A DNA stretch of 64,000 nucleotides. Origin: Acidilobaceae archaeon (lineage in GTDB: Archaea; Thermoproteota; Thermoprotei_A; Sulfolobales; Acidilobaceae). Under the pieces are notes generated by a model. It was not told the origin of the DNA and did no database searches. It was given only the letters and a program-made list of their open reading frames with translations. Below, piece after piece: positions 1 through 64,000 of this stretch (position 1 is its first letter; every line of letters starts with the position of its first letter). The position numbers and the translations under genes were made by a program. The DNA is taken from the NCBI GenBank assembly GCA_026413755.1, contig JAOAKH010000002.1, positions 1 to 64,000 on the forward strand, read 5' to 3'.

Positions 1-34
1 GTCTCGTGGGCTCGGAGATGTGTATAAGAGACAG
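1..34 (+). other. Illumina Nextera adapter (library artefact)
   Basis: These 34 bases equal the Nextera read-2 tagmentation adapter. Positions 16-34 are the 19-bp hyperactive Tn5 mosaic end (AGATGTGTATAAGAGACAG). Genomic sequence therefore begins at 35. It is untrimmed library DNA and not a resident transposon end. Confidence 0.98.
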
Positions 35-483
35 CCTCTAGGGTGGGCGTGCCCCTCCTCAGGGGGAGGTATGGTTCAGATCCGGCGAGCGTGGCTCACG
101 ATGCGATAGAGCATGCCAGGGCGAAGGGCATCTGCGCAGTGCTCATAGACACCGCAGGCAGGATGCACGTGGACAAGGACCTAGTGGAGGAGATGAAGAA
201 GATCGTTAGGGTCTCCAGGCCGGACTTGCGCGTGCTGGTGGTGGACGCGCTGACGGGGAACGATGCCGTAGAGCAGGCCAGGGGCTTCCACAGCCACGTG
301 GGAGTGGACGCAGTAATAGTGGCGAAGGCAGACGCAGACACGAAGGGGGGCGCAGTTCTATCTGTCGCTTACGTTACTGGGAAGCCGATCCTGTTCCTTG
401 GCACAGGCCAGTCATACGAGGACCTGGAGCCCTTCTCCCCGGAGAAGTACGTTAACTCCATATTACCTTTCGAAGAGAAATGA
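35..483 (+). CDS. ftsY: Signal recognition particle receptor FtsY, 3' part
   Basis: FtsY is the SRP receptor GTPase that docks ribosome-SRP complexes at the membrane. Only the C-terminal half of the NG domain is present; the reading frame is open back to the adapter junction, so the gene is cut by the library artefact. Counting from the GTG at 43, the G3 motif DTAGR is at residues 36-40 and the G4-like AKAD at 94-97. The TKGG turn and the GTGQSYEDLEPFSPEKYV tail follow. The segment DALTGNDAVEQARGFH fits FtsY rather than SRP54, and there is no M domain before the stop. The N-terminal A domain and P-loop are missing. Confidence 0.93.
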
Positions 484-490
484 TTCTGGG

Positions 491-540
491 ATGAGGACTT
501 TGCCGAGTGCTGAGCTGTGAGGAGTGGGAGACCTAGCCGA
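491..540 (+). ncRNA. Candidate C/D-box guide sRNA
   Basis: Spacing is exactly that of archaeal C/D sRNAs: C box ATGAGGA (491-497), 12-nt guide (498-509), D' CTGA (510-513), 3-nt spacer, C' GTGAGGA (517-523), 13-nt guide, D CCGA (537-540). Both C boxes have G where the consensus RTGATGA has T. The terminal D box has C at the facing position, so the usual U-U pair of the kink-turn would become G-C. GGG before C and CC after D could form a short outer stem. The first guide is complementary to CACTCGGCAAAGT, resembling a conserved archaeal 23S rRNA segment (recalled, not searched). The element begins 8 nt after the ftsY stop. Confidence 0.5.
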
Positions 541-567
541 CCGATGATGCCCTACGCCATCGCCCGA

Positions 568-1113
568 TCAGTGAGGTGACCCGCCCTCCTGAGGTCCCAG
601 GGCCCTCCTAACGCCCCTCAGCACCTGCTCGTAGCCCTCCTCCCTGGCTACCAGCACTATCTTCTCTGGCAGCCATGGCGCCTCCAGGAGGGCCCTCGCT
701 ATAGTTTCTCCCGAGAGCTCAAGGCTGAGTCCCCCCACCCCGGCCCCCATGGCGGGGAAGGCGAGAGACCTAACTCCCTCTTCCCTAGCGACCTCAAGCG
801 CTGCCAGCGTTGCGGCCCTCACGGCCTCCACGCTGGAGCTCCCGCCGGGCCTCTCCACCGTGGGGGCATGTATTATGAGTTTCGCCTTCAACCTCCTTGC
901 CCTTGTAGCTACGGCCTTGCCTATGGGCACCGGCGCGCTCCTCATTGCCTCCCTCTCCACCTCTTCCCCCTCCACCCTCTTTATCGCCCCCGCCACCCCT
1001 CCTCCCATAATCATGAGGCTGTTTGCCGGGTTCACTATCGCGTCCACCTCTGCCTGCAGGAGATCTCCTGCCACCACGAGGAGGAGCGAGCCCCTCACGG
1101 AGAAGCTCTGCAC
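568..1113 (-). CDS. Macro-domain ADP-ribose-binding protein
   Basis: This is a stand-alone macro domain of 181 residues, close in layout to the Archaeoglobus AF1521 type that binds ADP-ribose or hydrolyses ADP-ribose derivatives. Visible motifs are GDLL with D17, VNPANS with N31, the GGGV phosphate loop at 37-40, IIHAP near 80-84 and FPAMGAGVGGLS at 119-130. The GTG start lies 2 nt from the transcription start predicted by the TATA box near 1141, so the mRNA is probably leaderless. It is transcribed away from the HIT-DHH operon, which also handles nucleotides. Whether it removes ADP-ribose from proteins or acts on free metabolites cannot be read from the sequence. Confidence 0.88.
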   Translation of the reverse strand: MQSFSVRGSLLLVVAGDLLQAEVDAIVNPANSLMIMGGGVAGAIKRVEGEEVEREAMRSAPVPIGKAVATRARRLKAKLIIHAPTVERPGGSSSVEAVRAATLAALEVAREEGVRSLAFPAMGAGVGGLSLELSGETIARALLEAPWLPEKIVLVAREEGYEQVLRGVRRALGPQEGGSPH

Positions 1114-1136
1114 TTTCTTCTCCCTATCTAAGAGCG

Positions 1137-1147
1137 CTATATAAGTT
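1137..1147. promoter_or_regulatory. TATA box shared by macro-domain and HIT genes
   Basis: CTATATAAG at 1137-1145 reads as a TATA box on both strands. About 26 bp to the left is position 1115, beside the macro-domain start; about 26 bp to the right is 1167, just before the HIT gene. No second TATA box is seen in this intergenic region. Confidence 0.6.
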
Positions 1148-1174
1148 TTTCGTGGGCAAGAGGGGCGGGGAGGA

Positions 1175-1684
1175 ATGGAAGAGCGAAAGCAGCTCTGGGC
1201 GCCCTGGAGATATGCTTACGTTTCCCGCGTGGGCAAGAAGGAGGAGGGCTGCGTGTTCTGCGAGGCACCTAGGAAGAGCGACGAGGAAGCCCTCATATTG
1301 TACAGAGGGAAGAGGGCTTACGTTATCTTGAACAAGTACCCATATAACAACGGCCACCTTATGGTAGTCCCATATAGGCACGTGGCAAGCCTTGAGGATC
1401 TAGACGAAGAAGAGATGGCGGATATAATGAGGCTCGTCAATGCCTCTCTCAAGGCGCTGAGGGAGGTATATTCTCCGGACGGCTTTAACGTGGGGGTAAA
1501 CATAGGCAAGGCCGCCGGCGCGGGGGTGGAGGGGCACGTGCACGTCCACGTAGTCCCCCGCTGGTTTGGCGACACGAACTACATGGCCGTGCTTGCGGGG
1601 GTGACCATAATACCTCAGCTCCTGAGCGACTCTTACAAGCTGCTCAGGCCTCTCTTGGCTAAACACATGGGGGATAGTAGGTGA
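1175..1684 (+). CDS. HIT-family nucleotide hydrolase or phosphorylase
   Basis: A 169-residue histidine-triad protein. The signature HVHVHVV is at 121-127, with the middle histidine acting as nucleophile in this family. The N-terminal WAPWR motif (8-12) and the CVFC pair (26-29) are typical of the zinc-binding branch that cleaves Ap4A or related dinucleotides. The ATG follows a GGGGAGG sequence by two bases. The 3' end overlaps the DHH gene by 4 nt (GTGA), so the two are probably cotranslated. Substrate specificity is inferred from family only. Confidence 0.9.
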   Translation: MEERKQLWAPWRYAYVSRVGKKEEGCVFCEAPRKSDEEALILYRGKRAYVILNKYPYNNGHLMVVPYRHVASLEDLDEEEMADIMRLVNASLKALREVYSPDGFNVGVNIGKAAGAGVEGHVHVHVVPRWFGDTNYMAVLAGVTIIPQLLSDSYKLLRPLLAKHMGDSR

Positions 1685-2643
1685 GGCACGTATACGTGGT
1701 GACCCACACAGATCTGGATGGAGTGGGAGCTGCAGCGGCCATGCTGAGAGTTCTGGGGAGGAAGAGGAACGATGGAGCCACTGTGATTTACTCTGAACCC
1801 TACGAGCTTCACGAGGTCCTGAGCTCCCTGGCAGAGCATGTGGAGAAGGGAGACCTCGTTGCAGTAACAGATCTAGGCCTGAACGAGGAGGTAAAGGAGG
1901 AGAGCGTGGAGGCGGTGAGGGAGCTAACGACGAGTGCTACGGTGGAGTTCTACGATCACCACGTTTGGGGAGAGAGGGACATTAGGGACCTCGTGAGGGC
2001 AGGCGCGACGCTGTACATAGACAGGAGCACATGCGCTACGGGAGTCGTGGTTAACTATGCCGCGAGGAGCAGGGGAATGGAGCCCGACGACTTCCTGAGG
2101 GAGCTGGAGAGGGCCGTCTGCTCTGCAGACCTCTGGAGGTGGGACCACCCCCTCTCGCCAAAGCTGTACAGGGCGGTGGGGGCAAGGGAGGAGAGGGACG
2201 AGTGGAGGAACAGAGTGCTGGACAAGTTCGTGGAAGGAAGGCTGTGGGACGAGGAGCTGGAGAGGAGGGTGGAGAGCTACGTTGACGAGGAGCTCAGGAA
2301 GGTCAAGAAGGCCTTGGAGACTGTGTACGTGGCTGAGAAAGGGGGCGTGAGGGTGGCCTTTGCGCTAAAGGAGGAGGGGCCGCCGGCTAACGGCATAATA
2401 GCGGCGGTGCTCATGGCGCGATATAATGCTCACCTAGCCGGCATAATAAGGCCTAACGGAGGCCTCTCGCTCAGGAGCAGGAAGGTGGACGTTCAGAGGA
2501 TAGCCGTGAAGCTGGGAGGAGGAGGCCACGTTAGGGCAGCGGGAGCTAGGCTGAAGGTGCCTACCCTTGTCTCGCTTGTTGCCCACCTCTACCCGAAGGT
2601 CCTCTCCTGGTACGGAGCTAGGAGGGTCCTCCAGCTACTATAA
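1681..2643 (+). CDS. DHH/DHHA1 phosphoesterase
   Basis: A 320-residue DHH-superfamily phosphoesterase, a Mn-dependent class that includes nano-RNases, pAp phosphatases and cyclic-dinucleotide hydrolases. The first metal motif DLDG is at 11-14, DHH at 92-94 and CSAD at 147-150. The DHHA1 motif GGGGHVRAAG is at 279-288. Translation starts at a GTG overlapping the HIT stop. Coupling to a HIT enzyme suggests a shared role in clearing small nucleotides, which is inference. No RecJ-type OB domain follows, so it is not a full RecJ. Confidence 0.9.
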   Translation: MRHVYVVTHTDLDGVGAAAAMLRVLGRKRNDGATVIYSEPYELHEVLSSLAEHVEKGDLVAVTDLGLNEEVKEESVEAVRELTTSATVEFYDHHVWGERDIRDLVRAGATLYIDRSTCATGVVVNYAARSRGMEPDDFLRELERAVCSADLWRWDHPLSPKLYRAVGAREERDEWRNRVLDKFVEGRLWDEELERRVESYVDEELRKVKKALETVYVAEKGGVRVAFALKEEGPPANGIIAAVLMARYNAHLAGIIRPNGGLSLRSRKVDVQRIAVKLGGGGHVRAAGARLKVPTLVSLVAHLYPKVLSWYGARRVLQLL

Positions 2644-2705
2644 GCGCTTAATAAAAAGGTATGAGAAGGTATTACTGATGGCGGCATAAAACTTTTTCCC
2701 CCCGA

Positions 2706-3620
2706 ATGGGATCTCACGCTGGAAGAGAAGTGGGCGAGGCCGTTCTTGCAAATAAGCTAGGCAAATTATATCAAAACGGCGTTTGGGGCTGCAGGGAGGT
2801 TAGTTTTCTTACCCTAACGGGCGAGACGGTCGTCCTCCTCGGCCCTAACGGCTCAGGCAAGTCTACCACAATTCACATGCTCACTACTCTCATAAAGCCC
2901 ACAAAGGGAGAAGGGAAGGTGCTGGGCTATGACATAGTAAAGGACTATGAGAAGGTGAGGAAGAACATAGCCCTCATGCCTCAGGAGGGCAGGCCGGATC
3001 CTAACTGGACGCCTTATGAGGCAGTGAAGTGGTACCTCGTGGCAAGGGGCCTTTCCCTCTCCTCCGCTTCAGCCGAGGCCAAGATGTGGCTGGAGGAGCT
3101 TGACCTCTGGGAGGTGAGGAACCGCACGGGCTGGGAGATCAGCGGGGGCCAGAGGAGGAGGACCCTCGTGGCTATGGTGCTCGCAAGCGACGCCCCTGTG
3201 ATCTTCCTCGACGAGCCTACCGATGGCATGGACGTGGAGGGGAAATACAAGGTGTGGGACGCGCTGAGGAAGGCCACGAAGAGGGGGAGGAGCATAGTGT
3301 ACACTACCCACAACATGAGGGAGGCAGAGCAAGTGGCCAGCAAGGTAGTGATCATATCCGAAGGGAAGAGCGTGGTTTCGGGGCCTCCCCATGAGCTCGT
3401 GAGGGGCCTCCCCTTTAGGTACAGGGTAAGGGCCAGCAGGAAGCCCGCTAACGCAGAGTTCTCCGTGAGGGTGGGCGAGACGGTAATAGCATACTTTGAG
3501 TCGTTCTCCGAGGCCCTCTCGGCGCTTGAGGAGGGGAGCGCGAGCGTGGAAGAGGTGTCCTTGGAGGACGTGTACCTCTACTATGTGAAGGGGAGGGGAA
3601 GTGTTTCGATTTCTCCTTAG
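2706..3620 (+). CDS. ABC transporter ATP-binding protein
   Basis: This is the ATPase half of an ABC-2 type exporter. Walker A GPNGSGKST is at 46-54, the Q-loop Gln at 93, the signature ISGGQR at 145-150, Walker B VIFLDEPT at 165-172 and the switch His at 202. The ATG at 2706 gives eight poorly conserved leading residues; a GTG at 2730 is an alternative. A TATA-like ATAAAAC sits near 2685. The 3' end overlaps the permease gene by 20 nt. About 80 residues follow the H-loop, as in drug or lipid exporter ATPases. The cargo is unknown. Confidence 0.92.
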   Translation: MGSHAGREVGEAVLANKLGKLYQNGVWGCREVSFLTLTGETVVLLGPNGSGKSTTIHMLTTLIKPTKGEGKVLGYDIVKDYEKVRKNIALMPQEGRPDPNWTPYEAVKWYLVARGLSLSSASAEAKMWLEELDLWEVRNRTGWEISGGQRRRTLVAMVLASDAPVIFLDEPTDGMDVEGKYKVWDALRKATKRGRSIVYTTHNMREAEQVASKVVIISEGKSVVSGPPHELVRGLPFRYRVRASRKPANAEFSVRVGETVIAYFESFSEALSALEEGSASVEEVSLEDVYLYYVKGRGSVSISP

Positions 3621-4326
3621 CTCTATAGGCATAGCCCGCCTTCTCTCTGCATACCTCCTCCGCCAGCCCGGCTGGCTAGTTCAAGACTTCATGTTCGCCT
3701 TTGCCCTCCTCGTCATACTCTACTCATGGGGAGGCAGGGAGGGGATATCGTATGCTATAACCGGCTATATAGCTGCCAGCGCCTTCTCCTTCGGCATAAA
3801 CGGCGTGGGGACGATAATAGGGTGGAACAGGGTCATGAGGACCCTGGAGCTCTACATAGCGTCGCCTATAACGCCGCGCGCGTTCCTCATAGGAGCTATA
3901 CTGGGAGAGATACCCTATTTCATTGTGATAGCCATACTTTATCTCATCGTAGGGGGCGTGCTGGGGCAGCTCTCAATAGTCCTCTACGCTCTCCTCGTGG
4001 CCCTCCTCATCTCTCCCCTCAGCATACTTTTGGGCCTCGCTGCGGCCTTCTACGTGAAGAAGCCGGCGAACCTGAGTGCCATAACTAACCCCCTAACCTT
4101 CATAGGCACTATGCTCCCTCCAGTATTCTATCCCGTCGCCGTCCTCCCCGACTTCCTCAGGCTCCCCGCCCTCCTGATCCCCACTGCTGCCGCCGCGGAG
4201 CTGGCGAGGACCCTCGCCGGCCTGAGCAGGTCTTTTGACCCTCTCCCCCTATTCCTGATCATATTCGCTTGGACGCTCCTCGCAGTGCTCTTTGCGAACA
4301 GGGTTGTAAAGTGGTCCCTAGACTAG
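3601..4326 (+). CDS. ABC-2 type membrane permease
   Basis: A 241-residue membrane protein with about six hydrophobic segments (roughly 25-45, 50-72, 98-120, 122-150, 160-182 and 215-235). This is the usual layout of the permease partner of an ABC-2 exporter. Its GTG start lies inside the ATPase gene, indicating a single operon. The last 9 nt overlap the convergent ThrRS editing-subunit gene. No periplasmic binding protein is present, consistent with export. Confidence 0.87.
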   Translation: MFRFLLSSIGIARLLSAYLLRQPGWLVQDFMFAFALLVILYSWGGREGISYAITGYIAASAFSFGINGVGTIIGWNRVMRTLELYIASPITPRAFLIGAILGEIPYFIVIAILYLIVGGVLGQLSIVLYALLVALLISPLSILLGLAAAFYVKKPANLSAITNPLTFIGTMLPPVFYPVAVLPDFLRLPALLIPTAAAAELARTLAGLSRSFDPLPLFLIIFAWTLLAVLFANRVVKWSLD

Positions 4327-5607
4327 GAGGGAGCCCCTGAGCCTTTTTGCCTCCTCCAAGAACTCCTCCACTTTCAGTACCTCCTGCTTTCCGGGCTCGC
4401 TCCTCCTCCTCACCGACACGGTATTCGTCTCCACCTCCCTATCGCCCACAGTCCCTACGAGGGGCACCCAAAGCCTCCCCGTTTCTCTGATCCTGCTGCC
4501 CAAGCCCCCTGAGGAGAAGATCTTGACCCTCACTCCCAGCTCCCTGAGGGACCTCCTTATACCTTCCACGAAGGCTAAGTGCTTCTCTGACACGGGGAGG
4601 AGGGCTACCTGTATGGGCATTATCTGCGGCGGAAGGGAGGGGGTTACGCCCTTCTCCGCCTCCCTTAGCGCCCTGTCTATCATAGATAGGAGTATGCTTC
4701 TCACAGGGCCCACGCACCTCTTTTTCCCTATCTCCACCGCTATCGGCGCTCCCCCCCTTCGAGACCTGTAGACCAGGGCTCTTCCGTCTCCTGCCCCTGT
4801 GCTAACAGCTACCTCTTTCGCGTCCTCCAGGAGGCCGGGGCTTAGGGGGCTGAGGAGCTGGGAGGGCTCCGCTTGGGTAACTATTAACGAGTCGCCCGCC
4901 GCTCCCCAGCCGTTTATTCCCTCCTCTGCCTTTGCGCAGGCCTCGAGTAGGCCTGCAGCTCCCCAGATGCCATACAGGGCCTTCGGAGCCTCTATGCTCC
5001 TCGATCCCTTCGCGCCGGTTGCCATAGCTAGCATGTTCTCGAGCTCTAGCATCATGATCCTCTCCCCCTCTGCTCCCAGCCTCGAGGCTACGTCCTTTAC
5101 CTCTGCGTCCCACGGATCCTTCACGAGCAGCCAGTCCTCCACCAGCCCCTTAGCTATGGCCTCCTCCAGCGGCAGGCCTTGGAAGATGACCAAGCCCTCT
5201 CTCCCGAACTGGCGAGAGAGCTCGGAGAGGGGGTGACCAAGGCAGGAGAGCTCGAAGGCCTTGTACCAGCCAAAGGGGGCCCTGTAAACGCTCCCCCTCC
5301 ACGAGGCCCTCGCTGCCTCCTCCATCGCAGTTAGCACTCTGTGGGCCTCTTTCGGCTTTGCCAGCTCGCTGGAGAGGTGAGCATACGGGTATATGACTAT
5401 TTCCCGCGCCCCCAGCCTCTCTGCATGACTTACCATGTCGCCCACTGCCCTCCTCGCGACCCCCAAGTCGTCGCCCTCCTCCACGCTCACGAAGGCAACG
5501 AGGCAGTTCTCGTGATCCCCGCTTGCAGGGGGATCGGGAGGGCTCTCTATTGCCTCTTTAACAGTCCTGTAGGAGAACCTAGATGCATGGACGTACAGGA
5601 GCCTCAA
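4318..5607 (-). CDS. thrS-ed: Threonyl-tRNA synthetase editing subunit (ThrRS-edit)
   Basis: In many crenarchaea ThrRS is split: one protein aminoacylates, another hydrolyses Ser-tRNA(Thr). This 429-residue protein matches the second. Residues 1-145 are the archaeal D-aminoacyl-deacylase-like editing domain, with VAFVSVEEGDD near 37-47, IYPYAHLSS at 72-80 (H77) and APFGWYKAFELSCLGHPLSE near 110-129 (K116). The middle section is a degenerate remnant without recognisable class II motifs, and about 320-420 is an anticodon-binding domain. The start is TTG, about 9 nt from a predicted transcription start. No catalytic ThrRS is in the window. Confidence 0.88.
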   Translation of the reverse strand: MRLLYVHASRFSYRTVKEAIESPPDPPASGDHENCLVAFVSVEEGDDLGVARRAVGDMVSHAERLGAREIVIYPYAHLSSELAKPKEAHRVLTAMEEAARASWRGSVYRAPFGWYKAFELSCLGHPLSELSRQFGREGLVIFQGLPLEEAIAKGLVEDWLLVKDPWDAEVKDVASRLGAEGERIMMLELENMLAMATGAKGSRSIEAPKALYGIWGAAGLLEACAKAEEGINGWGAAGDSLIVTQAEPSQLLSPLSPGLLEDAKEVAVSTGAGDGRALVYRSRRGGAPIAVEIGKKRCVGPVRSILLSMIDRALREAEKGVTPSLPPQIMPIQVALLPVSEKHLAFVEGIRRSLRELGVRVKIFSSGGLGSRIRETGRLWVPLVGTVGDREVETNTVSVRRRSEPGKQEVLKVEEFLEEAKRLRGSLLV

Positions 5608-5635
5608 GCCTCATCCCCGAGCCCTTCATAGCACA

Positions 5636-5647
5636 GCTATTTATATC
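5636..5647. promoter_or_regulatory. TATA box shared by thrS-ed and gcvPA
   Basis: TATTTATAT (5638-5646) reads as ATATAAATA on the other strand. Predicted starts 26 bp either side are about 5616, beside the TTG of thrS-ed, and about 5668, ahead of the gcvPA ATG at 5682. Confidence 0.55.
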
Positions 5648-5681
5648 TATCTCTCACTCACAGCTCTTACGGGACATTCCG

Positions 5682-7058
5682 ATGGCTCACCCCTGGGTGC
5701 CAAACAGTGCGGAGGAAGTGAAGAGGGAGATGATGAAGGCCCTCGGCATAGAGAGCATAGAGGAGCTATACTCCGACATCCCGTCCTCCGTTAAGATGAG
5801 CCCAGAGGAGTGGGACTCGCTCCCGGTAGGCTTCGGGAGGACGCTAAGCGAGCAGGAGATCAGGAGGCACATGGACGATCTCTTCGCCAAGGTGGAGGAG
5901 CTCAGGACTCCTCCCTTCATGGGAGGGGGCGTGTTACCTAGATACGTCCCGGAGGCCGTGAGGGCTATCGTGACGAGGAGCGAGTTCCTTACGGCCTACA
6001 CGCCCTACCAGGCAGAGATAAGTCAGGGACTCCTCCAGGCACTCTTCGAGTACCAGAGCCTCATGGCCGAGCTGCTAGAAATGGAGGTAGTCAACAGCTC
6101 CATGTATGACGGCAGCAGCGCGCTTGCAGAGGCCTTCCTCATGGCCATGAGGGTGACCGGCAGGAAGAAGTTCCTTGTGCCGGAGACCATGAACCCGCGG
6201 CACAGGAAGGTAGTGGAGACCTACCTCTCTGCCCACGGCTCTGTAATGGAGGAGGTGAGGGTAGACAGGGAGAGCGGCTACCTCGATCTCGAGGACCTGG
6301 GCAAGAAGCTGGAGGGGGCCGCGGCAGTCTACCTAGAGTACCCCCACTACACAGGCGTGGTGGATGTGAACGCTGCTGCAGTGGGCGAAATGGCCCACAG
6401 GGCAAAGGCGCTCTACGTCGTGGGGGTAGAGCCGGTCAGCATGTCTATCCTGAAGCCTCCGGGGGCACTCGGGGCAGACATAGCGGTAGGGGAGGGGCAG
6501 CCGCTGGGCCTGCCTCTCAGCTACGGAGGGCCGTACTTAGGGATATTTGCAATTAGGTGGGACAGAGAGCTCGTGAGGCAGATGCCCGGTAGGATAGTAG
6601 GCCTCACGACGTCGCGCGATGGAGACGAGGCCTTCACGCTGGTACTCCAGACAAGGGAGCAGCACATAAGGAGGGCTAGGGCTACAAGCAACATCACGAC
6701 CAACGAGGCTTTGATGGCTATAGCTGCTGCAGCATACATGAGCCTCCTTGGGAAGGAGGGGCTGGCGGAGCTCGCGAGGCACTGCTGGTACAAATCGCAC
6801 TACGCTGCAAAGAGGCTCTCTGAGGTAATCGAGGCGCCCCTCCTGAAGGGGGACTTCGTTTACGAGTTCGTGGCGAGGCTGCCAAAGACGGCTAGGGAGG
6901 TCAGGAGGGAGCTGCTGCGCAAGAAGGGCATCCTCGTCGGCATACCGCTGGAGGGCCACGCTTGGTTCGGCGAGAGGGACCTCCTGATAGCGGTCACGGA
7001 GGTGCACAGCAAGGAGGACATAGACCTCCTTGTGAGCTCTGTGAAGGAGGTGTTGTAA
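5682..7058 (+). CDS. gcvPA: Glycine dehydrogenase (decarboxylating) subunit 1
   Basis: The N-terminal half of the two-subunit P-protein of the glycine cleavage system, 458 residues. It forms a heterotetramer with GcvPB and decarboxylates glycine. Family features are the N-terminal HPWVPNS, an FLTAYTPYQAEISQG segment near 105-120, NSSMYDGSSALAEA near 138-151 and LPLSYGGPYLG near 275. The ATG at 5682 is chosen over an upstream ATG because the extra N-terminal residues are not family-like and lie ahead of the predicted transcription start. The H-, T- and L-proteins are not in this window. Confidence 0.95.
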   Translation: MAHPWVPNSAEEVKREMMKALGIESIEELYSDIPSSVKMSPEEWDSLPVGFGRTLSEQEIRRHMDDLFAKVEELRTPPFMGGGVLPRYVPEAVRAIVTRSEFLTAYTPYQAEISQGLLQALFEYQSLMAELLEMEVVNSSMYDGSSALAEAFLMAMRVTGRKKFLVPETMNPRHRKVVETYLSAHGSVMEEVRVDRESGYLDLEDLGKKLEGAAAVYLEYPHYTGVVDVNAAAVGEMAHRAKALYVVGVEPVSMSILKPPGALGADIAVGEGQPLGLPLSYGGPYLGIFAIRWDRELVRQMPGRIVGLTTSRDGDEAFTLVLQTREQHIRRARATSNITTNEALMAIAAAAYMSLLGKEGLAELARHCWYKSHYAAKRLSEVIEAPLLKGDFVYEFVARLPKTAREVRRELLRKKGILVGIPLEGHAWFGERDLLIAVTEVHSKEDIDLLVSSVKEVL

Positions 7059-7059
7059 C

Positions 7060-8610
7060 GTGTTCAGGCAGGCCCGGTGGGAGGAGCCCCTGGTGTTCCA
7101 GCTAGGCAGGAAGGGCAGGAGGGGCTTTCTGCTGCCAAGGCTAGAGGAGGAGATAGAGGCACTGGTAGGCGAGTTCAGGCTACCGGAGGCTCTGAGGAGG
7201 GAGATCGGGCCAGAGCTGCCCTCCCTCAGCGAGGTGGAGGTGATCAGGCACTTCACCAGGCTCTCGCATATGTCATATGGCGTGGACCTAGGCCCTGTGC
7301 CTCTCGGCAGCTGCACGATGAAGTACAACCCGAAGATAGCCATGAGGTACGCCTTCCACGAAAAGCTCTCTCTCCTCCACCCTCTCGCCGAAGAGGACCT
7401 GCTACAGGGGCTCCTGGAGCTGCTCCACAGGCTCCAAGGCTGGCTGGAGGCGATCACTGGCATGGACGCGTGCAGCCTTCACCCGGCGGCGGGCTCGCAG
7501 GGGGAGCTGGCAGGGGCGCTAATGATAAGGAAGTACCATCAGATGAGGGGGGAGCTCGAGAGGGACGAGATCATAGTCCCAGACTCAGCCCACGGCACTA
7601 ACCCTGCCACGGGCACCATGGCTGGCTTCAAGGTGATAGAGGTCCCCACGGCAGAGGACGGGAACATAGATGTAGAGGCGATAAGGGCCTCGGTGGGACC
7701 CCGCACTGCAGGCATAATGGCCACAGTCCCCAGCACGCTAGGACTCTTCGACGAGAGGGCGCTGGAGATAGCAGAGATAGTGCACAAGGCAGGGGGCCTC
7801 GTATACCATGACGGCGCAAACCTAAACGGCATATTGGGGAGAACAAGGCCTGGGGACCTCGGCGCAGACATAGTTCACCTTAACCTCCACAAGACCTTCT
7901 CCTCCCCACATGGGGGCGGAGGGCCTGGAGCCGGGCCCGTTTGCGTCAAAGACAGGGAGGTGGTGGGCGGCGTGAGGCTCCCAGACCTCCTGCCCGGCTT
8001 CAGGGTGGTGAAAGAGGGGGGCAGCTATAGGCTGAGGGTCCCATCGTCAAGCGTTGGCTTCCTGAGGGCGTGGTTTGGGAACATAGCGCCGCTAGTGTGG
8101 GCTTATGTGTACATAGCCTCCATGGGTGCCAAGGGCCTCAGAGAGGCGGGGGAGATAGCGGTGCTGAACACTAACTACTTTGCCCACCTCATAACCTCAC
8201 GCTCAAAGACCTACTCGATCCCCTACGGCGCCGGGAGGCCAAGGAAGCACGAGGTGGTAATAAGCGCGCAGAGGCTGCAGGAGGAGACGGGCGTAACGGC
8301 AGAAGACCTGGCTAAGGGGCTGCTGGACGCAGGCTTCTATGCCCCCACTATATATTTCCCGCTCATAGTAAAGGAAGCGCTGATGGTGGAGTTCACGGAG
8401 AGCGAGACAAAGGAGAACATAGATGCTTATGCTGCGAGGCTCTTGGAGCTGGAAGAGAAGGCCTTCGAAAGGCCGGAGGAGCTGAAGGACATGCCTAAGA
8501 ACACGGCAAAAACGAGGATGGACAACGCTAGGGCTAACCACCCAAGGAGCGTGACGCCGAGCTGGCGGGTGAAGGTGCTGAGGGAGAAGGGGGTCATCTC
8601 GGGCCTTTGA
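7060..8610 (+). CDS. gcvPB: Glycine dehydrogenase (decarboxylating) subunit 2
   Basis: The catalytic, PLP-binding half of the split P-protein, 516 residues. The Schiff-base lysine is K278 in HLNLHKTFSSPHGGGGPG, and the SCTMKYNPK motif near 85-95 and the NPATGTMAGF segment are present. It starts with GTG one base after the gcvPA stop, so the subunits are cotranslated. Together they release CO2 from glycine and load the aminomethyl group on H-protein. Length agrees with archaeal GcvPB. Confidence 0.96.
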   Translation: MFRQARWEEPLVFQLGRKGRRGFLLPRLEEEIEALVGEFRLPEALRREIGPELPSLSEVEVIRHFTRLSHMSYGVDLGPVPLGSCTMKYNPKIAMRYAFHEKLSLLHPLAEEDLLQGLLELLHRLQGWLEAITGMDACSLHPAAGSQGELAGALMIRKYHQMRGELERDEIIVPDSAHGTNPATGTMAGFKVIEVPTAEDGNIDVEAIRASVGPRTAGIMATVPSTLGLFDERALEIAEIVHKAGGLVYHDGANLNGILGRTRPGDLGADIVHLNLHKTFSSPHGGGGPGAGPVCVKDREVVGGVRLPDLLPGFRVVKEGGSYRLRVPSSSVGFLRAWFGNIAPLVWAYVYIASMGAKGLREAGEIAVLNTNYFAHLITSRSKTYSIPYGAGRPRKHEVVISAQRLQEETGVTAEDLAKGLLDAGFYAPTIYFPLIVKEALMVEFTESETKENIDAYAARLLELEEKAFERPEELKDMPKNTAKTRMDNARANHPRSVTPSWRVKVLREKGVISGL

Positions 8611-8620
8611 GGGGACAGGC

Positions 8621-9154
8621 GTGATAGAGGTAGAGGGCAAGTACAGGCTGAAGTGCAGCGCGCTAGAAGATATGGCCAGCGCCCTCGAGAGGCTCGGTCT
8701 CTCCTTCAGAGGCGAGAGGGAGGAGGTCGACAAGTACTTCTCCCACCCCTGCCGCGACTTCCTCATTACCGATGAGGCCTTGAGGCTAAGGGCCTCTGGA
8801 GATCTCACGCTAACATACAAGGGCCCTAGGGAGAGGGGGGAGCTGAAGAGGAGGATAGAGATCTCAGCAAAGGTACCGGCAGAAATAGAGGAGCTGCTCA
8901 GGAGGCTGGGCTTTGAGGAGGCCGTCGTTATCAGGAAGAGGAGGAGATACTATGAGGGGCCTTGGGTTCTCGTGAGCCTCGACGAGGTGGAGGACCTCGG
9001 GTGCTTTGTGGAGATTGAGTCCAAGAGGGGGAGGGCGGAAGACGTGGAAGCCTTAGCGAAGAGCCTAGGGCTCGGCGAGGAGAGCTACGTGAGGAAAACG
9101 TACGTAGAGCTGCTGCTAGAGAAGTTATCCCTTAGTGACGCCGATGGGCCTTAG
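8621..9154 (+). CDS. CYTH-domain triphosphate enzyme (CyaB/ThTPase-like)
   Basis: A 177-residue CYTH (triphosphate tunnel metalloenzyme) protein. The hallmark ExExK motif is EVEGK at 3-7, and basic and acidic strands such as RLRASGDLTLTYKGP and KRRIEI follow in the expected order. Members act as class IV adenylate cyclases, thiamine triphosphatases or tripolyphosphatases; the sequence does not decide which. It follows gcvPB by 10 nt and may belong to that operon. The last 30 nt overlap the convergent rtcB gene. Confidence 0.87.
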   Translation: MIEVEGKYRLKCSALEDMASALERLGLSFRGEREEVDKYFSHPCRDFLITDEALRLRASGDLTLTYKGPRERGELKRRIEISAKVPAEIEELLRRLGFEEAVVIRKRRRYYEGPWVLVSLDEVEDLGCFVEIESKRGRAEDVEALAKSLGLGEESYVRKTYVELLLEKLSLSDADGP

Positions 9155-10570
9155 CCTTGCCACGAGCCTCCCAATGCCCACCGCGTGAGCCACTTGGGCC
9201 ACCTTGTCCACATCCTTGTATGCTTCAGGCGCCTCCTCCACCACGGTCTCTATGTTGCTTGCCTTGATGTAGATTTCCTTCGTTTCTAGCTCAGAGACTA
9301 CCTCTCTGTATGTCTTTCTTCTCTTCGATCCGGCCCTGCTCATCCACCTCCCAGCCCCATGAGGCGCCGTGAACCAGCTCCTCTCCCCTTCCGGAACGCC
9401 TGCCAGTATGTAGCTTGCAGTCCCCATGCTGCCGGGTATGAGCACGGGCTGGCCCACCTCTCTGTACTTCGCAGGTATCTCAGGGCTGCCCGGCGGGAAG
9501 GCCCTAGTGGCCCCCTTCCTGTGAACTATGAGCCTCTTCCTCTTCCCCTCCACGACGTACTCCTCTATTTTAGCTATGTTGTGAGCCACGTCATACAATA
9601 CGCTCAGATCTAGCTTGTCCGGATCTACCTTGAAGACCCTCTTGAAGCTCTCCCTTACCCAGTGAGATATCATCTGCCTGTTAGTCCATGCGAAGTTTGC
9701 TGCAGCTGCCATGGCTTTCACATAGTTCTGGGCCTCCTTAGTGTTGTACGGCACGCTTGCCAGCTCCCTGTCGGGGGGTATAGTGCCATAGGCCTTCATG
9801 GCCCGCTCCATTACGAGTAGGTAGTCGCTTGCTACCTGGTGTCCAAGGCCCCTGCTGCCAGTGTGGACCATGACCACTATTTGGCCCTCGTAGAGCCCGT
9901 AGACCTTCGCTATCCTCTCGTCATAGACCCTGTCTACTACCTGCACCTCTAGGAAGTGGTTCCCGCTGCCGAGAGTCCCCAGCTGCTCCGCCCCCCTCTG
10001 CTTGGCGGTGTTGCTCACGGCAGAGGGGTCTGCGAGCGACCAGCTGCCCCTCTCCTCCAAGTACTCCATGTCCTCAGGCCAACCGTAGCCCCTGCTAACG
10101 GCCCACTTCACTCCCTCGCTCAGCACCTTGTCGAGCTCTGCAATGGTCACCTTCACCTTCCCAGTGCTCCCCACGCCGCTGGGCACGTTTCTGAACATCT
10201 CGTCTATGAGCTCCTTGATCTTTGGCTTCACCTCCTTTAGCGTCAAGTTAGTCCTCATGACCCTCACCCCGCAGTTTATGTCGTAGCCTATGCCGCCGGG
10301 GCTTATGACGCCGTCCTCCTCGACCGCCATGGCCGCAACGCCGCCCACGGGGAAGCCATAGCCTTGGTGGCCATCTGGCATGACGAGGCTGTACTTCTGG
10401 ATCCCCTTCAGGCACGCCACGTTCATGGCCTGCACGAGCGTGAGGTCCTCCTTCATCTTGTTAAGTAGGAAGTCGTCTGCGTAGATTATGACGGGGACTT
10501 TCATGCAGGCCTTTGCCTCTTGTGGGATCATCCAGGCGTTCTCGTCGATCCTCTTAAGTGGGAAGCTCAT
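9125..10570 (-). CDS. rtcB: RNA-splicing ligase RtcB
   Basis: RtcB joins 2',3'-cyclic phosphate and 5'-OH ends during tRNA splicing, using GTP and Mn. The 481 residues carry GGIGYDINCGVRV with metal-binding D97 and C100, GSGNHFLE, VHTGSRGLGHQ and PGSMGTASYI. The guanylylated histidine is H404 in HGAGR. The reading frame is continuous, so the intein found in many archaeal RtcB genes is absent. The ATG lies 12 nt from the start predicted by the TATA box near 10608. The companion archease gene is not seen here. Confidence 0.97.
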   Translation of the reverse strand: MSFPLKRIDENAWMIPQEAKACMKVPVIIYADDFLLNKMKEDLTLVQAMNVACLKGIQKYSLVMPDGHQGYGFPVGGVAAMAVEEDGVISPGGIGYDINCGVRVMRTNLTLKEVKPKIKELIDEMFRNVPSGVGSTGKVKVTIAELDKVLSEGVKWAVSRGYGWPEDMEYLEERGSWSLADPSAVSNTAKQRGAEQLGTLGSGNHFLEVQVVDRVYDERIAKVYGLYEGQIVVMVHTGSRGLGHQVASDYLLVMERAMKAYGTIPPDRELASVPYNTKEAQNYVKAMAAAANFAWTNRQMISHWVRESFKRVFKVDPDKLDLSVLYDVAHNIAKIEEYVVEGKRKRLIVHRKGATRAFPPGSPEIPAKYREVGQPVLIPGSMGTASYILAGVPEGERSWFTAPHGAGRWMSRAGSKRRKTYREVVSELETKEIYIKASNIETVVEEAPEAYKDVDKVAQVAHAVGIGRLVARLRPIGVTKG

Positions 10571-10603
10571 TTGGACCCTAACTCTAATTAGCCTGCTTGC
10601 CGG

Positions 10604-10613
10604 GTTATAAAGC
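10604..10613. promoter_or_regulatory. TATA box shared by rtcB and argS
   Basis: TTATAAAG at 10605-10612 reads CTTTATAA on the minus strand. The predicted starts are about 10582 for rtcB (ATG at 10570) and about 10634 for argS, next to a TTG at 10636. Confidence 0.6.
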
Positions 10614-10635
10614 TTAGCAAGGAGGAAGGGGGCAC

Positions 10636-12537
10636 TTGCAGGGAGGGCCTCTGGTAAATGCTATGCTCTCGGTAGGGCGCTGTCTCGAGAAGCTGGCAGG
10701 GGTGCGCATGGACACGTACGTGAAGCTGTTGTCGAAGACTCCCAAGGAGGAGTACGGGGACTTCGGCTTCCCGCTGGCCCGCTTCTACCCGAGGCCGGAG
10801 GAGGTGCTGACAGGTCTCAGCTCTTGCGTGAAGGAAAGCTACGTCAAGGCTTCCCTAGTGGGAGGCTTCCTGAACCTGAGGTTTGACGAGAAGGAGATGG
10901 GGAGGGAGCTCCTTAGGCTCATGGGAGGCGGTTGGAGGCCAGAGATGCTAAAGACTGAGAGGCCCCGCCGCATAGTAGTAGAGCACACAAGCGCTAACCC
11001 TGTGCACCCGCTTCACATAGGCCATGCGAGGAATGCGAGCCTAGGCGACTCGCTGGCAAGGATGCTAAAGGCCCGCGGGAACGAGGTTATAGTTAGATAT
11101 TACGTCAACGACGTGGGCAGACAGGTCGCTGTGGTGACGCTGGGCTTCTCAATAATAGGCCTCAGCCCCGAGGAGCTGGCGACGAGGCTGGGGGCAAAGG
11201 TAGACCACGCAATAGGCTGGGTCTATGCGCTCACCCACACTGCCATAGATGCCATCGCGGCAAGGAGAAGGGGGGATCTGGAGGAGGCGGAGAAGCTGGC
11301 GGCGCAGCTGGCGAGGCTGAAGGAGAGGGGTGACAGCTCCCTCGCAGAGCTCATAGTGTCTCGGGTAGCTTCCTTCGATAACCCCGAGGCAAAGCTCTCC
11401 GAGATAATGAGCAGATACGAGGCAGGCCTGGAGCCTGAGAGGAGCAGCGTGAGGAGGATAGCAGAGGCTGCCCTAAGGGGCTTCATGGAGACCCTGCGCA
11501 GAATGGGAATAAGCTACGACCGCGTGGACTGGGAGAGCGATATCGTCTGGAGCGGCCTCCTGGGCCATGTGCTCTCCCAGGCTCTGAGCAGCAAGTACGT
11601 GACCAAACACAAGGACGCGACTGCGTTGGACCTGATGGGGGTAGCGAGGGACAAGGTCGGGGAGGAGGAGAGGGAGAGGCTCAAGCTCCCTAAGGGGTTC
11701 GATGTCCCGCCCATGATCCTGTTTAGGAGCGACGGCACCACGCTGTACTGGACGCGCGATGTGGCGTATAGCGTATACAAGTTCGCAGACTCCGGCGCAG
11801 ATGAGGTGATCAACGTGGTCGCAAGTGAGCAGAGGCTCCCACAACTGCAGGTGAGGCTGGCGTTGCTGGGCATAGGGTATGAAAGGGAGGCGCTTAACAT
11901 GATACACTACGACTACGAGCTGGTGAGGCTCCCCGGCAGAGCAATGAGCGGTAGGAGGGGAGAGTACGTCACCTTGGACGAGTTAATAGAGGAGGCCAAG
12001 ACAAGGGCTGCGAAGGAGGCCCAGGCCAGGAACCCGGAGCTCGACAAAGGGGCTATAGATACCATCGCAGAGGGCATAGCGGTGGGGGCCATTCGCTTCA
12101 GCCTCGTCCAGGCGGGCGCCACTAAGCCGATAACCTTTGAAGTGGAGCGCGTGCTGAGGCTGGAGGAGAACACAGGGCCATATCTCCAGTACACATTTGC
12201 GAGGGCTAACAGCATACTTGAGAAACATGGCTCCGTGGACTACGGCTCGGCGGAAGCTGCCGCTTACAGCGATCCAGACAGGAGGGCCTTGCTTATACAC
12301 TCCCTCCTCTACCCGCTCGTCTCTGCCAAGGCGGCAGACGAGCTGAGACCAGAGGACCTAGCCTCCTACTTGCTCAAGCTCGCTGACATATTCAACAAGT
12401 GGTACCAGAAGGACAGCGTAATAAGGGAGCCGGAGCCAGGCATAAGAGAAGCAAAGGCCGCCCTGGTGGAGCTCTCTGCTCACGTGTTGCGGTCCGGGCT
12501 CACGCTGCTTGGAGTGCCTGCCATGAAGAGGATGTAG
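10636..12537 (+). CDS. argS: Arginyl-tRNA synthetase
   Basis: A class I synthetase of up to 633 residues that charges tRNA(Arg). The N-terminal add-1 domain is followed by the HIGH motif in HPLHIGHARNASLGD near 122-136, YYVNDVGRQ near 156-164 and RDVAYSVYK. The KMSKS position is MSGRRGEYV, the degenerate loop usual for archaeal ArgRS. The C-terminal DALR anticodon domain ends the protein. The TTG at 10636 coincides with the predicted transcription start, giving a leaderless message; an ATG at 10663 is the alternative and would remove nine residues. Confidence 0.95.
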   Translation: MQGGPLVNAMLSVGRCLEKLAGVRMDTYVKLLSKTPKEEYGDFGFPLARFYPRPEEVLTGLSSCVKESYVKASLVGGFLNLRFDEKEMGRELLRLMGGGWRPEMLKTERPRRIVVEHTSANPVHPLHIGHARNASLGDSLARMLKARGNEVIVRYYVNDVGRQVAVVTLGFSIIGLSPEELATRLGAKVDHAIGWVYALTHTAIDAIAARRRGDLEEAEKLAAQLARLKERGDSSLAELIVSRVASFDNPEAKLSEIMSRYEAGLEPERSSVRRIAEAALRGFMETLRRMGISYDRVDWESDIVWSGLLGHVLSQALSSKYVTKHKDATALDLMGVARDKVGEEERERLKLPKGFDVPPMILFRSDGTTLYWTRDVAYSVYKFADSGADEVINVVASEQRLPQLQVRLALLGIGYEREALNMIHYDYELVRLPGRAMSGRRGEYVTLDELIEEAKTRAAKEAQARNPELDKGAIDTIAEGIAVGAIRFSLVQAGATKPITFEVERVLRLEENTGPYLQYTFARANSILEKHGSVDYGSAEAAAYSDPDRRALLIHSLLYPLVSAKAADELRPEDLASYLLKLADIFNKWYQKDSVIREPEPGIREAKAALVELSAHVLRSGLTLLGVPAMKRM

Positions 12538-12583
12538 GGGTTTTAGGGCTCGCTCTCCCATAGCTCTTAGTCGAGGGCTACTT

Positions 12584-13762
12584 GTGCGGCTACCCGACGC
12601 GCTGAGGAGAAGGCTGAGGGGAGCTCTAGAGATAGTGGCAGGAATGGTCTTAGGGTACCTTATGTATACCGTGAACGTGTTCGTCATAGCCCTCCTTTAC
12701 CCCCTTGTGGAGGGGAAGAAGGAGGTCATAGCACTGATACCCGTTATGAACGACCTGAGGGGCGACATAATGGGCTCCTCCGGCGCCAGGATGAACACTG
12801 CGCTCCACTTGGGCGAGGTGCCCCCCTCTGCCAGGGAGCTCGTGCTCTTCGAGCTAAAGCCGGTGGCAGCGCTCACAGCGTCTACTTCTTTCCTCATAAG
12901 CCTTCTCATGTTCTTCTACGCGCGCATCTCCGGAGAGACGCTCAGCCTGGAGGTCCTGCAAGTGGTGGGCTTCCTCTCCTCCGCTCTGGCCACCGCGGCC
13001 CTCTTGCCGTACCTCGCTGCCTCTGCTGCCAGCATATACAGAAGAGGAGGAGAACCTGGGAACGTGCTGCCCACGCTAGCTACCATAGGGGGGGACTTCA
13101 TCTCCTTTCCCCTTCTCGTCATCTCCTTTCTCCTAGCTTCCTCTGCTCCTCCCTCCTCTCTCCCCCTCCTCTTCCTCCTCGCTGCTTCCCTCAGCCTCTC
13201 CGTTAGCTTTGCAGCCCTCGCTTCGGATAGGCGCGTAAGGAAGATCATAGGGGAAAGACTGCTGGTGCTGGTGACAGTGCTGCTACTACAGCCCATAGCA
13301 GGAGTCCTCCTGGCAGTCTTTGAGGAGGAGCTGAGCGCCAGGGGGCTCTTCCAGGTCTCCGTGAGCTTCATTGGTATAGCGGGAGCCCTCTCCTCTATCG
13401 TTGCGCTGCGGCTTAGCGTTCACTTACACCTATATGGGCTCCCTGGCATCCCCTCTACGTTCTTCAAGGCACTGGCGGACGCCCTCCTGACGCTCCTGCC
13501 GGGCGCCTTCATGGTCTCCGGCGCAGGGTACATATCGTCCCGCCTCCTCGGGGGGCACATATCGTTCTTTGATGTCCTTCTGCCAATCACCGTCGGCCTG
13601 CTCATTACTATACCCATAGGGGCTCTGGTAGCGCTCGTGATATCTTTAGCCTCCTTTAGAGCAGGGCTAGATCCCGACAACGTGGGGGTGCCCATAGTGA
13701 CCACGACTATGGACGTGCTAGGGCTAGCTGTGCTCTACCTCGTTTCTGCATACCTTCGCTAA
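12584..13762 (+). CDS. MgtE/SLC41-like divalent cation transporter
   Basis: A 392-residue polytopic membrane protein with two copies of the MgtE/SLC41 integral membrane domain. The first half has NDLRGDIMGSSGARMNTALH near 58-77, which matches the conserved RGD/G..G.R pore motif. The second half has the looser VSGAGYISSRLLGGH and TTTMDVLGL. About ten hydrophobic segments are seen. There is no N-terminal MgtE cytosolic or CBS domain, as in other archaeal SLC41-type proteins. Mg2+ is the likely substrate by family. It begins at GTG 46 nt after argS. Confidence 0.78.
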   Translation: MRLPDALRRRLRGALEIVAGMVLGYLMYTVNVFVIALLYPLVEGKKEVIALIPVMNDLRGDIMGSSGARMNTALHLGEVPPSARELVLFELKPVAALTASTSFLISLLMFFYARISGETLSLEVLQVVGFLSSALATAALLPYLAASAASIYRRGGEPGNVLPTLATIGGDFISFPLLVISFLLASSAPPSSLPLLFLLAASLSLSVSFAALASDRRVRKIIGERLLVLVTVLLLQPIAGVLLAVFEEELSARGLFQVSVSFIGIAGALSSIVALRLSVHLHLYGLPGIPSTFFKALADALLTLLPGAFMVSGAGYISSRLLGGHISFFDVLLPITVGLLITIPIGALVALVISLASFRAGLDPDNVGVPIVTTTMDVLGLAVLYLVSAYLR

Positions 13763-13796
13763 TATCCCCTCCTGCCTTCTATAGCTGGGAAGCTAG

Positions 13797-15002
13797 GTGG
13801 GAGCGCCCGCCAGGCAAGGTATGTATCTCGTCCTGCTAGCGTACGCCCTCCTAGCCGCGATGCTTTTAGTGCTCGCGCTTCCGCTGCCGCGGTACTCAGG
13901 CATAGTCGTGAAGGACGCAGAGGAGATACTGTGGCTGAGCGCGGGCCCTTCTTTTGTCGCCAGACGAGGAGATGAAGTGCTGCTAGTGAGCGAAAGGGCC
14001 ATGGTCGTGAGGTTCGCCGGGAAGCCGTGCAGCTCGGAGGGCCGGCTATATGTGTTCTCGGGAAGCGAGCTCCTCGTGGCCTCACCGTCGCAAGGGAGGG
14101 CGTTCAAGTACTTGCTCCCTCTCTCGCTCTCAGCATTCGACATCCACTGCTCCTCTTACACGGTATATCTCGCTGGCTTCTCCGAGGGGGAGCTGAAGGC
14201 GATCGCTATAGACGTCGCGGCAGGCAAGGGGTCCCTCGCGTCGCTGGAGGCCCCCTCCACAGGGGAGACAAAGGTACTGGGCCTCGAGGACTCCATTTAC
14301 GTAGCCCTGGACAGGAGCTTGCTTGAGCTAAGGGGAAGTTTGGCCTTTGCATACGAGCTCATACCTAACGTCAGGCCCCTCGGCATAGCCCTCTACGATG
14401 GCTCCCCAGTAGTATATGGGAAGAGGGAGAGAGCAGCCCTCATATATTGGCCCCGCGAGGCGTTGGCTATAGAGGTGGAGATCCCGGGGAGGGAGTCGAG
14501 AGTAGACGCCATGGAGTGCTGGGGCTACTGGTGTAAGGCTCTCATAGTGCCTCTCGGCGACTGGATGAGGGTGGCGGAGTTCAAGGAGTGGAGGTACGTT
14601 AAGGACATGAAGCTCGTGGGGACTAGGGGCTTCGTATATGGAAGGGCAGGAGTCTCGGAGGACATATGGTTTGCCGGAAGGCTAGTTGACGTGGGTCCCA
14701 TTGCGGTGTCTGTGGACTCTACTGCGAAGGCCACGTTGGGTTCGGGCGAGAAGGGATTCTTCATTGTTGAGGACGGGACGCCGAGGCCTAGGCTATATGA
14801 GTACAGAGCGCCGCCGGCCGTAAGGCTCTTAGAGGTAAAGTGGGAGCCGCTGGAGCTGAAGAAGGAGGATGTGGCGTCAAGGATCGAAGGGCTTCATTAC
14901 GAGCGCATAAGGCCTCTAGGTGACCCACTGAGAGGGGTCCTCACGGCCATAGCCCTCCTGAGCCCCCTCGCGGCATATCTCATAAGAAGGGCTTTACGGT
15001 GA
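13797..15002 (+). CDS. Membrane-anchored extracytoplasmic protein, unknown function
   Basis: I do not recognise the family. The 401-residue product has a hydrophobic N-terminal segment (about 9-30) and a second one at the extreme C-terminus (about 380-398) followed by RRALR. The 350 residues between are rich in short beta-strand-like stretches with glycine turns, suggesting a propeller-like fold outside the cell held by two membrane segments. There are several cysteines (for instance in KPCSSEG and ECWGYWC). The GTG start could be replaced by an ATG at 13821. The 3' end overlaps the convergent ABC operon by 23 nt. Confidence 0.7.
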   Translation: MGAPARQGMYLVLLAYALLAAMLLVLALPLPRYSGIVVKDAEEILWLSAGPSFVARRGDEVLLVSERAMVVRFAGKPCSSEGRLYVFSGSELLVASPSQGRAFKYLLPLSLSAFDIHCSSYTVYLAGFSEGELKAIAIDVAAGKGSLASLEAPSTGETKVLGLEDSIYVALDRSLLELRGSLAFAYELIPNVRPLGIALYDGSPVVYGKRERAALIYWPREALAIEVEIPGRESRVDAMECWGYWCKALIVPLGDWMRVAEFKEWRYVKDMKLVGTRGFVYGRAGVSEDIWFAGRLVDVGPIAVSVDSTAKATLGSGEKGFFIVEDGTPRPRLYEYRAPPAVRLLEVKWEPLELKKEDVASRIEGLHYERIRPLGDPLRGVLTAIALLSPLAAYLIRRALR

Positions 15003-15624
15003 GCCTTCTGTAGTACTCTATTGCGCCCGCGAGGGCTACCATTATCGCAGAGACAATGAAGGTCTCCGGCGCAGTGAGCCGCGAGTAGCCCTCAACGCTG
15101 TACTTTATGATGTACCTGACCTCCCCCTCTGAGTCCTTAGTCGAGACTATGAGGAGGGATGAGTCGCTGGCCACGCTCTCTGTTATTCTGGTAACGTTCT
15201 CTTTCTTCTCGCTAATAGGTATCACGTTGCCCAGCAGCGAGAGGGCCTGCACGAGGAAGGGGTTCGACTCCACCTGGATGGCCGTGAAGGTCACCCCCGC
15301 CCTTAGGTCAACGTTAGATCGCACGTTGCTCACGTTAAGCCTCAGAGAGCGGAACTGTTGGGCAAGGAGGAAAGGATCTCCTGCCACCTTCACATAATAC
15401 ACGCTGTCCGCTCCCTCCACAGTTACCTCTGCTCTACCGCTGCTCGTTATGGCAGCTACGACGAGCAGCGAGGCCACCCTGGGGCCTACCTTAACCGTCC
15501 TAGTGTACTCGCTGGAGAGCTTTGCTCCGTATAGCTCTGCTATCGCGCTAGAGACTAGGAGCCCTATGGCAATGACCAGCAGGAGCCTCGAGGCCACGGA
15601 CATCCTCCTTAGAACGCTGCTCAT
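14980..15624 (-). CDS. ABC-exporter accessory membrane protein, unknown
   Basis: The third gene of an ABC operon. The 214-residue product has a membrane segment near 12-30, an extracytoplasmic domain of about 150 residues with repeated beta-type valine-rich stretches, and a second membrane segment near 185-202. This resembles the layout of small extracytoplasmic subunits encoded beside ABC-2 exporters, but no family motif is recognised. It overlaps the upstream permease gene by 4 nt, so cotranslation is likely. Confidence 0.7.
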   Translation of the reverse strand: MSSVLRRMSVASRLLLVIAIGLLVSSAIAELYGAKLSSEYTRTVKVGPRVASLLVVAAITSSGRAEVTVEGADSVYYVKVAGDPFLLAQQFRSLRLNVSNVRSNVDLRAGVTFTAIQVESNPFLVQALSLLGNVIPISEKKENVTRITESVASDSSLLIVSTKDSEGEVRYIIKYSVEGYSRLTAPETFIVSAIMVALAGAIEYYRRLTVKPFL

Positions 15625-16364
15625 ATGACCTCAAACCTCCTCCAGAAGTATATCACCACAAAGATAAATAAGATCGTGACAAGGCTGGGCACAAGAAGTA
15701 TCTGCCAGCTCTCCACGCTGGCTCTCATGTAGGAAGAGTAGATGATCTCCGGCAAGTACATGGCCTCCCCTACCTTCGTAAGGGTCTCGTTGCCCGTGGA
15801 CCTCCCTATTGCTGGGAGGATGAGTGCAATAGCCGTATACGCGAAGTAAGCAGAGACGCTAAGGAGACCGCTGGTGGACTGGCTCCTTGACCTAAGGGCG
15901 AAGAACAAGAAGATAAGGCCATAGAGGGAGGCCTGGAAGAAGAAAGCCGTGTACATTCCAAACACCTTTTCGGGGGCTTTGAGCATGACGCTGCCTAGGA
16001 GAAGGAAGAGTATGAGGAGGGGGGCCCCGAGGACCAGCAGGGAGGGGATGAAGACGCGGCTCAGGGCCAGCAGCACTGCCAGTGGTACCTTGCCTATGGG
16101 ATACGTGAGGTAAGTGTTTATTATTCCGCTCTGAATGAGGTACGCCATACCCGCTGAACCCCTCACTGCCAAGAACAGCGCTGCAGCAAAGAGCGTGGGA
16201 TCGAGCGCTATCCTGCTAGCCACCACTGGGCTAGTGACGGGCTGTATGGTGACTAGCGCGGAGCCGAGCGATGCTACTAAGAGCACTAGCACGTCGAGGC
16301 CCGGCGGCCTCAAGACGTCGCTCACGTCTATGTAAAGCAGGTTATAGTATGTCCTAAGGCTCAT
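15621..16364 (-). CDS. ABC-2 type membrane permease
   Basis: A 247-residue protein with six or seven hydrophobic segments and almost no soluble part, matching ABC-2/NosY-like permeases. It lies between its ATPase gene and an accessory membrane protein gene, overlapping each by 4 nt. A short cytoplasmic N-terminus precedes the first segment (about 24-44). The C-terminus ends shortly after the last segment with WRRFEVI. The substrate is unknown. Confidence 0.83.
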   Translation of the reverse strand: MSLRTYYNLLYIDVSDVLRPPGLDVLVLLVASLGSALVTIQPVTSPVVASRIALDPTLFAAALFLAVRGSAGMAYLIQSGIINTYLTYPIGKVPLAVLLALSRVFIPSLLVLGAPLLILFLLLGSVMLKAPEKVFGMYTAFFFQASLYGLIFLFFALRSRSQSTSGLLSVSAYFAYTAIALILPAIGRSTGNETLTKVGEAMYLPEIIYSSYMRASVESWQILLVPSLVTILFIFVVIYFWRRFEVI

Positions 16365-17257
16365 GCCTCCCCCCTCAAGATCTCCTCAAGGCCTGCGCCG
16401 GCGAAGTCTATGCTAAGCACCTTCGTGCCCGTTGCAGAGAGATCAGCCATGAGCTTTAGCAGCTCCGCCTGCCCCTCTGCCCCCTTGAGCTTCACTATTA
16501 TGTTAATCCCCTCCACTCTCACATCGTACCCATGAAGAGTCAGGACCTTTTCCAGAGCCCTCGCGTCGCTCGCCCTTATCCTTGCCACGGAGGCTTTCAT
16601 GACCACCTCGTTCACGTCGCCCTCCATAATAACCCTCCCTCTGTTCATCACCACTACCCTCCTCGCAACCCGGGAGATTTCTGGGATTACGTGGCTCGAG
16701 ACTATGAAGGATATGCCCTCGTCCCTGTTAAGCATGTCTATGAGCTCCAGGAGCCTCACCCTCTCTATTGGATCTAGATTGCTCGTGGGCTCATCCGCTA
16801 CTATAAGCTTCGGTCTCGAGAGGAGAGCGTGCGCTATGGCTGCCCTTTGCTTAAGGCCCGCGCTCAGCTCGCTGAAGGTCTTGTGGAGGTGCTGCTCGAG
16901 CCCTGTGTACTTCACAGCCCTTCTGATCTCCTCCCTAGAGGAGCCGTATATCAGGGAGGCCCTATAGAGCAAATCCCTTATAGGGAGAGAGTCGGGGAGC
17001 ATAGGCCTTTCGAACACAACGCCGACCCCCCGCCTGGCCCGCGAGTCCACGTAGGGATCATAGCCGTTGAGGATCACGTTGCCTCTGTCCCTCCTTAGCA
17101 GCCCCAAGGAGATCTTCAGCAGGGTGCTCTTGCCGGCCCCGTTAGGCCCGAGGAGCCCCACTAGTTCTCCTTCGTGCACTCTAAGCGAGACCCTGTCGAC
17201 GGCTATTGTAGGGCCAAAGACCTTGGTGACCTCCTGGACTTCCAGCACCACGCCCAC
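16361..17257 (-). CDS. ABC transporter ATP-binding protein
   Basis: The ATPase of the three-gene export operon, 298 residues. Walker A GPNGAGKST is at 37-45. The signature is the variant LSAGLKQR instead of LSGGQ, Walker B is LIVADEPTSNLD, and the switch histidine is in SSHVIPEISR. About 80 residues after the nucleotide-binding domain form a C-terminal extension typical of ABC-2 exporter ATPases. It starts at GTG, with a TATA-like GTATTAAGG near 17293. Confidence 0.92.
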   Translation of the reverse strand: MGVVLEVQEVTKVFGPTIAVDRVSLRVHEGELVGLLGPNGAGKSTLLKISLGLLRRDRGNVILNGYDPYVDSRARRGVGVVFERPMLPDSLPIRDLLYRASLIYGSSREEIRRAVKYTGLEQHLHKTFSELSAGLKQRAAIAHALLSRPKLIVADEPTSNLDPIERVRLLELIDMLNRDEGISFIVSSHVIPEISRVARRVVVMNRGRVIMEGDVNEVVMKASVARIRASDARALEKVLTLHGYDVRVEGINIIVKLKGAEGQAELLKLMADLSATGTKVLSIDFAGAGLEEILRGEA

Positions 17258-17308
17258 TATGGCTCCCAGCTCTATGAGGATCTAGCGCCTTAATACTGCG
17301 AATACAGA

Positions 17309-18037
17309 TCAAAGGTTTACGTAAGCTATGAGGGAGACCCTCCTTTCCCTCCTTATCTCGTGAAGGGCCCTAGCCGCCAGAGCCAGAGCCTCCCTCGCCC
17401 TCCTCGCCACGCCGAGGCCTGCCTTTATGTTCGCCTCCTTCATGAGAGAAAGGGTGACGTTAAGGTAGCCCTCCGTGGGGAGGACAGCAAGCACGTTGTC
17501 CCCTCCCAGGTACTGCACTATCCCTCCTCTCGGCTCCGCTATATCTGAGAGCCTCCCCACGAGGTTGAGCATCGAGTGGTACGTCCTCGTAACTCCCTCC
17601 TCTCGCGTGCTGGCCGTTATGTAGTTTACGTCTAGGTGTGACACAACAGAGGTCTCCTCCATCTCGCAGCGCCTGTACATGAAGTCCTCCTCCCCTGACT
17701 TCAACATGCTCCAGGCCTTTTGCTCCGCCTCCAAGGGGGTCCTCTCGCAGGAGCTAGCCAGCCTAGCCCTCACCTTCGTGTTCTGCCTCGCCACCTCCCA
17801 TATCTCCCTGTGATCCTCCTCGTCGAGGTTTGAGGAGAGCACGAGCATGTAGTCGTACCTCATTGGGAGCACGAAGCCGCCCCTTCTCGCTGCCGCCTCC
17901 TGGAGGGCCTTGTAGAGGGAGGCCTGGGAGCCCTGTATTATCCACTCCCTGTCCTCCCCTAGGCTCTCAGTCCACTCCCTGTAGCCCTTCAGCTCTACTA
18001 CAGCAACTCTCGTGTATAATGCGGCCTGCATACACAA
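17309..18037 (-). CDS. GTP cyclohydrolase III
   Basis: The archaeal enzyme that opens GTP to the formylaminopyrimidine nucleotide, the first step of archaeal riboflavin and deazaflavin synthesis. The 242 residues align by eye with Methanocaldococcus MJ0145: VAVVELKGYREW near 12-23, SHLDVNYIT corresponding to the HIDINNIT motif, YLGGDN for FIGGDN, and KAGLGVARRAREA for KAGIGIGRTAEDA. The start is a TTG immediately after the ribH stop; an ATG two codons later is an alternative. Direct adjacency to ribH supports the pathway assignment. Confidence 0.9.
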   Translation of the reverse strand: MCMQAALYTRVAVVELKGYREWTESLGEDREWIIQGSQASLYKALQEAAARRGGFVLPMRYDYMLVLSSNLDEEDHREIWEVARQNTKVRARLASSCERTPLEAEQKAWSMLKSGEEDFMYRRCEMEETSVVSHLDVNYITASTREEGVTRTYHSMLNLVGRLSDIAEPRGGIVQYLGGDNVLAVLPTEGYLNVTLSLMKEANIKAGLGVARRAREALALAARALHEIRRERRVSLIAYVNL

Positions 18038-18493
18038 TCACTCTACGTATATGGTCCTCCCCTCGTACTTAGCTCCCTCGAGGGCCCTCTTCCTTCTAAC
18101 CATCTTCACAGCTGCCTCCACGGCCCTTCTGGCGTACTCCTCCGCCCTCTCGAGGGCCTGGATCCTCGAGGCGCCGGGCCCTATGACGCCGAGTGCCACG
18201 GGCTTCCCGTATTGCACACCTAGGTCGAGGATCTTCCTCGCTGCCTGATGTGCCACTACCTCGTCATGATCAGTCTCTCCCTTGATTACGGCTCCGAGGA
18301 CTACGACAGCATCTACGTAGTCCAACCCTATCACCTCCATGACGCCATATGGCGAGTCGAAGGTGCCGGGGACATGGAAGACGACGGAGACTTCGGTGCT
18401 AAGGAACTTAGCGTGCTCCAGTGCCTTCTCCAGCATTATCCTGGTGACGTCGTAGTTGAAATCTGAGACTACTATAGCTATTCTCACTGTCAC
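18038..18493 (-). CDS. ribH: 6,7-dimethyl-8-ribityllumazine synthase
   Basis: Condenses dihydroxybutanone phosphate with aminoribitylaminouracil to give lumazine, the direct precursor of riboflavin. Of the 151 residues, VVSDFNYDVTRIM at the N-terminus, VPGTFDSPYGV near 45-55 and VLGAVIKGETDHDEVVAH near 68-85 (catalytic His of the HxxV region) are family motifs. The GTG at 18493 is chosen because a TATA box centred near 18529 predicts transcription from about 18503; a second GTG at 18487 is nearly as good. GTP cyclohydrolase III follows without a gap. Confidence 0.93.
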   Translation of the reverse strand: MTVRIAIVVSDFNYDVTRIMLEKALEHAKFLSTEVSVVFHVPGTFDSPYGVMEVIGLDYVDAVVVLGAVIKGETDHDEVVAHQAARKILDLGVQYGKPVALGVIGPGASRIQALERAEEYARRAVEAAVKMVRRKRALEGAKYEGRTIYVE

Positions 18494-18524
18494 TATAGCT
18501 CCCGTAGACGCTCCCCCATGAAGA

Positions 18525-18534
18525 CTTAAATATG
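18525..18534 (-). promoter_or_regulatory. TATA box of ribH-GTP cyclohydrolase III operon
   Basis: On the minus strand the element reads ATATTTAAG. Its centre near 18529 places transcription at about 18503, 10 nt ahead of the chosen GTG. It is distinct from the box used by the divergent gene. Confidence 0.5.
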
Positions 18535-18550
18535 GCAGTAGGAAGGGAGC

Positions 18551-18560
18551 AAATATATTA
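18551..18560 (+). promoter_or_regulatory. TATA box of RHH/coiled-coil gene
   Basis: AAATATATTA predicts transcription from about 18581, 13 nt before the GTG start at 18594. This divergent pair has two separate TATA boxes 26 bp apart, unlike most in the window. Confidence 0.5.
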
Positions 18561-18593
18561 CAGTGGGGCTCCCAAGGAAAGCGTGGGAAAAGG

Positions 18594-19286
18594 GTGGCAG
18601 AGAAGGAAAGGGTGGTCCTGAAGATAGAGCTGTCGAGGGAGGAGTACGAAGCCCTCAAAGCACGGGCCAGGGGAGAGGGCTACTTGCTGCCCTCCGAGTA
18701 TGCTAGGGAGCTCCTGAGAAGAGCCCTCGCCAAGGGGGAGGAGAGGGCAGGAGAGGTCAACGTAAAGGAGATAGCCGAGGGGATAAGCAAGAGGGTTGAG
18801 AGGAGCATAACAGACCTGCTCAACCCTTTCACCGGCAAGATAGACGAGATCTCGAGGAAGATTTCGGAGCTAATAGAGCTAATGGAGGCTGAGCGGGAAA
18901 GAGCAAAAGAGGTGAGGGAGCCAGCAAAGGAGGTGAAGGAGAGGAGACCTCTAAGCGCAATGGAGAGGCTAAAGGAACAGAGAGCGGTCTTCAGCGAGGA
19001 CATGAAGTGGATGAAAGCCCCTGATAAGTTCTTCGAGAAGCTGAAGAGGGAGGGGGCTCACGTCATAGAAGTGGGGGAGGAGAAGATAGCTGTGCACCCT
19101 GAGTTTTGGGAGCGTTTCAAGGAGGAGGTGGGGAGCATAAGCGTGAAGAGCGTCGACGAGGCGTCGGACCTCATAGGATCATACCTCGGGGAGGAAGGGG
19201 CTAAGTTGTTCAAGAAGCTAGCCAGGAGCGGCCTCCTGGTCTATGACGAGGACAGCGGCCAGTGGATCCTAAGCTCTAAATTATAG
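18594..19286 (+). CDS. RHH-like/coiled-coil protein, unknown function
   Basis: A 230-residue charged soluble protein. Residues 6-43 (VVLKIELSREEYEALKARA and onward) have the strand-helix-helix pattern of a ribbon-helix-helix DNA-binding domain. A long Lys/Glu-rich helix at about 45-125 predicts a coiled coil. A compact C-terminal domain follows (about 130-230), ending in LVYDEDSGQWILSSKL. It may be a dimeric DNA- or nucleoid-associated protein, which is inference. It lies between the two riboflavin gene groups and its end overlaps ribC by 11 nt on the opposite strand. Confidence 0.75.
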   Translation: MAEKERVVLKIELSREEYEALKARARGEGYLLPSEYARELLRRALAKGEERAGEVNVKEIAEGISKRVERSITDLLNPFTGKIDEISRKISELIELMEAERERAKEVREPAKEVKERRPLSAMERLKEQRAVFSEDMKWMKAPDKFFEKLKREGAHVIEVGEEKIAVHPEFWERFKEEVGSISVKSVDEASDLIGSYLGEEGAKLFKKLARSGLLVYDEDSGQWILSSKL

Positions 19287-19740
19287 GCCCTGCGTCAGGG
19301 TAGCCCTGCCTCACTCCCATGCCCGCCTTCGGCGTGAGGGCCTGGAGACCCCCTCTCAGGAGGGCGGCCAGGTTAGAGGCGTGGGCGCGGGCTCTGTGTA
19401 TGGCTATCCTCTTCAGCTCCTGCTCGTCCTCTGCCTCCTCCTCATGGACGGTGACGTCTATCACCACCTTGCCTGTGAGGATACCTACGGCGATCAGCCC
19501 AATGCTGGAAGCAAGGTAGCTGTACTTGTCTACCTCCTTCTTTCCCACCCACCCAAGGCTTATTGCTCCCTCGCAGCCCATATCCAGGACTCTCTTCACT
19601 GCGGCAGGGAGGTCCTTTATACCAGGCACAGTGTGCCTCACTATCTTGTAGCCGGGCAGCTCTCTCTCAAGGACCTCTATAGCGTGCCTCCCCATGTCCA
19701 CCCGAGAGAAGGTGGTGTCAATCACTCCAACACACTTCAT
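19276..19740 (-). CDS. ribC: Riboflavin synthase, archaeal type
   Basis: Dismutates two lumazine molecules to riboflavin. The archaeal enzyme is unrelated to bacterial RibE and resembles lumazine synthase. The 154-residue product matches MJ1184 by eye: GVIDTTFSRVDM near 4-15, HTVPGIKDLP near 35-44, VHEEEAEDEQEL near 98-109, and the C-terminal GMGVRQGYPDAGP. The ATG at 19740 is taken over an upstream start because family proteins begin just before GVIDTTF. Its start lies 23 nt inside ribB, implying coupled translation. Confidence 0.93.
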   Translation of the reverse strand: MKCVGVIDTTFSRVDMGRHAIEVLERELPGYKIVRHTVPGIKDLPAAVKRVLDMGCEGAISLGWVGKKEVDKYSYLASSIGLIAVGILTGKVVIDVTVHEEEAEDEQELKRIAIHRARAHASNLAALLRGGLQALTPKAGMGVRQGYPDAGPII

Positions 19741-20407
19741 TCTTCCTACACCACTCCAGCAGCTCATGGCCTTTAACGAGAGGTATACCCTTCTTCTCCG
19801 CCACCTTTTCAGCTTCCTCCACGCTCATTGACCTGCCCCGGGACAGCATTTCGGCCAATACTATGCTGGGCCTGAGGCCTGCAGCCTTGAATAGCGTCAC
19901 GCTCATCTCTGTGTGCCCCCTCCTCTCCCTGAGGCTCCTAGCAGCCAATATAGGGACGTGGCCTGGCGCCTGGAACTCAGAGTAGAAGAGCTCCCGAGCG
20001 CCTCTCAAGTCCCCCTCGTGAGCCATCTTGATCACTTCGTCGAGCTTCCTCACCGTTAAGCTCCTGTCCTCGTCGCTCACGCCCGTCCTCACGCCCATGT
20101 GGTTGACCCAAATGGTGAAGGCGCTCCTGTCCTTGTAACGAAGCCTTTTGTTCGCTAGCAATCTAAGCTCACCGTAAGAGCTCAAGAGCTCGTCGCCCCA
20201 TGGTATGCCCAGGGCGGCGGTCAGCCTAGAGGAGGTGGCAAAGCAGAGGAGTCCCCCCGCATCTACCCTCAGCTCATATATAACGTCAGGTTCTGCGACC
20301 CATGCAGGGAATACCATGTCAACCTCTGCCTCCCTCTCGTCGCCGTCGTAGAGCAGCACCGGCCCGCCAGACTTCAATACCTCAATTGCCCTCTCTATTG
20401 AGCCCAA
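19718..20407 (-). CDS. ribB: 3,4-dihydroxy-2-butanone 4-phosphate synthase
   Basis: Converts ribulose 5-phosphate to dihydroxybutanone phosphate and formate, giving the four-carbon unit used by RibH. The 229-residue single-domain enzyme has the acidic metal loop DGDEREAEVD at 20-29, HMGVRTGVSDEDRS near 107-120, the GHVPILAA segment near 154-161 and RRGHTEMSVTL near 169-179. There is no GTP cyclohydrolase II fusion, as expected in archaea. It overlaps the upstream membrane-protein gene by 26 nt and ribC downstream. Confidence 0.95.
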   Translation of the reverse strand: MGSIERAIEVLKSGGPVLLYDGDEREAEVDMVFPAWVAEPDVIYELRVDAGGLLCFATSSRLTAALGIPWGDELLSSYGELRLLANKRLRYKDRSAFTIWVNHMGVRTGVSDEDRSLTVRKLDEVIKMAHEGDLRGARELFYSEFQAPGHVPILAARSLRERRGHTEMSVTLFKAAGLRPSIVLAEMLSRGRSMSVEEAEKVAEKKGIPLVKGHELLEWCRKNEVCWSD

Positions 20408-21065
20408 GCTCTAGCACCGCTACCGCTGCGAGGAGGGCTAGGAGGGCTATTAACTTCAGGTAATTAACTACATGACCTCCCGCCTCCTCCTTCTCCTCCT
20501 CTGCCAGAGGCGTAGGGCTCTTCGGCTCAGACGGCTTCTCGCTACCCTTTAGAAAAGTACCGTAGACTATCACGAGCTCCTCTTCTTGGTCACTAATGTG
20601 TAGGGAGACCCACTTCGTGTCAGTAGCAGTCAGCAGGGAGTTCCAGAAGAGGGGTTGCAAGCGGACATATGCTCTCTCCCCCCCAATACTACAGCTCGCC
20701 TTTATGGAGGCTTGCACAGCGAGCTCCTCCACCCTCTCCTCGCCTCTGTAAGCTATTACGGAGAAGTTGCAGCCGCTCGTCCTCGCGACGACCCTCACCT
20801 GGGCTCCCTCCGAGCTACAAAGGGGCTCCCAGGCCTCCAGCCAAGAGCCCCCCCTCGCAAGGGAAATCACTATTACTTCCCTGTCCCCGCAGCTCTGGAC
20901 GTCCTTCCTCACCTCGTACGTGCCTCCCCTCGCTAAGATGGTCGCAACCCGAGCTCCGCCAAAGGCAAGCGGGTGCTCCCCGGGGGGCAGCTGGATATCG
21001 GGGCCTAGCTCCGCGGCGCCGGAGGCTGTCAAGATAGCGAGGAGGAGCAGTAGCAGAGGGCTCAC
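20382..21065 (-). CDS. Secreted, C-terminally anchored protein, unknown
   Basis: No family is recognised. The 227 residues start with a signal peptide (LLLLLLAILTASGAAE, about 4-19). A beta-rich extracellular domain of about 150 residues contains several cysteines (for example VQSCGDRE, EPLCSSEG, TSGCNF, KASCSIG), then a Pro/Glu/Lys linker near 175-195 and a membrane segment near 202-220. The cysteines may form disulfides outside the cell. It sits between a SpoIIM-family protein and ribB with overlaps on both sides. Confidence 0.75.
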   Translation of the reverse strand: MSPLLLLLLAILTASGAAELGPDIQLPPGEHPLAFGGARVATILARGGTYEVRKDVQSCGDREVIVISLARGGSWLEAWEPLCSSEGAQVRVVARTSGCNFSVIAYRGEERVEELAVQASIKASCSIGGERAYVRLQPLFWNSLLTATDTKWVSLHISDQEEELVIVYGTFLKGSEKPSEPKSPTPLAEEEKEEAGGHVVNYLKLIALLALLAAVAVLELGLNREGN

Positions 21066-21604
21066 CTCGCCATGAGAATGAGGGCCTGCTCCACGAGAGC
21101 TGCGAAGAGGAGCATGAAGAAAGCCAGGGCGGAGGACCTGAGCACGTACGACAAGTAACTCCTGCCCCCCAACAGCGCTGCCGCTGCGGAGGAGGCAAGG
21201 GCTAGGGCGGGCACCTCTAACGCGCCGTGGGGTGCTAGGAGGAAGTATATCGTGTAAGTCAGCTCGGTAGGTCCTCTCTCTAAGACGGCAGAGACAAGGG
21301 AACCCACGAGGGCCCCGTTAAAGGAGATCACGAAAACGGGGACTATTATGGTGGCTGAGAGGAGGGAAGAGAAGAGGGCTACTAGGAAGTTGTTAGCGAG
21401 TATTACCGGGAAAGCCAGCTCTCCGGGTGCCAGGAGCTCCGCTTTCTCAGCTATGGTCTTCTGAAGGAGCTCCCGCGCCTCCTCGCGAAAGCTAAAGTAC
21501 GCGAGGGAAGAGAGGGAAGAGGAGAGGCCAAACAGCATAACTAGGGAGATCCAGATGCGCACGAAGGTCCTGTCGAGCACTATGTCGAGGAGGCTCACTG
21601 TCAT
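21062..21604 (-). CDS. SpoIIM/DUF95-family membrane protein
   Basis: A 180-residue protein with five or six membrane segments. It carries the family signature of stage II sporulation protein M: FNGALVGSL near 94-102 and PHGALEVPALALA near 124-136. In non-sporulating prokaryotes these proteins have unknown envelope roles. The ATG at 21604 is chosen because it overlaps the stop of the preceding small ORF as ATGA and removes a non-conserved leader. It is cotranslated with the downstream secreted protein (4-nt overlap). Confidence 0.85.
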   Translation of the reverse strand: MTVSLLDIVLDRTFVRIWISLVMLFGLSSSLSSLAYFSFREEARELLQKTIAEKAELLAPGELAFPVILANNFLVALFSSLLSATIIVPVFVISFNGALVGSLVSAVLERGPTELTYTIYFLLAPHGALEVPALALASSAAAALLGGRSYLSYVLRSSALAFFMLLFAALVEQALILMAR

Positions 21605-21762
21605 CCCTCCACCACTATGACGCACTCCCTAGGCACGTCCTCCAGCCTCTCCAGCTCCTCCCTCCTCGCTACGATGACGGCTCCTTCCTTACACAGCTCC
21701 CAGCATGAGTCCCCGCACTCCTCCAGCCTCACGGTCTTCACTCCTTCCCGCAGGAACTCCAC
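21601..21762 (-). CDS. Small cysteine-rich protein (53 aa), unknown
   Basis: This short ORF is well placed. A TATA box centred near 21792 predicts transcription from about 21766, next to its GTG, and its TGA overlaps the ATG of the SpoIIM gene. The peptide starts VEFLREGVKTVRLEECGDSC and contains C16, C20 and C24 (ECGDSCWELC), plus a fourth cysteine near the end, so it could bind metal. The C-terminal half is helical and acidic. No homolog is recognised. Confidence 0.6.
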   Translation of the reverse strand: MEFLREGVKTVRLEECGDSCWELCKEGAVIVARREELERLEDVPRECVIVVEG

Positions 21763-21785
21763 GTTTCCCCCCTAATTATCTAAAA

Positions 21786-21798
21786 AGCTTATAATACA
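21786..21798. promoter_or_regulatory. TATA box shared by the small Cys-rich ORF and the 255-aa gene
   Basis: CTTATAATAC (21788-21797) reads GTATTATAAG on the other strand. Predicted starts are about 21766 (minus; GTG at 21762) and about 21818 (plus; GTG at 21835). Confidence 0.55.
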
Positions 21799-21834
21799 TA
21801 ATTTACTTAGCTAAGTGAGGAGAGAGCCAGCTAG

Positions 21835-22602
21835 GTGGTCTCTGTGAGAAAAGGGGTAGTGGACGTAAAGAGGAGGATAAACGTGCTTATGGACGTCTGG
21901 CACCGGCTGCTGGAGCTGTGGGAGGACTCCGGCGGGGCCCTCGTGAGGGGAGATGCGGTGAAGCTGCTAAGCGACGTATACCAGAAGGAGTCCATTAAGC
22001 CCCTGAAGGGGGCCATGAACCCGGCAGATATATACGACAAGGAGCTCGCGAGCCTCTACGTAGTGGGCAAGCACGGCATGGCGCTCGAGGAGTCGTACCC
22101 AGAGCTCTTCGACAAAATCTTCACAGAAGAGGTTAAGTATGAGAACGCGATAAACATAATGCTAAAGGAGCCCCCCGAGAGGGCTCGTGAGAAAGTGAAG
22201 GCAATGCTTGGGGAGGTGGACGACAATATCATTTCGAGGATATTCAGGCTAAAGCTCACTGAGGTATTCTTTGGCTTCGATAACAAGGATAGGCTACTTG
22301 AGCTCATAAAGGTGGCGCTTAAGGTCTACCCAGAGAAGGAGAGGGTTATAAAGAATTACATGAAGTTCTACATAGCGTTCTCAGTAGCAGAAGCGATCAG
22401 CAAGAAGGAGGTGAGGGACAAGATAGAGAAGGAGGTGTTGAAACAGTCTCTGGCACTGCAGCTGGGGCTTGACAAGAAGAAGCTGCCCGACGACGATTAC
22501 GTTAGGACAATAGCAATGGAGGTCTTTCAAGTCTCGCCGAGGGTCCTGGATAGCATATTAGTTAAGAAGAGGGTTAAAAGGAGGAAACAGAAGGCCTCGT
22601 GA
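21835..22602 (+). CDS. Conserved crenarchaeal hypothetical (DUF2192-like)
   Basis: A 255-residue soluble, mostly helical protein. It resembles the crenarchaeal DUF2192 hypothetical family as I remember it (KEPPERAREKVK..., FFGFDNKDRLLELI); a profile search would settle this. No catalytic motif is visible. The basic tail KKRVKRRKQKAS could bind nucleic acid. The GTG start follows a TATA box by about 43 nt. A pyrimidine-rich stretch (CTCTTTCCTTTTCTGG) follows the stop and may terminate transcription. Confidence 0.65.
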   Translation: MVSVRKGVVDVKRRINVLMDVWHRLLELWEDSGGALVRGDAVKLLSDVYQKESIKPLKGAMNPADIYDKELASLYVVGKHGMALEESYPELFDKIFTEEVKYENAINIMLKEPPERAREKVKAMLGEVDDNIISRIFRLKLTEVFFGFDNKDRLLELIKVALKVYPEKERVIKNYMKFYIAFSVAEAISKKEVRDKIEKEVLKQSLALQLGLDKKKLPDDDYVRTIAMEVFQVSPRVLDSILVKKRVKRRKQKAS

Positions 22603-22633
22603 GAACCCCCTCTTTCCTTTTCTGGCCTTATAT

Positions 22634-22649
22634 GTAAAAGTATATTTAC
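22634..22649. repeat. AT-rich inverted repeat upstream of HTH-CBS gene
   Basis: GTAAAAGTATATTTAC has GTAAA/TTTAC arms around a 6-bp centre. It lies about 18 bp upstream of the TATA-like TTTGTATAAAC (22655-22665), a position where an archaeal regulator could bind. Autoregulation by the HTH-CBS protein is possible but unproven. Confidence 0.4.
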
Positions 22650-22695
22650 TCTGATTTGTATAAACTAACTAGGAGTATACGGGAGGAAGGCGAAA

Positions 22696-23601
22696 ATGTA
22701 CAGGTACCACCTAAGAAGCGTGCAGCGAGAGGTGCTGGAGGCACTCATATCGCTCTACGAGAAGCATAGGGGGATGGTGAAGAGCAGGGAGGTAGCGAAG
22801 CTGTTGGGTAAAGATGAGGGGACCGTGAGGAACATAATAATGTGGCTGAAAAGCATGGGCTACGTGGAGAGCCGCACAGGGCCCGCGGGCGGCTACATAC
22901 CCACCCTGAAAGCCTATGAAGCAGTGAGAGGAGTGCTGCCCAAGGTGCCAGAACCAGGCTACGGCTTAATGATCGTCTTTAAGGAGGGAGAGGACATAAG
23001 GCTCACTGCCATATCCATGGAGATCATGGGCCTTTTCTCTGCAGAGCCCGCCAGGGCGCTTGTGAAGGTCATGGGAGATCTCTCTGCCGTGGAGGAGGGC
23101 ATGAGGGTCAGAATAGAGAGCTTACCGAAGAGGAAGCTGGTAGTGGAGGGCTATGTGAGGAAGAGGGACTTCAACTCTAACGAAGTCCTTATAGAGATCA
23201 CGAAGATGGCTGTGATTCCAGAGGAATACGTGGAGAACGTAGGCTCGAGGAGGCTCATAACGGTAAAGGCTACGCAGACGGCAAGGGAAGTAGCCAGGAT
23301 CCTCTACATGAACGGCATAAGGGGCGCGCCGGTAGTGGATGAGAACGACGAGGTGGTGGGTTTCGTCACCACCACAGACCTGGCAGGCGCGATCGCTAAC
23401 GGGGATGACCTGGACGCCCCCGTCTCCAGGTATATGAGCAAGCCGATCTACAGCATAAGCGGCAAGGAGGGCCTGATAGAGGCCATGAGACTCATGGACT
23501 TCTACGGCGTGGGGAGGCTGCTTATAATTAATCCGCAGACCAAGAAGCCTGCAGGGATCATAACTAGGACCGACATACTAAGGCACTTGCTGGCCGTCTA
23601 A
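22696..23601 (+). CDS. Transcriptional regulator with HTH and paired CBS domains
   Basis: Residues 1-75 form a winged helix-turn-helix (REVAKLLGKDEGTVRNIIMW, then a YVESRTGPAGGY wing). About 85-175 is an uncharacterised middle domain, and about 185-301 two CBS motifs (GAPVVDENDEVVGFVTTTDL and GRLLIINPQTKKPAGIITRTD) that would bind adenosyl ligands. This architecture is common among crenarchaeal ligand-responsive regulators. The ATG is preceded by a strong GGGAGGAAGG element. The ligand and target genes are not evident. Confidence 0.87.
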   Translation: MYRYHLRSVQREVLEALISLYEKHRGMVKSREVAKLLGKDEGTVRNIIMWLKSMGYVESRTGPAGGYIPTLKAYEAVRGVLPKVPEPGYGLMIVFKEGEDIRLTAISMEIMGLFSAEPARALVKVMGDLSAVEEGMRVRIESLPKRKLVVEGYVRKRDFNSNEVLIEITKMAVIPEEYVENVGSRRLITVKATQTAREVARILYMNGIRGAPVVDENDEVVGFVTTTDLAGAIANGDDLDAPVSRYMSKPIYSISGKEGLIEAMRLMDFYGVGRLLIINPQTKKPAGIITRTDILRHLLAV

Positions 23602-26213
23602 GCCACGGCCCCCTCTTTCCCCTCTATAATAGACTTTATTTTTTCGTGAAGCAACCTCAGGATCTTCCTCTTGTCTTCCATTAGGACCACGTCGCTGAAG
23701 CCCTTCACCACTATGCTATGAGCCATGGGCGAAGGGTACTCCAGAGGACCCACCACCTCTACTCTCACCTTCCCCTCCTCTATCCAGCGGAGTACCTTCA
23801 CAGCGCTAGAGAGGTCCATGTAATCCTCCATGATCTCCCTGTAAGTCTCCTTTACCGGCGGCAGCTCCGGCCTCTCTTCTAGCAGATACTTCAGGAGCTG
23901 CTGCGCGCCTAGCTGCAGCCTCTCAGGGCTCTTCTCATATCCTTTGTACCTCCTGAGTATCATGAAGCTCCTCTCAGCCACGTGCCTAAACCTCCTCTTC
24001 ATCAGCTCCGTGTTGGTGATGCTGCTCTGCAGAAGCTCCTTGAGGTTGTTTGACCTTACGGACCTGATTACCTCCGTTATTAACTCTTTGCTAGGCATGA
24101 CGTCCTTCTCGTATGACAACACGAAGCCGTTGTCCGTAACGGAGACCTTGACAGGCGTAAAGACCAGGTCGGAGAGCTTCGTTGCGTAGGCCCTCGATAT
24201 AGCGTCGTTCACCCTCCTGCCGTAGAGCATGTGGAAAACTATGTGCCAGCCCTCATCCCAGAAGTACTCTACCAACACCAGGTCGTCGCCGGGGACCACG
24301 CCCACGTAGAGCATTTGCTCCCTCACGTAGTCCACTATTGCCCTGGCTGCCTCCTCCGTTAGCATGTACTCCCTCGCGACCGCCTCCACGGCACTCTCCC
24401 CCTTCCTTATCAGCCTCTCCACTTGCCTTCTGAACCTGCCCACCCGCAGGGCGCTGTCGAAGCTGAGCGGCAGCGCCTCGCTGAACCAGCTGGGCACTGT
24501 GGGCCTTGCGCCGTCTGCGGGCTCCACTAGCACCTTTATGCCGTCGCTCTTGATGAACCTGTAGGTCCTCCCGGCAAGCACGAAGACGTCCCCTCTTTCT
24601 AGGATCTCCACGAACTCTTCCTCCAAGTTCCCCACAAACTTGCCGCCCGTGGTGACTACGACCATCTTCGCCTCATCGGGGATAACCCCTGCGTTTAGCT
24701 GATAGATCATCCTACCCCCCCTCTTCTTCCCGAAGACTCCCTTCTCCTCGTCCAGCCATATCTTGGAGTACACTCCCTCCTCGTCCAGCTCCTCGCTCCC
24801 GCCGAGGAACCTTAGCACATCCAGGAACTCCTGCATAGTGAGGTTCCTGAAGTTGTAGCTCCTCCTCACTACCTCGAAGGCCTCCTCTATCCTCCACCTC
24901 CTCTCTATAGACATGCCCACTATGTGCTGTATGAGCACGTCGAGGGGCTTCTCGGGGATCTTCGCGTTATCTATTTGTCTCTCCATAGCGCTCTTTGCCA
25001 GCACCGCGCACTCGACGAGGTCGTCCCGATCTACTACTATCACCCTCCCCTTACTCACCTCAGAGATTCTGTGCCCAGCTCTGCCCACCCTCTGCAGGAG
25101 CCTCGTGGTGCTCTTGGGGCTGCCCAGCAAGACCACTAGGTCTATGTAACCTATGTCTATCCCGAGCTCGAGGCTGGTGCTGGAGATCACGACCTTCAGC
25201 TCCCCTCTCTTTAGCCTGTCCTCCACCTCGAGCCTGAGGTCTCTGGAGATGCTAGAGTGGTGGGCCTCTATCTTCTCCTCGATCTTGTCTATGTCCTCCA
25301 CGCTATTCTTCAGCTTTCTCTTCAGCTTGAAGACCACCCTCTCGGTGGCGCTCCTAGTATTGGTGAAGACGAGGGTGGTCCTGTGATCCTCTATTAGCTT
25401 CGCCAGCTTTTCGTATATCGCCTCGTTGATCCTCTCTGGAAGATCCCTTACTATGTCCACCTCCGGCAGCACGACCCTGATGTCTATGGGCTTCACGAAC
25501 CTGGCGTCCACTATCTCCACCTTCCTAGGCTTCCCCCCTTCGTACCCACCGAGGAACTCAGCCACTTCCTCGAGCGGGGCTATGGTTGCAGAGAGGCCTA
25601 TTCTCTGCATCCTTCTGCCTGTCGTTGAGAAAACGAGCTCGTCAAGCCTCTCCACGCTGAGCATTAGGTGTGCTCCCCTCTTGCTGGAGGCCAGGTCGTG
25701 GATCTCGTCTATAATGATCCAGCGAGTCGAGGAGAGCTTCTCTCTGAAACGCGGCGCCACGAGGCTTATGGAGAGGCTTTCCGGCGTAGTTATAACGATA
25801 TGGGGAGGCCTCCTCACCATTTTCTGCTTTTCGTAGCTGCTCGTGTCGCTCGTCCTCACTGCCACCCTGATCTCCGGCACTTCTCTCCCCATCTCCCTAG
25901 CCTTCTGCGAGATCTCCGCCAGAGGCTCCAGCAGGTTCTTCCTCATGTCGTTGTTAAGGGCCCTGAGGGGGCTCACGTAAACTGCGTACACCCGGTCCTC
26001 TAGCTCTCCCTCCTCAGCCATCTTGAACAGTTCGTCCAGGATCCCTAGGAACGCAGCCAGCGTCTTCCCAGTGCCAGTGGGGGAGGATATGAGGACGTGG
26101 CTGCCCCTCTTTACAAGAGGTATAGCTAACCTCTGCGGCTCAGTAGGCTGGCCGTACTTCTCCTTGAACCACTGTGCCACGTACGGCCTCAGCAGTCCAA
26201 AGAGTTCTTCCAA
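23598..26213 (-). CDS. lhr: Lhr-type DEAD/DEAH-box helicase
   Basis: An 871-residue superfamily 2 helicase of the archaeal Lhr-core type, a 3'-5' DNA or DNA:RNA translocase implicated in repair. Walker A SPTGTGKT is at 44-51 and the DEIH box at 169-172. Motif V region STSLELGIDIG and motif VI LLQRVGRAGH follow. Beyond the two RecA domains lie a winged helix and the Lhr-specific C-terminal domain. It uses a TTG start 10 nt after the asparaginase gene. The stop overlaps the convergent HTH-CBS gene by 4 nt. Confidence 0.93.
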   Translation of the reverse strand: MEELFGLLRPYVAQWFKEKYGQPTEPQRLAIPLVKRGSHVLISSPTGTGKTLAAFLGILDELFKMAEEGELEDRVYAVYVSPLRALNNDMRKNLLEPLAEISQKAREMGREVPEIRVAVRTSDTSSYEKQKMVRRPPHIVITTPESLSISLVAPRFREKLSSTRWIIIDEIHDLASSKRGAHLMLSVERLDELVFSTTGRRMQRIGLSATIAPLEEVAEFLGGYEGGKPRKVEIVDARFVKPIDIRVVLPEVDIVRDLPERINEAIYEKLAKLIEDHRTTLVFTNTRSATERVVFKLKRKLKNSVEDIDKIEEKIEAHHSSISRDLRLEVEDRLKRGELKVVISSTSLELGIDIGYIDLVVLLGSPKSTTRLLQRVGRAGHRISEVSKGRVIVVDRDDLVECAVLAKSAMERQIDNAKIPEKPLDVLIQHIVGMSIERRWRIEEAFEVVRRSYNFRNLTMQEFLDVLRFLGGSEELDEEGVYSKIWLDEEKGVFGKKRGGRMIYQLNAGVIPDEAKMVVVTTGGKFVGNLEEEFVEILERGDVFVLAGRTYRFIKSDGIKVLVEPADGARPTVPSWFSEALPLSFDSALRVGRFRRQVERLIRKGESAVEAVAREYMLTEEAARAIVDYVREQMLYVGVVPGDDLVLVEYFWDEGWHIVFHMLYGRRVNDAISRAYATKLSDLVFTPVKVSVTDNGFVLSYEKDVMPSKELITEVIRSVRSNNLKELLQSSITNTELMKRRFRHVAERSFMILRRYKGYEKSPERLQLGAQQLLKYLLEERPELPPVKETYREIMEDYMDLSSAVKVLRWIEEGKVRVEVVGPLEYPSPMAHSIVVKGFSDVVLMEDKRKILRLLHEKIKSIIEGKEGAVA

Positions 26214-26223
26214 AGAGGCCCCC

Positions 26224-27126
26224 CTAGCCCGGCAGGCCGAAGACCCTTATTTCCCCTTCTTTCATATAGCCCCATGGCATCCCTTCTGCGTTGTGTTCTC
26301 CTCCTACCTCCCCTCTCCTGCTCACTGCTATGAGTCCGAGGGTGTTAGGCCCCCACCTTGCCGTGTGTTCAGCTACTACCCTCCTTAACGCCTCTGCCAG
26401 GTCCCCCAGCTGCAGGTACGCATTTGCTACCCTGAGGGAAGACATAGAGAGGATTATCGTTTCCCCTATGCCGGTGGCAGAGACCGCTACGGCCTCGTTT
26501 GCATAGAAGCCGGCGCCGGGTATCGGGCTGTCCCCTATCCTCCCAGGCAGCTTCAGGGAGACGCCGCCTGTGCTTGCGCCGGCAGCTAGGCAGCCGTCAG
26601 GCCCTAGCGCTGCAGCCCCCACCGTATCGTAGCCCAAGGCCTTTGCTGCCTCCACCCTAGCTCTGACCCACTCTGACTCGGGCAACTCCCTTAGCGCCCT
26701 CCAGCGCGCCAAGGCCCTTTCGCTAGGCCCAGGGTGCCTCTCCAGCCCCACCCTACGGGCCAGCTCGTCCGCTTGAGGCCCTGCCAGCAGGACGTGAGGG
26801 GTCCTCTCCATGACTATGCGCGCGAGCCTTATGGGGTTCTTCGGGTAAGAAACTATGGCCACCGCGCCGGCCTTGCCGCCGGCCATAATGCCAGCGTCCA
26901 TAGAGACGTTGCCCAAGTAGTCCAGCGTGCTCCCTGTCCCTGCGTTAAGTATCCCCGAGTCCTCCAGGAAAGCTATGGCCTCGACCACTGCGTCCACGCA
27001 GCTCCCGCTCCTCATAGCCTCTGAGCCTCTGAGGAGGGCCCCCTCTATGGTCTTCTCGATGAGTTTGCCGTCTACGCCGAGCCGCCAGGCCCCCGCCCCT
27101 CCGTGGACCGCGAGAGCGAACCTCAC
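26224..27126 (-). CDS. Thr-type L-asparaginase / isoaspartyl peptidase
   Basis: An Ntn-hydrolase of 300 residues of the plant-type asparaginase family, synthesised as a proenzyme that cleaves itself before the nucleophilic threonine. That residue is T168 in GYDTVGAAALG, and the downstream STGGVSLKLPGRIGDSPIPG substrate loop (186-205) is intact. N-terminal VHGGAGAW at 7-14 is also characteristic. Substrates may be asparagine or isoaspartyl dipeptides. It starts at GTG and probably forms an operon with the helicase. Confidence 0.93.
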   Translation of the reverse strand: MRFALAVHGGAGAWRLGVDGKLIEKTIEGALLRGSEAMRSGSCVDAVVEAIAFLEDSGILNAGTGSTLDYLGNVSMDAGIMAGGKAGAVAIVSYPKNPIRLARIVMERTPHVLLAGPQADELARRVGLERHPGPSERALARWRALRELPESEWVRARVEAAKALGYDTVGAAALGPDGCLAAGASTGGVSLKLPGRIGDSPIPGAGFYANEAVAVSATGIGETIILSMSSLRVANAYLQLGDLAEALRRVVAEHTARWGPNTLGLIAVSRRGEVGGEHNAEGMPWGYMKEGEIRVFGLPG

Positions 27127-27196
27127 GTCGACCCCCTCAATACCGGGCTCGCCCCTACATTAAGGAGAAAGGGCTTATTTGGAGTACAGGAGCCCT

Positions 27197-27664
27197 ATGG
27201 CTATACCAGGCCACGTCGCGAAGGACTTCCTCTCGCCCTCGAGGCCTGCCTCGGTGCAGCCTGCCGGGGTGGACCTCAGCGTCTGCGAGCTAGAGGAGCT
27301 CTCCGGCGGGGGGGCCTTGGGGGAAGGGAGGAGGGAGAGGCCCCCTGGGAGGCCTCTAGAGGCTTCCGAGGGCTTCTGGAGGCTGCGGCCCGGGGTGTAT
27401 AGGATCAGGTACTGCGAGGCAGTGGCGGTGCCGGAGCACGCGTTAGGCCTCGTTTTTCCCCGCAGCAGCCTCATAAGGATGGGGGCAGTGGTTCACGGCG
27501 CAGTCTGGGACCCCGGGTACAGGGGGAGGGGCGAAGGGTTGTTGGTGGTCCACAACGAGCTCCTGCTGGAGAGGGGAGCTAGGGTGGCCCAAATAGTGTT
27601 CTTGAAGCTGACGGAGAGTCCTAAAAGCCTCTACTCGGGGGTATACCAAGGAGAAGGCCTTTGA
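27197..27664 (+). CDS. dut: dUTP diphosphatase / dCTP deaminase family
   Basis: A trimeric dUTPase-fold protein of 155 residues. VQPAGVDLSV near 20-29, FPRSSLIRMGA near 92-102, the GVYQGEGL C-terminus and the RVAQIVFL strand are family motifs; the last part closes over the nucleotide. The short length points to dUTPase, which removes dUTP, though deaminase activity cannot be excluded. The ATG at 27197 is chosen because CTTATTT at 27174-27180 could be its TATA box; a TTG at 27179 would add six residues. Confidence 0.87.
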   Translation: MAIPGHVAKDFLSPSRPASVQPAGVDLSVCELEELSGGGALGEGRRERPPGRPLEASEGFWRLRPGVYRIRYCEAVAVPEHALGLVFPRSSLIRMGAVVHGAVWDPGYRGRGEGLLVVHNELLLERGARVAQIVFLKLTESPKSLYSGVYQGEGL

Positions 27665-27900
27665 GGGAGCTCGATGCTCTCAGGAAGCTCTTGGAGAAGA
27701 GAGAGGAGTACTTCGATAAGAGGGGAGCCCTGAACTCCGAGGGCATTAAGCTCCTCAAGATCATAGCAAGAGGAGCAATAAGGGAGAACCCGCTTAGGAG
27801 GAAGGCCTTCAGGGAGGCGCTGAGAGAGAGGAGCTACGAGAGCGTGCGGAAGCTGGCAGAGAGGCTCGAGGAGCTCAAAGGAGGCCTTTCTCCTTCTTGA
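27661..27900 (+). CDS. Small helical protein (79 aa), unknown
   Basis: The TTG start overlaps the dUTPase stop (TTGA), indicating a translationally coupled pair. The 79 residues are almost entirely helical and charged (ELDALRKLLEKREEYFDKRG, REALRERSYESVRKLAERLE). No cysteine or catalytic signature is seen. The last 26 nt overlap the nop10 gene on the other strand. It may be a small adaptor or nucleic-acid-associated protein, which is a guess. Confidence 0.6.
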   Translation: MRELDALRKLLEKREEYFDKRGALNSEGIKLLKIIARGAIRENPLRRKAFREALRERSYESVRKLAERLEELKGGLSPS

Positions 27901-28045
27901 GCCTATATCTGTACTCCAAGTACTTGTCGTGAGGGGAGAAGCGCGGGGGGTGAGGGACAGTCACTTCCCTCCCACAGTATGGACACCTGTCCTTCTTTAA
28001 CGTGTACCTCCCACAGCTAGTGCACTTCCTGAGGAGCCACCTCAT
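27875..28045 (-). CDS. nop10: H/ACA RNP component Nop10
   Basis: A 56-residue zinc-ribbon protein that completes archaeal H/ACA pseudouridylation particles with Cbf5, L7Ae and Gar1. C8, C11, C21 and C24 (KCTSCG and RCPYCG) bind zinc, followed by the conserved VPHPPRFSPHDKYLEYRYRL segment. The start overlaps the aIF2-alpha stop by 4 nt (ATGA), the classical archaeal arrangement. Confidence 0.96.
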   Translation of the reverse strand: MRWLLRKCTSCGRYTLKKDRCPYCGREVTVPHPPRFSPHDKYLEYRYRLKKEKGLL

Positions 28046-28842
28046 TCCTTCAGCCTCTCGAAGCTCATTTCCAGGCCGAGCCTCTTCGCCTCCCCCTCTG
28101 CCTCCTTTAACGCCCGCGTCAACCTCTCCTCTAGCTCCTTGTACTCGTAGCCCTCCAGGTCGAGCCTATAGCGAGGAGATCCCACGTAGTAGAGCCTCAC
28201 TTTCACGTCGTCTCCCTCCGCTAGCTCCTCCACCTTCTTCAGCAGCTCTCTAATCCGGTACACACCGTCGCCAGCCCTCGACCTAACGGTGATTATGCCC
28301 GAGACCTTCACGGTCTTTAGCTTCACGTGAGTTCTGGCTGCCTCCAGCAGGGGCTCCACCCACTGCTTTGCTACCCCTGCGTTTTCCAGGGCGCTGGCCC
28401 CCTCTATGACTGCCCTCTCCAGGCCCGTGAGGGGATCGCCGTAGGCCTCCTCGAGTTTCCATATGACCTCCTGGTATGCCTCTTCTTCCCTCTTCTTCAA
28501 CCTCGCTGCCACGCCGAGGATCAGCGCGACTGCCTTGGCGTACCTCTTATAGAAAGTCATCTTCCTCCTCTTCTCCCCCTCCATAACCCTTTTGAGGCTC
28601 ACGTCCACGCTGCCCTTGTTAGCATAAACCCTGATCACCTTCACGACAAGCCTCATCTTCGGCCTCACGACCTCCTTTATGCTCCTCACGGCCTTCGTGG
28701 CCACCTCGCTCCAAGGGAGGTACGCGTTGACGCCGGGAAACTCCAGGAGCTCCAGGTATGCTCCGTGATCGTGGACCTCCAGCACGTCTCCCACTACCAG
28801 CTCCCCTTCGTCTGGCAGCTTCCTCCTAGACCTCAGCTTCAC
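28042..28842 (-). CDS. eif2a: Translation initiation factor aIF2 subunit alpha
   Basis: The alpha subunit of the GTPase complex that delivers initiator tRNA to the small ribosomal subunit. The 266 residues comprise an S1/OB domain (about 14-88, with EVHDHGAYLELLEFPGVNAY and GSVDVSLKRV), a helical middle domain and the C-terminal alpha-beta domain that contacts aIF2-gamma. The GTG start has a TATA-like TATATTTAATTAA at 28873-28886, inside the end of the ABCE1 gene. The rpl44e and rps27e genes often found upstream are replaced here by ABCE1. Confidence 0.96.
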   Translation of the reverse strand: MKLRSRRKLPDEGELVVGDVLEVHDHGAYLELLEFPGVNAYLPWSEVATKAVRSIKEVVRPKMRLVVKVIRVYANKGSVDVSLKRVMEGEKRRKMTFYKRYAKAVALILGVAARLKKREEEAYQEVIWKLEEAYGDPLTGLERAVIEGASALENAGVAKQWVEPLLEAARTHVKLKTVKVSGIITVRSRAGDGVYRIRELLKKVEELAEGDDVKVRLYYVGSPRYRLDLEGYEYKELEERLTRALKEAEGEAKRLGLEMSFERLKE

Positions 28843-28878
28843 AGGAATCCCTAGAGAGGGAGGGCGGCGGGGGCTTAA

Positions 28879-30681
28879 TTAAATATAGAACTCGCCCCTT
28901 GCTTTCTGCATTCTGTCCAAGTAGCTGCCCTCCTTGTTCACGCGAGGCCTCCCGCTCTCAGGATCTCTCCTCATAGTTATGTATAGGTCTGCCAAGAGGG
29001 CGTTCAACCCCCTCTTCGGCCCTGGCGTGCTGGCCCTCCCTTCCTTTCCTGGCTCGCCGGAGAAGACCATGATCTGGTCCGCGACGAGGTCCCCGAGCAT
29101 TATGTCGTGCTCCACCATAAGTGCTGCCGCCCCCCTGTTCTCCACGGCCCTCCTCACTATCTTCGCCACCCCCAGTCTCTCCTCCACGTCCAAGTAAGCC
29201 GAGGGCTCGTCCAAGAGGTACAGGTCTGCTTCCTTTGCTAGCGCTCCAGCGAGCGCTAGCTTCTGTAGCTCCCCGCCGCTTAGGCTCCTCGCCTCCCTGT
29301 CTAGCAGCCTATCTAGCTTGAGCTTTTTCGTCAGCTCTACGTAAAGCCAGGAGCCCGGCGTAACGGCCTCTGGGTTAGCTGCCCTAAGCACGTCCAGCAC
29401 TGTAGCTCCCTCGGAGAAGAGCTCGGGGCTCACGTATTGAGGCTTGTATGCTACTCTTATCTCCCCCTCCCTTGCTGGGAAGACCGCCCCCTCTGCCGCC
29501 TTCAGCTGTCCCGCTATGGTCTTCACGAACGTGGTCTTCCCTATGCCGTTAGGGCCCACTACGCCCACCACCTGGTTCTGCCGTATCTCCCCCGGCTCCA
29601 CGAGGAGCCTGAAGTCTCCCACCTCTACCCTCAGCGATGTCCAGGAGATCAGCTTTCCGCCCGTGATCTCGATCGCTTCTCCATGGGGCCTGAACCTTAT
29701 GGGCTCCTTCCGTAACCTCACGTTCTCGGCGCGCAGATAGCCGTCGAGGAACTCGTTTATGCCAGACCTATTGGAGTATGGGAGAGACACTATGCCGTAT
29801 ACGCCTGGCTCGCCGTAAAGAACGTGGACGTGATCGCTTACGTAGTCCAGCACGGCGAGGTCGTGCTCCACCACGAGGACGTACCTGCCTGGCTTTGCCT
29901 CCCCCCTTATGAGCCTCGCGACCCTCACCCTCTCCTTGACGTCTAGGAAGCTGCTGGGCTCGTCGAAGACGTACACGTTGGCGTCCTTGCTAAGCGTGGC
30001 CACAACCAGCAGCTTCTGCAGCTCGCCTCCGCTCAGCACCTCAACGCTTCTGTCCCAGAGCTTGTCCAGGCCCACCTGCGCTGCTAATTCCCTCGCTACT
30101 CCCCTCTCGTCCGCCCTCTTCAGCAGCTCCCCCACGGTGCCCTTCACCTTTCTGGGCACCAAGTCCACGTACTGGATCTTGTGCGCGACCCTCACCTTCT
30201 GGTCTGCTAGTAGCTTGAAGTAGGACTGCAGCTCGCTGCCCCTGAAGTGCCTAATTATCTCGTCCCACTCCGGCTCCTTCTCGAGCCTTCCCAGGTTTGG
30301 CTTCAGCTCCCCTGCCAAGATCTTTATAGCCGTTGTCTTCCCAGAGCCATTCTTCCCAATGAGTCCCACTACTTGCCTCTCCTTTGGCACGGGGAGCCTG
30401 TAGAGCTTGAACTTGTTCACTCCGTAGCGGTGAACGGCCTCCTCCTCTAGCTCCGTGGGCAAGTTAACTATGTGGAGGGCCTCGAAAGGACATGCCCTCA
30501 CGCATAGGCCGCAGCCTATGCAGGCGTCCTCGTAAACGACGGGCTGAGACCTAACGGCCACGTCGGCATCGATCGCCTTTGCCCGCCCGCCCTTGTTGAC
30601 GGGGCAGACGGAGATGCACTCGTAGCTGCACTTCTTCGGCTTACAGCTGGTTGCATCTAGCACTGCCAGCCTGAGCTTCAC
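28879..30681 (-). CDS. abce1: ABCE1/RLI ribosome-recycling ATPase
   Basis: A 600-residue twin-ATPase that splits ribosomes after termination and works with initiation factors. The N-terminal ferredoxin-like domain has two 4Fe-4S motifs (CKPKKCSYECISVCP and CIGCGLCVRACP). NBD1 has GKNGSGKTT near 113-121 and LSGGELQK; NBD2 has GPNGIGKTT and LSGGELQKLALAGAL. Both Walker B motifs (FDEPSSFLD, LDEPSAYLD) are intact. It begins with GTG 38 nt after the MetAP gene in a translation-related series. Confidence 0.97.
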   Translation of the reverse strand: MKLRLAVLDATSCKPKKCSYECISVCPVNKGGRAKAIDADVAVRSQPVVYEDACIGCGLCVRACPFEALHIVNLPTELEEEAVHRYGVNKFKLYRLPVPKERQVVGLIGKNGSGKTTAIKILAGELKPNLGRLEKEPEWDEIIRHFRGSELQSYFKLLADQKVRVAHKIQYVDLVPRKVKGTVGELLKRADERGVARELAAQVGLDKLWDRSVEVLSGGELQKLLVVATLSKDANVYVFDEPSSFLDVKERVRVARLIRGEAKPGRYVLVVEHDLAVLDYVSDHVHVLYGEPGVYGIVSLPYSNRSGINEFLDGYLRAENVRLRKEPIRFRPHGEAIEITGGKLISWTSLRVEVGDFRLLVEPGEIRQNQVVGVVGPNGIGKTTFVKTIAGQLKAAEGAVFPAREGEIRVAYKPQYVSPELFSEGATVLDVLRAANPEAVTPGSWLYVELTKKLKLDRLLDREARSLSGGELQKLALAGALAKEADLYLLDEPSAYLDVEERLGVAKIVRRAVENRGAAALMVEHDIMLGDLVADQIMVFSGEPGKEGRASTPGPKRGLNALLADLYITMRRDPESGRPRVNKEGSYLDRMQKARGEFYI

Positions 30682-30719
30682 TGGAGCCCCCGAGGGGATA
30701 GCTTCGGGAGCCTAATAGG

Positions 30720-31616
30720 TCAGGCTACGAGCACGACCTCCCTCTCTGTCACATATAAAGTGTGCTCGAACTGAGAGACGAGGCCGTCCCCTACTTCCAC
30801 GAGAACTGGGTACTCGTTGAGCGCGCCCTTGGCCCTCAGGGAGCTCATGAGAGTAGGCAGCTCTGGGAAGCCCTTCAGCCAGCGGGGGGTGAAGGGAAGG
30901 GTCCTGTACCTCTCTGCTACGTAGGAGAGCAGCCTCTCCTCCTCTTCGCTCAGCGCCATCTTCGGCCTCCTGCCGGAGTAGGAAAAAATGTTTACTGTGC
31001 TCCCCTCCCTCACAAGCCCCTTGCCGTCTGTGGCGAAGGGCTCTATAGCTATCAGCGTGCCGGGCGCAATCCTCACATGCCAGAGGGACCTGTCTGCATA
31101 GTTAGGAACGCTCAGCCCTGCATGGATCATGTACCTCCCTATCGTGTGGCCAGAGAGGTTCCTCACGGGCCTGAGGCCGTAGGACCTTATGGCGTTCTCC
31201 ACGACCCTCCCTATCTCGTATAGGCTCACGAAGGGCCTCACTATCGACACCGCCTCTTCCAGCGCTCTCTCTGCAGCTTCAAGGAGCTTCCCATGCTCCC
31301 CCGACAGGTCTATCGTTATGGCCGTGTCTGCTATGTAGCCATCGACGTGAACGCCCACGTCCACCTTCACCAAGTCCTTCTCCCCTAGGACCACGTCGTC
31401 TGAAAGCCCAGGGGTGTAGTGGGCTGCCACGCTGTTAACGGAGAAGTTGCAAGGGAAGGCCGGCATGCCGCCCAGCTCCACCGTTAGCTCCTCTAGCCTT
31501 GTGCAGATCTCTGAGGCCCTCCTCCCCGGCTTTACTAGCCTCCTAGCCTCTCCCTTCAGCTGCTCTGCTATCCTACCTGCCTGGCGCAGCTTCTCTAACT
31601 CCAAGCATACCCCCAA
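30720..31616 (-). CDS. map: Methionine aminopeptidase, type II
   Basis: Removes initiator methionine. The metal ligands are readable: VDVGVHVDGYIADTA (two aspartates), SGHTIGRYMIHAG (His), and glutamates near IAIEPFATDGKG and near the C-terminus (FEHTLYV). The type II helical insert lies in the C-terminal half. I place the start at TTG 31616: a TATA box centred near 31642 predicts transcription from about 31616, so the ATG at 31661 would lie upstream of the promoter. TTG 31604 is an alternative. The resulting 298 residues suit archaeal enzymes. Confidence 0.92.
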   Translation of the reverse strand: MGVCLELEKLRQAGRIAEQLKGEARRLVKPGRRASEICTRLEELTVELGGMPAFPCNFSVNSVAAHYTPGLSDDVVLGEKDLVKVDVGVHVDGYIADTAITIDLSGEHGKLLEAAERALEEAVSIVRPFVSLYEIGRVVENAIRSYGLRPVRNLSGHTIGRYMIHAGLSVPNYADRSLWHVRIAPGTLIAIEPFATDGKGLVREGSTVNIFSYSGRRPKMALSEEEERLLSYVAERYRTLPFTPRWLKGFPELPTLMSSLRAKGALNEYPVLVEVGDGLVSQFEHTLYVTEREVVLVA

Positions 31617-31632
31617 CTCCCCCCTTCCAGCT

Positions 31633-31650
31633 GGGCTTATAGTATAATAG
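31633..31650. promoter_or_regulatory. TATA region shared by map and MBL-hydrolase genes
   Basis: GGGCTTATAGTATAATAG contains TATA-like elements in both directions. Minus-strand transcription would begin near 31616 at the proposed TTG of map; plus-strand transcription near 31670, ahead of the ATG at 31682. Confidence 0.55.
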
Positions 31651-31681
31651 TTCTCCTGCATCTCCCTCCGCGGCGAGGAGC

Positions 31682-32371
31682 ATGATCAAGTATTATGGGC
31701 ACTCGGCCTTTGAGCTCCAGCTGGACGGCTACAAGATCCTTATAGACCCCTGGATAAGCAACCCTCTCTCCCCCGAGAGGCCCGCGCAAATAAAGGACGT
31801 CGACTTGATCATAGTGACTCACGGCCACGGGGACCACGTGGGAGACGTGGTCAGCATAGCTAAGAACAACCCTAAGGCTAGGGTCGTAGCTATATATGAG
31901 CTGGCCGAGCACTTAGGAAGGCAGATCGGAGATCCCGGCAGGGCGGTGGGGGGCAACATAGGAGGTCCCATGAAGATAGACGGGGTGAACCTCAAGATAG
32001 CCCTCACGCCGGCCCTCCACAGCAGCCCCTACGGAGCTCCCACGGGCGTGATCGTTATGGCAAAGGACGTAACGATATACCACGCGGGCGACACGAGCGT
32101 AATGATGGACATGAAGCTGATAGGGGAAATCTACAGCCCCCAAGTTGCCATGCTGCCCATAGGCGGGCACTTCACCATGGACCCGGTGGAGGCAGCAAAG
32201 GCCGTGGAGCTCCTCTCACCGAAAGTGGTCATACCTATGCACTACGCCACCTTCCCAGTTCTGTACGGGAGGCCTGAGGAGCTGGAAGCTCTGGTTAAGA
32301 AGAAGGGGCTGCCTGCAAAGATCGTAGCCATGAAACCGGGAGAGAGGCTAGACCCTAAGCATGTGCTTTAG
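31682..32371 (+). CDS. Metallo-beta-lactamase-fold hydrolase (UPF0173)
   Basis: A 229-residue MBL-fold metal-dependent hydrolase of the UPF0173/UlaG-like group. The zinc motif HGHGDH is at 47-52, an ALHSSPYG histidine near 110, HAGDTSVM near 137-144 and a final PMHYATFP histidine near 190. The N-terminal YYGHSAF and ILIDPWISNPLSP are typical. The ATG follows GGCGAGGAG. Its physiological substrate is unknown in the family. Confidence 0.92.
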   Translation: MIKYYGHSAFELQLDGYKILIDPWISNPLSPERPAQIKDVDLIIVTHGHGDHVGDVVSIAKNNPKARVVAIYELAEHLGRQIGDPGRAVGGNIGGPMKIDGVNLKIALTPALHSSPYGAPTGVIVMAKDVTIYHAGDTSVMMDMKLIGEIYSPQVAMLPIGGHFTMDPVEAAKAVELLSPKVVIPMHYATFPVLYGRPEELEALVKKKGLPAKIVAMKPGERLDPKHVL

Positions 32372-32398
32372 CTTATAGGGTCGCCATAACGTTAAGGT

Positions 32399-33508
32399 GT
32401 GGGAAGGAAGGTGGTGCAAGACCTCACTGCCTGGATACAGGCAATAGGCCAGTTGCTGTTCATACTTTTCCTAGTGGCCCTCTTCCTGGGGCTAAACCAG
32501 CGCATACAGCTCTACATATGGACCAGGGACATAAGGGGCAAGCTGGTTCTCTTAGAGGACATGGCAAACGAGGCGAGGGGGAAGACTCTGGACTTCCTCG
32601 TGAAGAACGGCGCAAAGAACCCGGAGACCACCCTTAACAGGATCACGGAGTTCTTTGTGATCCAGCCTGTGTCCATAGAGCCTACTGACATAATTAGGAG
32701 GCTGGACCTGCTGGTTAACCTGAGGAACAGGAGATTCAGGGACGAGTTCCTGAGGGCAATGCCGGAGAGCAGCGAGGTAGCGAGGAGCAAGGCAGAGGTG
32801 CTTGCAGAAATCACAGCTGCCCTCACGTTCATTTTCAAGGCAGTGAGGCACTACCTGCTCCTGGGAGAGAAGACCAGGAACTGGGTGCTGATCATGCAGC
32901 TACAACTCCTCATGCCGGAGCTGCTCAAGCTTGCAGACACTTACAGGAAGGCCCTTAACGATTTCCTGAAGGGCTACCCCATCGGCGACTCCGCAGGCCC
33001 CCTCGCTGCCGTGAAGCTGGCCAACTACTCCGCACAGTGGAAGGAAATAGAGTGGGAGACAGTGAGCGCAGAGGTGGACATAGAGGGGAGAAGGGTCATC
33101 CTCGTGAAGGCAAAGGGCCCCCTGCCTACAGTGGGGAAGCCTGGGACAGCGGTGGAGAAGCTTGTGAAGGAGATGGGCGAGAGGCCCAGCCTGCTGCTCA
33201 CGATAGACGCGGCCCTAAAGCTGGAGGGTGAGGAGAGCGGGAGCATAGCAGAGGGAGTGGGAGCCGCCATAGGGGACATAGGGCCTGAGAAAATAAGGTT
33301 CGAGAGGGTGGCAGCAGAGTACGGCATTCCTCTCAGGGCGCTCGTCATAAAAATGTCGCTTGAGGAGGCAATACAAGCCATGAACAAGAAGATATATGAC
33401 GGCGTAGAGAGGGCTGTGCAGAGGGCTAAGGAGATAATAGTTTCTGAGACTAAGCCTGGAGACACAGTTATAGTGGCTGGCATAGGGAACACGAGCGGGG
33501 TGGTCTAG
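32399..33508 (+). CDS. DUF1512 archaeal membrane-associated protein
   Basis: A 369-residue protein with one N-terminal membrane segment (about 12-34) and a large cytoplasmic part that I recognise as the archaeal DUF1512 family (family name from memory). Notable conserved-looking blocks are NAAN-free helical regions at 50-200, VKAKGPLPTVGKPGTAVEKL near 238-257 and PGDTVIVAGIGNTSGV at the C-terminus. Function is unknown. It is followed after two bases by a small membrane protein gene, suggesting a complex. Confidence 0.75.
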   Translation: MGRKVVQDLTAWIQAIGQLLFILFLVALFLGLNQRIQLYIWTRDIRGKLVLLEDMANEARGKTLDFLVKNGAKNPETTLNRITEFFVIQPVSIEPTDIIRRLDLLVNLRNRRFRDEFLRAMPESSEVARSKAEVLAEITAALTFIFKAVRHYLLLGEKTRNWVLIMQLQLLMPELLKLADTYRKALNDFLKGYPIGDSAGPLAAVKLANYSAQWKEIEWETVSAEVDIEGRRVILVKAKGPLPTVGKPGTAVEKLVKEMGERPSLLLTIDAALKLEGEESGSIAEGVGAAIGDIGPEKIRFERVAAEYGIPLRALVIKMSLEEAIQAMNKKIYDGVERAVQRAKEIIVSETKPGDTVIVAGIGNTSGVV

Positions 33509-33510
33509 CC

Positions 33511-33792
33511 TTGGTCAACAACGTCATGGAGTGGCTGCAGCCTCTCCTTGTACTCCTCATCTTGGGGGCGCTGTTCTTTCTGCTCCTCAGGCAGACCCTC
33601 GAGCTGTCGAGGGTACGAGGGGTCAGGGCCGTGGCCGGATACACCCTTGAGGCTTGCGGCGACAGGGTGGAGAGGAGGGAGTTCAGGGAGGGCGATTACG
33701 TAGGACTAGTGACAGGGAGCTGTGAGGGAGGGCCCAAGAGGATCATAGGGATATTCGTCGAGGAGGTCGGGGAGCAGCAGCGGAGGGCTTAA
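33511..33792 (+). CDS. Small membrane protein linked to DUF1512
   Basis: A 93-residue product with one N-terminal membrane segment (LLVLLILGALFFLLL, about 12-26) and a compact beta-type soluble domain with two cysteines (EACGDRVE and GSCEGGPK). It starts at TTG two bases after the DUF1512 stop; an ATG at 33526 is the alternative. Not recognised as a named family. The spacing implies cotranslation with the upstream protein. Confidence 0.65.
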   Translation: MVNNVMEWLQPLLVLLILGALFFLLLRQTLELSRVRGVRAVAGYTLEACGDRVERREFREGDYVGLVTGSCEGGPKRIIGIFVEEVGEQQRRA

Positions 33793-33831
33793 AGCTCTCC
33801 CTGGCTTCCCCCACATTGTAGGTGAGATGGG

Positions 33832-35517
33832 CTGAGGTATATAGTTACCGCCGCGTGGCCTTACGTTAACTATATACCGCACCTTGGCACCGTGATCCAC
33901 ATAGTAAGCGCCGACATATACGCAAGGTACCTGAGGCTCAGGGGCCACGAGGTGATTTACGTCACAGGCAGCGACGAGCACGGGACGCCCATAGAGCTAG
34001 AGGCTCGGAGGAAGGGCGTGGAGCCGAAGGAGCTCACGACGGCTGTACACAAGAGGGACGTGGAGCTCTTCTCTGCCCTTGGCGTGGAGTTCAGCCTCTA
34101 CTCCCGCACGGAGAGCGAGGTGCACAAGGAGTTCGTGAAGGCCTTCATGAAGAGGCTCATGGAAAGGGGGTTCATCTTCGAGCAGGACGAGGTGCTGCCC
34201 TACTGCGAGAAGGACAAGATGTTCCTTCCGGACCGTTTTGTGGAGGGAAGGTGCCCGCACTGCGGCTACGAGAGGGCGAGGGGGGACCAGTGCGACAGGT
34301 GTGGCAAGCTCCTCCACCCCTCTGAGCTCATAGAGCCCCGCTGTGCTCTCTGCGGCTCGAAGCCCGTCTTCAGATTAACGAGACACTGGTACATCGACCT
34401 CAACAAAGTGAGGGAGGAGCTGCTGAAGTGGTTGGAGAGCAACGCGGAGCTCCAGGAGAACGTGAGGGAGTACAGCCTTAACTGGGTAGCCCAGGGCCTA
34501 AAGCCCAGGAGCGTCACGAGGGACACGCCCTGGGGCATAGAGGCTCCCTTCGAAGGGGCGAAGGGGAAGACCATTTACGTTTGGTTCGATGCCCTCTTGG
34601 GCTACATAAGTGCGACCATAGAGTATCTGCGCTCTCAGGGGAGGGAGGAGGAGTGGAAGAGCTGGTGGATGGGAGGCGCTAGGACCCTCTACTTCATAGG
34701 CAAGGACAACATCCCATTCCACTCCATCATCTTCCCTGCCATGTTGCTAGCGAGCGGGGAACCCTACTCGCTCCCTTGGCGGATAAGCGCCACGGAGTAC
34801 CTGCTATACGAGGGGAGCCACTTCAGCAAGAGCAGGAGGGTGGGCATATGGGTGGACGAAGCGCTAGAGATAGCCCCCGGGGAATATTGGAGGTGGGTCA
34901 TAGCGAGGCTTAGGCCCGAAGGAGGGGACCAGAACTTCACCTGGAGCGAGTTTTACAGAATAGTTAACTCTGAGCTGAACGACGACATAGGGAACTACGT
35001 GAACAGGACGCTTAGCCTCATAGTCAGGGGAGGAGGCGTGGTGGTGAGGCCTGGGGAGGAGGTGGTCGAGGAGGCTAAGGCCATAGCGGAGAGGGCGGTA
35101 AAGGAGTTCGACAACATAAGGCTGAAGGCGGCAACAGAGCAGGTGCTAGAGCTGGCGAGGCTGGGGAACAAATACCTTAACGAGAGAGAGCCATGGCACT
35201 TGCTGAAGAGCAACAGGGAGGAGGCAATGAGGGTGCTGTGGAGCGCAGCAAGCTTGGCAAAGATGATATCCCACCTGCTAGCGCCCGTCATGCCCAACGC
35301 TGCAGGAAAGCTCTGGTCTATGCTAGGCCTTGAGGGAGACGTCAACAAGGCCATTTGGGACGAGGAGCTCTTCCGCTTCCCCGCGCAGTACAAGGTTAGC
35401 AGGGTAGAGCCCCTCTTCTCAAAGCTGCCCCCCGACTTCCTCGAGCGGCTGGACGAGATCATAGAGGAGGCGAGGAAGAGGGCTATGGAGAAGAGGCCGC
35501 CCCTCGCGAGGGACTAG
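33832..35517 (+). CDS. metG: Methionyl-tRNA synthetase with apparent CTG start
   Basis: Class I MetRS. The reading frame includes RYIVTAAWPYVNYIPHLGT, whose HLGT is the HIGH motif, only if translation starts upstream of the GTG at 33892. Between that motif and an in-frame TGA at 33823-33825 there is no ATG, GTG or TTG; the only near-cognate start is CTG at 33832. Two zinc knuckles (CPHCGYERARGDQCDRCG, then PRCALCG) and the KMSKS equivalent FSKSRRVG are present. A TATA box at about 33787-33795 predicts transcription near 33816. There is no C-terminal tRNA-binding domain. A one-base sequencing loss before AGG would instead restore an ATG at 33827. Confidence 0.9.
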   Translation: MRYIVTAAWPYVNYIPHLGTVIHIVSADIYARYLRLRGHEVIYVTGSDEHGTPIELEARRKGVEPKELTTAVHKRDVELFSALGVEFSLYSRTESEVHKEFVKAFMKRLMERGFIFEQDEVLPYCEKDKMFLPDRFVEGRCPHCGYERARGDQCDRCGKLLHPSELIEPRCALCGSKPVFRLTRHWYIDLNKVREELLKWLESNAELQENVREYSLNWVAQGLKPRSVTRDTPWGIEAPFEGAKGKTIYVWFDALLGYISATIEYLRSQGREEEWKSWWMGGARTLYFIGKDNIPFHSIIFPAMLLASGEPYSLPWRISATEYLLYEGSHFSKSRRVGIWVDEALEIAPGEYWRWVIARLRPEGGDQNFTWSEFYRIVNSELNDDIGNYVNRTLSLIVRGGGVVVRPGEEVVEEAKAIAERAVKEFDNIRLKAATEQVLELARLGNKYLNEREPWHLLKSNREEAMRVLWSAASLAKMISHLLAPVMPNAAGKLWSMLGLEGDVNKAIWDEELFRFPAQYKVSRVEPLFSKLPPDFLERLDEIIEEARKRAMEKRPPLARD

Positions 35518-35725
35518 CGTTGAGAGCTGTGAGAGGATTCATGATAATCTCGGGCGTACTGTACGTTTTAAAAGCGGTGCTACCGATCTTTTCTTTCTCC
35601 TTTCTGCGTTCATACTCGCGCCGATGATTAAGAACGTTGCTCCTCGCAGCCCTCCTCCTCGAGCTCCGCCGAACTTACCGAGCGGCTTATACCTGCCGGA
35701 ACTCCTCTTCCGCGGTGAGGCGTAG
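35518..35725. other. Intergenic region metG / thioredoxin-like gene
   Basis: About 208 bp without a convincing gene. It holds a TATA-like GTTTTAAAAGC near 35568-35578, a T-rich run (TCTTTTCTTTCTCC) that could end metG transcription, and CTTATACC near 35687-35695 as the probable TATA box of the downstream gene. A 33-codon ORF from 35630 is proline-rich and not credible. Confidence 0.45.
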
Positions 35726-36160
35726 TTGGGCTACTCCATGCCAGGGCCGGGGAGCCCTCACGGCATATACAGGTACAATAAAGAAAGCAAGAGATGGGAG
35801 ATCTTGAGAAGGGAGGGGGAGCCTTTCAGGCTAGGGGAGCTGGGAGACGGAATATACGTTGTGTACTTCGATAACCTTTACTGCCCTGCCTGTAGGGTTC
35901 AGGACCACCACTTCTACAAGCTCTTCGTGCGCTACGGCAACGCTGCAGATATTCACTTCGTAGTCGTGGTCTGCAACTGGTTTGCGGGGAACTGTGACTC
36001 CAAAGCGGCGTCGGGAAGCTTTGAGGAGTTCGAGGTGAGCAGCAGCCCCACAATTATAGTTGCTAAGGTTAACGGCAAGGAGGTGAAGGAGGAGAGGCTC
36101 GAGGGCGTGAGGACAGACTCTGTGATCGAGTACTATATCAAGAACTTCCGCTCCACCTAA
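35726..36160 (+). CDS. Thioredoxin-fold protein with CPAC motif
   Basis: A 144-residue thioredoxin-like protein. The redox motif CPAC is at 53-56 in DNLYCPACRVQD, and the cis-proline region is VSSSPTIIVAKVNG near 106-119. An unusual stretch of four valines and VCNWFAGNC precedes it, adding two more cysteines. The first 30 residues are not part of the fold. It uses a TTG start at the predicted transcription start. It is probably a disulfide reductase or oxidase of the cytosol; partners are unknown. Confidence 0.83.
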   Translation: MGYSMPGPGSPHGIYRYNKESKRWEILRREGEPFRLGELGDGIYVVYFDNLYCPACRVQDHHFYKLFVRYGNAADIHFVVVVCNWFAGNCDSKAASGSFEEFEVSSSPTIIVAKVNGKEVKEERLEGVRTDSVIEYYIKNFRST

Positions 36161-36319
36161 AGTAGAATAGCTGAGCTCTCTTGTCATTCCGCGCTGTGCT
36201 CCCTAGGGTTTTGGCCTTTGGTCGTTCATGGGGCGACGAGCCTGCCGCGCCTGCTGAGCAGCGGGCAATATATGTTAAAAGAGCAGCGAAGGAGAAAGAC
36301 CTTCATAAGCGCCGCGAAG
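36161..36319. other. Intergenic region between convergent genes
   Basis: About 159 bp. It includes the GC-rich palindromic core CTGCTGAGCAG (36248-36258) and TATA-like ATATATGTTAAAAG after it, but no ORF or RNA gene I can defend. A minus-strand U-rich stretch (TCTTTCTCCTT) may terminate proC transcription. Confidence 0.4.
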
Positions 36320-37144
36320 CTATCCCAGGACGCCCTTCAGCTCCTCCATTAACGTCAACCCTATTTTCCTTGACTTATGCGTGGAGGCCTCTATAGCCTC
36401 TATGAGGGCAGCAGGCACTCCTCTCGCCTCCAAGATCCTCAGCCCCTCTACGGTGACGCCTGCCGGCGTAGTAACCTCGTCCCTTAGTTGCTGTGGGTGA
36501 ATGGGCCTCTGTAGTAGGTGCTCAGCAGTAGACCTCATGACGTCCAGCACTGCCCTCACTGCCAGCTCCCTTGGTATCCCCACGTAAACGCCGCCGAGCG
36601 CAATGTAGTCGACTATAAGTGCTAGGAAGGCCGGCATGCTGCCCACAAGCGCAGTCCAAGCGTCCATCCACTCCTCTTCTATCCAGAAGAGGCTGCCTAG
36701 GCAGCTCATGACTTCCTCCACAGTCCTGCTCCACTCGTGCTCTCTCCTTCCCGCTAGGGCAGTGGTGCTCCTCCCTATCTCTGCGTTTATGTTAGGCATT
36801 GCCCGATAGGCCGGGGAGACACGCAGGGAGCCCTCCAGGACCCTTGTGCTCACTCCTGCTACAACAGAAACTGTGGGGGACTTCAGGAGCCCCCTTATCT
36901 CAGAAACGAGTGCAGGCAGCTGGCGGGGCTTAACGCTTATGACCACCAGCTCTGCCCTCTGCACGGCAAACGCGTTGTCCCTCGTTGCAAGCGCACCTAG
37001 CCTAGAGGCCCTCTCTAGAGTCGCCTGACTCCTGCCGGTAGCTATGACTTCGTGGCCGCAGGAGATGAAGGAGCGGACCATGGATGACCCTATCTTGCCA
37101 GCCCCCAGGACCGCTATCCTCATGGAGCCGGCAATAGAGGCCAC
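36320..37144 (-). CDS. proC: Pyrroline-5-carboxylate reductase
   Basis: Last enzyme of proline synthesis, 274 residues. The Rossmann motif VLGAGKIGSSM is at about 12-22, VISVKPRQ near 68-75, the substrate-binding AYRAMPNINAEIG near 111-123, and TTPAGVTVEGLRILE near 235-249 matches the ProC signature. The GTG at 37144 coincides with transcription predicted from CTTATAAGG near 37172; an ATG seven codons on (37123) begins the conserved part. Confidence 0.93.
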   Translation of the reverse strand: MASIAGSMRIAVLGAGKIGSSMVRSFISCGHEVIATGRSQATLERASRLGALATRDNAFAVQRAELVVISVKPRQLPALVSEIRGLLKSPTVSVVAGVSTRVLEGSLRVSPAYRAMPNINAEIGRSTTALAGRREHEWSRTVEEVMSCLGSLFWIEEEWMDAWTALVGSMPAFLALIVDYIALGGVYVGIPRELAVRAVLDVMRSTAEHLLQRPIHPQQLRDEVTTPAGVTVEGLRILEARGVPAALIEAIEASTHKSRKIGLTLMEELKGVLG

Positions 37145-37175
37145 CGCGATAGAGCTGCAGCCGCCCCTTATAAGT

Positions 37176-37889
37176 CTAGAGGGAGCAGGGGCTTACCGGC
37201 ACCTCGCCGGCAAAAAAGAATGAGAGGTGGCAGGAAGGGTCGCAGGCCTCCTCTATCCTTACTTTGAAGGCCTTGTACTCTATAAGCTCCCTATAAGCGC
37301 AGAGCCTTGAAGAGAAGTCCCTGTCCACAGAGTAGAAGGGTCTGAGCTCCATCCCATCGCCCCTCATGATGACGAAGGCCAGTATGACCTTGAAGCCCTG
37401 CCTGGCCAGGAAGACCATGTCGTCGAGCTGTCTCGAGGCCCTCTCGCTCCTGGCGTTAGGGAAGAGCGCTACCTTTCTCTCGTCCACGTAGTTAACGCCC
37501 TTCACCTCCACTATGGCAGGCCTCTCGCCCGGGTACAGCAAGAGGAAGTCTGCCCTATAGTTGACCCCAGCCCCCCTCACCAGCTTCTCCTTCGCCAACT
37601 CCCCCCTGAGGCCTCCTAGCCCCCTCCTGGCTATCTCTACGAACAGCACGTTGGGCAGCCTCGAGTCCACGCCTACTACCTCTCCTAGCCTCACCGCTAT
37701 CACGTCGCACTGCGTGGACCTCCCTATGCTTGCCGTCCTCCTCACGTAGACCTTCGTGCCGCTCCTCACCGACTGCATGAGGCTCCCGGTATCGTGGACA
37801 TGACAGTCCGCCTCTCCCTCCAGCTTCACCTTTGCCACGAAGCGGTTCCTCAGCGAGAGGAAGACCCCCTCCTCCACCCTAAGCCTCAT
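37176..37889 (-). CDS. sfsA: SfsA-family DNA-binding/nuclease-like protein
   Basis: The SfsA family has an OB-like N-terminal half and a PD-(D/E)XK nuclease-like C-terminal half; its role in archaea is unknown. Motifs present are NRFVAKVKLEG near 15-25, HVHDTGSL (usual CHxPN/TGR region), YRADFLL, the nuclease-like AIVEVKGV, and FPNARSERA with a conserved DxxT-like stretch nearby. The C-terminus has extra cysteines. The ATG at 37889 fits a TATA box that predicts transcription at about 37891; a GTG three codons upstream would precede that point. Confidence 0.85.
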   Translation of the reverse strand: MRLRVEEGVFLSLRNRFVAKVKLEGEADCHVHDTGSLMQSVRSGTKVYVRRTASIGRSTQCDVIAVRLGEVVGVDSRLPNVLFVEIARRGLGGLRGELAKEKLVRGAGVNYRADFLLLYPGERPAIVEVKGVNYVDERKVALFPNARSERASRQLDDMVFLARQGFKVILAFVIMRGDGMELRPFYSVDRDFSSRLCAYRELIEYKAFKVRIEEACDPSCHLSFFFAGEVPVSPCSL

Positions 37890-37912
37890 GAGCTCCACGA
37901 CAGTTCCGCAGA

Positions 37913-37921
37913 AGTTATAGG
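37913..37921. promoter_or_regulatory. TATA box shared by sfsA and tRNA-Lys
   Basis: AGTTATAGG has its centre near 37917. Twenty-six bases to the right is 37943, exactly the first base of the mature tRNA; 26 to the left is 37891, beside the sfsA ATG. This is the cleanest example of a two-way TATA box in the window. Confidence 0.6.
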
Positions 37922-37942
37922 CTCAGGGAGAGCTAATGAAGT

Positions 37943-38020
<78 letters not shown>

Positions 38021-38075
38021 GGCCCTCAGGGCTCCTACATATTTCCTCTGTGCCCTCTCTCATAACGGGACCTGA

Positions 38076-38813
38076 ATGGAGGAGCTGCTGGGCAAGAAGC
38101 TAAAGTTCGCCGGCCCAAGGCCCGTGCTGTACATGCCTTCCGAGGACTCGCTCATAGTAGCGGACATTCACTTCGGCTACGAGGAGGCCCTCGCGGCGCA
38201 GGGGGTCTTCGTTTACGGCAGCCAGTTCAGGAAGGTGATCTCTGCGGTGAGGGAAGCTAGGGCCACCACCGGGGCGAGGAGGCTCATAATAGTGGGGGAC
38301 CTGAAGCACGTCTTCGAGAGGCTCACGAGGCAGGAAAGGAGAGAGGTTAGGGACTTCCTGCTTAGCTTGGCAGAAATGGGGCTGAAGGAGGTTATCCTCG
38401 TGAGGGGGAACCACGACAACTACGTCGCCCCTCTTCTGAGGGAGCACGGCGTCGTAGTAGTAGAGGAGGTGATGGAGCTGGGCGAGTTTTCCCTTACTCA
38501 TGGGCACTTGGAGGCGGAGCTGAGGGGGGAATACGTGATAATGGGCCACGAGCACCCGGCAATACAGATAGAGACGGGAGGTTACCGCGAGAAGTTCAAG
38601 GCCCTCCTCCTCATGCCCACGGAGGGAGGGAAGGTCCTCGTGATCCTGCCCGCCCTAGGGGAGTACCTTGGAAACGTGGTCAGCCTGGAAAGGGAGGCTT
38701 ACCTATCGCCTATCATAAGGAAGGAGGGGATCCCGGCAAGGGCCGTTCCTGTGCTCGTAGACCAGAGGCTAGGAGTCCACAGCCTAGTGGAGCTAAAGGA
38801 ACTATATTCATAA
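38076..38813 (+). CDS. Calcineurin-like metallophosphoesterase (COG1407 type)
   Basis: A 245-residue metallophosphoesterase. The five metal motifs appear in order: VADIHFGYE near 28-36, GDLKH near 72-76, RGNHDN near 110-115, THGH near 148-151 and GHEHPA near 164-169. The layout matches the COG1407 group, which in bacteria accompanies Lhr helicases and DNA ligases in repair clusters; here Lhr is 12 kb away. A TATA-like ACATATTT near 38036-38043 follows the tRNA gene. The substrate is unknown. Confidence 0.9.
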   Translation: MEELLGKKLKFAGPRPVLYMPSEDSLIVADIHFGYEEALAAQGVFVYGSQFRKVISAVREARATTGARRLIIVGDLKHVFERLTRQERREVRDFLLSLAEMGLKEVILVRGNHDNYVAPLLREHGVVVVEEVMELGEFSLTHGHLEAELRGEYVIMGHEHPAIQIETGGYREKFKALLLMPTEGGKVLVILPALGEYLGNVVSLEREAYLSPIIRKEGIPARAVPVLVDQRLGVHSLVELKELYS

Positions 38814-38818
38814 AAAAA

Positions 38819-39394
38819 CTAGAGCGGAAACTCCTCTTCTGACTCTATAGCACATCCCTGGGCCTTGAGCGTGGCATATATCTCCTCCACGGTGGCATAG
38901 ACCTCCTCCTCCCTCTTGGCGCCCGTTATGACCATCTTCCCGCTGCTGAAAATGAGCAGCACCACCCCTGGCTTCCCCATCCTGTATATGAGCCCGGGGA
39001 ACTGCTCAGGCTCGTATATGCTGTTTGGGAGGACCGCTGCTGCTCTCTCTAGGTCCACCATCATGCCTATGTTAGCTGATGCAACTATGTTCTGTACCTG
39101 TATCTGCGGCTTCCCATATATGGGTATCCCCTTGTTCATCATGTTTTTGAGTATCTTCTTCACAGCGAAGACGAGCTGCTGGATGCTCTTTGCTCCCGTC
39201 ACCACCATCTTCCCGGACTTGAATATTAGCGCCGTGACCTTGGGCTGATCCAGCCTGTATACGAGCCCCGGGAACTGGTCTGGGTTGTAGTCCACTTCCG
39301 GCATTCTGGACTCTATAAGCGTGAGGTCTAAGGGGTGCTCGAGAGTGACGGTAGCCACAATGTTCTCCACTTGAACTTCGGGCCTTCTCCCCAC
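38819..39394 (-). CDS. tbp: TATA-box-binding protein
   Basis: The general transcription factor that recognises archaeal promoters. The 191 residues form the two imperfect repeats of the saddle: [13 protein letters not shown] with [12 protein letters not shown], then [13 protein letters not shown] with [12 protein letters not shown]. An acidic tail (ESEEEFPL) follows. The GTG at 39394 is chosen over the upstream GTG because a TTTATAAGG box centred at 39420 predicts transcription exactly there. An inverted repeat lies just upstream. The stop is five bases from the convergent phosphoesterase gene. Confidence 0.96.
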
Positions 39395-39415
39395 GTCATT
39401 TTTCACTATAAGCAC

Positions 39416-39425
39416 CTTTATAAGG
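39416..39425 (-). promoter_or_regulatory. TATA box of tbp
   Basis: CCTTATAAAG on the minus strand, centred near 39420, gives a predicted start at 39394, the first base of the proposed GTG. It is a near-consensus archaeal box. Confidence 0.6.
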
Positions 39426-39429
39426 AAGG

Positions 39430-39453
39430 CATAGGGGGTATTTAAGCCCTATG
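39430..39453. repeat. Inverted repeat upstream of tbp TATA box
   Basis: CATAGGG and CCCTATG arms of 7 bp flank a 10-bp centre that contains TATTTAAG. The inner edge is only 5 bp from the tbp TATA box, in the region where TFB contacts DNA or where a repressor or activator could bind. Confidence 0.5.
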
Positions 39454-39490
39454 TATAAGATATAGGCTCCATCATATATTTCCTTCTGGG

Positions 39491-39540
39491 ATGAAGAAGC
39501 GGGCAGTCAAGGAGCGGGTGACTGTCCTAGTTCAACCTGA
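39491..39540 (+). ncRNA. Possible C/D-box sRNA or terminator hairpin
   Basis: A C box ATGAAGA (39491-39497) and D box CTGA (39537-39540) are 50 nt apart, as in the candidate near 491, and both are preceded by the same TTCTGGG and followed by CC. The internal C'/D' boxes are not convincing. The same interval contains a 9-bp hairpin GGGCAGTCA/TGACTGTCC (39501-39509/39519-39527) just after the pflX stop on the other strand, which could instead be a terminator. Confidence 0.25.
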
Positions 39541-40749
39541 CCGCCTTATCATAAGCTCCCTCTGCGTCATCTCATAGCCATACTCATGTGCTATCTTTAG
39601 CGCCGCGGCGAACTCCTCCCTCGTGAGCCTCCTCGATATGTCGGGGTACTTCTGAGGATCTTCCACGACCTTGTACTCCGGGCGGTACTGGTCCATGAGG
39701 TTTACCACGGCGTTCGGCACGTTCTCCGCTAGCCACCTTACCACAGGCCTCGTGCAACAATCTATGTGGTTCGGCAGCACTAGGTGCCTCACTATCACGT
39801 CCCCCCTGCCGCCATCATATGCCTCGAGGATGTTCCTTGTAGCCACGGCAAAATAGTTCTTTATCCCCGACAGCCGTCTGGCGCAGGCGTCGTTCCCGTA
39901 CTTCAGGTCAGGGAGCCATATGTCTATGACGTCCTTCAATAGCCTCATAGCCTCAGTGCTCATGTACATATTGCTGTTCCAGAGCTGAGGTATGTTAACG
40001 TCAAGGTACTTCAGGCTCTCGAGGATAAACGGTATGTGCGGCGTAGGCTCTCCTCCTACGTGGTTTATGTTCCTGGCCCCCCATATGGCCAGCTGTCTCT
40101 GTATCTCTGCAAGCCCTCGCGGCGAGAAGACCTCGTAGCTAATGCTCTTCACCTGGCTTATGTCCCAGTTCTGACAAAAGACGCACCTGAAGTTGCAGCC
40201 GCCGTAGAATATGGTGCCGCTCGGGACAAGAGGCGACTCCTCTCCTAGGTGGTGGAAGTAGCTGTAGACAAAGCACTCCCTGCCCACCCTGCAGGCGCCT
40301 ATCTTCTCTTCCCTGTTTACCTTACACCTCCACTCGCACAGCTCGCAGGCCTTTAGCATCCTCTTCGCTATTGCTATCTTCACGTCGAGGTAGTTCGGCT
40401 CCTCCTCGCCCCCAAGATCCTCCCCCCTTTTAGCTCTCTCCCACAGCTCCCCGAAGCGCCGGGAGAGCTCCTCGTGGATGTCCCACAACTCCTTAAGCCT
40501 GAGGGACCCCTCGTAAGGGTCCCTGGAGGCTTTCAGCCTCTTGGCGATTAGATATTTTGCTGGGGCCTCGTTGAAGAGCACAGAGTAGTACCAGGGCAGC
40601 CTCCTGCGGAGCTCCTCGTTCCTAAGAGCCCATAGGGCATCAGGCCTGTAGCGGTAAACCAGGGGTTCAGGTACCGGCTCAAAGGCCACGGCGGCCCCCA
40701 GGAACTTTTGCGCGTTAGGGGCTAAAGGAGTTTTTCGAGGAAAAGACAT
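39532..40749 (-). CDS. PflX-like radical-SAM protein
   Basis: A 405-residue radical SAM enzyme similar to the COG1313 (PflX) group, annotated as pyruvate-formate-lyase-activating-like but of unknown substrate. The 4Fe-4S SAM motif is CNFRCVFC in YGGCNFRCVFCQNW. An N-terminal cysteine cluster (KACELCEWRCKVNR, then GACRVGREC) suggests a second metal site. GGEPTPHIP follows the radical-SAM core. The ATG at 40749 is taken because a TATA-like GGTTTAGCC near 40785 predicts transcription at about 40759; an ATG at 40779 would add ten residues. Confidence 0.87.
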   Translation of the reverse strand: MSFPRKTPLAPNAQKFLGAAVAFEPVPEPLVYRYRPDALWALRNEELRRRLPWYYSVLFNEAPAKYLIAKRLKASRDPYEGSLRLKELWDIHEELSRRFGELWERAKRGEDLGGEEEPNYLDVKIAIAKRMLKACELCEWRCKVNREEKIGACRVGRECFVYSYFHHLGEESPLVPSGTIFYGGCNFRCVFCQNWDISQVKSISYEVFSPRGLAEIQRQLAIWGARNINHVGGEPTPHIPFILESLKYLDVNIPQLWNSNMYMSTEAMRLLKDVIDIWLPDLKYGNDACARRLSGIKNYFAVATRNILEAYDGGRGDVIVRHLVLPNHIDCCTRPVVRWLAENVPNAVVNLMDQYRPEYKVVEDPQKYPDISRRLTREEFAAALKIAHEYGYEMTQRELMIRRSG

Positions 40750-40799
40750 GAGGTAGAATTGTCTGTACAGCATTACCATAGGCTAAACCCTCTCGTCGC

Positions 40800-40861
40800 T
40801 CTGCCGCCCCCGAGGTCGGTGAGCCCAACGTAAGACGTAGGGCTCACGCTCTATGGGCAGA
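40800..40861. other. Strong two-stem hairpin in a 200-bp intergenic region
   Basis: The upper arm is GTGAGCCC (40819-40826) against GGGCTCAC (40840-40847), continuing past an A-A mismatch into ACGT-AAG-ACGT. The lower arm TCTGCC (40800-40805) pairs with GGCAGA (40856-40861), leaving an asymmetric internal loop of 13 and 8 nt. The stem-pocket-stem shape recalls an H/ACA guide RNA, but no ACA box follows. It lies between the divergent pflX-like and subtilase genes; the rest of that region holds only their promoters. Confidence 0.45.
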
Positions 40862-40987
40862 AGCAAGCCCTCATTGGAGAGCTGCATTAGTCTTGCCGGT
40901 AAGGCTAAGGATTGACTAGCCGCTGCTTCCCTCCTTTTTCCCTATGGAATCACATATAAGTTTTCCCGAAACGGAGGGAGGGCGAAG

Positions 40988-43900
40988 GTGAGCTGCTTGA
41001 ATAGGGTTGCCCTGAGGTTCATTGCGCTGTTCCTCATCTCGGCACTCCTCCTCTCCAGCGGCAGCGCTCTCGTTGCCTCTACGGAGGCGCAGCTCCCCAC
41101 GAAGAGGGCCTTCGTGGACCCTGCGCTGCTGGACCCGCTCACCTATTCCCAGCCTTTCCTCATAGAGGCTCCTGAGGAGTATTTGGAGGCACATTATCAG
41201 GTCATGCAGTTCGCGCTCTCCCAGGCTGAGAGGCTCAGGGAGGGCCAGGTGAAGATAGTAATAACCGCAGCCCGCAGCGTTGACCTCAAGGCCCTTGCTG
41301 AGAGAGTGAGGGGAGTCATTAGCGTTATGGAGCTCCCTGCGTTCCTCTACATAGAGGCCTGGGCAACGAGGGAAGACGTGGAGGCCCTCTCCAGGCTCCC
41401 GGGCATATACTCAGTAGCAGCCTACAGGGTACCCCTCTCCACCGTTATAGCCACGAGGGAGCTGGTGAGCAGGGCCGAAGCGGAGCCCCTCGAGCCCCTT
41501 GCGTCAGAAGAGCCCGCGACCCATAAGGCCGTGGAGGTTATAGGGGCGGTCAGGGTCCACAGGGAGTACAACGCCACTGGCAGGGGAGTCGTTGTTGCAG
41601 TGGTCGACACCGGCGTGGACTTCGGCAGCCCAGGTCTCGGCCCTGCATCAATAGCTAGGACCGCAGAGGGAGTACCGCTTATATTCGACAGCGATCAGGC
41701 AGGGCTAGTGTTAACGCTTGCGAGCTCCACTAGGACGCCTGAGGGCCTTATCACTCTGCCCAGAGAGGGAGTGATCTACTTTGATGGCTACTTCTACGCC
41801 CTTGGCAGGACCACCTCCATGTTCCTGCAGTATATATCCCCTGCGGGCAGGAGCGTAGTCCTTACTGTGCCCCTCACAACTTATCGGGTAGGAGACATAC
41901 CCTCTGCTAGCGGTATCTATAGGTTTGGCCTGGCAGTCCAGTACCACTCTGTTTCCGGCTTCGGCACCCTCTATGTTTCCGTCCCTGTCCTTTACGTAGA
42001 CTCTGCCGTAGCGGGAAGGTATGACACGGTATACGCAGACCTCTCCACCCTCTACTACCTGCTCCTGAGGGCCATGAACCTCACGGGCGTCATAAGGGCG
42101 CCTCCGGACTCTGCGGTAAGGCCTCTGTTTGACCTCAGCTTCGCTGACGAGAGGCCTGCTAGGTATGGCAGCGAGGTCCTAGCAAGGGACTTCACGGGCG
42201 ACGGCGTGCCGGACGTCAGCATTGGCGCTCTGGCGGGCTTCCTCTACGACTTCCTCGGCGTCCTAACGGGAGAGGCAGGCAGCTACAGCTGGCTCACCGG
42301 CTGGGACTACACTGGCAGAATACTCCCAGGCATGGACCCGAGGGGCACATACGTCACAATAGCATATGACTACAACGGCCACGGCTCCAGCGTAGCTAAC
42401 ACCATAGCTGCAAGACTAGATAGGCCTGTGTCCCTAGCTTACGGGAGGTATCCGCTGAGGGGAATCGCGCCCGATGCTCTCATAGCAGCTAACACAGGCC
42501 TCGTGAATCCCATTGCCGCGGTCATATTCTTCAGCGGCTTCGACCTCGTTAGGGTAGAGAGCGCGCCATATGGAATTTGGTTCTGGAGCTTCACCGGCAG
42601 GCACAAGGCAGACATAATAAGCAACAGCTGGGGCTCCAGCGTAATGCTGCTCTTTGGTTTCGCGACTGGAGTGACTAACTATGCTCAGCTATGGGACTAC
42701 CTCATAGCGAGGAGCGGCACTATAATAGTCCACGCTGGCGGCAACGGCGGGCCGGGCTACGGGACCATAACTAGCCCAGGCGACTCCGCCTTCGCGATAA
42801 CAGCTGGGGCAAGCACCCTCTTCGAGTACAGGCCTGCCTTCGGGTTCCTCCCAGGTACTTATCACGACGTAGTTTCCTGGAGCCTCAGAGGACCCACTAA
42901 TATAGGCACCGTGAAGCCGGACGTGGTCAACATAGGCAGCTTTGAGTGGGCATTCACCCACACCCTTGCAGGGCTCGGCGACGGAATGAGGGCATTCACG
43001 CTCTTCAGCGGCACTAGCCAGGCTACCCCTATGACCAGCGGCGCCATAGCGCTGCTGCTCAGCTACATGAAGGCGAGGGGAATGAGCTACTCCCCCGGCT
43101 TTGTGAAGTGCCTCCTCAAGAGCACTGCAGTGGACATGGGTTACAATGCTTACAGCCAAGGATCTGGCCACGTGGACATCTATAGGACCGTTACGGCAGT
43201 GGCTAGGGGAGGCATTCCCATGGCCTGCTCTCCCTCGCTTGCCGTAGCTATGAGGGACTACCACATAGCGTTCCCGGCAGACCTCTACGGCGGGCCCACT
43301 GCGCTGGCGGTCGGCGACGTGCAGCTCTACCCAGGCGCCATGAAGCCTGGCAGTGCTAAGGAGCTGGACCTATCCTTCAGGGTCTTCGGCAGCGAGTCGG
43401 TAAGGGTGAACCTCTCAGCAGTGACCTTCCTCGTGTCCTCAGAGGGCCTCGTGAGGCACCTTAACCTTACGGCAGGCTATGCGATAGTGGGAGGCAGGGC
43501 AGTACCTCTCCGCGACCTACTGGTGCGCCACACTGACGACAGCATAACCATAAGGCTGGTGAGTGGGCTCTCTAGGATCTTCATCCCCGTATATCACCGC
43601 TCCTTCGAGGGGGTGCAGCTGGCAGAGATAGTGGCATATGTGCCTTACAGCGTGTTTGACCCCCTGGGCAGGAGAGGTAGCTACTCGCCGGCCCTTAGGC
43701 TTGGCATAGAGCTTCACTACGGCATAGACGTCAGCAACGACCGCTTCATAGACCCAGGAGAGACTCAGAGGATAAACTATGACATAAGAGATGCAAACGT
43801 GCTCCACATGAAGGTAGGGCGCCCCATAGAGAAGTTCAAGATGGCAGAGGAGATAGCCGCGAGGTTCCTCGGCAGGAGCGTCGCTCCTCTCCTCAAGTCG

Positions 43901-45022
43901 CCTATGTTCGATCTGAGGTTCTTCAGCATTTCCCCAGCATACATAGGCAGGGAGGTTACCATTAAGCTCGAGTTCAGGAAGCACGAGAGGGCGCCATGGA
44001 CTTGGATAAGCGTGCCCTCCTCGATATCCGTTAGACCAGGAGAGGTGGCAGGCGTTAAGGTGAGGATCAGCGTGCCGGCCGACGCCTCGCCAGGGCTCTA
44101 CGAGGGCTACGTGATCGCTAGGTACAGCGGCGGGGAGACCCTGATACCTGTCTCAGTTCCAGTAGCCATAGTTATAGGGAGAGGGACCGAGAGCGTTACC
44201 CTAATGGGAGAGCAGAGGTTCAGCTACAACAATTATGCTGTTAGCGGCCAGTTCGACTGGGCGTGGAGGTACGAGAGCGCTGACTGGAGGAGCTTCCCGG
44301 TGCTGGTGGAGGACCCGAGCGTGATAGGCTACCTGCTTACCGTGAGCTGGAAGGGAGTTAACACCAACATTGACGTGGCTGCAGCGGGCCTCTCGCTGCC
44401 GGCCCTAACGGTGGCTCTGACCGGGCCGCCTGAGGAGCTGTTCTACGGAGCCGTGTATGCAGCAAAGCTCAACTTCCCGCCCTTCTGGCCGCGTCATGGA
44501 ATACAAGCCTTCTACGACTCGCCCATACCTAAGTCTACGACCATCTTCGTGCCCGCATACGTGCAGCCAATGGGCTTTGCAGGCCTGCCAGAGTGGATAA
44601 TAATTAAGAACGTCTACGCGGAGGCCAGCTCGGAGGCCGGCTTCCCAGAACCGTTCCAGGTTTTCGTGAAGCCCGTGAGGAAGGCTGGGCCTGAGGTAGT
44701 TAACGTTAGGAGAGGGGAGAGCGCAGAGGTGGCAGTTAGGGTGCATGGCAGCCACGCGCTGTCCTTCGGAAGCGTCCTAGCTGCCATGGTATATGACGAC
44801 GGCAGGATAGATTTCTTTAGCGTCACTCCCTCTAGGCTGGGCTTCGGCAGCGACTTCACGCTCAGGGCCACTGTGAGGCCTTCGGCCAGCGGTTACCTGT
44901 TCTTCCTAGTGATCCTCCACTTGCCCTCCATTGACATAGGATACGTGCTTAGGGACGCGAAGACGGTGTTCTACAGAGAGCAGGCGATAGTGTTCGTGCC
45001 AGTAGAGGTAAGGGTTAGCTGA
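40988..45022 (+). CDS. Large secreted subtilisin-like protease
   Basis: An exported S8-family serine protease of 1344 residues. A signal peptide (hydrophobic 10-23) is followed by an inhibitory-type prodomain. The catalytic residues are D207 (VVDTGVD), H465 (NGHGSS), the oxyanion N586 (GGNGG) and S677 (SGTSQATP). Asp and His are 258 residues apart instead of about 30, so a large domain is inserted, as in pyrolysin and tripeptidyl peptidase II relatives. About 650 mostly beta-type residues follow the protease domain, and no C-terminal membrane anchor is seen. ACATATAAG (40951-40959) predicts a start close to the GTG. It probably degrades peptides at the cell surface. Confidence 0.93.
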   Translation: MSCLNRVALRFIALFLISALLLSSGSALVASTEAQLPTKRAFVDPALLDPLTYSQPFLIEAPEEYLEAHYQVMQFALSQAERLREGQVKIVITAARSVDLKALAERVRGVISVMELPAFLYIEAWATREDVEALSRLPGIYSVAAYRVPLSTVIATRELVSRAEAEPLEPLASEEPATHKAVEVIGAVRVHREYNATGRGVVVAVVDTGVDFGSPGLGPASIARTAEGVPLIFDSDQAGLVLTLASSTRTPEGLITLPREGVIYFDGYFYALGRTTSMFLQYISPAGRSVVLTVPLTTYRVGDIPSASGIYRFGLAVQYHSVSGFGTLYVSVPVLYVDSAVAGRYDTVYADLSTLYYLLLRAMNLTGVIRAPPDSAVRPLFDLSFADERPARYGSEVLARDFTGDGVPDVSIGALAGFLYDFLGVLTGEAGSYSWLTGWDYTGRILPGMDPRGTYVTIAYDYNGHGSSVANTIAARLDRPVSLAYGRYPLRGIAPDALIAANTGLVNPIAAVIFFSGFDLVRVESAPYGIWFWSFTGRHKADIISNSWGSSVMLLFGFATGVTNYAQLWDYLIARSGTIIVHAGGNGGPGYGTITSPGDSAFAITAGASTLFEYRPAFGFLPGTYHDVVSWSLRGPTNIGTVKPDVVNIGSFEWAFTHTLAGLGDGMRAFTLFSGTSQATPMTSGAIALLLSYMKARGMSYSPGFVKCLLKSTAVDMGYNAYSQGSGHVDIYRTVTAVARGGIPMACSPSLAVAMRDYHIAFPADLYGGPTALAVGDVQLYPGAMKPGSAKELDLSFRVFGSESVRVNLSAVTFLVSSEGLVRHLNLTAGYAIVGGRAVPLRDLLVRHTDDSITIRLVSGLSRIFIPVYHRSFEGVQLAEIVAYVPYSVFDPLGRRGSYSPALRLGIELHYGIDVSNDRFIDPGETQRINYDIRDANVLHMKVGRPIEKFKMAEEIAARFLGRSVAPLLKSPMFDLRFFSISPAYIGREVTIKLEFRKHERAPWTWISVPSSISVRPGEVAGVKVRISVPADASPGLYEGYVIARYSGGETLIPVSVPVAIVIGRGTESVTLMGEQRFSYNNYAVSGQFDWAWRYESADWRSFPVLVEDPSVIGYLLTVSWKGVNTNIDVAAAGLSLPALTVALTGPPEELFYGAVYAAKLNFPPFWPRHGIQAFYDSPIPKSTTIFVPAYVQPMGFAGLPEWIIIKNVYAEASSEAGFPEPFQVFVKPVRKAGPEVVNVRRGESAEVAVRVHGSHALSFGSVLAAMVYDDGRIDFFSVTPSRLGFGSDFTLRATVRPSASGYLFFLVILHLPSIDIGYVLRDAKTVFYREQAIVFVPVEVRVS

Positions 45023-45026
45023 GGGC

Positions 45027-47456
45027 TTAGAGCCTCCTCTTCCTAGCTTTTTCTAACATTTCTAACATTATCTTGCTCTCCACGCTAGCTACCAGCCTCC
45101 TCGTGGAGATCACGGCATCGGGGTTAACGCTGATCGACGTTACGCCTTCCCTCACGAGGAACTCGACTATCTCCGGGTAAACGCTGGGCGCCTGGCCGCA
45201 TATGCTGCTAGTTATGCCCTTCCTCTTTGCAACCCTTATTATCCTCCTCATGGCTTTCAGGACCGCTGGGTCCCTCTCGTCAAAGTAGCCCATCTTTGCG
45301 AGGAGCGCGCTGTCCCTGTCTGCCCCCAGCACCAGCTGCGTTAAGTCGTTACTCCCTATGCTGAAGCCGTCCACCATCTCTGCGAACTCCTCTGCCAGGA
45401 ACACCGTGCTGGGCACCTCTACCATAAGCCAGACCTTAAAGTCCCTCCCCCTGCTCAGCCCCTCCTCCTCCATTATCTTCAGCGCCCTCTCCAGCTCCCA
45501 TGTGGTCCTCACGAAGGGGAACATGACCCACACGTTCTTCAGGCCCCACTCGTCCCTCGCCTTCTTTATCGCCCTTACCTCTAGCCTGAAGGCTGGCTCG
45601 TACTGAGGACTTATGTACCTGGAGACTCCCCTCCAACCCATCATCGGGTTCCTCTCCTCTACGTCCTCATACTTGTCCCCTCCCTTGAGCCTGGCATACT
45701 CGTTTGTCTTGAAGTCGCTGAACCTTACTACCACAGGCCTCGGGTATATGGCTCCGGCAACCTTAGCTATGCCCTCTGCAAGCCTGTCCACGAAGTAGAC
45801 GCCCCTGCCCTGCTCTATGAGGTAGAGGGGGTGGTACTGGATCCAGCTGGCTATGATGAACTCTATCCTCATGAGCCCTATGCCGTCAAAGGGCAGGTCT
45901 GCGTACCTGTCTATCTCGTCTGGCTCCCCCAGGTTCATGTATATCTTAGTTGCAGTCACGGGGTGGGCAGTAACTATGAGCTCCGCCTTTGGCCTCTCCT
46001 CCACCTTAGGCTTTGGCTTCGCCCCCTCTAGCGCGCCGTAGTACACTATGCCCTTGCTGCCGTCTACAGTCACCTCCATGCCGTCGCGAAGGGCCTTCGT
46101 CGCGTTCCCCGTGCCCACAACTGCCGGTATGCCGAGCTCCCTGGAGACTATGGCAGCGTGGGCGGTCATGCCGCCCTCGTCCGTAACTATGGCAGAGGCC
46201 AGCCTCATGTATGGCACCCAGTCCGGATCTGTCATCTTCGTTACCAGCACGTCTCCCTTCTCCATCTTCCTCGCGGCCTCCTCAACGCTGAGAGCCACCT
46301 TCACTGTGCCGACGGCCACGCCAGGGCTAGCGGGGACGCCTCTCACCAGGACCTTGCCGACCTCTACGGCGACCTCCTTGGGCTTCTCCGCCTTCCTCTT
46401 GCTCCAGACAGTCTCAGGCCTAGCCTGCACAAGGAATATGTTGCCCTCTGCGATGTCTGCATCTATGGCCCACTCCACGTCCATGGGCTTGCCGAAGTAC
46501 GACTCCACCTTCAGGGCAAGCCTCGCTAGCGCCCTCACTTCTTCATCGCTAAGCGCCTCCCTATCTGACCTTATGCCGTGCCTTGCGAAGAGCTCCGCAA
46601 TGGCCGGGTGCTTCTCCCTGAGGGCCTTCAGCTCCTCCTCGCTGCTCGGGATCTCCACCTCTACGTTTGCCCCCAGCTGAGGGTCGTAGAAGAGCCCCTT
46701 CCTCTTCTCGCTTATCCTCTTCTCTATGATCTCCAAAGTATGCTTTGAGAGGACGAAGCGGTCCGGCGTCACCTTTCCCCCTACTATGTACTCGCCCAGC
46801 CCCCAGATGGCCTCTATGACTATCTTGTCCTCTTCGCCCGTCACCGGGTGTATTGTGAAGGCCACACCGCTGCTCCTGCTGTTCACCATCTTCTGCACCA
46901 CTACCGCCATGAGCGCGGCCTCGTGGTCCACGTTAAGGCTGTCCCTGTAGCTGAGCGCCCTGGCGGTCCAGAGGCTACTCCACGCCCTCTTGACCATCTC
47001 TACAACGTTGGCTGCGCCCCGCACGTTAAGGTACGTTTCCTGCTGACCTGCAAAGCTGGCCTCAGGGAGATCCTCTACAGTGGCGCTGCTCCTCACTGCC
47101 ACCAGCGGCTCCTTCACTCCTAAGGACTCCGCGAGGCTCGCGTAGGCCTTCTCTATCTCAGCCTCTATCCGGCGGGGCATGGGGGTCCGCGCGAATTGGC
47201 TCCTTATCAGCTCGCTGGCCTTCCCGTACTCGCTCGGCTTACCGCTGGTGATCGTCTCCTCTAGGACGTACTTCATGTAACCTGTTATGCCGGTCTCAAG
47301 TATGAACTGCCTATAGGCCTCCGTGGTGACTACGAAGCCAGGAGGCACCGGGATGCCAGCCCTCAGCATCTCTGCCAGGCCCATGGCTTTGCCTCCTATC
47401 AGGCTCTTGTGCTCAGGCGTTACCTCGGAGAGCCTAAGGATAAGGGGCCTCTCCAT
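45027..47456 (-). CDS. ppsA: Phosphoenolpyruvate synthase
   Basis: Converts pyruvate to PEP with ATP, for gluconeogenesis. The 809 residues have the three expected parts: an ATP-grasp domain ([20 protein letters not shown] near 120-139), the phosphohistidine domain with H433 in [15 protein letters not shown], and the PEP-binding barrel with SICGQAPS. The length is typical of archaeal enzymes. The gene starts with ATG and is read divergently from hisS, each with its own AT-rich promoter. Its stop is four bases from the subtilase stop. Confidence 0.97.
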
Positions 47457-47559
47457 ACAACAGCACCTGTCTAATTTCTATATTTTCAAAATACTTATAC
47501 TTTCCGCAGAATTGCGAATATTTATCCTTTCCTCTCAATGTCAACTCAGGCGCTGAAGC

Positions 47560-48846
47560 ATGAAAGAGTATAGGCCGCCGAGGGGCTTCAGAGACTTCCC
47601 GCCGGAGGTAATGCTTCTGAGAAGGGAGGTGATAGGGAAGGTCGTTAGGGTCTTCGAGAGGTACGGCTTTGACCCGATCGACACGCCGGCAGTGGAGCAC
47701 TGGGAAACCCTTGCAGGCAAGTACGGCGAAGAGGCCGAGGGGAAGCTCATATGGAGGTTCACCGACCCCTGGAGCGGGAAGGAGTACGCCCTTAGGTATG
47801 ACCTGACCGTCCCCCTAGCTCGCTTCGTCTCGAACCGCCAGGACTTGCCGCTGCCGTTCAAGAGGTATCACATAGCTCCAGTCTGGAGGCACGAGGAGCC
47901 GCAAAGGGGGAGGTATAGGGAGTTCTATCAGTGTGACGTCGACATCGTGGGCAGCCCCTACCCTGAGGCAGACGCGGAGGTCATAGAGGTGATCTCAGAG
48001 GCGCTGAGAGAGCTCGGCTTCTCTGGCTTCAAGGTGAGGCTTAACGACAGGAGGCTGCTCGCCGCGGTCTTCGAGGAGGAGCTTGGGCTGAAGGACCCCT
48101 TGCCAGTGTACAGGGCAGTTGACAAGCTAGACAAGATAGGGCCGGAGGGCGTCAAGAGGGAGCTGTCGAGGGCAGCGGGGGAGGCCGTTGCGGAGAAGGT
48201 AATGGATCTCATATCCCTCGGGGGAGATCTCGAGGCCCTGAGGTCCCTCTGCTCCAGATACTCTCACAACGCGAGGGCAAAAGAGGCCTGCGATCATCTG
48301 GAGCAGGTCCTCAGCCTCGTCGGCGGCGTTACGTTCGACTTCAGCCTAGTGAGGGGGCTGGACTACTACACGGGCCCTATAGTGGAGGTGGTCCTAGATC
48401 AGCCAAAGATAGGGAGCGTGGCGGGGGGAGGGAGGTACGACGGGCTCATAGGACTGTTCACTGGCAAAGAGATGCCTGCTACGGGCGCGAGCTTGGGGAT
48501 AGAGAGGATCATAGATGCTGGCGTGGAGCTAGGGATCTTCAAGCCTCCGCGCTCCACCGTTGCTGACGTATACGTGGTGGTCGTGGACTGGGCGTACTTT
48601 AAGTATGCCTGGAGGGCCGCGAGGGAGCTGAGGAGCAACGGCATAAACGTGAGGCTCGACGTGAGCAGGGCCAGCGAGGAGGCGCAGAGGAGGAGGGCGA
48701 GGAGGCTGGGGGCGCCGGTGATGCTGTTTGTGGGCAAGAGTGAGGCAGAGAGCGGGACCGTAACGGTATACTCGCCAGCAAAGGGGGAGCGTGCGGTAGT
48801 AAGGCTGGAGGAGGCACACTTAGTGATCAAGAGGTTCCTCTCCTAG
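47560..48846 (+). CDS. hisS: Histidyl-tRNA synthetase
   Basis: A class II synthetase of 428 residues. Motif 1 lies in FPPEVMLLRREVIGKV and motif 2 in VWRHEEPQRGRYREFYQ. The histidine A and B signatures are RGLDYYTG and AGGGRYDGLIG, and the ATP-binding ASLGIERI is near 315. The C-terminal anticodon-binding domain is complete. A TATA-like GAATATTTATCC (47516-47527) predicts transcription about 11 nt before the ATG. Confidence 0.97.
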   Translation: MKEYRPPRGFRDFPPEVMLLRREVIGKVVRVFERYGFDPIDTPAVEHWETLAGKYGEEAEGKLIWRFTDPWSGKEYALRYDLTVPLARFVSNRQDLPLPFKRYHIAPVWRHEEPQRGRYREFYQCDVDIVGSPYPEADAEVIEVISEALRELGFSGFKVRLNDRRLLAAVFEEELGLKDPLPVYRAVDKLDKIGPEGVKRELSRAAGEAVAEKVMDLISLGGDLEALRSLCSRYSHNARAKEACDHLEQVLSLVGGVTFDFSLVRGLDYYTGPIVEVVLDQPKIGSVAGGGRYDGLIGLFTGKEMPATGASLGIERIIDAGVELGIFKPPRSTVADVYVVVVDWAYFKYAWRAARELRSNGINVRLDVSRASEEAQRRRARRLGAPVMLFVGKSEAESGTVTVYSPAKGERAVVRLEEAHLVIKRFLS

Positions 48847-48988
48847 CCTTACCTTGCCCTCCGCTCCTCGTGGGGGTACCATCCGCTACCCTCTTCACGC
48901 CTCCCGCCCTCTCAGCCCGCCTGAGCGTCCTATCGGGCGTCACCTCTTCGTACAACCTGTCCAGCCCTGCTAGCCTCCTGGGCTCCAT
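48827..48988 (-). CDS. Small basic protein (53 aa), unknown
   Basis: A short ORF whose ATG lies 4 nt from the transcription start predicted by a two-way TATA box centred near 49018, which also serves the AbrB-PhoU gene. The peptide begins MEPRRLAGLDRLYEEVTPDR and has a Gly/Arg/Lys-rich tail (RSGGQGKARRG), suggesting nucleic-acid binding. It overlaps the hisS 3' end by 20 nt. I recognise no family; the promoter position is the main support. Confidence 0.42.
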   Translation of the reverse strand: MEPRRLAGLDRLYEEVTPDRTLRRAERAGGVKRVADGTPTRSGGQGKARRGTS

Positions 48989-49012
48989 TACGAAGGCCCC
49001 TCAGCATGCTCC

Positions 49013-49023
49013 CTTTTTAAGCC
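49013..49023. promoter_or_regulatory. TATA box shared by the small basic ORF and AbrB-PhoU gene
   Basis: TTTTTAAGCC reads GGCTTAAAAA on the other strand. Predicted starts are about 49044 (TTG at 49055) and about 48992 (ATG at 48988). Confidence 0.55.
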
Positions 49024-49054
49024 CCTCTCGGAGGCTATCAGCAAAGGCTCTGCC

Positions 49055-49951
49055 TTGGAGGAGGGCGTGGAGGCGCGGAGGGTGGTCAAGCTCGGCCAGA
49101 GTAGCCTCGTTGTGAGCCTGCCGAAGAGGTGGGCAGATAGGGTAGGGCTGAAGGCCGGAGACATTGTGCTCGTGATCTCTGAAGGGGAGAACCTCAGGCT
49201 CAGGCCGGTGAGGAGGAGAGAGGAGCTAGAGATAAAGGTGAGGGGGAAGGAGGCGGCTCTCGTGAGCTATGTGGTCCCTTGTGCTTACGTGCTCGGCTAC
49301 GAGAGGGCCGTCTTTGAGGCAGGGGTTCCCTTGGATGACTTGAGGAAGGCCGTAGAGAGGCTGCCCGGAGCTGTGATGAACTTCAGGGAGGAGGGAGGCG
49401 TAGAGGTAAAGATAGCGGTGGATCTAGATAAGCTGAGCGTGAAAGAGCTCCTGCGCAAGAACTCCTCTCTCTCCTCCCAGATCGCCCTCCTCCTCTCTAG
49501 GGCCTTGGAGGGCTCCGCAGAGCAGGAGGAGCTCGAGTCCCTCAAGTCCCAGTCATACTCTCTGCGCTCTCTGGGAAAGAGGTTCCTATACGCTAAGCTC
49601 TCGGAGGGGAAGAGGAGCATCTCGTTCTTCGCCATAACGCTCATATCCCTCGGCTGGCTCGTGGACTCGATAATGTTAGAGCTCGCCGAGCACGCCATGA
49701 GGGAGGGGGTTAGGAATAGGAATCTTGCAGAGACGGCCATGAGGATCAGCGAGCTCCCCCTATTGGCCTCCTCCCTCCCTCCCAGCCTTCGGAAGTCCCT
49801 AGAGCTTATGGAGAAGGCGACGAGCATAGAGGGGGAGCTGCGGGGGGAGAGAGACCCCATTGCGGCGAGGCTCCTCGACGTCGTTAAGGTCTTCAAGATC
49901 ATGGGGGCTAGTGCCGTGTGCGTGAGCATGGCAGAGGGAGGAGGGGATTGA
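49055..49951 (+). CDS. AbrB-PhoU phosphate-uptake regulator-like protein
   Basis: Residues 8-52 form an AbrB/SpoVT DNA-binding beta domain (RVVKLGQSSLVVSLPKRWAD, then LKAGDIV). The remaining 240 residues are helical and match a PhoU-like domain, including the ELLRKNSSL and LAEHAM helices. This fusion is common in archaea and is usually annotated as a phosphate uptake regulator, although no phosphate transporter gene is nearby. The TTG start agrees with the TATA box at 49013-49023. Confidence 0.87.
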   Translation: MEEGVEARRVVKLGQSSLVVSLPKRWADRVGLKAGDIVLVISEGENLRLRPVRRREELEIKVRGKEAALVSYVVPCAYVLGYERAVFEAGVPLDDLRKAVERLPGAVMNFREEGGVEVKIAVDLDKLSVKELLRKNSSLSSQIALLLSRALEGSAEQEELESLKSQSYSLRSLGKRFLYAKLSEGKRSISFFAITLISLGWLVDSIMLELAEHAMREGVRNRNLAETAMRISELPLLASSLPPSLRKSLELMEKATSIEGELRGERDPIAARLLDVVKVFKIMGASAVCVSMAEGGGD

Positions 49952-51093
49952 GAGTCCTCCTGCTCCTCCTGGCTCTAGCGCAGCTTGCCCTCCTCTCCTT
50001 CCACGCCGAGGACCCGGAGCTGGGAAGGCCTCAGGCGGTGGCCATATCCGATGCCGTGTATGCATTTGGGATGAGGGGGAACTACCTTACGGTAGCAAAG
50101 TACTCCTTCAACGGCACAAGGCTCTGGCTCAGCACGTTGGACCTGAAGGCTGGCGCGGAAATCCTAAGCGTCGAACAGGCAGGAGAGGACCTTACTGCGA
50201 TCCTCTCGCAAAGGAGGGATGCGCAGAACATCCTCCTCAAGGTTAGAGTGAGCCCCAAGGGAGACATAGCCGTGGAGAAGAGGGCAGAGCTGCCCCCGCG
50301 CCTCTTCCCCTACGACGCCGTCGAGCTAGGGAAAACTATATACATTGCAGGGTCCTCATACTCCTTCCTTACCGACATGGACTTCATGGTAGCCAGGGTG
50401 GACGAGGGCTTGGGGTGGATCATCGAGGAGGTAGGGGGAGCAGGAGACCAAGGTTATAGATGCATACTCAGAGCGCCCGGGGACAGACTGCTTGCGGTAG
50501 GGGTGGGCGGCAACAGCGTCGTCATGACGATCGTTTCCCAGCTCGGCGACGTGGTGGGAAACTACAGCCTGAGCTTTGAGAGGGGCCGTCCCGAGGTCTT
50601 TGACTGCGTCCAGGTAGCCCCTGGGGCCTACGCTATAGTGGGCAGGCTGGAGCGCTTCCCCCTGGTAATAAGGGCGGAGGTGAGTTCCTCCAGGCTCACT
50701 AACGTAAGCTATTCCGTCGTGGCCGACTTGCCGGGCGCGGCTGTAGGAGTCTCTTCTCTCGGGGGCGCTGCGGCAGTTTCTATAGTTTCGCATAAAGGCC
50801 CAGTGCTCGCCCTTTACGACATGAGGGGCGCGGAGCCAAGGCTCACGAGATCGTTCAACCTTTCCCATCTGGGCAGGGAGGCTTACGTGCTCTCCTCCGC
50901 ATCTCGCGGCTCAGCCGTAGCGCTGGGAGGAGCGAGGGGTGAGGGGGGCTTCGTTGCACTCTTCGAGCTCCCCCCAGCAGAAAGGGGAGGGCCGTCGCTC
51001 TCTTTTCTCGACGTGATCCCCACGATCATACTGCTTCTTGCTATAGGAGTTTCTCTGTATGCGATCTACAAGAGGAGGTTCAAAAAAAGCTAG
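49948..51093 (+). CDS. Secreted propeller-like protein with C-terminal anchor
   Basis: An exported protein of about 381 residues. The TTG at 49948 overlaps the preceding stop and begins directly with a signal peptide (VLLLLLALAQLALLSFHAED); a GTG at 49918 would add ten residues. The middle is made of repeated beta-type blocks, including GGAGDQGYRCILRAPGDRLL, a turn typical of propeller blades in archaeal surface proteins. A membrane segment (FLDVIPTIILLLAIGVSLYA) and basic tail KRRFKKS end it. It probably faces outward; function is unknown. Confidence 0.75.
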   Translation: MRVLLLLLALAQLALLSFHAEDPELGRPQAVAISDAVYAFGMRGNYLTVAKYSFNGTRLWLSTLDLKAGAEILSVEQAGEDLTAILSQRRDAQNILLKVRVSPKGDIAVEKRAELPPRLFPYDAVELGKTIYIAGSSYSFLTDMDFMVARVDEGLGWIIEEVGGAGDQGYRCILRAPGDRLLAVGVGGNSVVMTIVSQLGDVVGNYSLSFERGRPEVFDCVQVAPGAYAIVGRLERFPLVIRAEVSSSRLTNVSYSVVADLPGAAVGVSSLGGAAAVSIVSHKGPVLALYDMRGAEPRLTRSFNLSHLGREAYVLSSASRGSAVALGGARGEGGFVALFELPPAERGGPSLSFLDVIPTIILLLAIGVSLYAIYKRRFKKS

Positions 51094-51102
51094 CTGAGGA
51101 AG

Positions 51103-51402
51103 CTAGTATATAACTATTATGTTATCCTCTGGCACCCCTATCTCGACTAAGATCTTCTTCACCTTCATCCTGTGATCTCCTTGAAGCTCTATCCTGCCGT
51201 CCTTAGCAGTCCCGCCCACGGCTAGCTTCGACTTCAACTTAGAGGCCAGCTCCTCTAGGTCGAAGCCGCTGCCCTCCAGGCCTTCAACTATGGTGACCTC
51301 TTTGCCGAACCTCCTCTTCTCTAGCCTTACCTTAACTACCTGCTCCCCCATGCCCAGCTGCTCACATATCTCCGGGGGAAGACCCGCACATCTCCCGGAC
51401 AT
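51103..51402 (-). CDS. sui1: Translation initiation factor aIF1 (SUI1)
   Basis: A 99-residue SUI1/eIF1 homolog that monitors start-codon selection on the 30S subunit. The basic [18 protein letters not shown] loop, the [22 protein letters not shown] segment and the final VGVPEDN-type helix-strand are as expected. An N-terminal pair of cysteines ([12 protein letters not shown]) is present. The ATG is 27 nt from the predicted transcription start, so this mRNA would have a short leader. Confidence 0.96.
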
Positions 51403-51449
51403 AACTGACTAGATCACCCTATTTGCTCACTAGTATTACGTCAGCCTCT

Positions 51450-51460
51450 GTTTTTAAGCT
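51450..51460. promoter_or_regulatory. TATA box shared by aIF1 and rpo12
   Basis: GTTTTTAAGCT has its centre near 51455. Rightward transcription would start near 51481, just before the TTG of rpo12; leftward near 51429, ahead of aIF1. Confidence 0.55.
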
Positions 51461-51488
51461 TTGCCCTCATGGGAAAGGGGGGAGCGCG

Positions 51489-51704
51489 TTGGCGGAGAGG
51501 GAGGAAGAGTCCCTGGAGGTCTTGCCCTACGGCATTAGGCCTGTGCCGGTGCACTACGTTTGCGTTAGCTGTGGGAAGATAGTCTCAGCGGAGGAGCTCG
51601 TTACCCTGCCGAGCCTCATGTGCCCTAACTGCGGTCAGAGGATCTTCGCAAAGCTCAGGGCCCCAAGGGCCTCAGGGCACCTGAAGAAGGTGAAGGCTAT
51701 CTAG
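51489..51704 (+). CDS. rpo12: RNA polymerase subunit Rpo12 (P)
   Basis: A small zinc-binding core subunit of archaeal RNA polymerase, 71 residues from the TTG. The ribbon is YVCVSCGK and MCPNCGQRIFAKLRAPR, followed by the invariant-type basic tail KKVKAI. The N-terminal 20 residues are acidic. The TTG is favoured over an upstream ATG because the latter would precede the TATA box. The stop shares the tetramer CTAG with the convergent agmatinase-family gene. Confidence 0.92.
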   Translation: MAEREEESLEVLPYGIRPVPVHYVCVSCGKIVSAEELVTLPSLMCPNCGQRIFAKLRAPRASGHLKKVKAI

Positions 51705-52609
51705 CGCGTTCTCGAAGCGAGGGATATGAGGATCTCCTGCAGGGTCTTTGCAGCTAGGACGGCAGTAATGCCTCCTGCGTCGTAGGGGGGCGATAGCTCC
51801 ACTACGTCTACCGCTAAGAAGCGGTCGTCCACGAGCGCAGAGATGAGGGGGAGGACTTCCCTGGGCGAGAGGCCCGGCGGCTCCGGGTTGCCGACGCCTG
51901 GGGCGTAGGAGGGGTCGTAGACGTCGAGGTCCACGGAGAGATATATGGCCTTACAGTCCGAGAGGGCTCTCCTTGCCTTGGATATAACGTTTGCAGTCCC
52001 CATGGCCTCGAGGGCCCTCGGCGTTATCACCTCTATGTTACTCCTGGACCTTGCGAGCGCCAGCTCCTCCCTGCTGAAGGCCCTCGCCCCTATGAAGACC
52101 GTGGGCACCTCACCCAAGATCTCCAGCGCTCTCCTGAAGGTGCTCGCGTGGCTTAACCTAACCCCTAGGTAGTCCTCTCTGAGGTCGAGGTGTGCATCGA
52201 AGACGAGGAGGCAAGGCCTAGCCCCGAAGGCCTTGAGGCCTCTGAGCGCCCCCACCGTTATAGTGTGCTCGCCCCCAAGGAGGGCCACCCTTCTCCCCTC
52301 CGTTAGGAGCTCCTGCACCACCCGCGAGGTCCTCTCTAGGCTCTCCGGCACATCCCCGTGAGCTACCGTCACGTCTCCCTCGTCATAGAAGGGGACCTCT
52401 TCGAGGAAGCCCTCCCCTGAGTACGCGTTTGACTCAATCTCAGGCGAGGCGGCCCTCACGTAAAGGGGCCCGAACCTCTGGCCTGGCCTATATGAGGCGG
52501 TGCTGTCGAGCGGCACGCCTAGTATGGAGATGTGCGCCTTCTCCCTTCTCCTCTCAAGCCCTCCGAACTTCTGTGGCGAGGGGACTACGTAGGCTTCCCT
52601 GTAGCTCAA
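51701..52609 (-). CDS. speB: Ureohydrolase, agmatinase-like
   Basis: A Mn-dependent ureohydrolase of 302 residues. The family motifs are GGEHTITVG near 105-113, FDAHLDLRED near 133-142 and SVDLDVYDPSYAPGVGNPEP near 219-238. Agmatinase, giving putrescine, is the likely role in a crenarchaeon, but arginase or guanidinobutyrase cannot be excluded. It starts with TTG nine bases after dim2, so it may be the last gene of the ribosome-biogenesis operon. Confidence 0.88.
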   Translation of the reverse strand: MSYREAYVVPSPQKFGGLERRREKAHISILGVPLDSTASYRPGQRFGPLYVRAASPEIESNAYSGEGFLEEVPFYDEGDVTVAHGDVPESLERTSRVVQELLTEGRRVALLGGEHTITVGALRGLKAFGARPCLLVFDAHLDLREDYLGVRLSHASTFRRALEILGEVPTVFIGARAFSREELALARSRSNIEVITPRALEAMGTANVISKARRALSDCKAIYLSVDLDVYDPSYAPGVGNPEPPGLSPREVLPLISALVDDRFLAVDVVELSPPYDAGGITAVLAAKTLQEILISLASRTR

Positions 52610-52618
52610 CGCAGAGCC

Positions 52619-53185
52619 CTAGAGGACGAACCTCTCCTTTCTCTTAATACTTCTCATGACGCTCTCGAGGTGCCTGTACACAGTCGCATGGGTCCTCCCC
52701 TCTATGAGCATATCTACTGCCTCCTTTGCCGCCATGGCCCTCTCGTACTCGCCAATGATGGCCACGAAGTACTCCCCTACGTGGACGTAAGTGCCGGTTA
52801 GCTGCTCTATGGTCCTCCTGGCCCTCCCCTCTTCCCCAATTATCCTGCCCTTCACCCTCCTTATGTGGTTAGGCTTATCGCCCAGCCTCTCCCTTAGGTC
52901 TACGTATATGAGCACGTGATCGTCAGAGAGGAGGGCCATGGCCTTCTCGGGGGAGAAGCCGTAAGAGATCGCCTTAACTATCTCCCCCGCCTTCATAACT
53001 TCTATGGCGCTGGAGCCCTCCCTCCCCTCGATTATTGCCACCCCGTTTTCGCTGTCAACCTTTATGGAAACGTTGAGCCTCTCCTCTATCTCCCTCTTCA
53101 CCCTCCCCTCCTCCCCAATGACCACCCCCACCCTCTCCTGAGGAATCTTCACGTAAATCCTCTGCTTTATCCCCTCTTCACGCAT
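52619..53185 (-). CDS. dim2: KH-domain rRNA-processing factor Dim2/Pno1-like
   Basis: A 188-residue protein with two KH domains; GxxG loops are in VVIGEEGRVKREIEE and RIIGEEGRARRTIEQ. The archaeal Dim2 protein binds 16S rRNA near its 3' end and works in small-subunit maturation, and has been reported to interact with aIF2-alpha. It overlaps rio1 by 19 nt. Both gene order and domain layout agree with the conserved archaeal arrangement. Confidence 0.95.
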   Translation of the reverse strand: MREEGIKQRIYVKIPQERVGVVIGEEGRVKREIEERLNVSIKVDSENGVAIIEGREGSSAIEVMKAGEIVKAISYGFSPEKAMALLSDDHVLIYVDLRERLGDKPNHIRRVKGRIIGEEGRARRTIEQLTGTYVHVGEYFVAIIGEYERAMAAKEAVDMLIEGRTHATVYRHLESVMRSIKRKERFVL

Positions 53186-53934
53186 TCCTCCAGCTCACCC
53201 CTCAGCTCTTGAGGTAGCTCCAGACCTATACGCTTAGAGAAGAAGAGGGATAAGTTCTCCAAGTCCCTTCTCAAGAACTCCAGAGCCCTCGGGTGGCTTA
53301 GCTCCACTGCCTGCGAGACATCTATTATCCATGGCTCCTCTTGCCACACCATGACGTTGTACTCGCTGAGGTCCGCGTGAACTAACTCCGCGGCACAGAC
53401 CATGAGCTTTAGCTGCTTCTGCAGATCTTCATATATTGGCGCGAGGTCCCCCTCTGCCTCGTATAGCAGGGGCGCCCTGTAGCCCTCCTCGCCTATGAAG
53501 CTCATAACTAGGACGTTCCCCATGAACGCTATGGGCTCCGGGACCCTTACGCCTGCCCCCCTCATCCTCTTGAGGTTCCTGAACTCCTTTTTCGCCCAGG
53601 CATAAATGAGCTGCCGGAAGTTGCTCTCAGGGATGGACTCAAAGCGCGGGTCCCCCTCTATGTACTTCCTTATGCTCTTCTTGAAGTCGGAGGTGGCCAC
53701 GAGGTAGACCTTGACTGCTAGGTCCCTTCCGTCCCAGCCCTTACCCCAGTAGACCCTCGCCTCCTTCCCAGCGCTCACCACCCCCTTCAGCTCCTTGAGG
53801 ACCTTGCGCTGGTAGAGCTTGTAGACTATGCCCATTGTCGCTGCGTCGAATACTTCCTCCACCACCTCGAAGAGGTCCTCGTCCTTGAGCTTCTCCTCTC
53901 TCTCCCTCGAGATGTGCCTTACCTTCCTCCTCAT
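53167..53934 (-). CDS. rio1: Atypical protein kinase Rio1
   Basis: A RIO-type kinase/ATPase of 255 residues required for late 30S maturation. The nucleotide loop is SAGKEARVYWG near 55-65, the lysine in DLAVKVY near 71-77, the catalytic loop VHADLSEYNV and the metal-binding aspartate in IIDVSQAV. The Rio1-specific flexible loop DFKKSIRKYIEGDPRFE is present. Neighbours nmd3, aif1A and dim2 share the pathway. Confidence 0.96.
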   Translation of the reverse strand: MRRKVRHISREREEKLKDEDLFEVVEEVFDAATMGIVYKLYQRKVLKELKGVVSAGKEARVYWGKGWDGRDLAVKVYLVATSDFKKSIRKYIEGDPRFESIPESNFRQLIYAWAKKEFRNLKRMRGAGVRVPEPIAFMGNVLVMSFIGEEGYRAPLLYEAEGDLAPIYEDLQKQLKLMVCAAELVHADLSEYNVMVWQEEPWIIDVSQAVELSHPRALEFLRRDLENLSLFFSKRIGLELPQELRGELEECVKRG

Positions 53935-53936
53935 GG

Positions 53937-54263
53937 CTAGGCGCCTACGCTCTCTAGGAGGTCCTCAGAGAGGAGGCCGGCCTCTATCAGCCTCTTCACC
54001 TCCTCCTTCTCATATTTATACTCTATGTCCCCTTTCTTGTCCTTCGTTCCCCAGGGAAGCAGGAGGACCACGTCGCCCACCTTGATCCATACCTTCCTCC
54101 TCATTTTCCCCGGTATCCTTGCCATATATACCTCCCCGTCCGTGCAGAGCGCCTCCACAAAGCCCGCGCCCACTAGTCGCTGCACCACGCAGATAACGGT
54201 GCCCTCCTCTGCGCTTGGGAGCGGCATGTCCTTCCTCTTAAACTCTGCCTCTCCCTCCTTCAA
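53937..54263 (-). CDS. eif1a: Translation initiation factor aIF1A
   Basis: A 108-residue OB-fold factor that occupies the ribosomal A site during initiation. The strands AEEGTVICVVQRLVGAGF, the IPGKMRRKVWIKVGDVVLL core and GDIEYKYEKEEVKRL are characteristic. It lies 2 nt ahead of rio1 and overlaps nmd3 by 4 nt, placing it in the middle of the operon. Confidence 0.97.
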   Translation of the reverse strand: MKEGEAEFKRKDMPLPSAEEGTVICVVQRLVGAGFVEALCTDGEVYMARIPGKMRRKVWIKVGDVVLLLPWGTKDKKGDIEYKYEKEEVKRLIEAGLLSEDLLESVGA

Positions 54264-55327
54264 GCCTTCTCCCCCATAAGGTACAGGATGCCCTTAAGTA
54301 AATATGCCGCGTAGCTGCTTCCCTCTCTCAGCCTGCCGGCGACTAGCTTCACCTCCCCCTTCCTGAACTCCAGCACTCTCCCCTCCTCGTCCTGGAAGAG
54401 GAGCTCTCCTTCGCTCGCCCCCAGGAACCTCAGCCTCATGAGTTCGCCCGGCAGCGCCTCTTCCGAGGCCTTGTACTTAGCCACATCGTCGGCCTCCTCC
54501 TCGAATATCTCACCGCTGTAGGCGTCCAACAGGATTACCCTGTTTCTGCTCACCCCCGCGAAGAGGACCCTCCTATTGCCATAGGCAAGGAGGCTCCCCG
54601 GCTCCGCGTTGACTATTCTTGCAGAGATGCTTAGCACCCCCCTCTTCTCCCCCCCTCTAGTCCCAGTTAACTTGAACGACTCTCCGAGGAAGCCCCCGAA
54701 CTTTCCTTTCAGCTTGTTGGCCAGCACCTTAGCAATGCTCTGGTCCTCCACAGTCACATCTATCCCTTCCCTGAGCTCCTCTATAGATATTATTGCCCCC
54801 CTAAGCCTCTCCTCGGAGCTCCCCAGGAACCTCTCTATTTCCCTCATCTTCTCCTCGCTGAACCTCCCTATGAGGGGCCTTATCTGGATCACTGCAGCGT
54901 GTCCGCTCTTGGACTTCCTCCTGAAGCATGACGGGCAGAGCTGGGCTACGGGCGTTACCCTCACGCTCCTCTCCTCCTCCAGCTCTACCTCCCCCCTCCT
55001 CCCTACCATCTTCAGAACCACAAGGTAAGCCCCATGGCCGGCGTACTCTGCTCGCAGGTCCTTCACATAGACCTCCTCCAAGTGCTGGCTGGGCTTAGCC
55101 CTCTGGCCTATGGCTATTAGCGAATACTCCTTCACGGTCTCTTCTATGCTCCCAGGCCCCGCCACCCACTCTCCCTGGAGCCTGTAGGCCCCGCAGGAGC
55201 GGCAGTACCTCATCTCCACCTCTGCGGGGAGCTCCGCTATGCCGTAGATCTGCGCATAGCAGTCTGCACATAGGGGGCCCACGAAGGGCCCTCCCTCTTT
55301 CCCGCATCGCGGGCACATCCGCGGCAT
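54260..55327 (-). CDS. nmd3: NMD3-family ribosomal large-subunit protein
   Basis: The archaeal homolog of the 60S export adaptor, 355 residues. The N-terminal zinc knuckles are MCPRCGKEGG, LCADCY and YCRSCGAYR, with a further CPSC near 132. An OB-like region follows, and there is no eukaryotic export signal. The ATG coincides with the start predicted by a TATA box centred near 55353, so the operon mRNA is leaderless. In archaea its role is probably in 50S assembly. Confidence 0.94.
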   Translation of the reverse strand: MPRMCPRCGKEGGPFVGPLCADCYAQIYGIAELPAEVEMRYCRSCGAYRLQGEWVAGPGSIEETVKEYSLIAIGQRAKPSQHLEEVYVKDLRAEYAGHGAYLVVLKMVGRRGEVELEEERSVRVTPVAQLCPSCFRRKSKSGHAAVIQIRPLIGRFSEEKMREIERFLGSSEERLRGAIISIEELREGIDVTVEDQSIAKVLANKLKGKFGGFLGESFKLTGTRGGEKRGVLSISARIVNAEPGSLLAYGNRRVLFAGVSRNRVILLDAYSGEIFEEEADDVAKYKASEEALPGELMRLRFLGASEGELLFQDEEGRVLEFRKGEVKLVAGRLREGSSYAAYLLKGILYLMGEKA

Positions 55328-55347
55328 CTCTTCTTCCCGTTATACGG

Positions 55348-55358
55348 TTAGATAAAGG
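55348..55358. promoter_or_regulatory. TATA box shared by nmd3 operon and dehydrogenase gene
   Basis: TTAGATAAAGG reads CCTTTATCTAA on the other strand. Predicted starts are about 55327 (ATG of nmd3) and about 55379 (TTG at 55392). Confidence 0.5.
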
Positions 55359-55391
55359 TTTTAGAGACGATAGAAGCTCGGGTTCGGAAAT

Positions 55392-56252
55392 TTGAGGGTG
55401 GCGGTTCTCGGAGCCGGCCTCATGGGAAGTGCCGCCGCCTACAGGGCGAAGGCAGTGGGCTTTGACGTAATCCTTTGGAACAGGAGCATCGAGAAGGCGG
55501 AGAAGGTGGCAAAGGAGCTGAACATAGCTGCTTCTGGCAGCCTCGCGGAGGCCGTCTCAAAGGCTGAGGTCGCGCTCGCCTTCCTGGCAGACGATGATGC
55601 CCTGCTACACGTAGCCTCAGGGCTCCCGCGGGCCGACGGGCTGATATTTGCTAACTTCTCTACCGTCACCCCAAGGGCCAGTGCGGCGGCTGCGAAGGTC
55701 CTCGAGGGGAGGGGAATCTGCTATATTGAGACGCCCGTGGTGGGAGGGCCGAGGGTCCTCAGAGAGGGTAAGGCGATCGCGCTGGTTGCAGGCCCTCAGA
55801 GGTGCTTCAGGGCTGCAAGGAGCGCTATAGACGCCCTCTCAAGCGAGGTCATATTTGTCTCCGAGGAGGTGGGCAAGGCCTCTGCACTCAAGCTTGCTTA
55901 TAACAACCTCCTCATATCTTATGTGGCCTCCCTTGCCGAGTCCTTAGCCCTAGCGGAGTCCTACGGCCTTAGCCCACAGGACTTCAAGGGGTTGCTCGTT
56001 AAGACTGCCTTTAAGGAGCTGGCAGAGAGGTACTTTGACAGGCTCCTCGAGGAGGCGCCGCCGGGCTTCAAGCTCTCGCTGGCAGCAAAGGACCTGGAGT
56101 ACTTTTGCATCGCTGCATCTGAAAAGCATGTCGCGGTGCCGGTGGCTTGCAGTGCCGCACAGCTCTATAAGCTGGCAGCCAGGGCGGGGCTAGCAGAGAA
56201 GGACTACACGTCGATCTACAAGTTCCTAAAGGACGTGGGAGTAAGGCGCTAG
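55392..56252 (+). CDS. Beta-hydroxyacid dehydrogenase family protein
   Basis: A 286-residue NAD(P)-binding enzyme of the 3-hydroxyisobutyrate / 6-phosphogluconate dehydrogenase family. The Rossmann loop is GAGLMGSAAA near 7-16, the substrate region ETPVVGGPRVLREGKA near 116-131, and the catalytic lysine lies in KASALKLAYNNLL near 165-177. Possible substrates include hydroxyisobutyrate, tartronate semialdehyde or gamma-hydroxybutyrate. It starts with TTG; the stop shares CTAG with the convergent xpb gene. Confidence 0.88.
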   Translation: MRVAVLGAGLMGSAAAYRAKAVGFDVILWNRSIEKAEKVAKELNIAASGSLAEAVSKAEVALAFLADDDALLHVASGLPRADGLIFANFSTVTPRASAAAAKVLEGRGICYIETPVVGGPRVLREGKAIALVAGPQRCFRAARSAIDALSSEVIFVSEEVGKASALKLAYNNLLISYVASLAESLALAESYGLSPQDFKGLLVKTAFKELAERYFDRLLEEAPPGFKLSLAAKDLEYFCIAASEKHVAVPVACSAAQLYKLAARAGLAEKDYTSIYKFLKDVGVRR

Positions 56253-57841
56253 AGGGACCTCCTCTTCCTCGACTGATACTCCTCGCTCGTCCCCCTCGCT
56301 ATCACCTCGTATAGCACCGCGCTCTTCCCCTCCTTGGGCCTGAGGAGCCTCCCGAGCCTCTGTATGAACTGCCTTCTCGAGCCGGTCCCGGACAGCAGAA
56401 CGCCCACGTTCGCGTCAGGTATGTCCAGCCCCTCGTCGCCAACCGTTGTCACCACTAGCGCTCCCGAGGGCTGGCTCTTGAAGAGCCTAAGGACGCTCTC
56501 CCTCTCCTTCTCGCTCATCTCCCCGTGAAGCAGCAGCGCCCCAGTCCTTCTAGCCACCTCCTCCGCCTGCTCCCTGAGCTGCGTGAACACTATGACCTTG
56601 TTGCCCCTCTCCAGCTCCTTTCCGATTATCTCCTCCGCTGCCTTCAACTTCGACTCGCTGTACTGCACGATAGATCTCATTTCTGCCAGGAGCTTGAGGG
56701 CCTCTATGGAGGCCTTGTCTCCCCTCTTTGCCATCTCCACCACCTCTTGGAAGGTCCTTCCCTCGGTAAGGGTCCTGAACTTATCCCTTAGCTCCCCGTA
56801 TCTCTTCATTTCCTCAGGGGACAGCTCCACCCTTACCCTCTTCACAGCATAGGGCGCCAGGAAGCCCTGCTCTGCCAGTTCCTGGGGGCTCTTGTAGTAG
56901 ACCACCCCACCTACCAGCGGGAATATCTCAACGTGCTTCCCGTCCTCCCTCTCCGGTGTGGCGGAGAGGGCCATCCTATATGGTGCTGCTAAATAGAACG
57001 CAAGTGTCCTGAACTTCTCTGCGGGCAGGTGGTGGGCCTCGTCGAAGATCACAAAGGAGAAGCGGGAGGAGAACTTGTTAAGCATCATGCGAGCGCTCTG
57101 GTAGGTAGATATCGTAATGGGCCCCATGGTCTTCTCGTCCCCGTAGTACTTGCCCACGAGGCCTGCGGCGTCGCTGAACTTAGCGAAGGCCTCTGTCCAC
57201 TGCCTCACGTGGTCCCGAGTATACACTATGACCAGCGTGGGCACGTTAAGCAGCGCCGTGGCAGCTACGGCTATCACCGTCTTCCCAGCCCCTGTGGGGA
57301 GGGCTATGACGCCCTTGTAGTCGTTCTTCTTCCATGCCTCTAGGGCCTCCTGTTGGTAACTCCTCAGGGTGCCTGTGAACTTAATTTCTCGCTGGAGCCT
57401 AGCCCCCAGCAGTTTCACCCTGTCTTCAATGTATAGGCCGGCGGAGGAGAGGGCTTTGAATATGTCGTGATACCTGTAGGGAGGGGCCGCGAAGACCCCC
57501 TCCTCCCGCTGGTACCTCATGCCTAGCCTCTGGAGGTCCACGAGGTCCCCTAGCCTCTGCTCGCTGTAGACCTTCAGCTTGTCCCCCTCCAAGTAGAGCT
57601 CCGCCCTATACGTAGTCACGTATGCCTTCCATATCTCCTTCAGGTCCTCCTCGTTCACCCCTTCGAGGGAGGACAGCTTGAGGTATACGTCCCTAAGGCT
57701 GTAACGAGAGGCCTTCATCCTCTCTTCGTCAAGCTCAAAGAGAGCGGTGTCGCCCTCCCTGCCCAAATAGCGAGAGAACTCCGTCAGCTCCTCGTACTCA
57801 TGCTTCTTGAGCCACCCCCTCACCCTGAACCTAAGCCTCAA
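56249..57841 (-). CDS. xpb: XPB/Rad25-type DNA helicase
   Basis: An archaeal XPB of 530 residues, a 3'-5' superfamily 2 translocase linked to nucleotide excision repair. An N-terminal damage-recognition domain is followed by Walker A in LPTGAGKT near 178-185, the FDEAHH box near 267-272, the XPB-specific RED motif in TPEREDG near 296-302, the thumb insertion, and motif VI FIQRLGRLLRP. It overlaps the upstream 143-codon gene by 11 nt. The Bax1 nuclease gene that usually follows archaeal xpb is absent at this position. Confidence 0.94.
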   Translation of the reverse strand: MRLRFRVRGWLKKHEYEELTEFSRYLGREGDTALFELDEERMKASRYSLRDVYLKLSSLEGVNEEDLKEIWKAYVTTYRAELYLEGDKLKVYSEQRLGDLVDLQRLGMRYQREEGVFAAPPYRYHDIFKALSSAGLYIEDRVKLLGARLQREIKFTGTLRSYQQEALEAWKKNDYKGVIALPTGAGKTVIAVAATALLNVPTLVIVYTRDHVRQWTEAFAKFSDAAGLVGKYYGDEKTMGPITISTYQSARMMLNKFSSRFSFVIFDEAHHLPAEKFRTLAFYLAAPYRMALSATPEREDGKHVEIFPLVGGVVYYKSPQELAEQGFLAPYAVKRVRVELSPEEMKRYGELRDKFRTLTEGRTFQEVVEMAKRGDKASIEALKLLAEMRSIVQYSESKLKAAEEIIGKELERGNKVIVFTQLREQAEEVARRTGALLLHGEMSEKERESVLRLFKSQPSGALVVTTVGDEGLDIPDANVGVLLSGTGSRRQFIQRLGRLLRPKEGKSAVLYEVIARGTSEEYQSRKRRSL

Positions 57842-58262
57842 GCCCCTCCCCCCAAGGGAGTTCTCTATACGCGATAGCCCTTATGCCCTCCACCCCCGCC
57901 TTCCTCAGCGCTTCCCTCACCCTGCTCGGGGGCTCTGAGGGCACTATCAGCTCTACGCAGTCTCCCTGGAAGGCTATTCGCGTCACCTCCGGTAGCCCTG
58001 TCAACCTGATCAAGGAGCTCCCCCTCTCCCCGCACCCCCTCACCACTAGCTCCTTTACTCTGAGGCACTCTGGCGTCGAGATCAGCCTAAGGTACGCTTC
58101 CATGCCCTCCCCCTCATATATGAGGACTTCGAGGAAAGTGTGTTCCGATAAGTACGCTATTCCCTCCAACTCTGCCACCTCCTCCCTAGAGAGGATCCCC
58201 AGCTCGCCTAGACATGCGGCTCCAGGCGTGGGTTCCCTCTCACCGCTCGAGGCGTAGCTCAC
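57831..58262 (-). CDS. Hypothetical protein upstream of xpb
   Basis: A 143-residue protein of no recognised family. It appears soluble and alternates strands and helices, with several cysteines (TPECLRV, VRGCGERG and QGDCVEL). The GTG start at 58262 is uncertain: no TATA box is evident, the first 20 residues look unstructured, and the start overlaps a candidate guide RNA. An internal GTG at 58178 is possible. Cotranslation with xpb suggests a repair role, which is inference. Confidence 0.6.
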   Translation of the reverse strand: MSYASSGEREPTPGAACLGELGILSREEVAELEGIAYLSEHTFLEVLIYEGEGMEAYLRLISTPECLRVKELVVRGCGERGSSLIRLTGLPEVTRIAFQGDCVELIVPSEPPSRVREALRKAGVEGIRAIAYRELPWGEGLEA

Positions 58263-58299
58263 TTCATCGCCACCGGTCGGGTGAGACAGGTGTCCTCAT
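58253..58299 (-). ncRNA. Candidate C/D-box guide sRNA, partial
   Basis: On the minus strand: C box ATGAGGA (58299-58293), a 12-nt guide, D' CCGA (58280-58277), a 3-nt spacer and C' GTGGCGA (58273-58267). The C box heptamer and the spacings equal those of the candidate near 491. The guide CACCTGTCTCAC is complementary to GTGAGACAGGTG; GTGAGACAG is the universally conserved 23S rRNA sequence at E. coli 2595-2603. No good terminal D box is found near 58250, which is the main weakness. Confidence 0.35.
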
Positions 58300-58352
58300 A
58301 GCTCCCTCGGGCCCGTGGCCTCCCCATCCACCTCTCTGTGTTCCACGGAACC

Positions 58353-59474
58353 TTAAGAGCTCCTCATGCTCCTCAAGAGGGCTGCAGCTGAGAGCAGCAT
58401 GAGCGAGGAGAGGAGGAGGGGAGCGGCGGGCGCTATAGAGGTGTATAGGAGGCCTCCAACATACGACGAAGGGGCCCCTGCGATGCTCCTCACCGCGTTG
58501 GTGGCGGCGAAGACTTCTCCCATTCTCTCGTACTTCTTAGCCACATACACGTTATAGCCAGGTATCCAGAGGGATATACTAAGGCCCACGAGGAGGAAGG
58601 AGAGGGGAGCTATGGGGGCCAGGAGGGAGAGGGCCGCGAGGGCTGCGAGCAACTCAGAGGCCGCAAGAGCGGCTGCCGCGCCGAACTTGTCCACGGCCCT
58701 TCCTGCTAGGGGCATAACCGTTGCCTCTGTTAAGTTGGATATTGCGTAAAGGGTGCCTATGAACGCCTCATCCAGGCCCCTCATGACTAGGTACGCGCTG
58801 AGCATGGGGAACCAGAGCATCCAGGCAGCGCGGTCTAGTGCCACGAAGAGGTAGAGCTTCTTCACCTCCTCAGGAGGCTTCAGGGCGCGCTTGTATGACT
58901 CTAAGGCGCTATAGTTCTCCCTCCTCTCCACCTTGTCCTCCTCAGAGGTGAGGTGGAACAGGAGGGCACCGAGCAGCGCAGAGAGCGCGAGGAGGGAGAA
59001 GGAGTGGCTGTAGCCGTAGTTAACCGCAACGAAGCCCGCCAGAGGGGGGCCCGCAGTGCGCGCGAGGGTGAAAGCGGAGGCCGTCATGCCTACAGCGCTC
59101 CCTAGCTTGCTCCTCTCCACGCTCCTTGCTATGTACGTCATCCTTGCTGGCTGGCCGAAAAAGAAGGCGACCAGGAAGAGGGAGTAGCTCAGGACCAGGA
59201 GGACAAGGGAGGGCTCCAGGAGGAGGAGAGCTATGGCGGCAAAGAGTATGAGGCCTGTGAGCACAGAGACGGACTTGCTGCTCCTCACCTCAAGCAGGTA
59301 GCCCACGAGAGGCGAGAGGACGGCGCTAACGAGGCTAGAGAGAGACACAGCTAGCCCTATTTCCCCCATGCCGTAACCTTGCCTGGCCATGTAGGCTGAG
59401 AAGAGCGCCATGTAGCCCCCCGTGGAGAGCCCCCTGAAGAGGTTGTAGACCATTAGTGGAGCTATTCCCCTCAT
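58353..59474 (-). CDS. Major facilitator superfamily transporter
   Basis: A 373-residue carrier with about twelve hydrophobic segments. The loop between segments 2 and 3 has GYLLEVRSSKSV, in the position of the MFS motif A (GxLxDRxGRR) but degenerate, and a matching GRAVDKFGAAAA occurs in the second half, showing the internal duplication. A central cytoplasmic loop lies near 175-200. The substrate cannot be predicted. CTTCTTAAGC near 59511 may be its own TATA box downstream of fen1. Confidence 0.85.
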   Translation of the reverse strand: MRGIAPLMVYNLFRGLSTGGYMALFSAYMARQGYGMGEIGLAVSLSSLVSAVLSPLVGYLLEVRSSKSVSVLTGLILFAAIALLLLEPSLVLLVLSYSLFLVAFFFGQPARMTYIARSVERSKLGSAVGMTASAFTLARTAGPPLAGFVAVNYGYSHSFSLLALSALLGALLFHLTSEEDKVERRENYSALESYKRALKPPEEVKKLYLFVALDRAAWMLWFPMLSAYLVMRGLDEAFIGTLYAISNLTEATVMPLAGRAVDKFGAAAALAASELLAALAALSLLAPIAPLSFLLVGLSISLWIPGYNVYVAKKYERMGEVFAATNAVRSIAGAPSSYVGGLLYTSIAPAAPLLLSSLMLLSAAALLRSMRSS

Positions 59475-59519
59475 TCTGGTCCAGAGCTCCCCTAGTTGTC
59501 TGCGGGAGCTTAAGAAGCG

Positions 59520-60557
59520 TTACTGAAACCACGAGTCCAGCCTTCTCTGCCTCCCCTTCAGCTCCTTATGTGCTTTCCTTAACCTCTCCAGCCCCTTCTC
59601 TACCCTGTCAGGGCTGAAGTCGTGACGGTAGATCAAGATCTCCTTCACCCTCCCCTCCTGAAGGGTCCCAAAGGATATGGTGTACTTCACGTTAACTGGG
59701 GGGTTAAGGAAGTAGTGATATAGCTGCACCGGATCTACGTCCCAGCCCTCCAGGATCTTCAACGCCTTGAGCGGATCCCCCACTGCCTTCACGTGCTTCA
59801 GCGCCCTCTGCGCCCCGAAGCCCTTTATCCCCTCATTGTAGTCAGTGCCAACTATTATCCCTATCGCTATGAGCTGCTCCCTCGTTATGCCGAGGGCCTT
59901 GAGTAGAAGGTCTGCCTCTATTATTTCTGGCTTCACCTCCACGTACTCGTCCTTCCCGGGCAGCTTTCTCCTGCCAGTGAAAGCGAGGTTCCTCACGAGC
60001 CTCCTCGCGCCGAACAGTAGGCTATCGTAGTCTTGGCTGGCCGCAGCGAAGACGTCTCCCTTGAGGGACATGAAGGCCGCCTGTGCCTCCCCCTCCTCAG
60101 GCGCCTGAACCCAGGCCACCCCCATGGCGCTCAGGAGCTCCTTGGACTCCGAGACCATGTCCTGCGTGAGCCTGCTGGCCGCCTGGGCGTACCTCCTCGC
60201 CTCCTCCACGAGCCCCGTCTCTCTAGCCTCCCTGTACTTCTCCTCGGCCTCTGCCCTCCTCCTAGCCCTCTCCTCCAGCTCCTTTCTCTTGAACTCGGGC
60301 GGCCTGCCGTCGAAGACGTACACAGGCCTTATGCCTTCCTCCATGAGGCTTATAGTCCTGTAGAACAGCCCGCTCAGGTGGCTCGTGACGTTCCCATGCC
60401 TATCCATGAGGGGCGAGCCATCCGGTTGCCTTATGGCCGCCAAGAACTGGTAGAGGGCGTTATACGCATCTAAAGCCACGGCCTCCCCCTTGAGCGCAGA
60501 AAGCTCCACCTCTTTCCTCGCGCCCTCAGGTATTATGTCAGCTATGTCTACTCCCAT
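59520..60557 (-). CDS. fen: Flap endonuclease FEN1
   Basis: A structure-specific nuclease that removes 5' flaps in Okazaki fragment maturation and repair, 345 residues from MGVDIADI. The metal-site aspartates are seen in VALDAYNALYQFL, YVFDGRPPEFK, APEEGEAQAA, SQDYDSLLFGA and GTDYNEGIKGFG. The C-terminal PCNA-binding box is RQRRLDSWF. The ATG at 60557 is chosen over one three codons upstream because the protein conventionally begins MGVD. It follows leuS by 29 nt on the same strand. Confidence 0.97.
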   Translation of the reverse strand: MGVDIADIIPEGARKEVELSALKGEAVALDAYNALYQFLAAIRQPDGSPLMDRHGNVTSHLSGLFYRTISLMEEGIRPVYVFDGRPPEFKRKELEERARRRAEAEEKYREARETGLVEEARRYAQAASRLTQDMVSESKELLSAMGVAWVQAPEEGEAQAAFMSLKGDVFAAASQDYDSLLFGARRLVRNLAFTGRRKLPGKDEYVEVKPEIIEADLLLKALGITREQLIAIGIIVGTDYNEGIKGFGAQRALKHVKAVGDPLKALKILEGWDVDPVQLYHYFLNPPVNVKYTISFGTLQEGRVKEILIYRHDFSPDRVEKGLERLRKAHKELKGRQRRLDSWFQ

Positions 60558-60586
60558 GGTTCCCAACTAGAGAGAGAAGGGGAGGG

Positions 60587-63463
60587 CTATTCTGCATATA
60601 GGGCCGGCTTAGCTGGGAGCGCCGCTCCTCTCTTTGGCGAGGAGCTCTCCTCCTCGAGCTCCACAGTTACCTGAAGTCCCAGCTCCCTCGACAGGAACTC
60701 CTCCGCCTCCTTGAGGGCCTGGTGCTCCAGATCCCTTGGCACGAGGAGCTGCAAGATCTCCGGGCTGGCTGCAACCCTCTGAGCTGCCTGAGCTACCTGC
60801 CTTGGCTCTACGCCAGAGACCCTCTTTATTGCCCTCCTTATCGCCTCTGCCTGGCCCGCGGGCAGCTCTTCTGCTATAGCCTTGCAGAGCTCGTACTTCC
60901 AGGGGGCTGCCACCGTTACCCTCAGCTTCTTAGCCGTCCTCACCAGCCTGAGCACTTCCCTCGCGTCCTCCAGCACTCTCCTCACTATCTCCTCTGCTCT
61001 GTGCAGCTCCTCCCTGATCTTAGACTTGTCTGCCTCAGGCCACGAGGCCACCGAGATAAAGCCCTGCTTGCCCATGATCTCCCAGGCCTCCTCTGCTACG
61101 TGCGGGGCGAAGGGCGCCATGAGGAGAGTCTGCACCTCTATGAACCTCTTGAGCACCTCCCTGTGTGGGCTCCCTGCCCTCCTGAGGTACCACTTGAACT
61201 TGCTTTGCAGGTCGTAGTAGCCTTCCATGAGAGCGCTCTTGTACATGGTCTCCTCCATGAGCTGCGTTACCCTCAGTATCTTCTCATTGAGGACGCTCTC
61301 GAACCAGTCGTCCACTTTCATCCTCTCCTCCCTCCCCTTCCCATAGTTCTCTGCCACGAAGTCGAGCCAGCCGCTAAGCTCCCTCACTGCCGCATCAGCT
61401 GTAGCTGGATCAAAGTTGGGGTCGTCGAGCGTCGAGTCTGCCCCAGCCATGATCTCTGCCCAGCGGGTGGCATCTGCGCCCCACCAGTCTATTGCCTGCC
61501 TGAGGAGTATGAAGTTGCCTTTGCTCTTGCTCATCTTCTCCCCTCCCACGTTTATCCAACCGTTCACGCTTATCCCGCGCGGCCAGAGCTCGCGCGGGAA
61601 CAGAGCCACGTGGTGAAAGACGAAGAACACTAGGTGGTTATACATCAGGTCCTTCCCGCTTATGCGGAGGTCCACTGGGTACCAGTAAAGGAACTCCCTC
61701 CTCATCTCCTCCACCAGCTCCTTCTTTATGCCTGTCAGCCTCTCCACCTCCTCCGCAGAGCCCTGGCCGAGGAACACGTAGTCGAAGAGCTCGGGCACTA
61801 GTTGCTCAGGCCTAATGCCGTACTTCTCTGGGTGCTGGAGGTACTTAGCTATAGTGTAATATGCCATATACACCGTGGAGTCGCTCAGGCTCTCTATGAC
61901 CCACTCGGGGCTCCACGGCAGCCTCGTGCCGAGCTCGCCCTTATGAGTAAAGGCCCAGTCGCGGAACCACTCGGCTATCCTTATCATCTCCCTCCTGGCC
62001 TCCTCCGGCCAAACCTTCATGGACTTGAGGGCCTCTAGCGCAAGCCTCTTCCACTCTGGCGAGCTGTAGAGGAGGAACCACTGGTCCTTCACCTTCTTTA
62101 CATGGGTCCTTGCGCCGCACCTACAGTAAACGCGCTGGGGCAGCGTGTGAACCTGTAGCGCGGCGCCCTTGGAGGCTAGCCACTGGGCTATTTCCTCCTT
62201 CGCCTCCTTCACCGGCACGCCAGCCCAGGGCTCCACGAGCATTTGACCTTTGTAGAACTCCTCCGCATATACGAGCTTAGTGGCCTCGTCGAGGGCCTCC
62301 TTGTCTAGCTGGCTCCTAACGCCCTTCTGCTCGCATGCCTCCTGCGCGGGGATTCCCTTGAAGGAGGGAGAGGATATGATCACTATGGGCTCTATCCTCT
62401 TCACCTCCTCGCAGTAAGGACCGCTGCAGGCCTCCTTCAGGTCCTTGAGCGCTACGTAGTCGTAAGGGGCGTGGGCAGGGACGCTCATGACTACTCCGGT
62501 CCCCACGTCGGGCTCCACGAAGGCAGCCGGCAGCAGCGGTAGGGGGCGACCGTCTGCGGGGTTCCTCACCCTCTTGCCGAGCAGCTCCCTCCCAGAGACC
62601 TTGCCCTCCGCAGAGAGCGGCACTCCCTGATCTACCAGCTCCCTGAAGCCGTACTCGCCTATCACCCACCTCTCCTCCCCCACCCTTGCTATAACATAGA
62701 TAGCCTGCGGGTTAACCCAGATGTTCGTGGCACCAAAAATTGTCTCAGGCCTGTACGTTAGGGCGGGGAACACAAGCCCGTCCTCCGAGTAGAACTTAAT
62801 GACGGTTGCCTCAGAGGGCCCTATGCCAGCGTACTCGTCGGGCCTGTCGTGATCCCCCACCACCTTCTGCTCCCGCGGGCACCAGACTACTGGGTGCTCC
62901 CCGATTGCCACGAGGCCTTTCTCCCTGAGCTTGTAGTACTGCCACTCTATGAACTTGCTGTAGGGGGGGTTAAGGTAAGTGGTGAAGAACTCCCTCCTCC
63001 AGTCTATGCTCATGCCGAAGAGCTGTAGGTCCCTTTTCCACCCCTCTTTGAAGAACGTCACCCAGTGCTCCGGGTTCTCGAAGCCATCGACGTCCTTCAC
63101 GCCCATGAGCTTGAGGTCCCTCAGGACCTTCGGATCTCCCTCCCTTACCCTTAGCGCCGCAGAGACGATGGGACCTCCTGTGGCGTGCCATCCCTGCGCG
63201 AAGAGGACGTTGTAGCCCCTCATCCTCTTGTACCTCGCCGTTACGTCCACCCTTAGGATGGTGAAGGCACTGCCCAGGTGAGGGTAGGCATTAACGTAGG
63301 GGTAAGGGAAGGTGACGAAGAACTTTGGCTTATCGCTGGGGTCGGCCTCGAAGAGCCTCGCAGAAGCCCACTTCTCGCGCCACTTGGCTTCTATGCTCTT
63401 GAGCCTCTCCACAAGAGGGCGCTCCACTTTGGGGCCGTAAAGAGACCTGTCAATTCCAAACAT
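60587..63463 (-). CDS. leuS: Leucyl-tRNA synthetase
   Basis: An archaeal-type class I LeuRS of 958 residues. The HIGH motif lies in FPYPYVNAYPHLGSAF, the CP1 editing domain carries a TYRPETIFGATNIWVNP threonine-rich region, and the KMSKS loop is GEKMSKSKGNF. A C-terminal anticodon-binding helical domain and extension complete it. The ATG at 63463 fits transcription predicted at about 63479; an upstream extension would run through the promoter. A zinc-ribbon YCRCGARTHVKK is also present. Confidence 0.96.
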   Translation of the reverse strand: MFGIDRSLYGPKVERPLVERLKSIEAKWREKWASARLFEADPSDKPKFFVTFPYPYVNAYPHLGSAFTILRVDVTARYKRMRGYNVLFAQGWHATGGPIVSAALRVREGDPKVLRDLKLMGVKDVDGFENPEHWVTFFKEGWKRDLQLFGMSIDWRREFFTTYLNPPYSKFIEWQYYKLREKGLVAIGEHPVVWCPREQKVVGDHDRPDEYAGIGPSEATVIKFYSEDGLVFPALTYRPETIFGATNIWVNPQAIYVIARVGEERWVIGEYGFRELVDQGVPLSAEGKVSGRELLGKRVRNPADGRPLPLLPAAFVEPDVGTGVVMSVPAHAPYDYVALKDLKEACSGPYCEEVKRIEPIVIISSPSFKGIPAQEACEQKGVRSQLDKEALDEATKLVYAEEFYKGQMLVEPWAGVPVKEAKEEIAQWLASKGAALQVHTLPQRVYCRCGARTHVKKVKDQWFLLYSSPEWKRLALEALKSMKVWPEEARREMIRIAEWFRDWAFTHKGELGTRLPWSPEWVIESLSDSTVYMAYYTIAKYLQHPEKYGIRPEQLVPELFDYVFLGQGSAEEVERLTGIKKELVEEMRREFLYWYPVDLRISGKDLMYNHLVFFVFHHVALFPRELWPRGISVNGWINVGGEKMSKSKGNFILLRQAIDWWGADATRWAEIMAGADSTLDDPNFDPATADAAVRELSGWLDFVAENYGKGREERMKVDDWFESVLNEKILRVTQLMEETMYKSALMEGYYDLQSKFKWYLRRAGSPHREVLKRFIEVQTLLMAPFAPHVAEEAWEIMGKQGFISVASWPEADKSKIREELHRAEEIVRRVLEDAREVLRLVRTAKKLRVTVAAPWKYELCKAIAEELPAGQAEAIRRAIKRVSGVEPRQVAQAAQRVAASPEILQLLVPRDLEHQALKEAEEFLSRELGLQVTVELEEESSSPKRGAALPAKPALYAE

Positions 63464-63499
63464 TTCCACCGCGCTCGCCGGCAGGTACGAGGCTAAAAA

Positions 63500-63509
63500 G
63501 CTTATATGG
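63500..63509. promoter_or_regulatory. TATA box shared by leuS and 107-aa gene
   Basis: GCTTATATGG reads CCATATAAGC on the other strand. It predicts transcription at about 63479 for leuS and 63530 for the plus-strand gene, whose ATG is also preceded by GGGAGGAG. Confidence 0.55.
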
Positions 63510-63542
63510 ATAATAAAGTTTTGTGTAGGGAGGAGAGAAGGA

Positions 63543-63866
63543 ATGTCTATGGAGGACGTCACGAGGACCTACGAGGGCAGCGCGAAGGTGGGGAGGATTA
63601 TGAAGAGCTTTGCCACTATAACCCTTAAGCCGGAGGACTTCTCGAGCCCAGTCTCCTTCCAGATGGCCATATCGAGAATATATGAGTCCATGCTTAGGAT
63701 GATGGAGTCAGGGGGGCCTCAGCACACGTACATGGCTGAGGTGAGGTTCACCGACGACCTGGGGAACACAGTGGTTTTCGCGGTGGACCTCGGCCCTAAC
63801 CTGCCCCCCTTCTCCTCTGAGAAGGTCAAGGCGAGGATAGTGGTGCAGCTGTACGAGGAGGACTAG
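63543..63866 (+). CDS. Conserved-looking small protein (107 aa), unknown
   Basis: A soluble 107-residue protein with an N-terminal helix, a central helix (ISRIYESMLRMMES) and a C-terminal beta-type half (TYMAEVRFTDDLGNTVVFAV, then ARIVVQLYEED). It has no cysteine and no recognisable catalytic motif. A good ribosome-binding site (GGGAGGAG) and a TATA box support it as a real gene. The family is not recognised. The stop shares CTAG with the next convergent gene. Confidence 0.68.
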   Translation: MSMEDVTRTYEGSAKVGRIMKSFATITLKPEDFSSPVSFQMAISRIYESMLRMMESGGPQHTYMAEVRFTDDLGNTVVFAVDLGPNLPPFSSEKVKARIVVQLYEED

Positions 63867-64000
63867 CGCTTCTCCTCAACCCTTACGCCCAACCCTAGGA
63901 GCTTGAGGAAGACCTCTGAGAGGAACCTGGCATAGATCCCCCTCTGGCCTACCATCGGGCCCATGTGGCCCTCGCTGACCGTTACAACTAGCGAGTTCCC
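63863..64000 (-). CDS. 3' end of an unidentified gene, cut by window edge
   Basis: The minus-strand frame is open from the right edge to a TAG at 63865-63863. It gives at least 45 C-terminal residues, including LVVTVSEGHMGPMVGQRG and a helix FLSEVFLKLLGLGVRVEEKR. The glycine- and histidine-containing motif looks like part of a nucleotide- or metal-binding enzyme, but I cannot name it. The start lies outside the window. Confidence 0.55.
   Translation of the reverse strand, partial: GNSLVVTVSEGHMGPMVGQRGIYARFLSEVFLKLLGLGVRVEEKR

Follow-up and report, generated by a model that had tools for sequence, protein, structure and literature searches.

Among the described systems, the closest to the locus considered here are the double-guide box C/D sRNAs of archaea (PMC4644070, PMC7994747). 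Their genes may be clustered in pairs or triplets (PMC7994747), and the double guides have been proposed to bridge pairs of distant targets; helix 61 of 23S rRNA is among the methylation hotspots listed (Dennis et al. 2015, PMC4644070). Archaeal C/D boxes, for which the letter consensus RUGAUGA/CUGA is typical without being strictly defining, have a strong propensity for U:U and need protein for folding (Ashraf et al., PMC5689011). With G-C at position 3b.3n, kink-turns (k-turns) were found not to fold in metal ions but to fold with L7Ae, and the k-turns of U4 snRNA favor G-C or G-U at this position (McPhee et al. 2014, PMC4382518). A change of U-U to A-U was reported to leave L7 binding unaffected and C-U to weaken it (Kuhn et al. 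2002, as summarized in PMC6461891). The literature searched yielded no account of archaeal C/D boxes with G-C.

The window, by which the whole 64-kb stretch of DNA analyzed is meant, is the start of one contig in a 1.12-Mb Acidilobaceae assembly. A generic C/D pattern matched twice in it, at the sequences here called sR-A and sR-B (Table 1), and not once in 100 dinucleotide shuffles. sR-A begins 7 nt past the stop codon of ftsY and follows the order ATGAGGA-12-CTGA-3-GTGAGGA-13-CCGA. It resembles the archaeal double guides in its succession of boxes C, D', C' and D, in guides of 12 and 13 nt and a D'-C' linker of 3 nt, which agree with the archaeal C/D sRNA pattern of guides of about 10-13 nt and a short linker, and also in its N+5 targets in 23S rRNA, its place at the 3' end of a gene and the closeness of its targets in secondary structure (PMC4644070, PMC7994747). 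It departs from the archaeal norm in its terminal boxes, which read ATGAGGA/CCGA rather than RUGAUGA/CUGA; differences from the exact consensus occur at single positions in C and C', both with G at position 5, and in D, the TGA and GA cores are intact in all four boxes, and the G6-C1 pair is retained in both motifs. This mismatch was not treated as disqualifying because published sRNAs deviate too. The best Rfam match, sR60 (RF01309) over 487-542, likewise has AUGAGGA as its consensus C box; the score of 22.9 bits lies below the gathering score of 50, the guides differ, and the D box of sR60 is CUGA, so that its 3b.3n pair would be G-U. The deviation in sR-A is itself compensated (G-C terminal, G-U internal) and frequent among relatives. 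Beyond the boxes, its terminal stem in the window is short (GG/CC plus U-G), and the CCG spacer that follows has two possible partners, a GG that precedes sR-A and a GG that comes after sR-B. When the naked sR-A and sR-B RNAs were folded thermodynamically, no box structure was returned, as expected for k-turns dependent on protein. An outer stem, CTGGGA/TCCCAG, that would enclose both sRNAs is missing in the nearest relative (G001) and was taken as chance.

Table 1. Features at the start of the window, with the basis on which each was assigned.
Feature	Position	Strand	Basis
ftsY 3' part, SRP receptor GTPase	43..483, stop 481-483	+	ORF; matched in 59/60 relatives
sR-A, box C/D sRNA core, C to D	491..540	+	generic C/D pattern; synteny in genus-mates
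sR-A box C ATGAGGA, position 5 = G	491..497	+	sequence
sR-A D' guide CTTTGCCGAGTG, predicted target 23S ACTCGGCAAA	498..509	+	10/10 Watson-Crick in relatives' 23S
sR-A box D' CTGA	510..513	+	sequence
sR-A box C' GTGAGGA, G-U at 3b.3n with D'	517..523	+	sequence
sR-A D guide GTGGGAGACCTAG, predicted target 23S CTAGGTCCCC, one bulged A	524..536	+	folding on rRNA
sR-A box D CCGA, C2 opposite G5 of box C	537..540	+	covariation
CCG spacer, sR-A to sR-B, 3 nt	541..543	+	sequence
sR-B, second box C/D sRNA	544..592	+	generic C/D pattern; homologs in G001, G004, G005
sR-B boxes	C ATGATGC 544-550; D' CCGA 564-567; C' GTGAGGT 571-577; D CTGA 589-592	+	
macro-domain-like gene, convergent	568..1113	-	ORF; named by inspection only

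Conservation of sR-A is confined to its working parts. It directly follows ftsY in each of the five genus-mates, and also in three relatives from a second genus, in which the C boxes are ATGATGT, the D boxes CTGA and the D'-C' linker longer; the sequence around the boxes and guides is not conserved. The frame of box C, guide and box D', RTGANGNN-TTTGCCGAG-NN-CNG, was recovered from 83 of the 197 genomes of the order, compared with none for a reversed-pattern control, and in other genera the D' guide is found away from ftsY. Orthologs in G026, G017 and G034 (L232-L234) have a hairpin-like insert of ~30 nt that replaces the 3-nt D'-C' linker. Family f10 includes C/D sRNAs (G054, G063) that combine the D guide of sR-A (GTGGAGACCTCA-CCGA) with another D' guide; judging from these, guides appear to have been recombined between sRNAs.

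The organism's own 23S rRNA is absent from the assembly, which holds the 5' part only of its 16S, and the targets of sR-A were read from the 23S rRNA of relatives. In every one of these examined, the D' guide pairs from N+2 at 10 of 10 positions, and the nucleotide at N+5 is a C, E. coli 23S 1672. For the D guide, the guide of each genome was folded on its own rRNA and a common alignment column was sought. The best column corresponded to E. coli 23S ~1979-1990, with a mean of -18.2 kcal/mol over six genomes, followed by a site at -12.9; the guide of the window gave -21.0 kcal/mol on the 23S rRNA of G001. This target is supported by covariation between guide and rRNA: G001 has CTAGG in its 23S rRNA at a place where every other archaeal 23S sequence aligned has CGAGG, and CCTA is present in the guides of G001 and of the window, compared with mostly CCTC in those of other genomes. 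The window organism's own 23S rRNA is thus predicted to carry CTAGG. At N+5 lies a G, E. coli 23S 1983; the pairing includes a one-base bulge or mismatch, and with a bulge needed, the methylation predicted at this site is less certain. Other candidate targets of the D guide were rejected. A site in 16S rRNA near E. coli 209 is good in G004 and some other genomes, but the loop concerned is shortened in the 16S of the window and of G001, and among tRNA tails with RGGTC, considered for a match to the T stem and variable loop, none has the continuation that the guide requires. In the 23S rRNA of G003 (L043), an insertion of 54 bases at E. coli ~1665, just upstream of the D' target, is probably an rRNA intron.

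The strands adjoining the two targets pair with each other in every genome tested, forming what we take to be helix 61 of 23S rRNA; sR-A predicts two methylations that flank this helix. An earlier note on this DNA, made from its letters, had called 491-540 a C/D-box sRNA. Its boxes and 12/3/13 spacings are present exactly as it described them, the match it proposed between the first guide and 23S rRNA is borne out by the complete pairing of ACTCGGCAAA in the relatives, and conservation, spacing, synteny and the two 23S targets all back the assignment; sR-B, the second guide's 23S target and the recurrence of the G-C pairing across the order had escaped it.

The altered letters of sR-A are position 5 of the C box and position 2 of the D box, which stand opposite each other as the 3b.3n pair of the k-turn. 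This pair is G-C instead of U-U in the terminal motif and G-U in the internal one. In a census of 113 C/D sRNAs from 27 genomes, for which both 3b.3n letters were left free, the terminal pairs were UU (48), GC (31), GU (15), AU (13), AG (4) and AA (2). Whenever the second letter of the terminal D box was C, it faced G5 (31 of 31; permutation p<=5e-5, which is the floor of the test, relatedness being ignored); internal motifs were less strict, with C2 facing G5 in 9 of 14. Searches for box variants across the 197 genomes of the order, with the D'-C' linker fixed at 3 nt and sRNAs with longer linkers thereby uncounted, yielded 137 matches to G5/C2 in 58 genomes compared with four for the reversed-pattern control, one of the 137 being a shifted register across the tandem. 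For the combination U5/C2, there were four matches compared with three in the control, which is chance level. These observations strongly support the view that the replacement of U-U by G-C is genuinely compensated. Among orthologs of sR-A itself, 3b.3n is UU in 40, GC in 8, GU in 6, AU in 4, CC in 4, CU in 3, AA in 2 and AG in 2; those with G-C are spread over four genera, and in one of these there are members with U-U too. The orthologs with G-U suggest a path of change from U-U through G-U to G-C. The pairing rule is not absolute, as shown by four orthologs with C.C in family f7. In this family (L279-L291), orthologs with C.C or A.G at 3b.3n have the C' box GTGCTGA, a different box style.

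Terminal G-C pairs accounted for 21 of the 40 sRNAs of the window's genus in the census vs 10 of the 73 from elsewhere. As the pair is nevertheless present in 10 of the 11 families of the order, and 42 G5/C2 matches come from five genomes of genus g19, it is recurrent and enriched in the window's genus rather than lineage-specific. The earlier note was therefore right about the terminal G-C and its compensation, although it left the internal C'/D' G-U unmentioned, and the recurrence in relatives that it proposed to look for was found; its suggestion of a lineage-specific L7Ae-binding variant was not supported as phrased, genus g19 using the pair equally. A special L7Ae is not required, because L7Ae folds a k-turn with G-C at 3b.3n (PMC4382518), and the simplest reading, by analogy, is that ordinary L7Ae would bind through an alternative pair. 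The likeness is to the k-turns of U4 snRNA, in which G-C also stands beside tandem G.A pairs and folding is brought about by a protein of the L7Ae family and not by metal ions (PMC4382518, PMC4914095); U4, however, is a spliceosomal RNA, whereas the G-C of sR-A belongs to a guide for methylation, a class in which U:U has been reported as the norm (PMC5689011). The census amounts to a natural test of a k-turn rule, in which U-U, G-C, G-U and A-U are used and U-C is avoided in archaeal C/D boxes. This usage is in line with in vitro studies of 3b.3n and of the binding of L7Ae, and the letters tolerated here agree with the effects of U-U, A-U and C-U on L7 binding as summarized in PMC6461891. There is also a practical consequence: given that the k-turn filter of snoReport 2.0 requires at least one U in the 3b.3n pair (PMC5249026), sRNAs with a terminal G-C, about half of those of the genus, would be discarded. 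A gene for L7Ae was located in G001; a fibrillarin consensus had no match in the stretches searched, a result that does not bear on the presence of the gene.

sR-A is thus very probably an archaeal box C/D methylation-guide sRNA, ordinary in kind, in which the paired box change is the instructive part. Most likely, it directs 2'-O-methylation at two sites of the large rRNA. The ftsY transcript would supply the RNA from its 3' end, and L7Ae would bind both the terminal C/D k-turn of sR-A, with G-C, and the internal C'/D' k-loop, with G-U, followed by assembly of Nop5 and fibrillarin. The D' guide would then place a 2'-O-methyl group on the C at 1672, and the D guide may do so on the G at 1983. 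Given that the two strands of helix 61, which closes domain IV, each have one of these sites just inside the helix, the RNP probably also bridges them, acting as a chaperone during rRNA folding. The G-C pair would have arisen from U-U through G-U and would keep the k-turn dependent on L7Ae.

Other readings of the locus were weighed against a guide RNA. Stop codons and TGA-rich gene ends resemble the boxes and could yield a chance C/D-like sequence in the 3' UTR of ftsY where there is no RNA gene; this is extremely improbable, in view of the empty shuffles, the retention of guides, boxes and place while the surroundings change, and a D' guide frame that occurs in 83 genomes vs none of the controls. 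The k-turn at the ftsY stop might instead serve chiefly as a regulatory element that acts on ftsY mRNA through bound L7Ae, with guiding secondary. Some mRNAs do have L7Ae-bound k-turns (PMC5539422), and the place behind ftsY is conserved within the genus, but no part is better conserved than the guides, and other genera have the D' guide at places not next to ftsY, which makes this reading very unlikely.

A further reading concerns sR-B, the order of which is ATGATGC-13-CCGA-3-GTGAGGT-11-CTGA, with G-C at 3b.3n of its internal C'/D' motif and U-U at that of its terminal one. The distance from the D box of sR-A to the C box of sR-B is 3 nt in the window and in G001. In these two species, sR-A and sR-B might form a single 102-nt RNA with four guides, closed by the outer C and D boxes and with CCG as a k-loop: in both genomes this distance is the one normally seen between D' and C', the CCG spacer is unable to serve both terminal stems simultaneously, and other chains of at least three units are absent from the 1.25 Mb scanned. 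However, the middle pair in the window would be C.U (CCGA with ATGATGC), a combination at chance level order-wide, and with each sRNA closed in the usual way the pairs are G-C and U.U; moreover, the two sRNAs are 21 nt apart in G004, and in G005 the homolog of sR-B is situated elsewhere, away from sR-A. Such a four-guide RNA is accordingly unlikely, and quite improbable is the broader proposal that this fusion, with three internal-type k-loops, goes together with a general change of the L7Ae-sRNA system of the genus, in which its C/D boxes moved largely from U-U to G-C.

The D' guide of sR-B yielded no convincing common target; its D guide pairs at 9 of 9 positions with GAGGGCGGG of the organism's own 16S rRNA. 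The last 25 nt of the convergent macro-domain-like gene are antisense to sR-B. On the other side of the sRNAs, ftsY owes its name to its sequence (DTAGRMHVD..) and to the features of the family. Its reading frame is interrupted at the contig-end sequence of positions 1-34, GTCTCGTGGGCTCGGAGATGTGTATAAGAGACAG, which we take to be the Illumina Nextera transposase adapter, still attached to the end of the contig.
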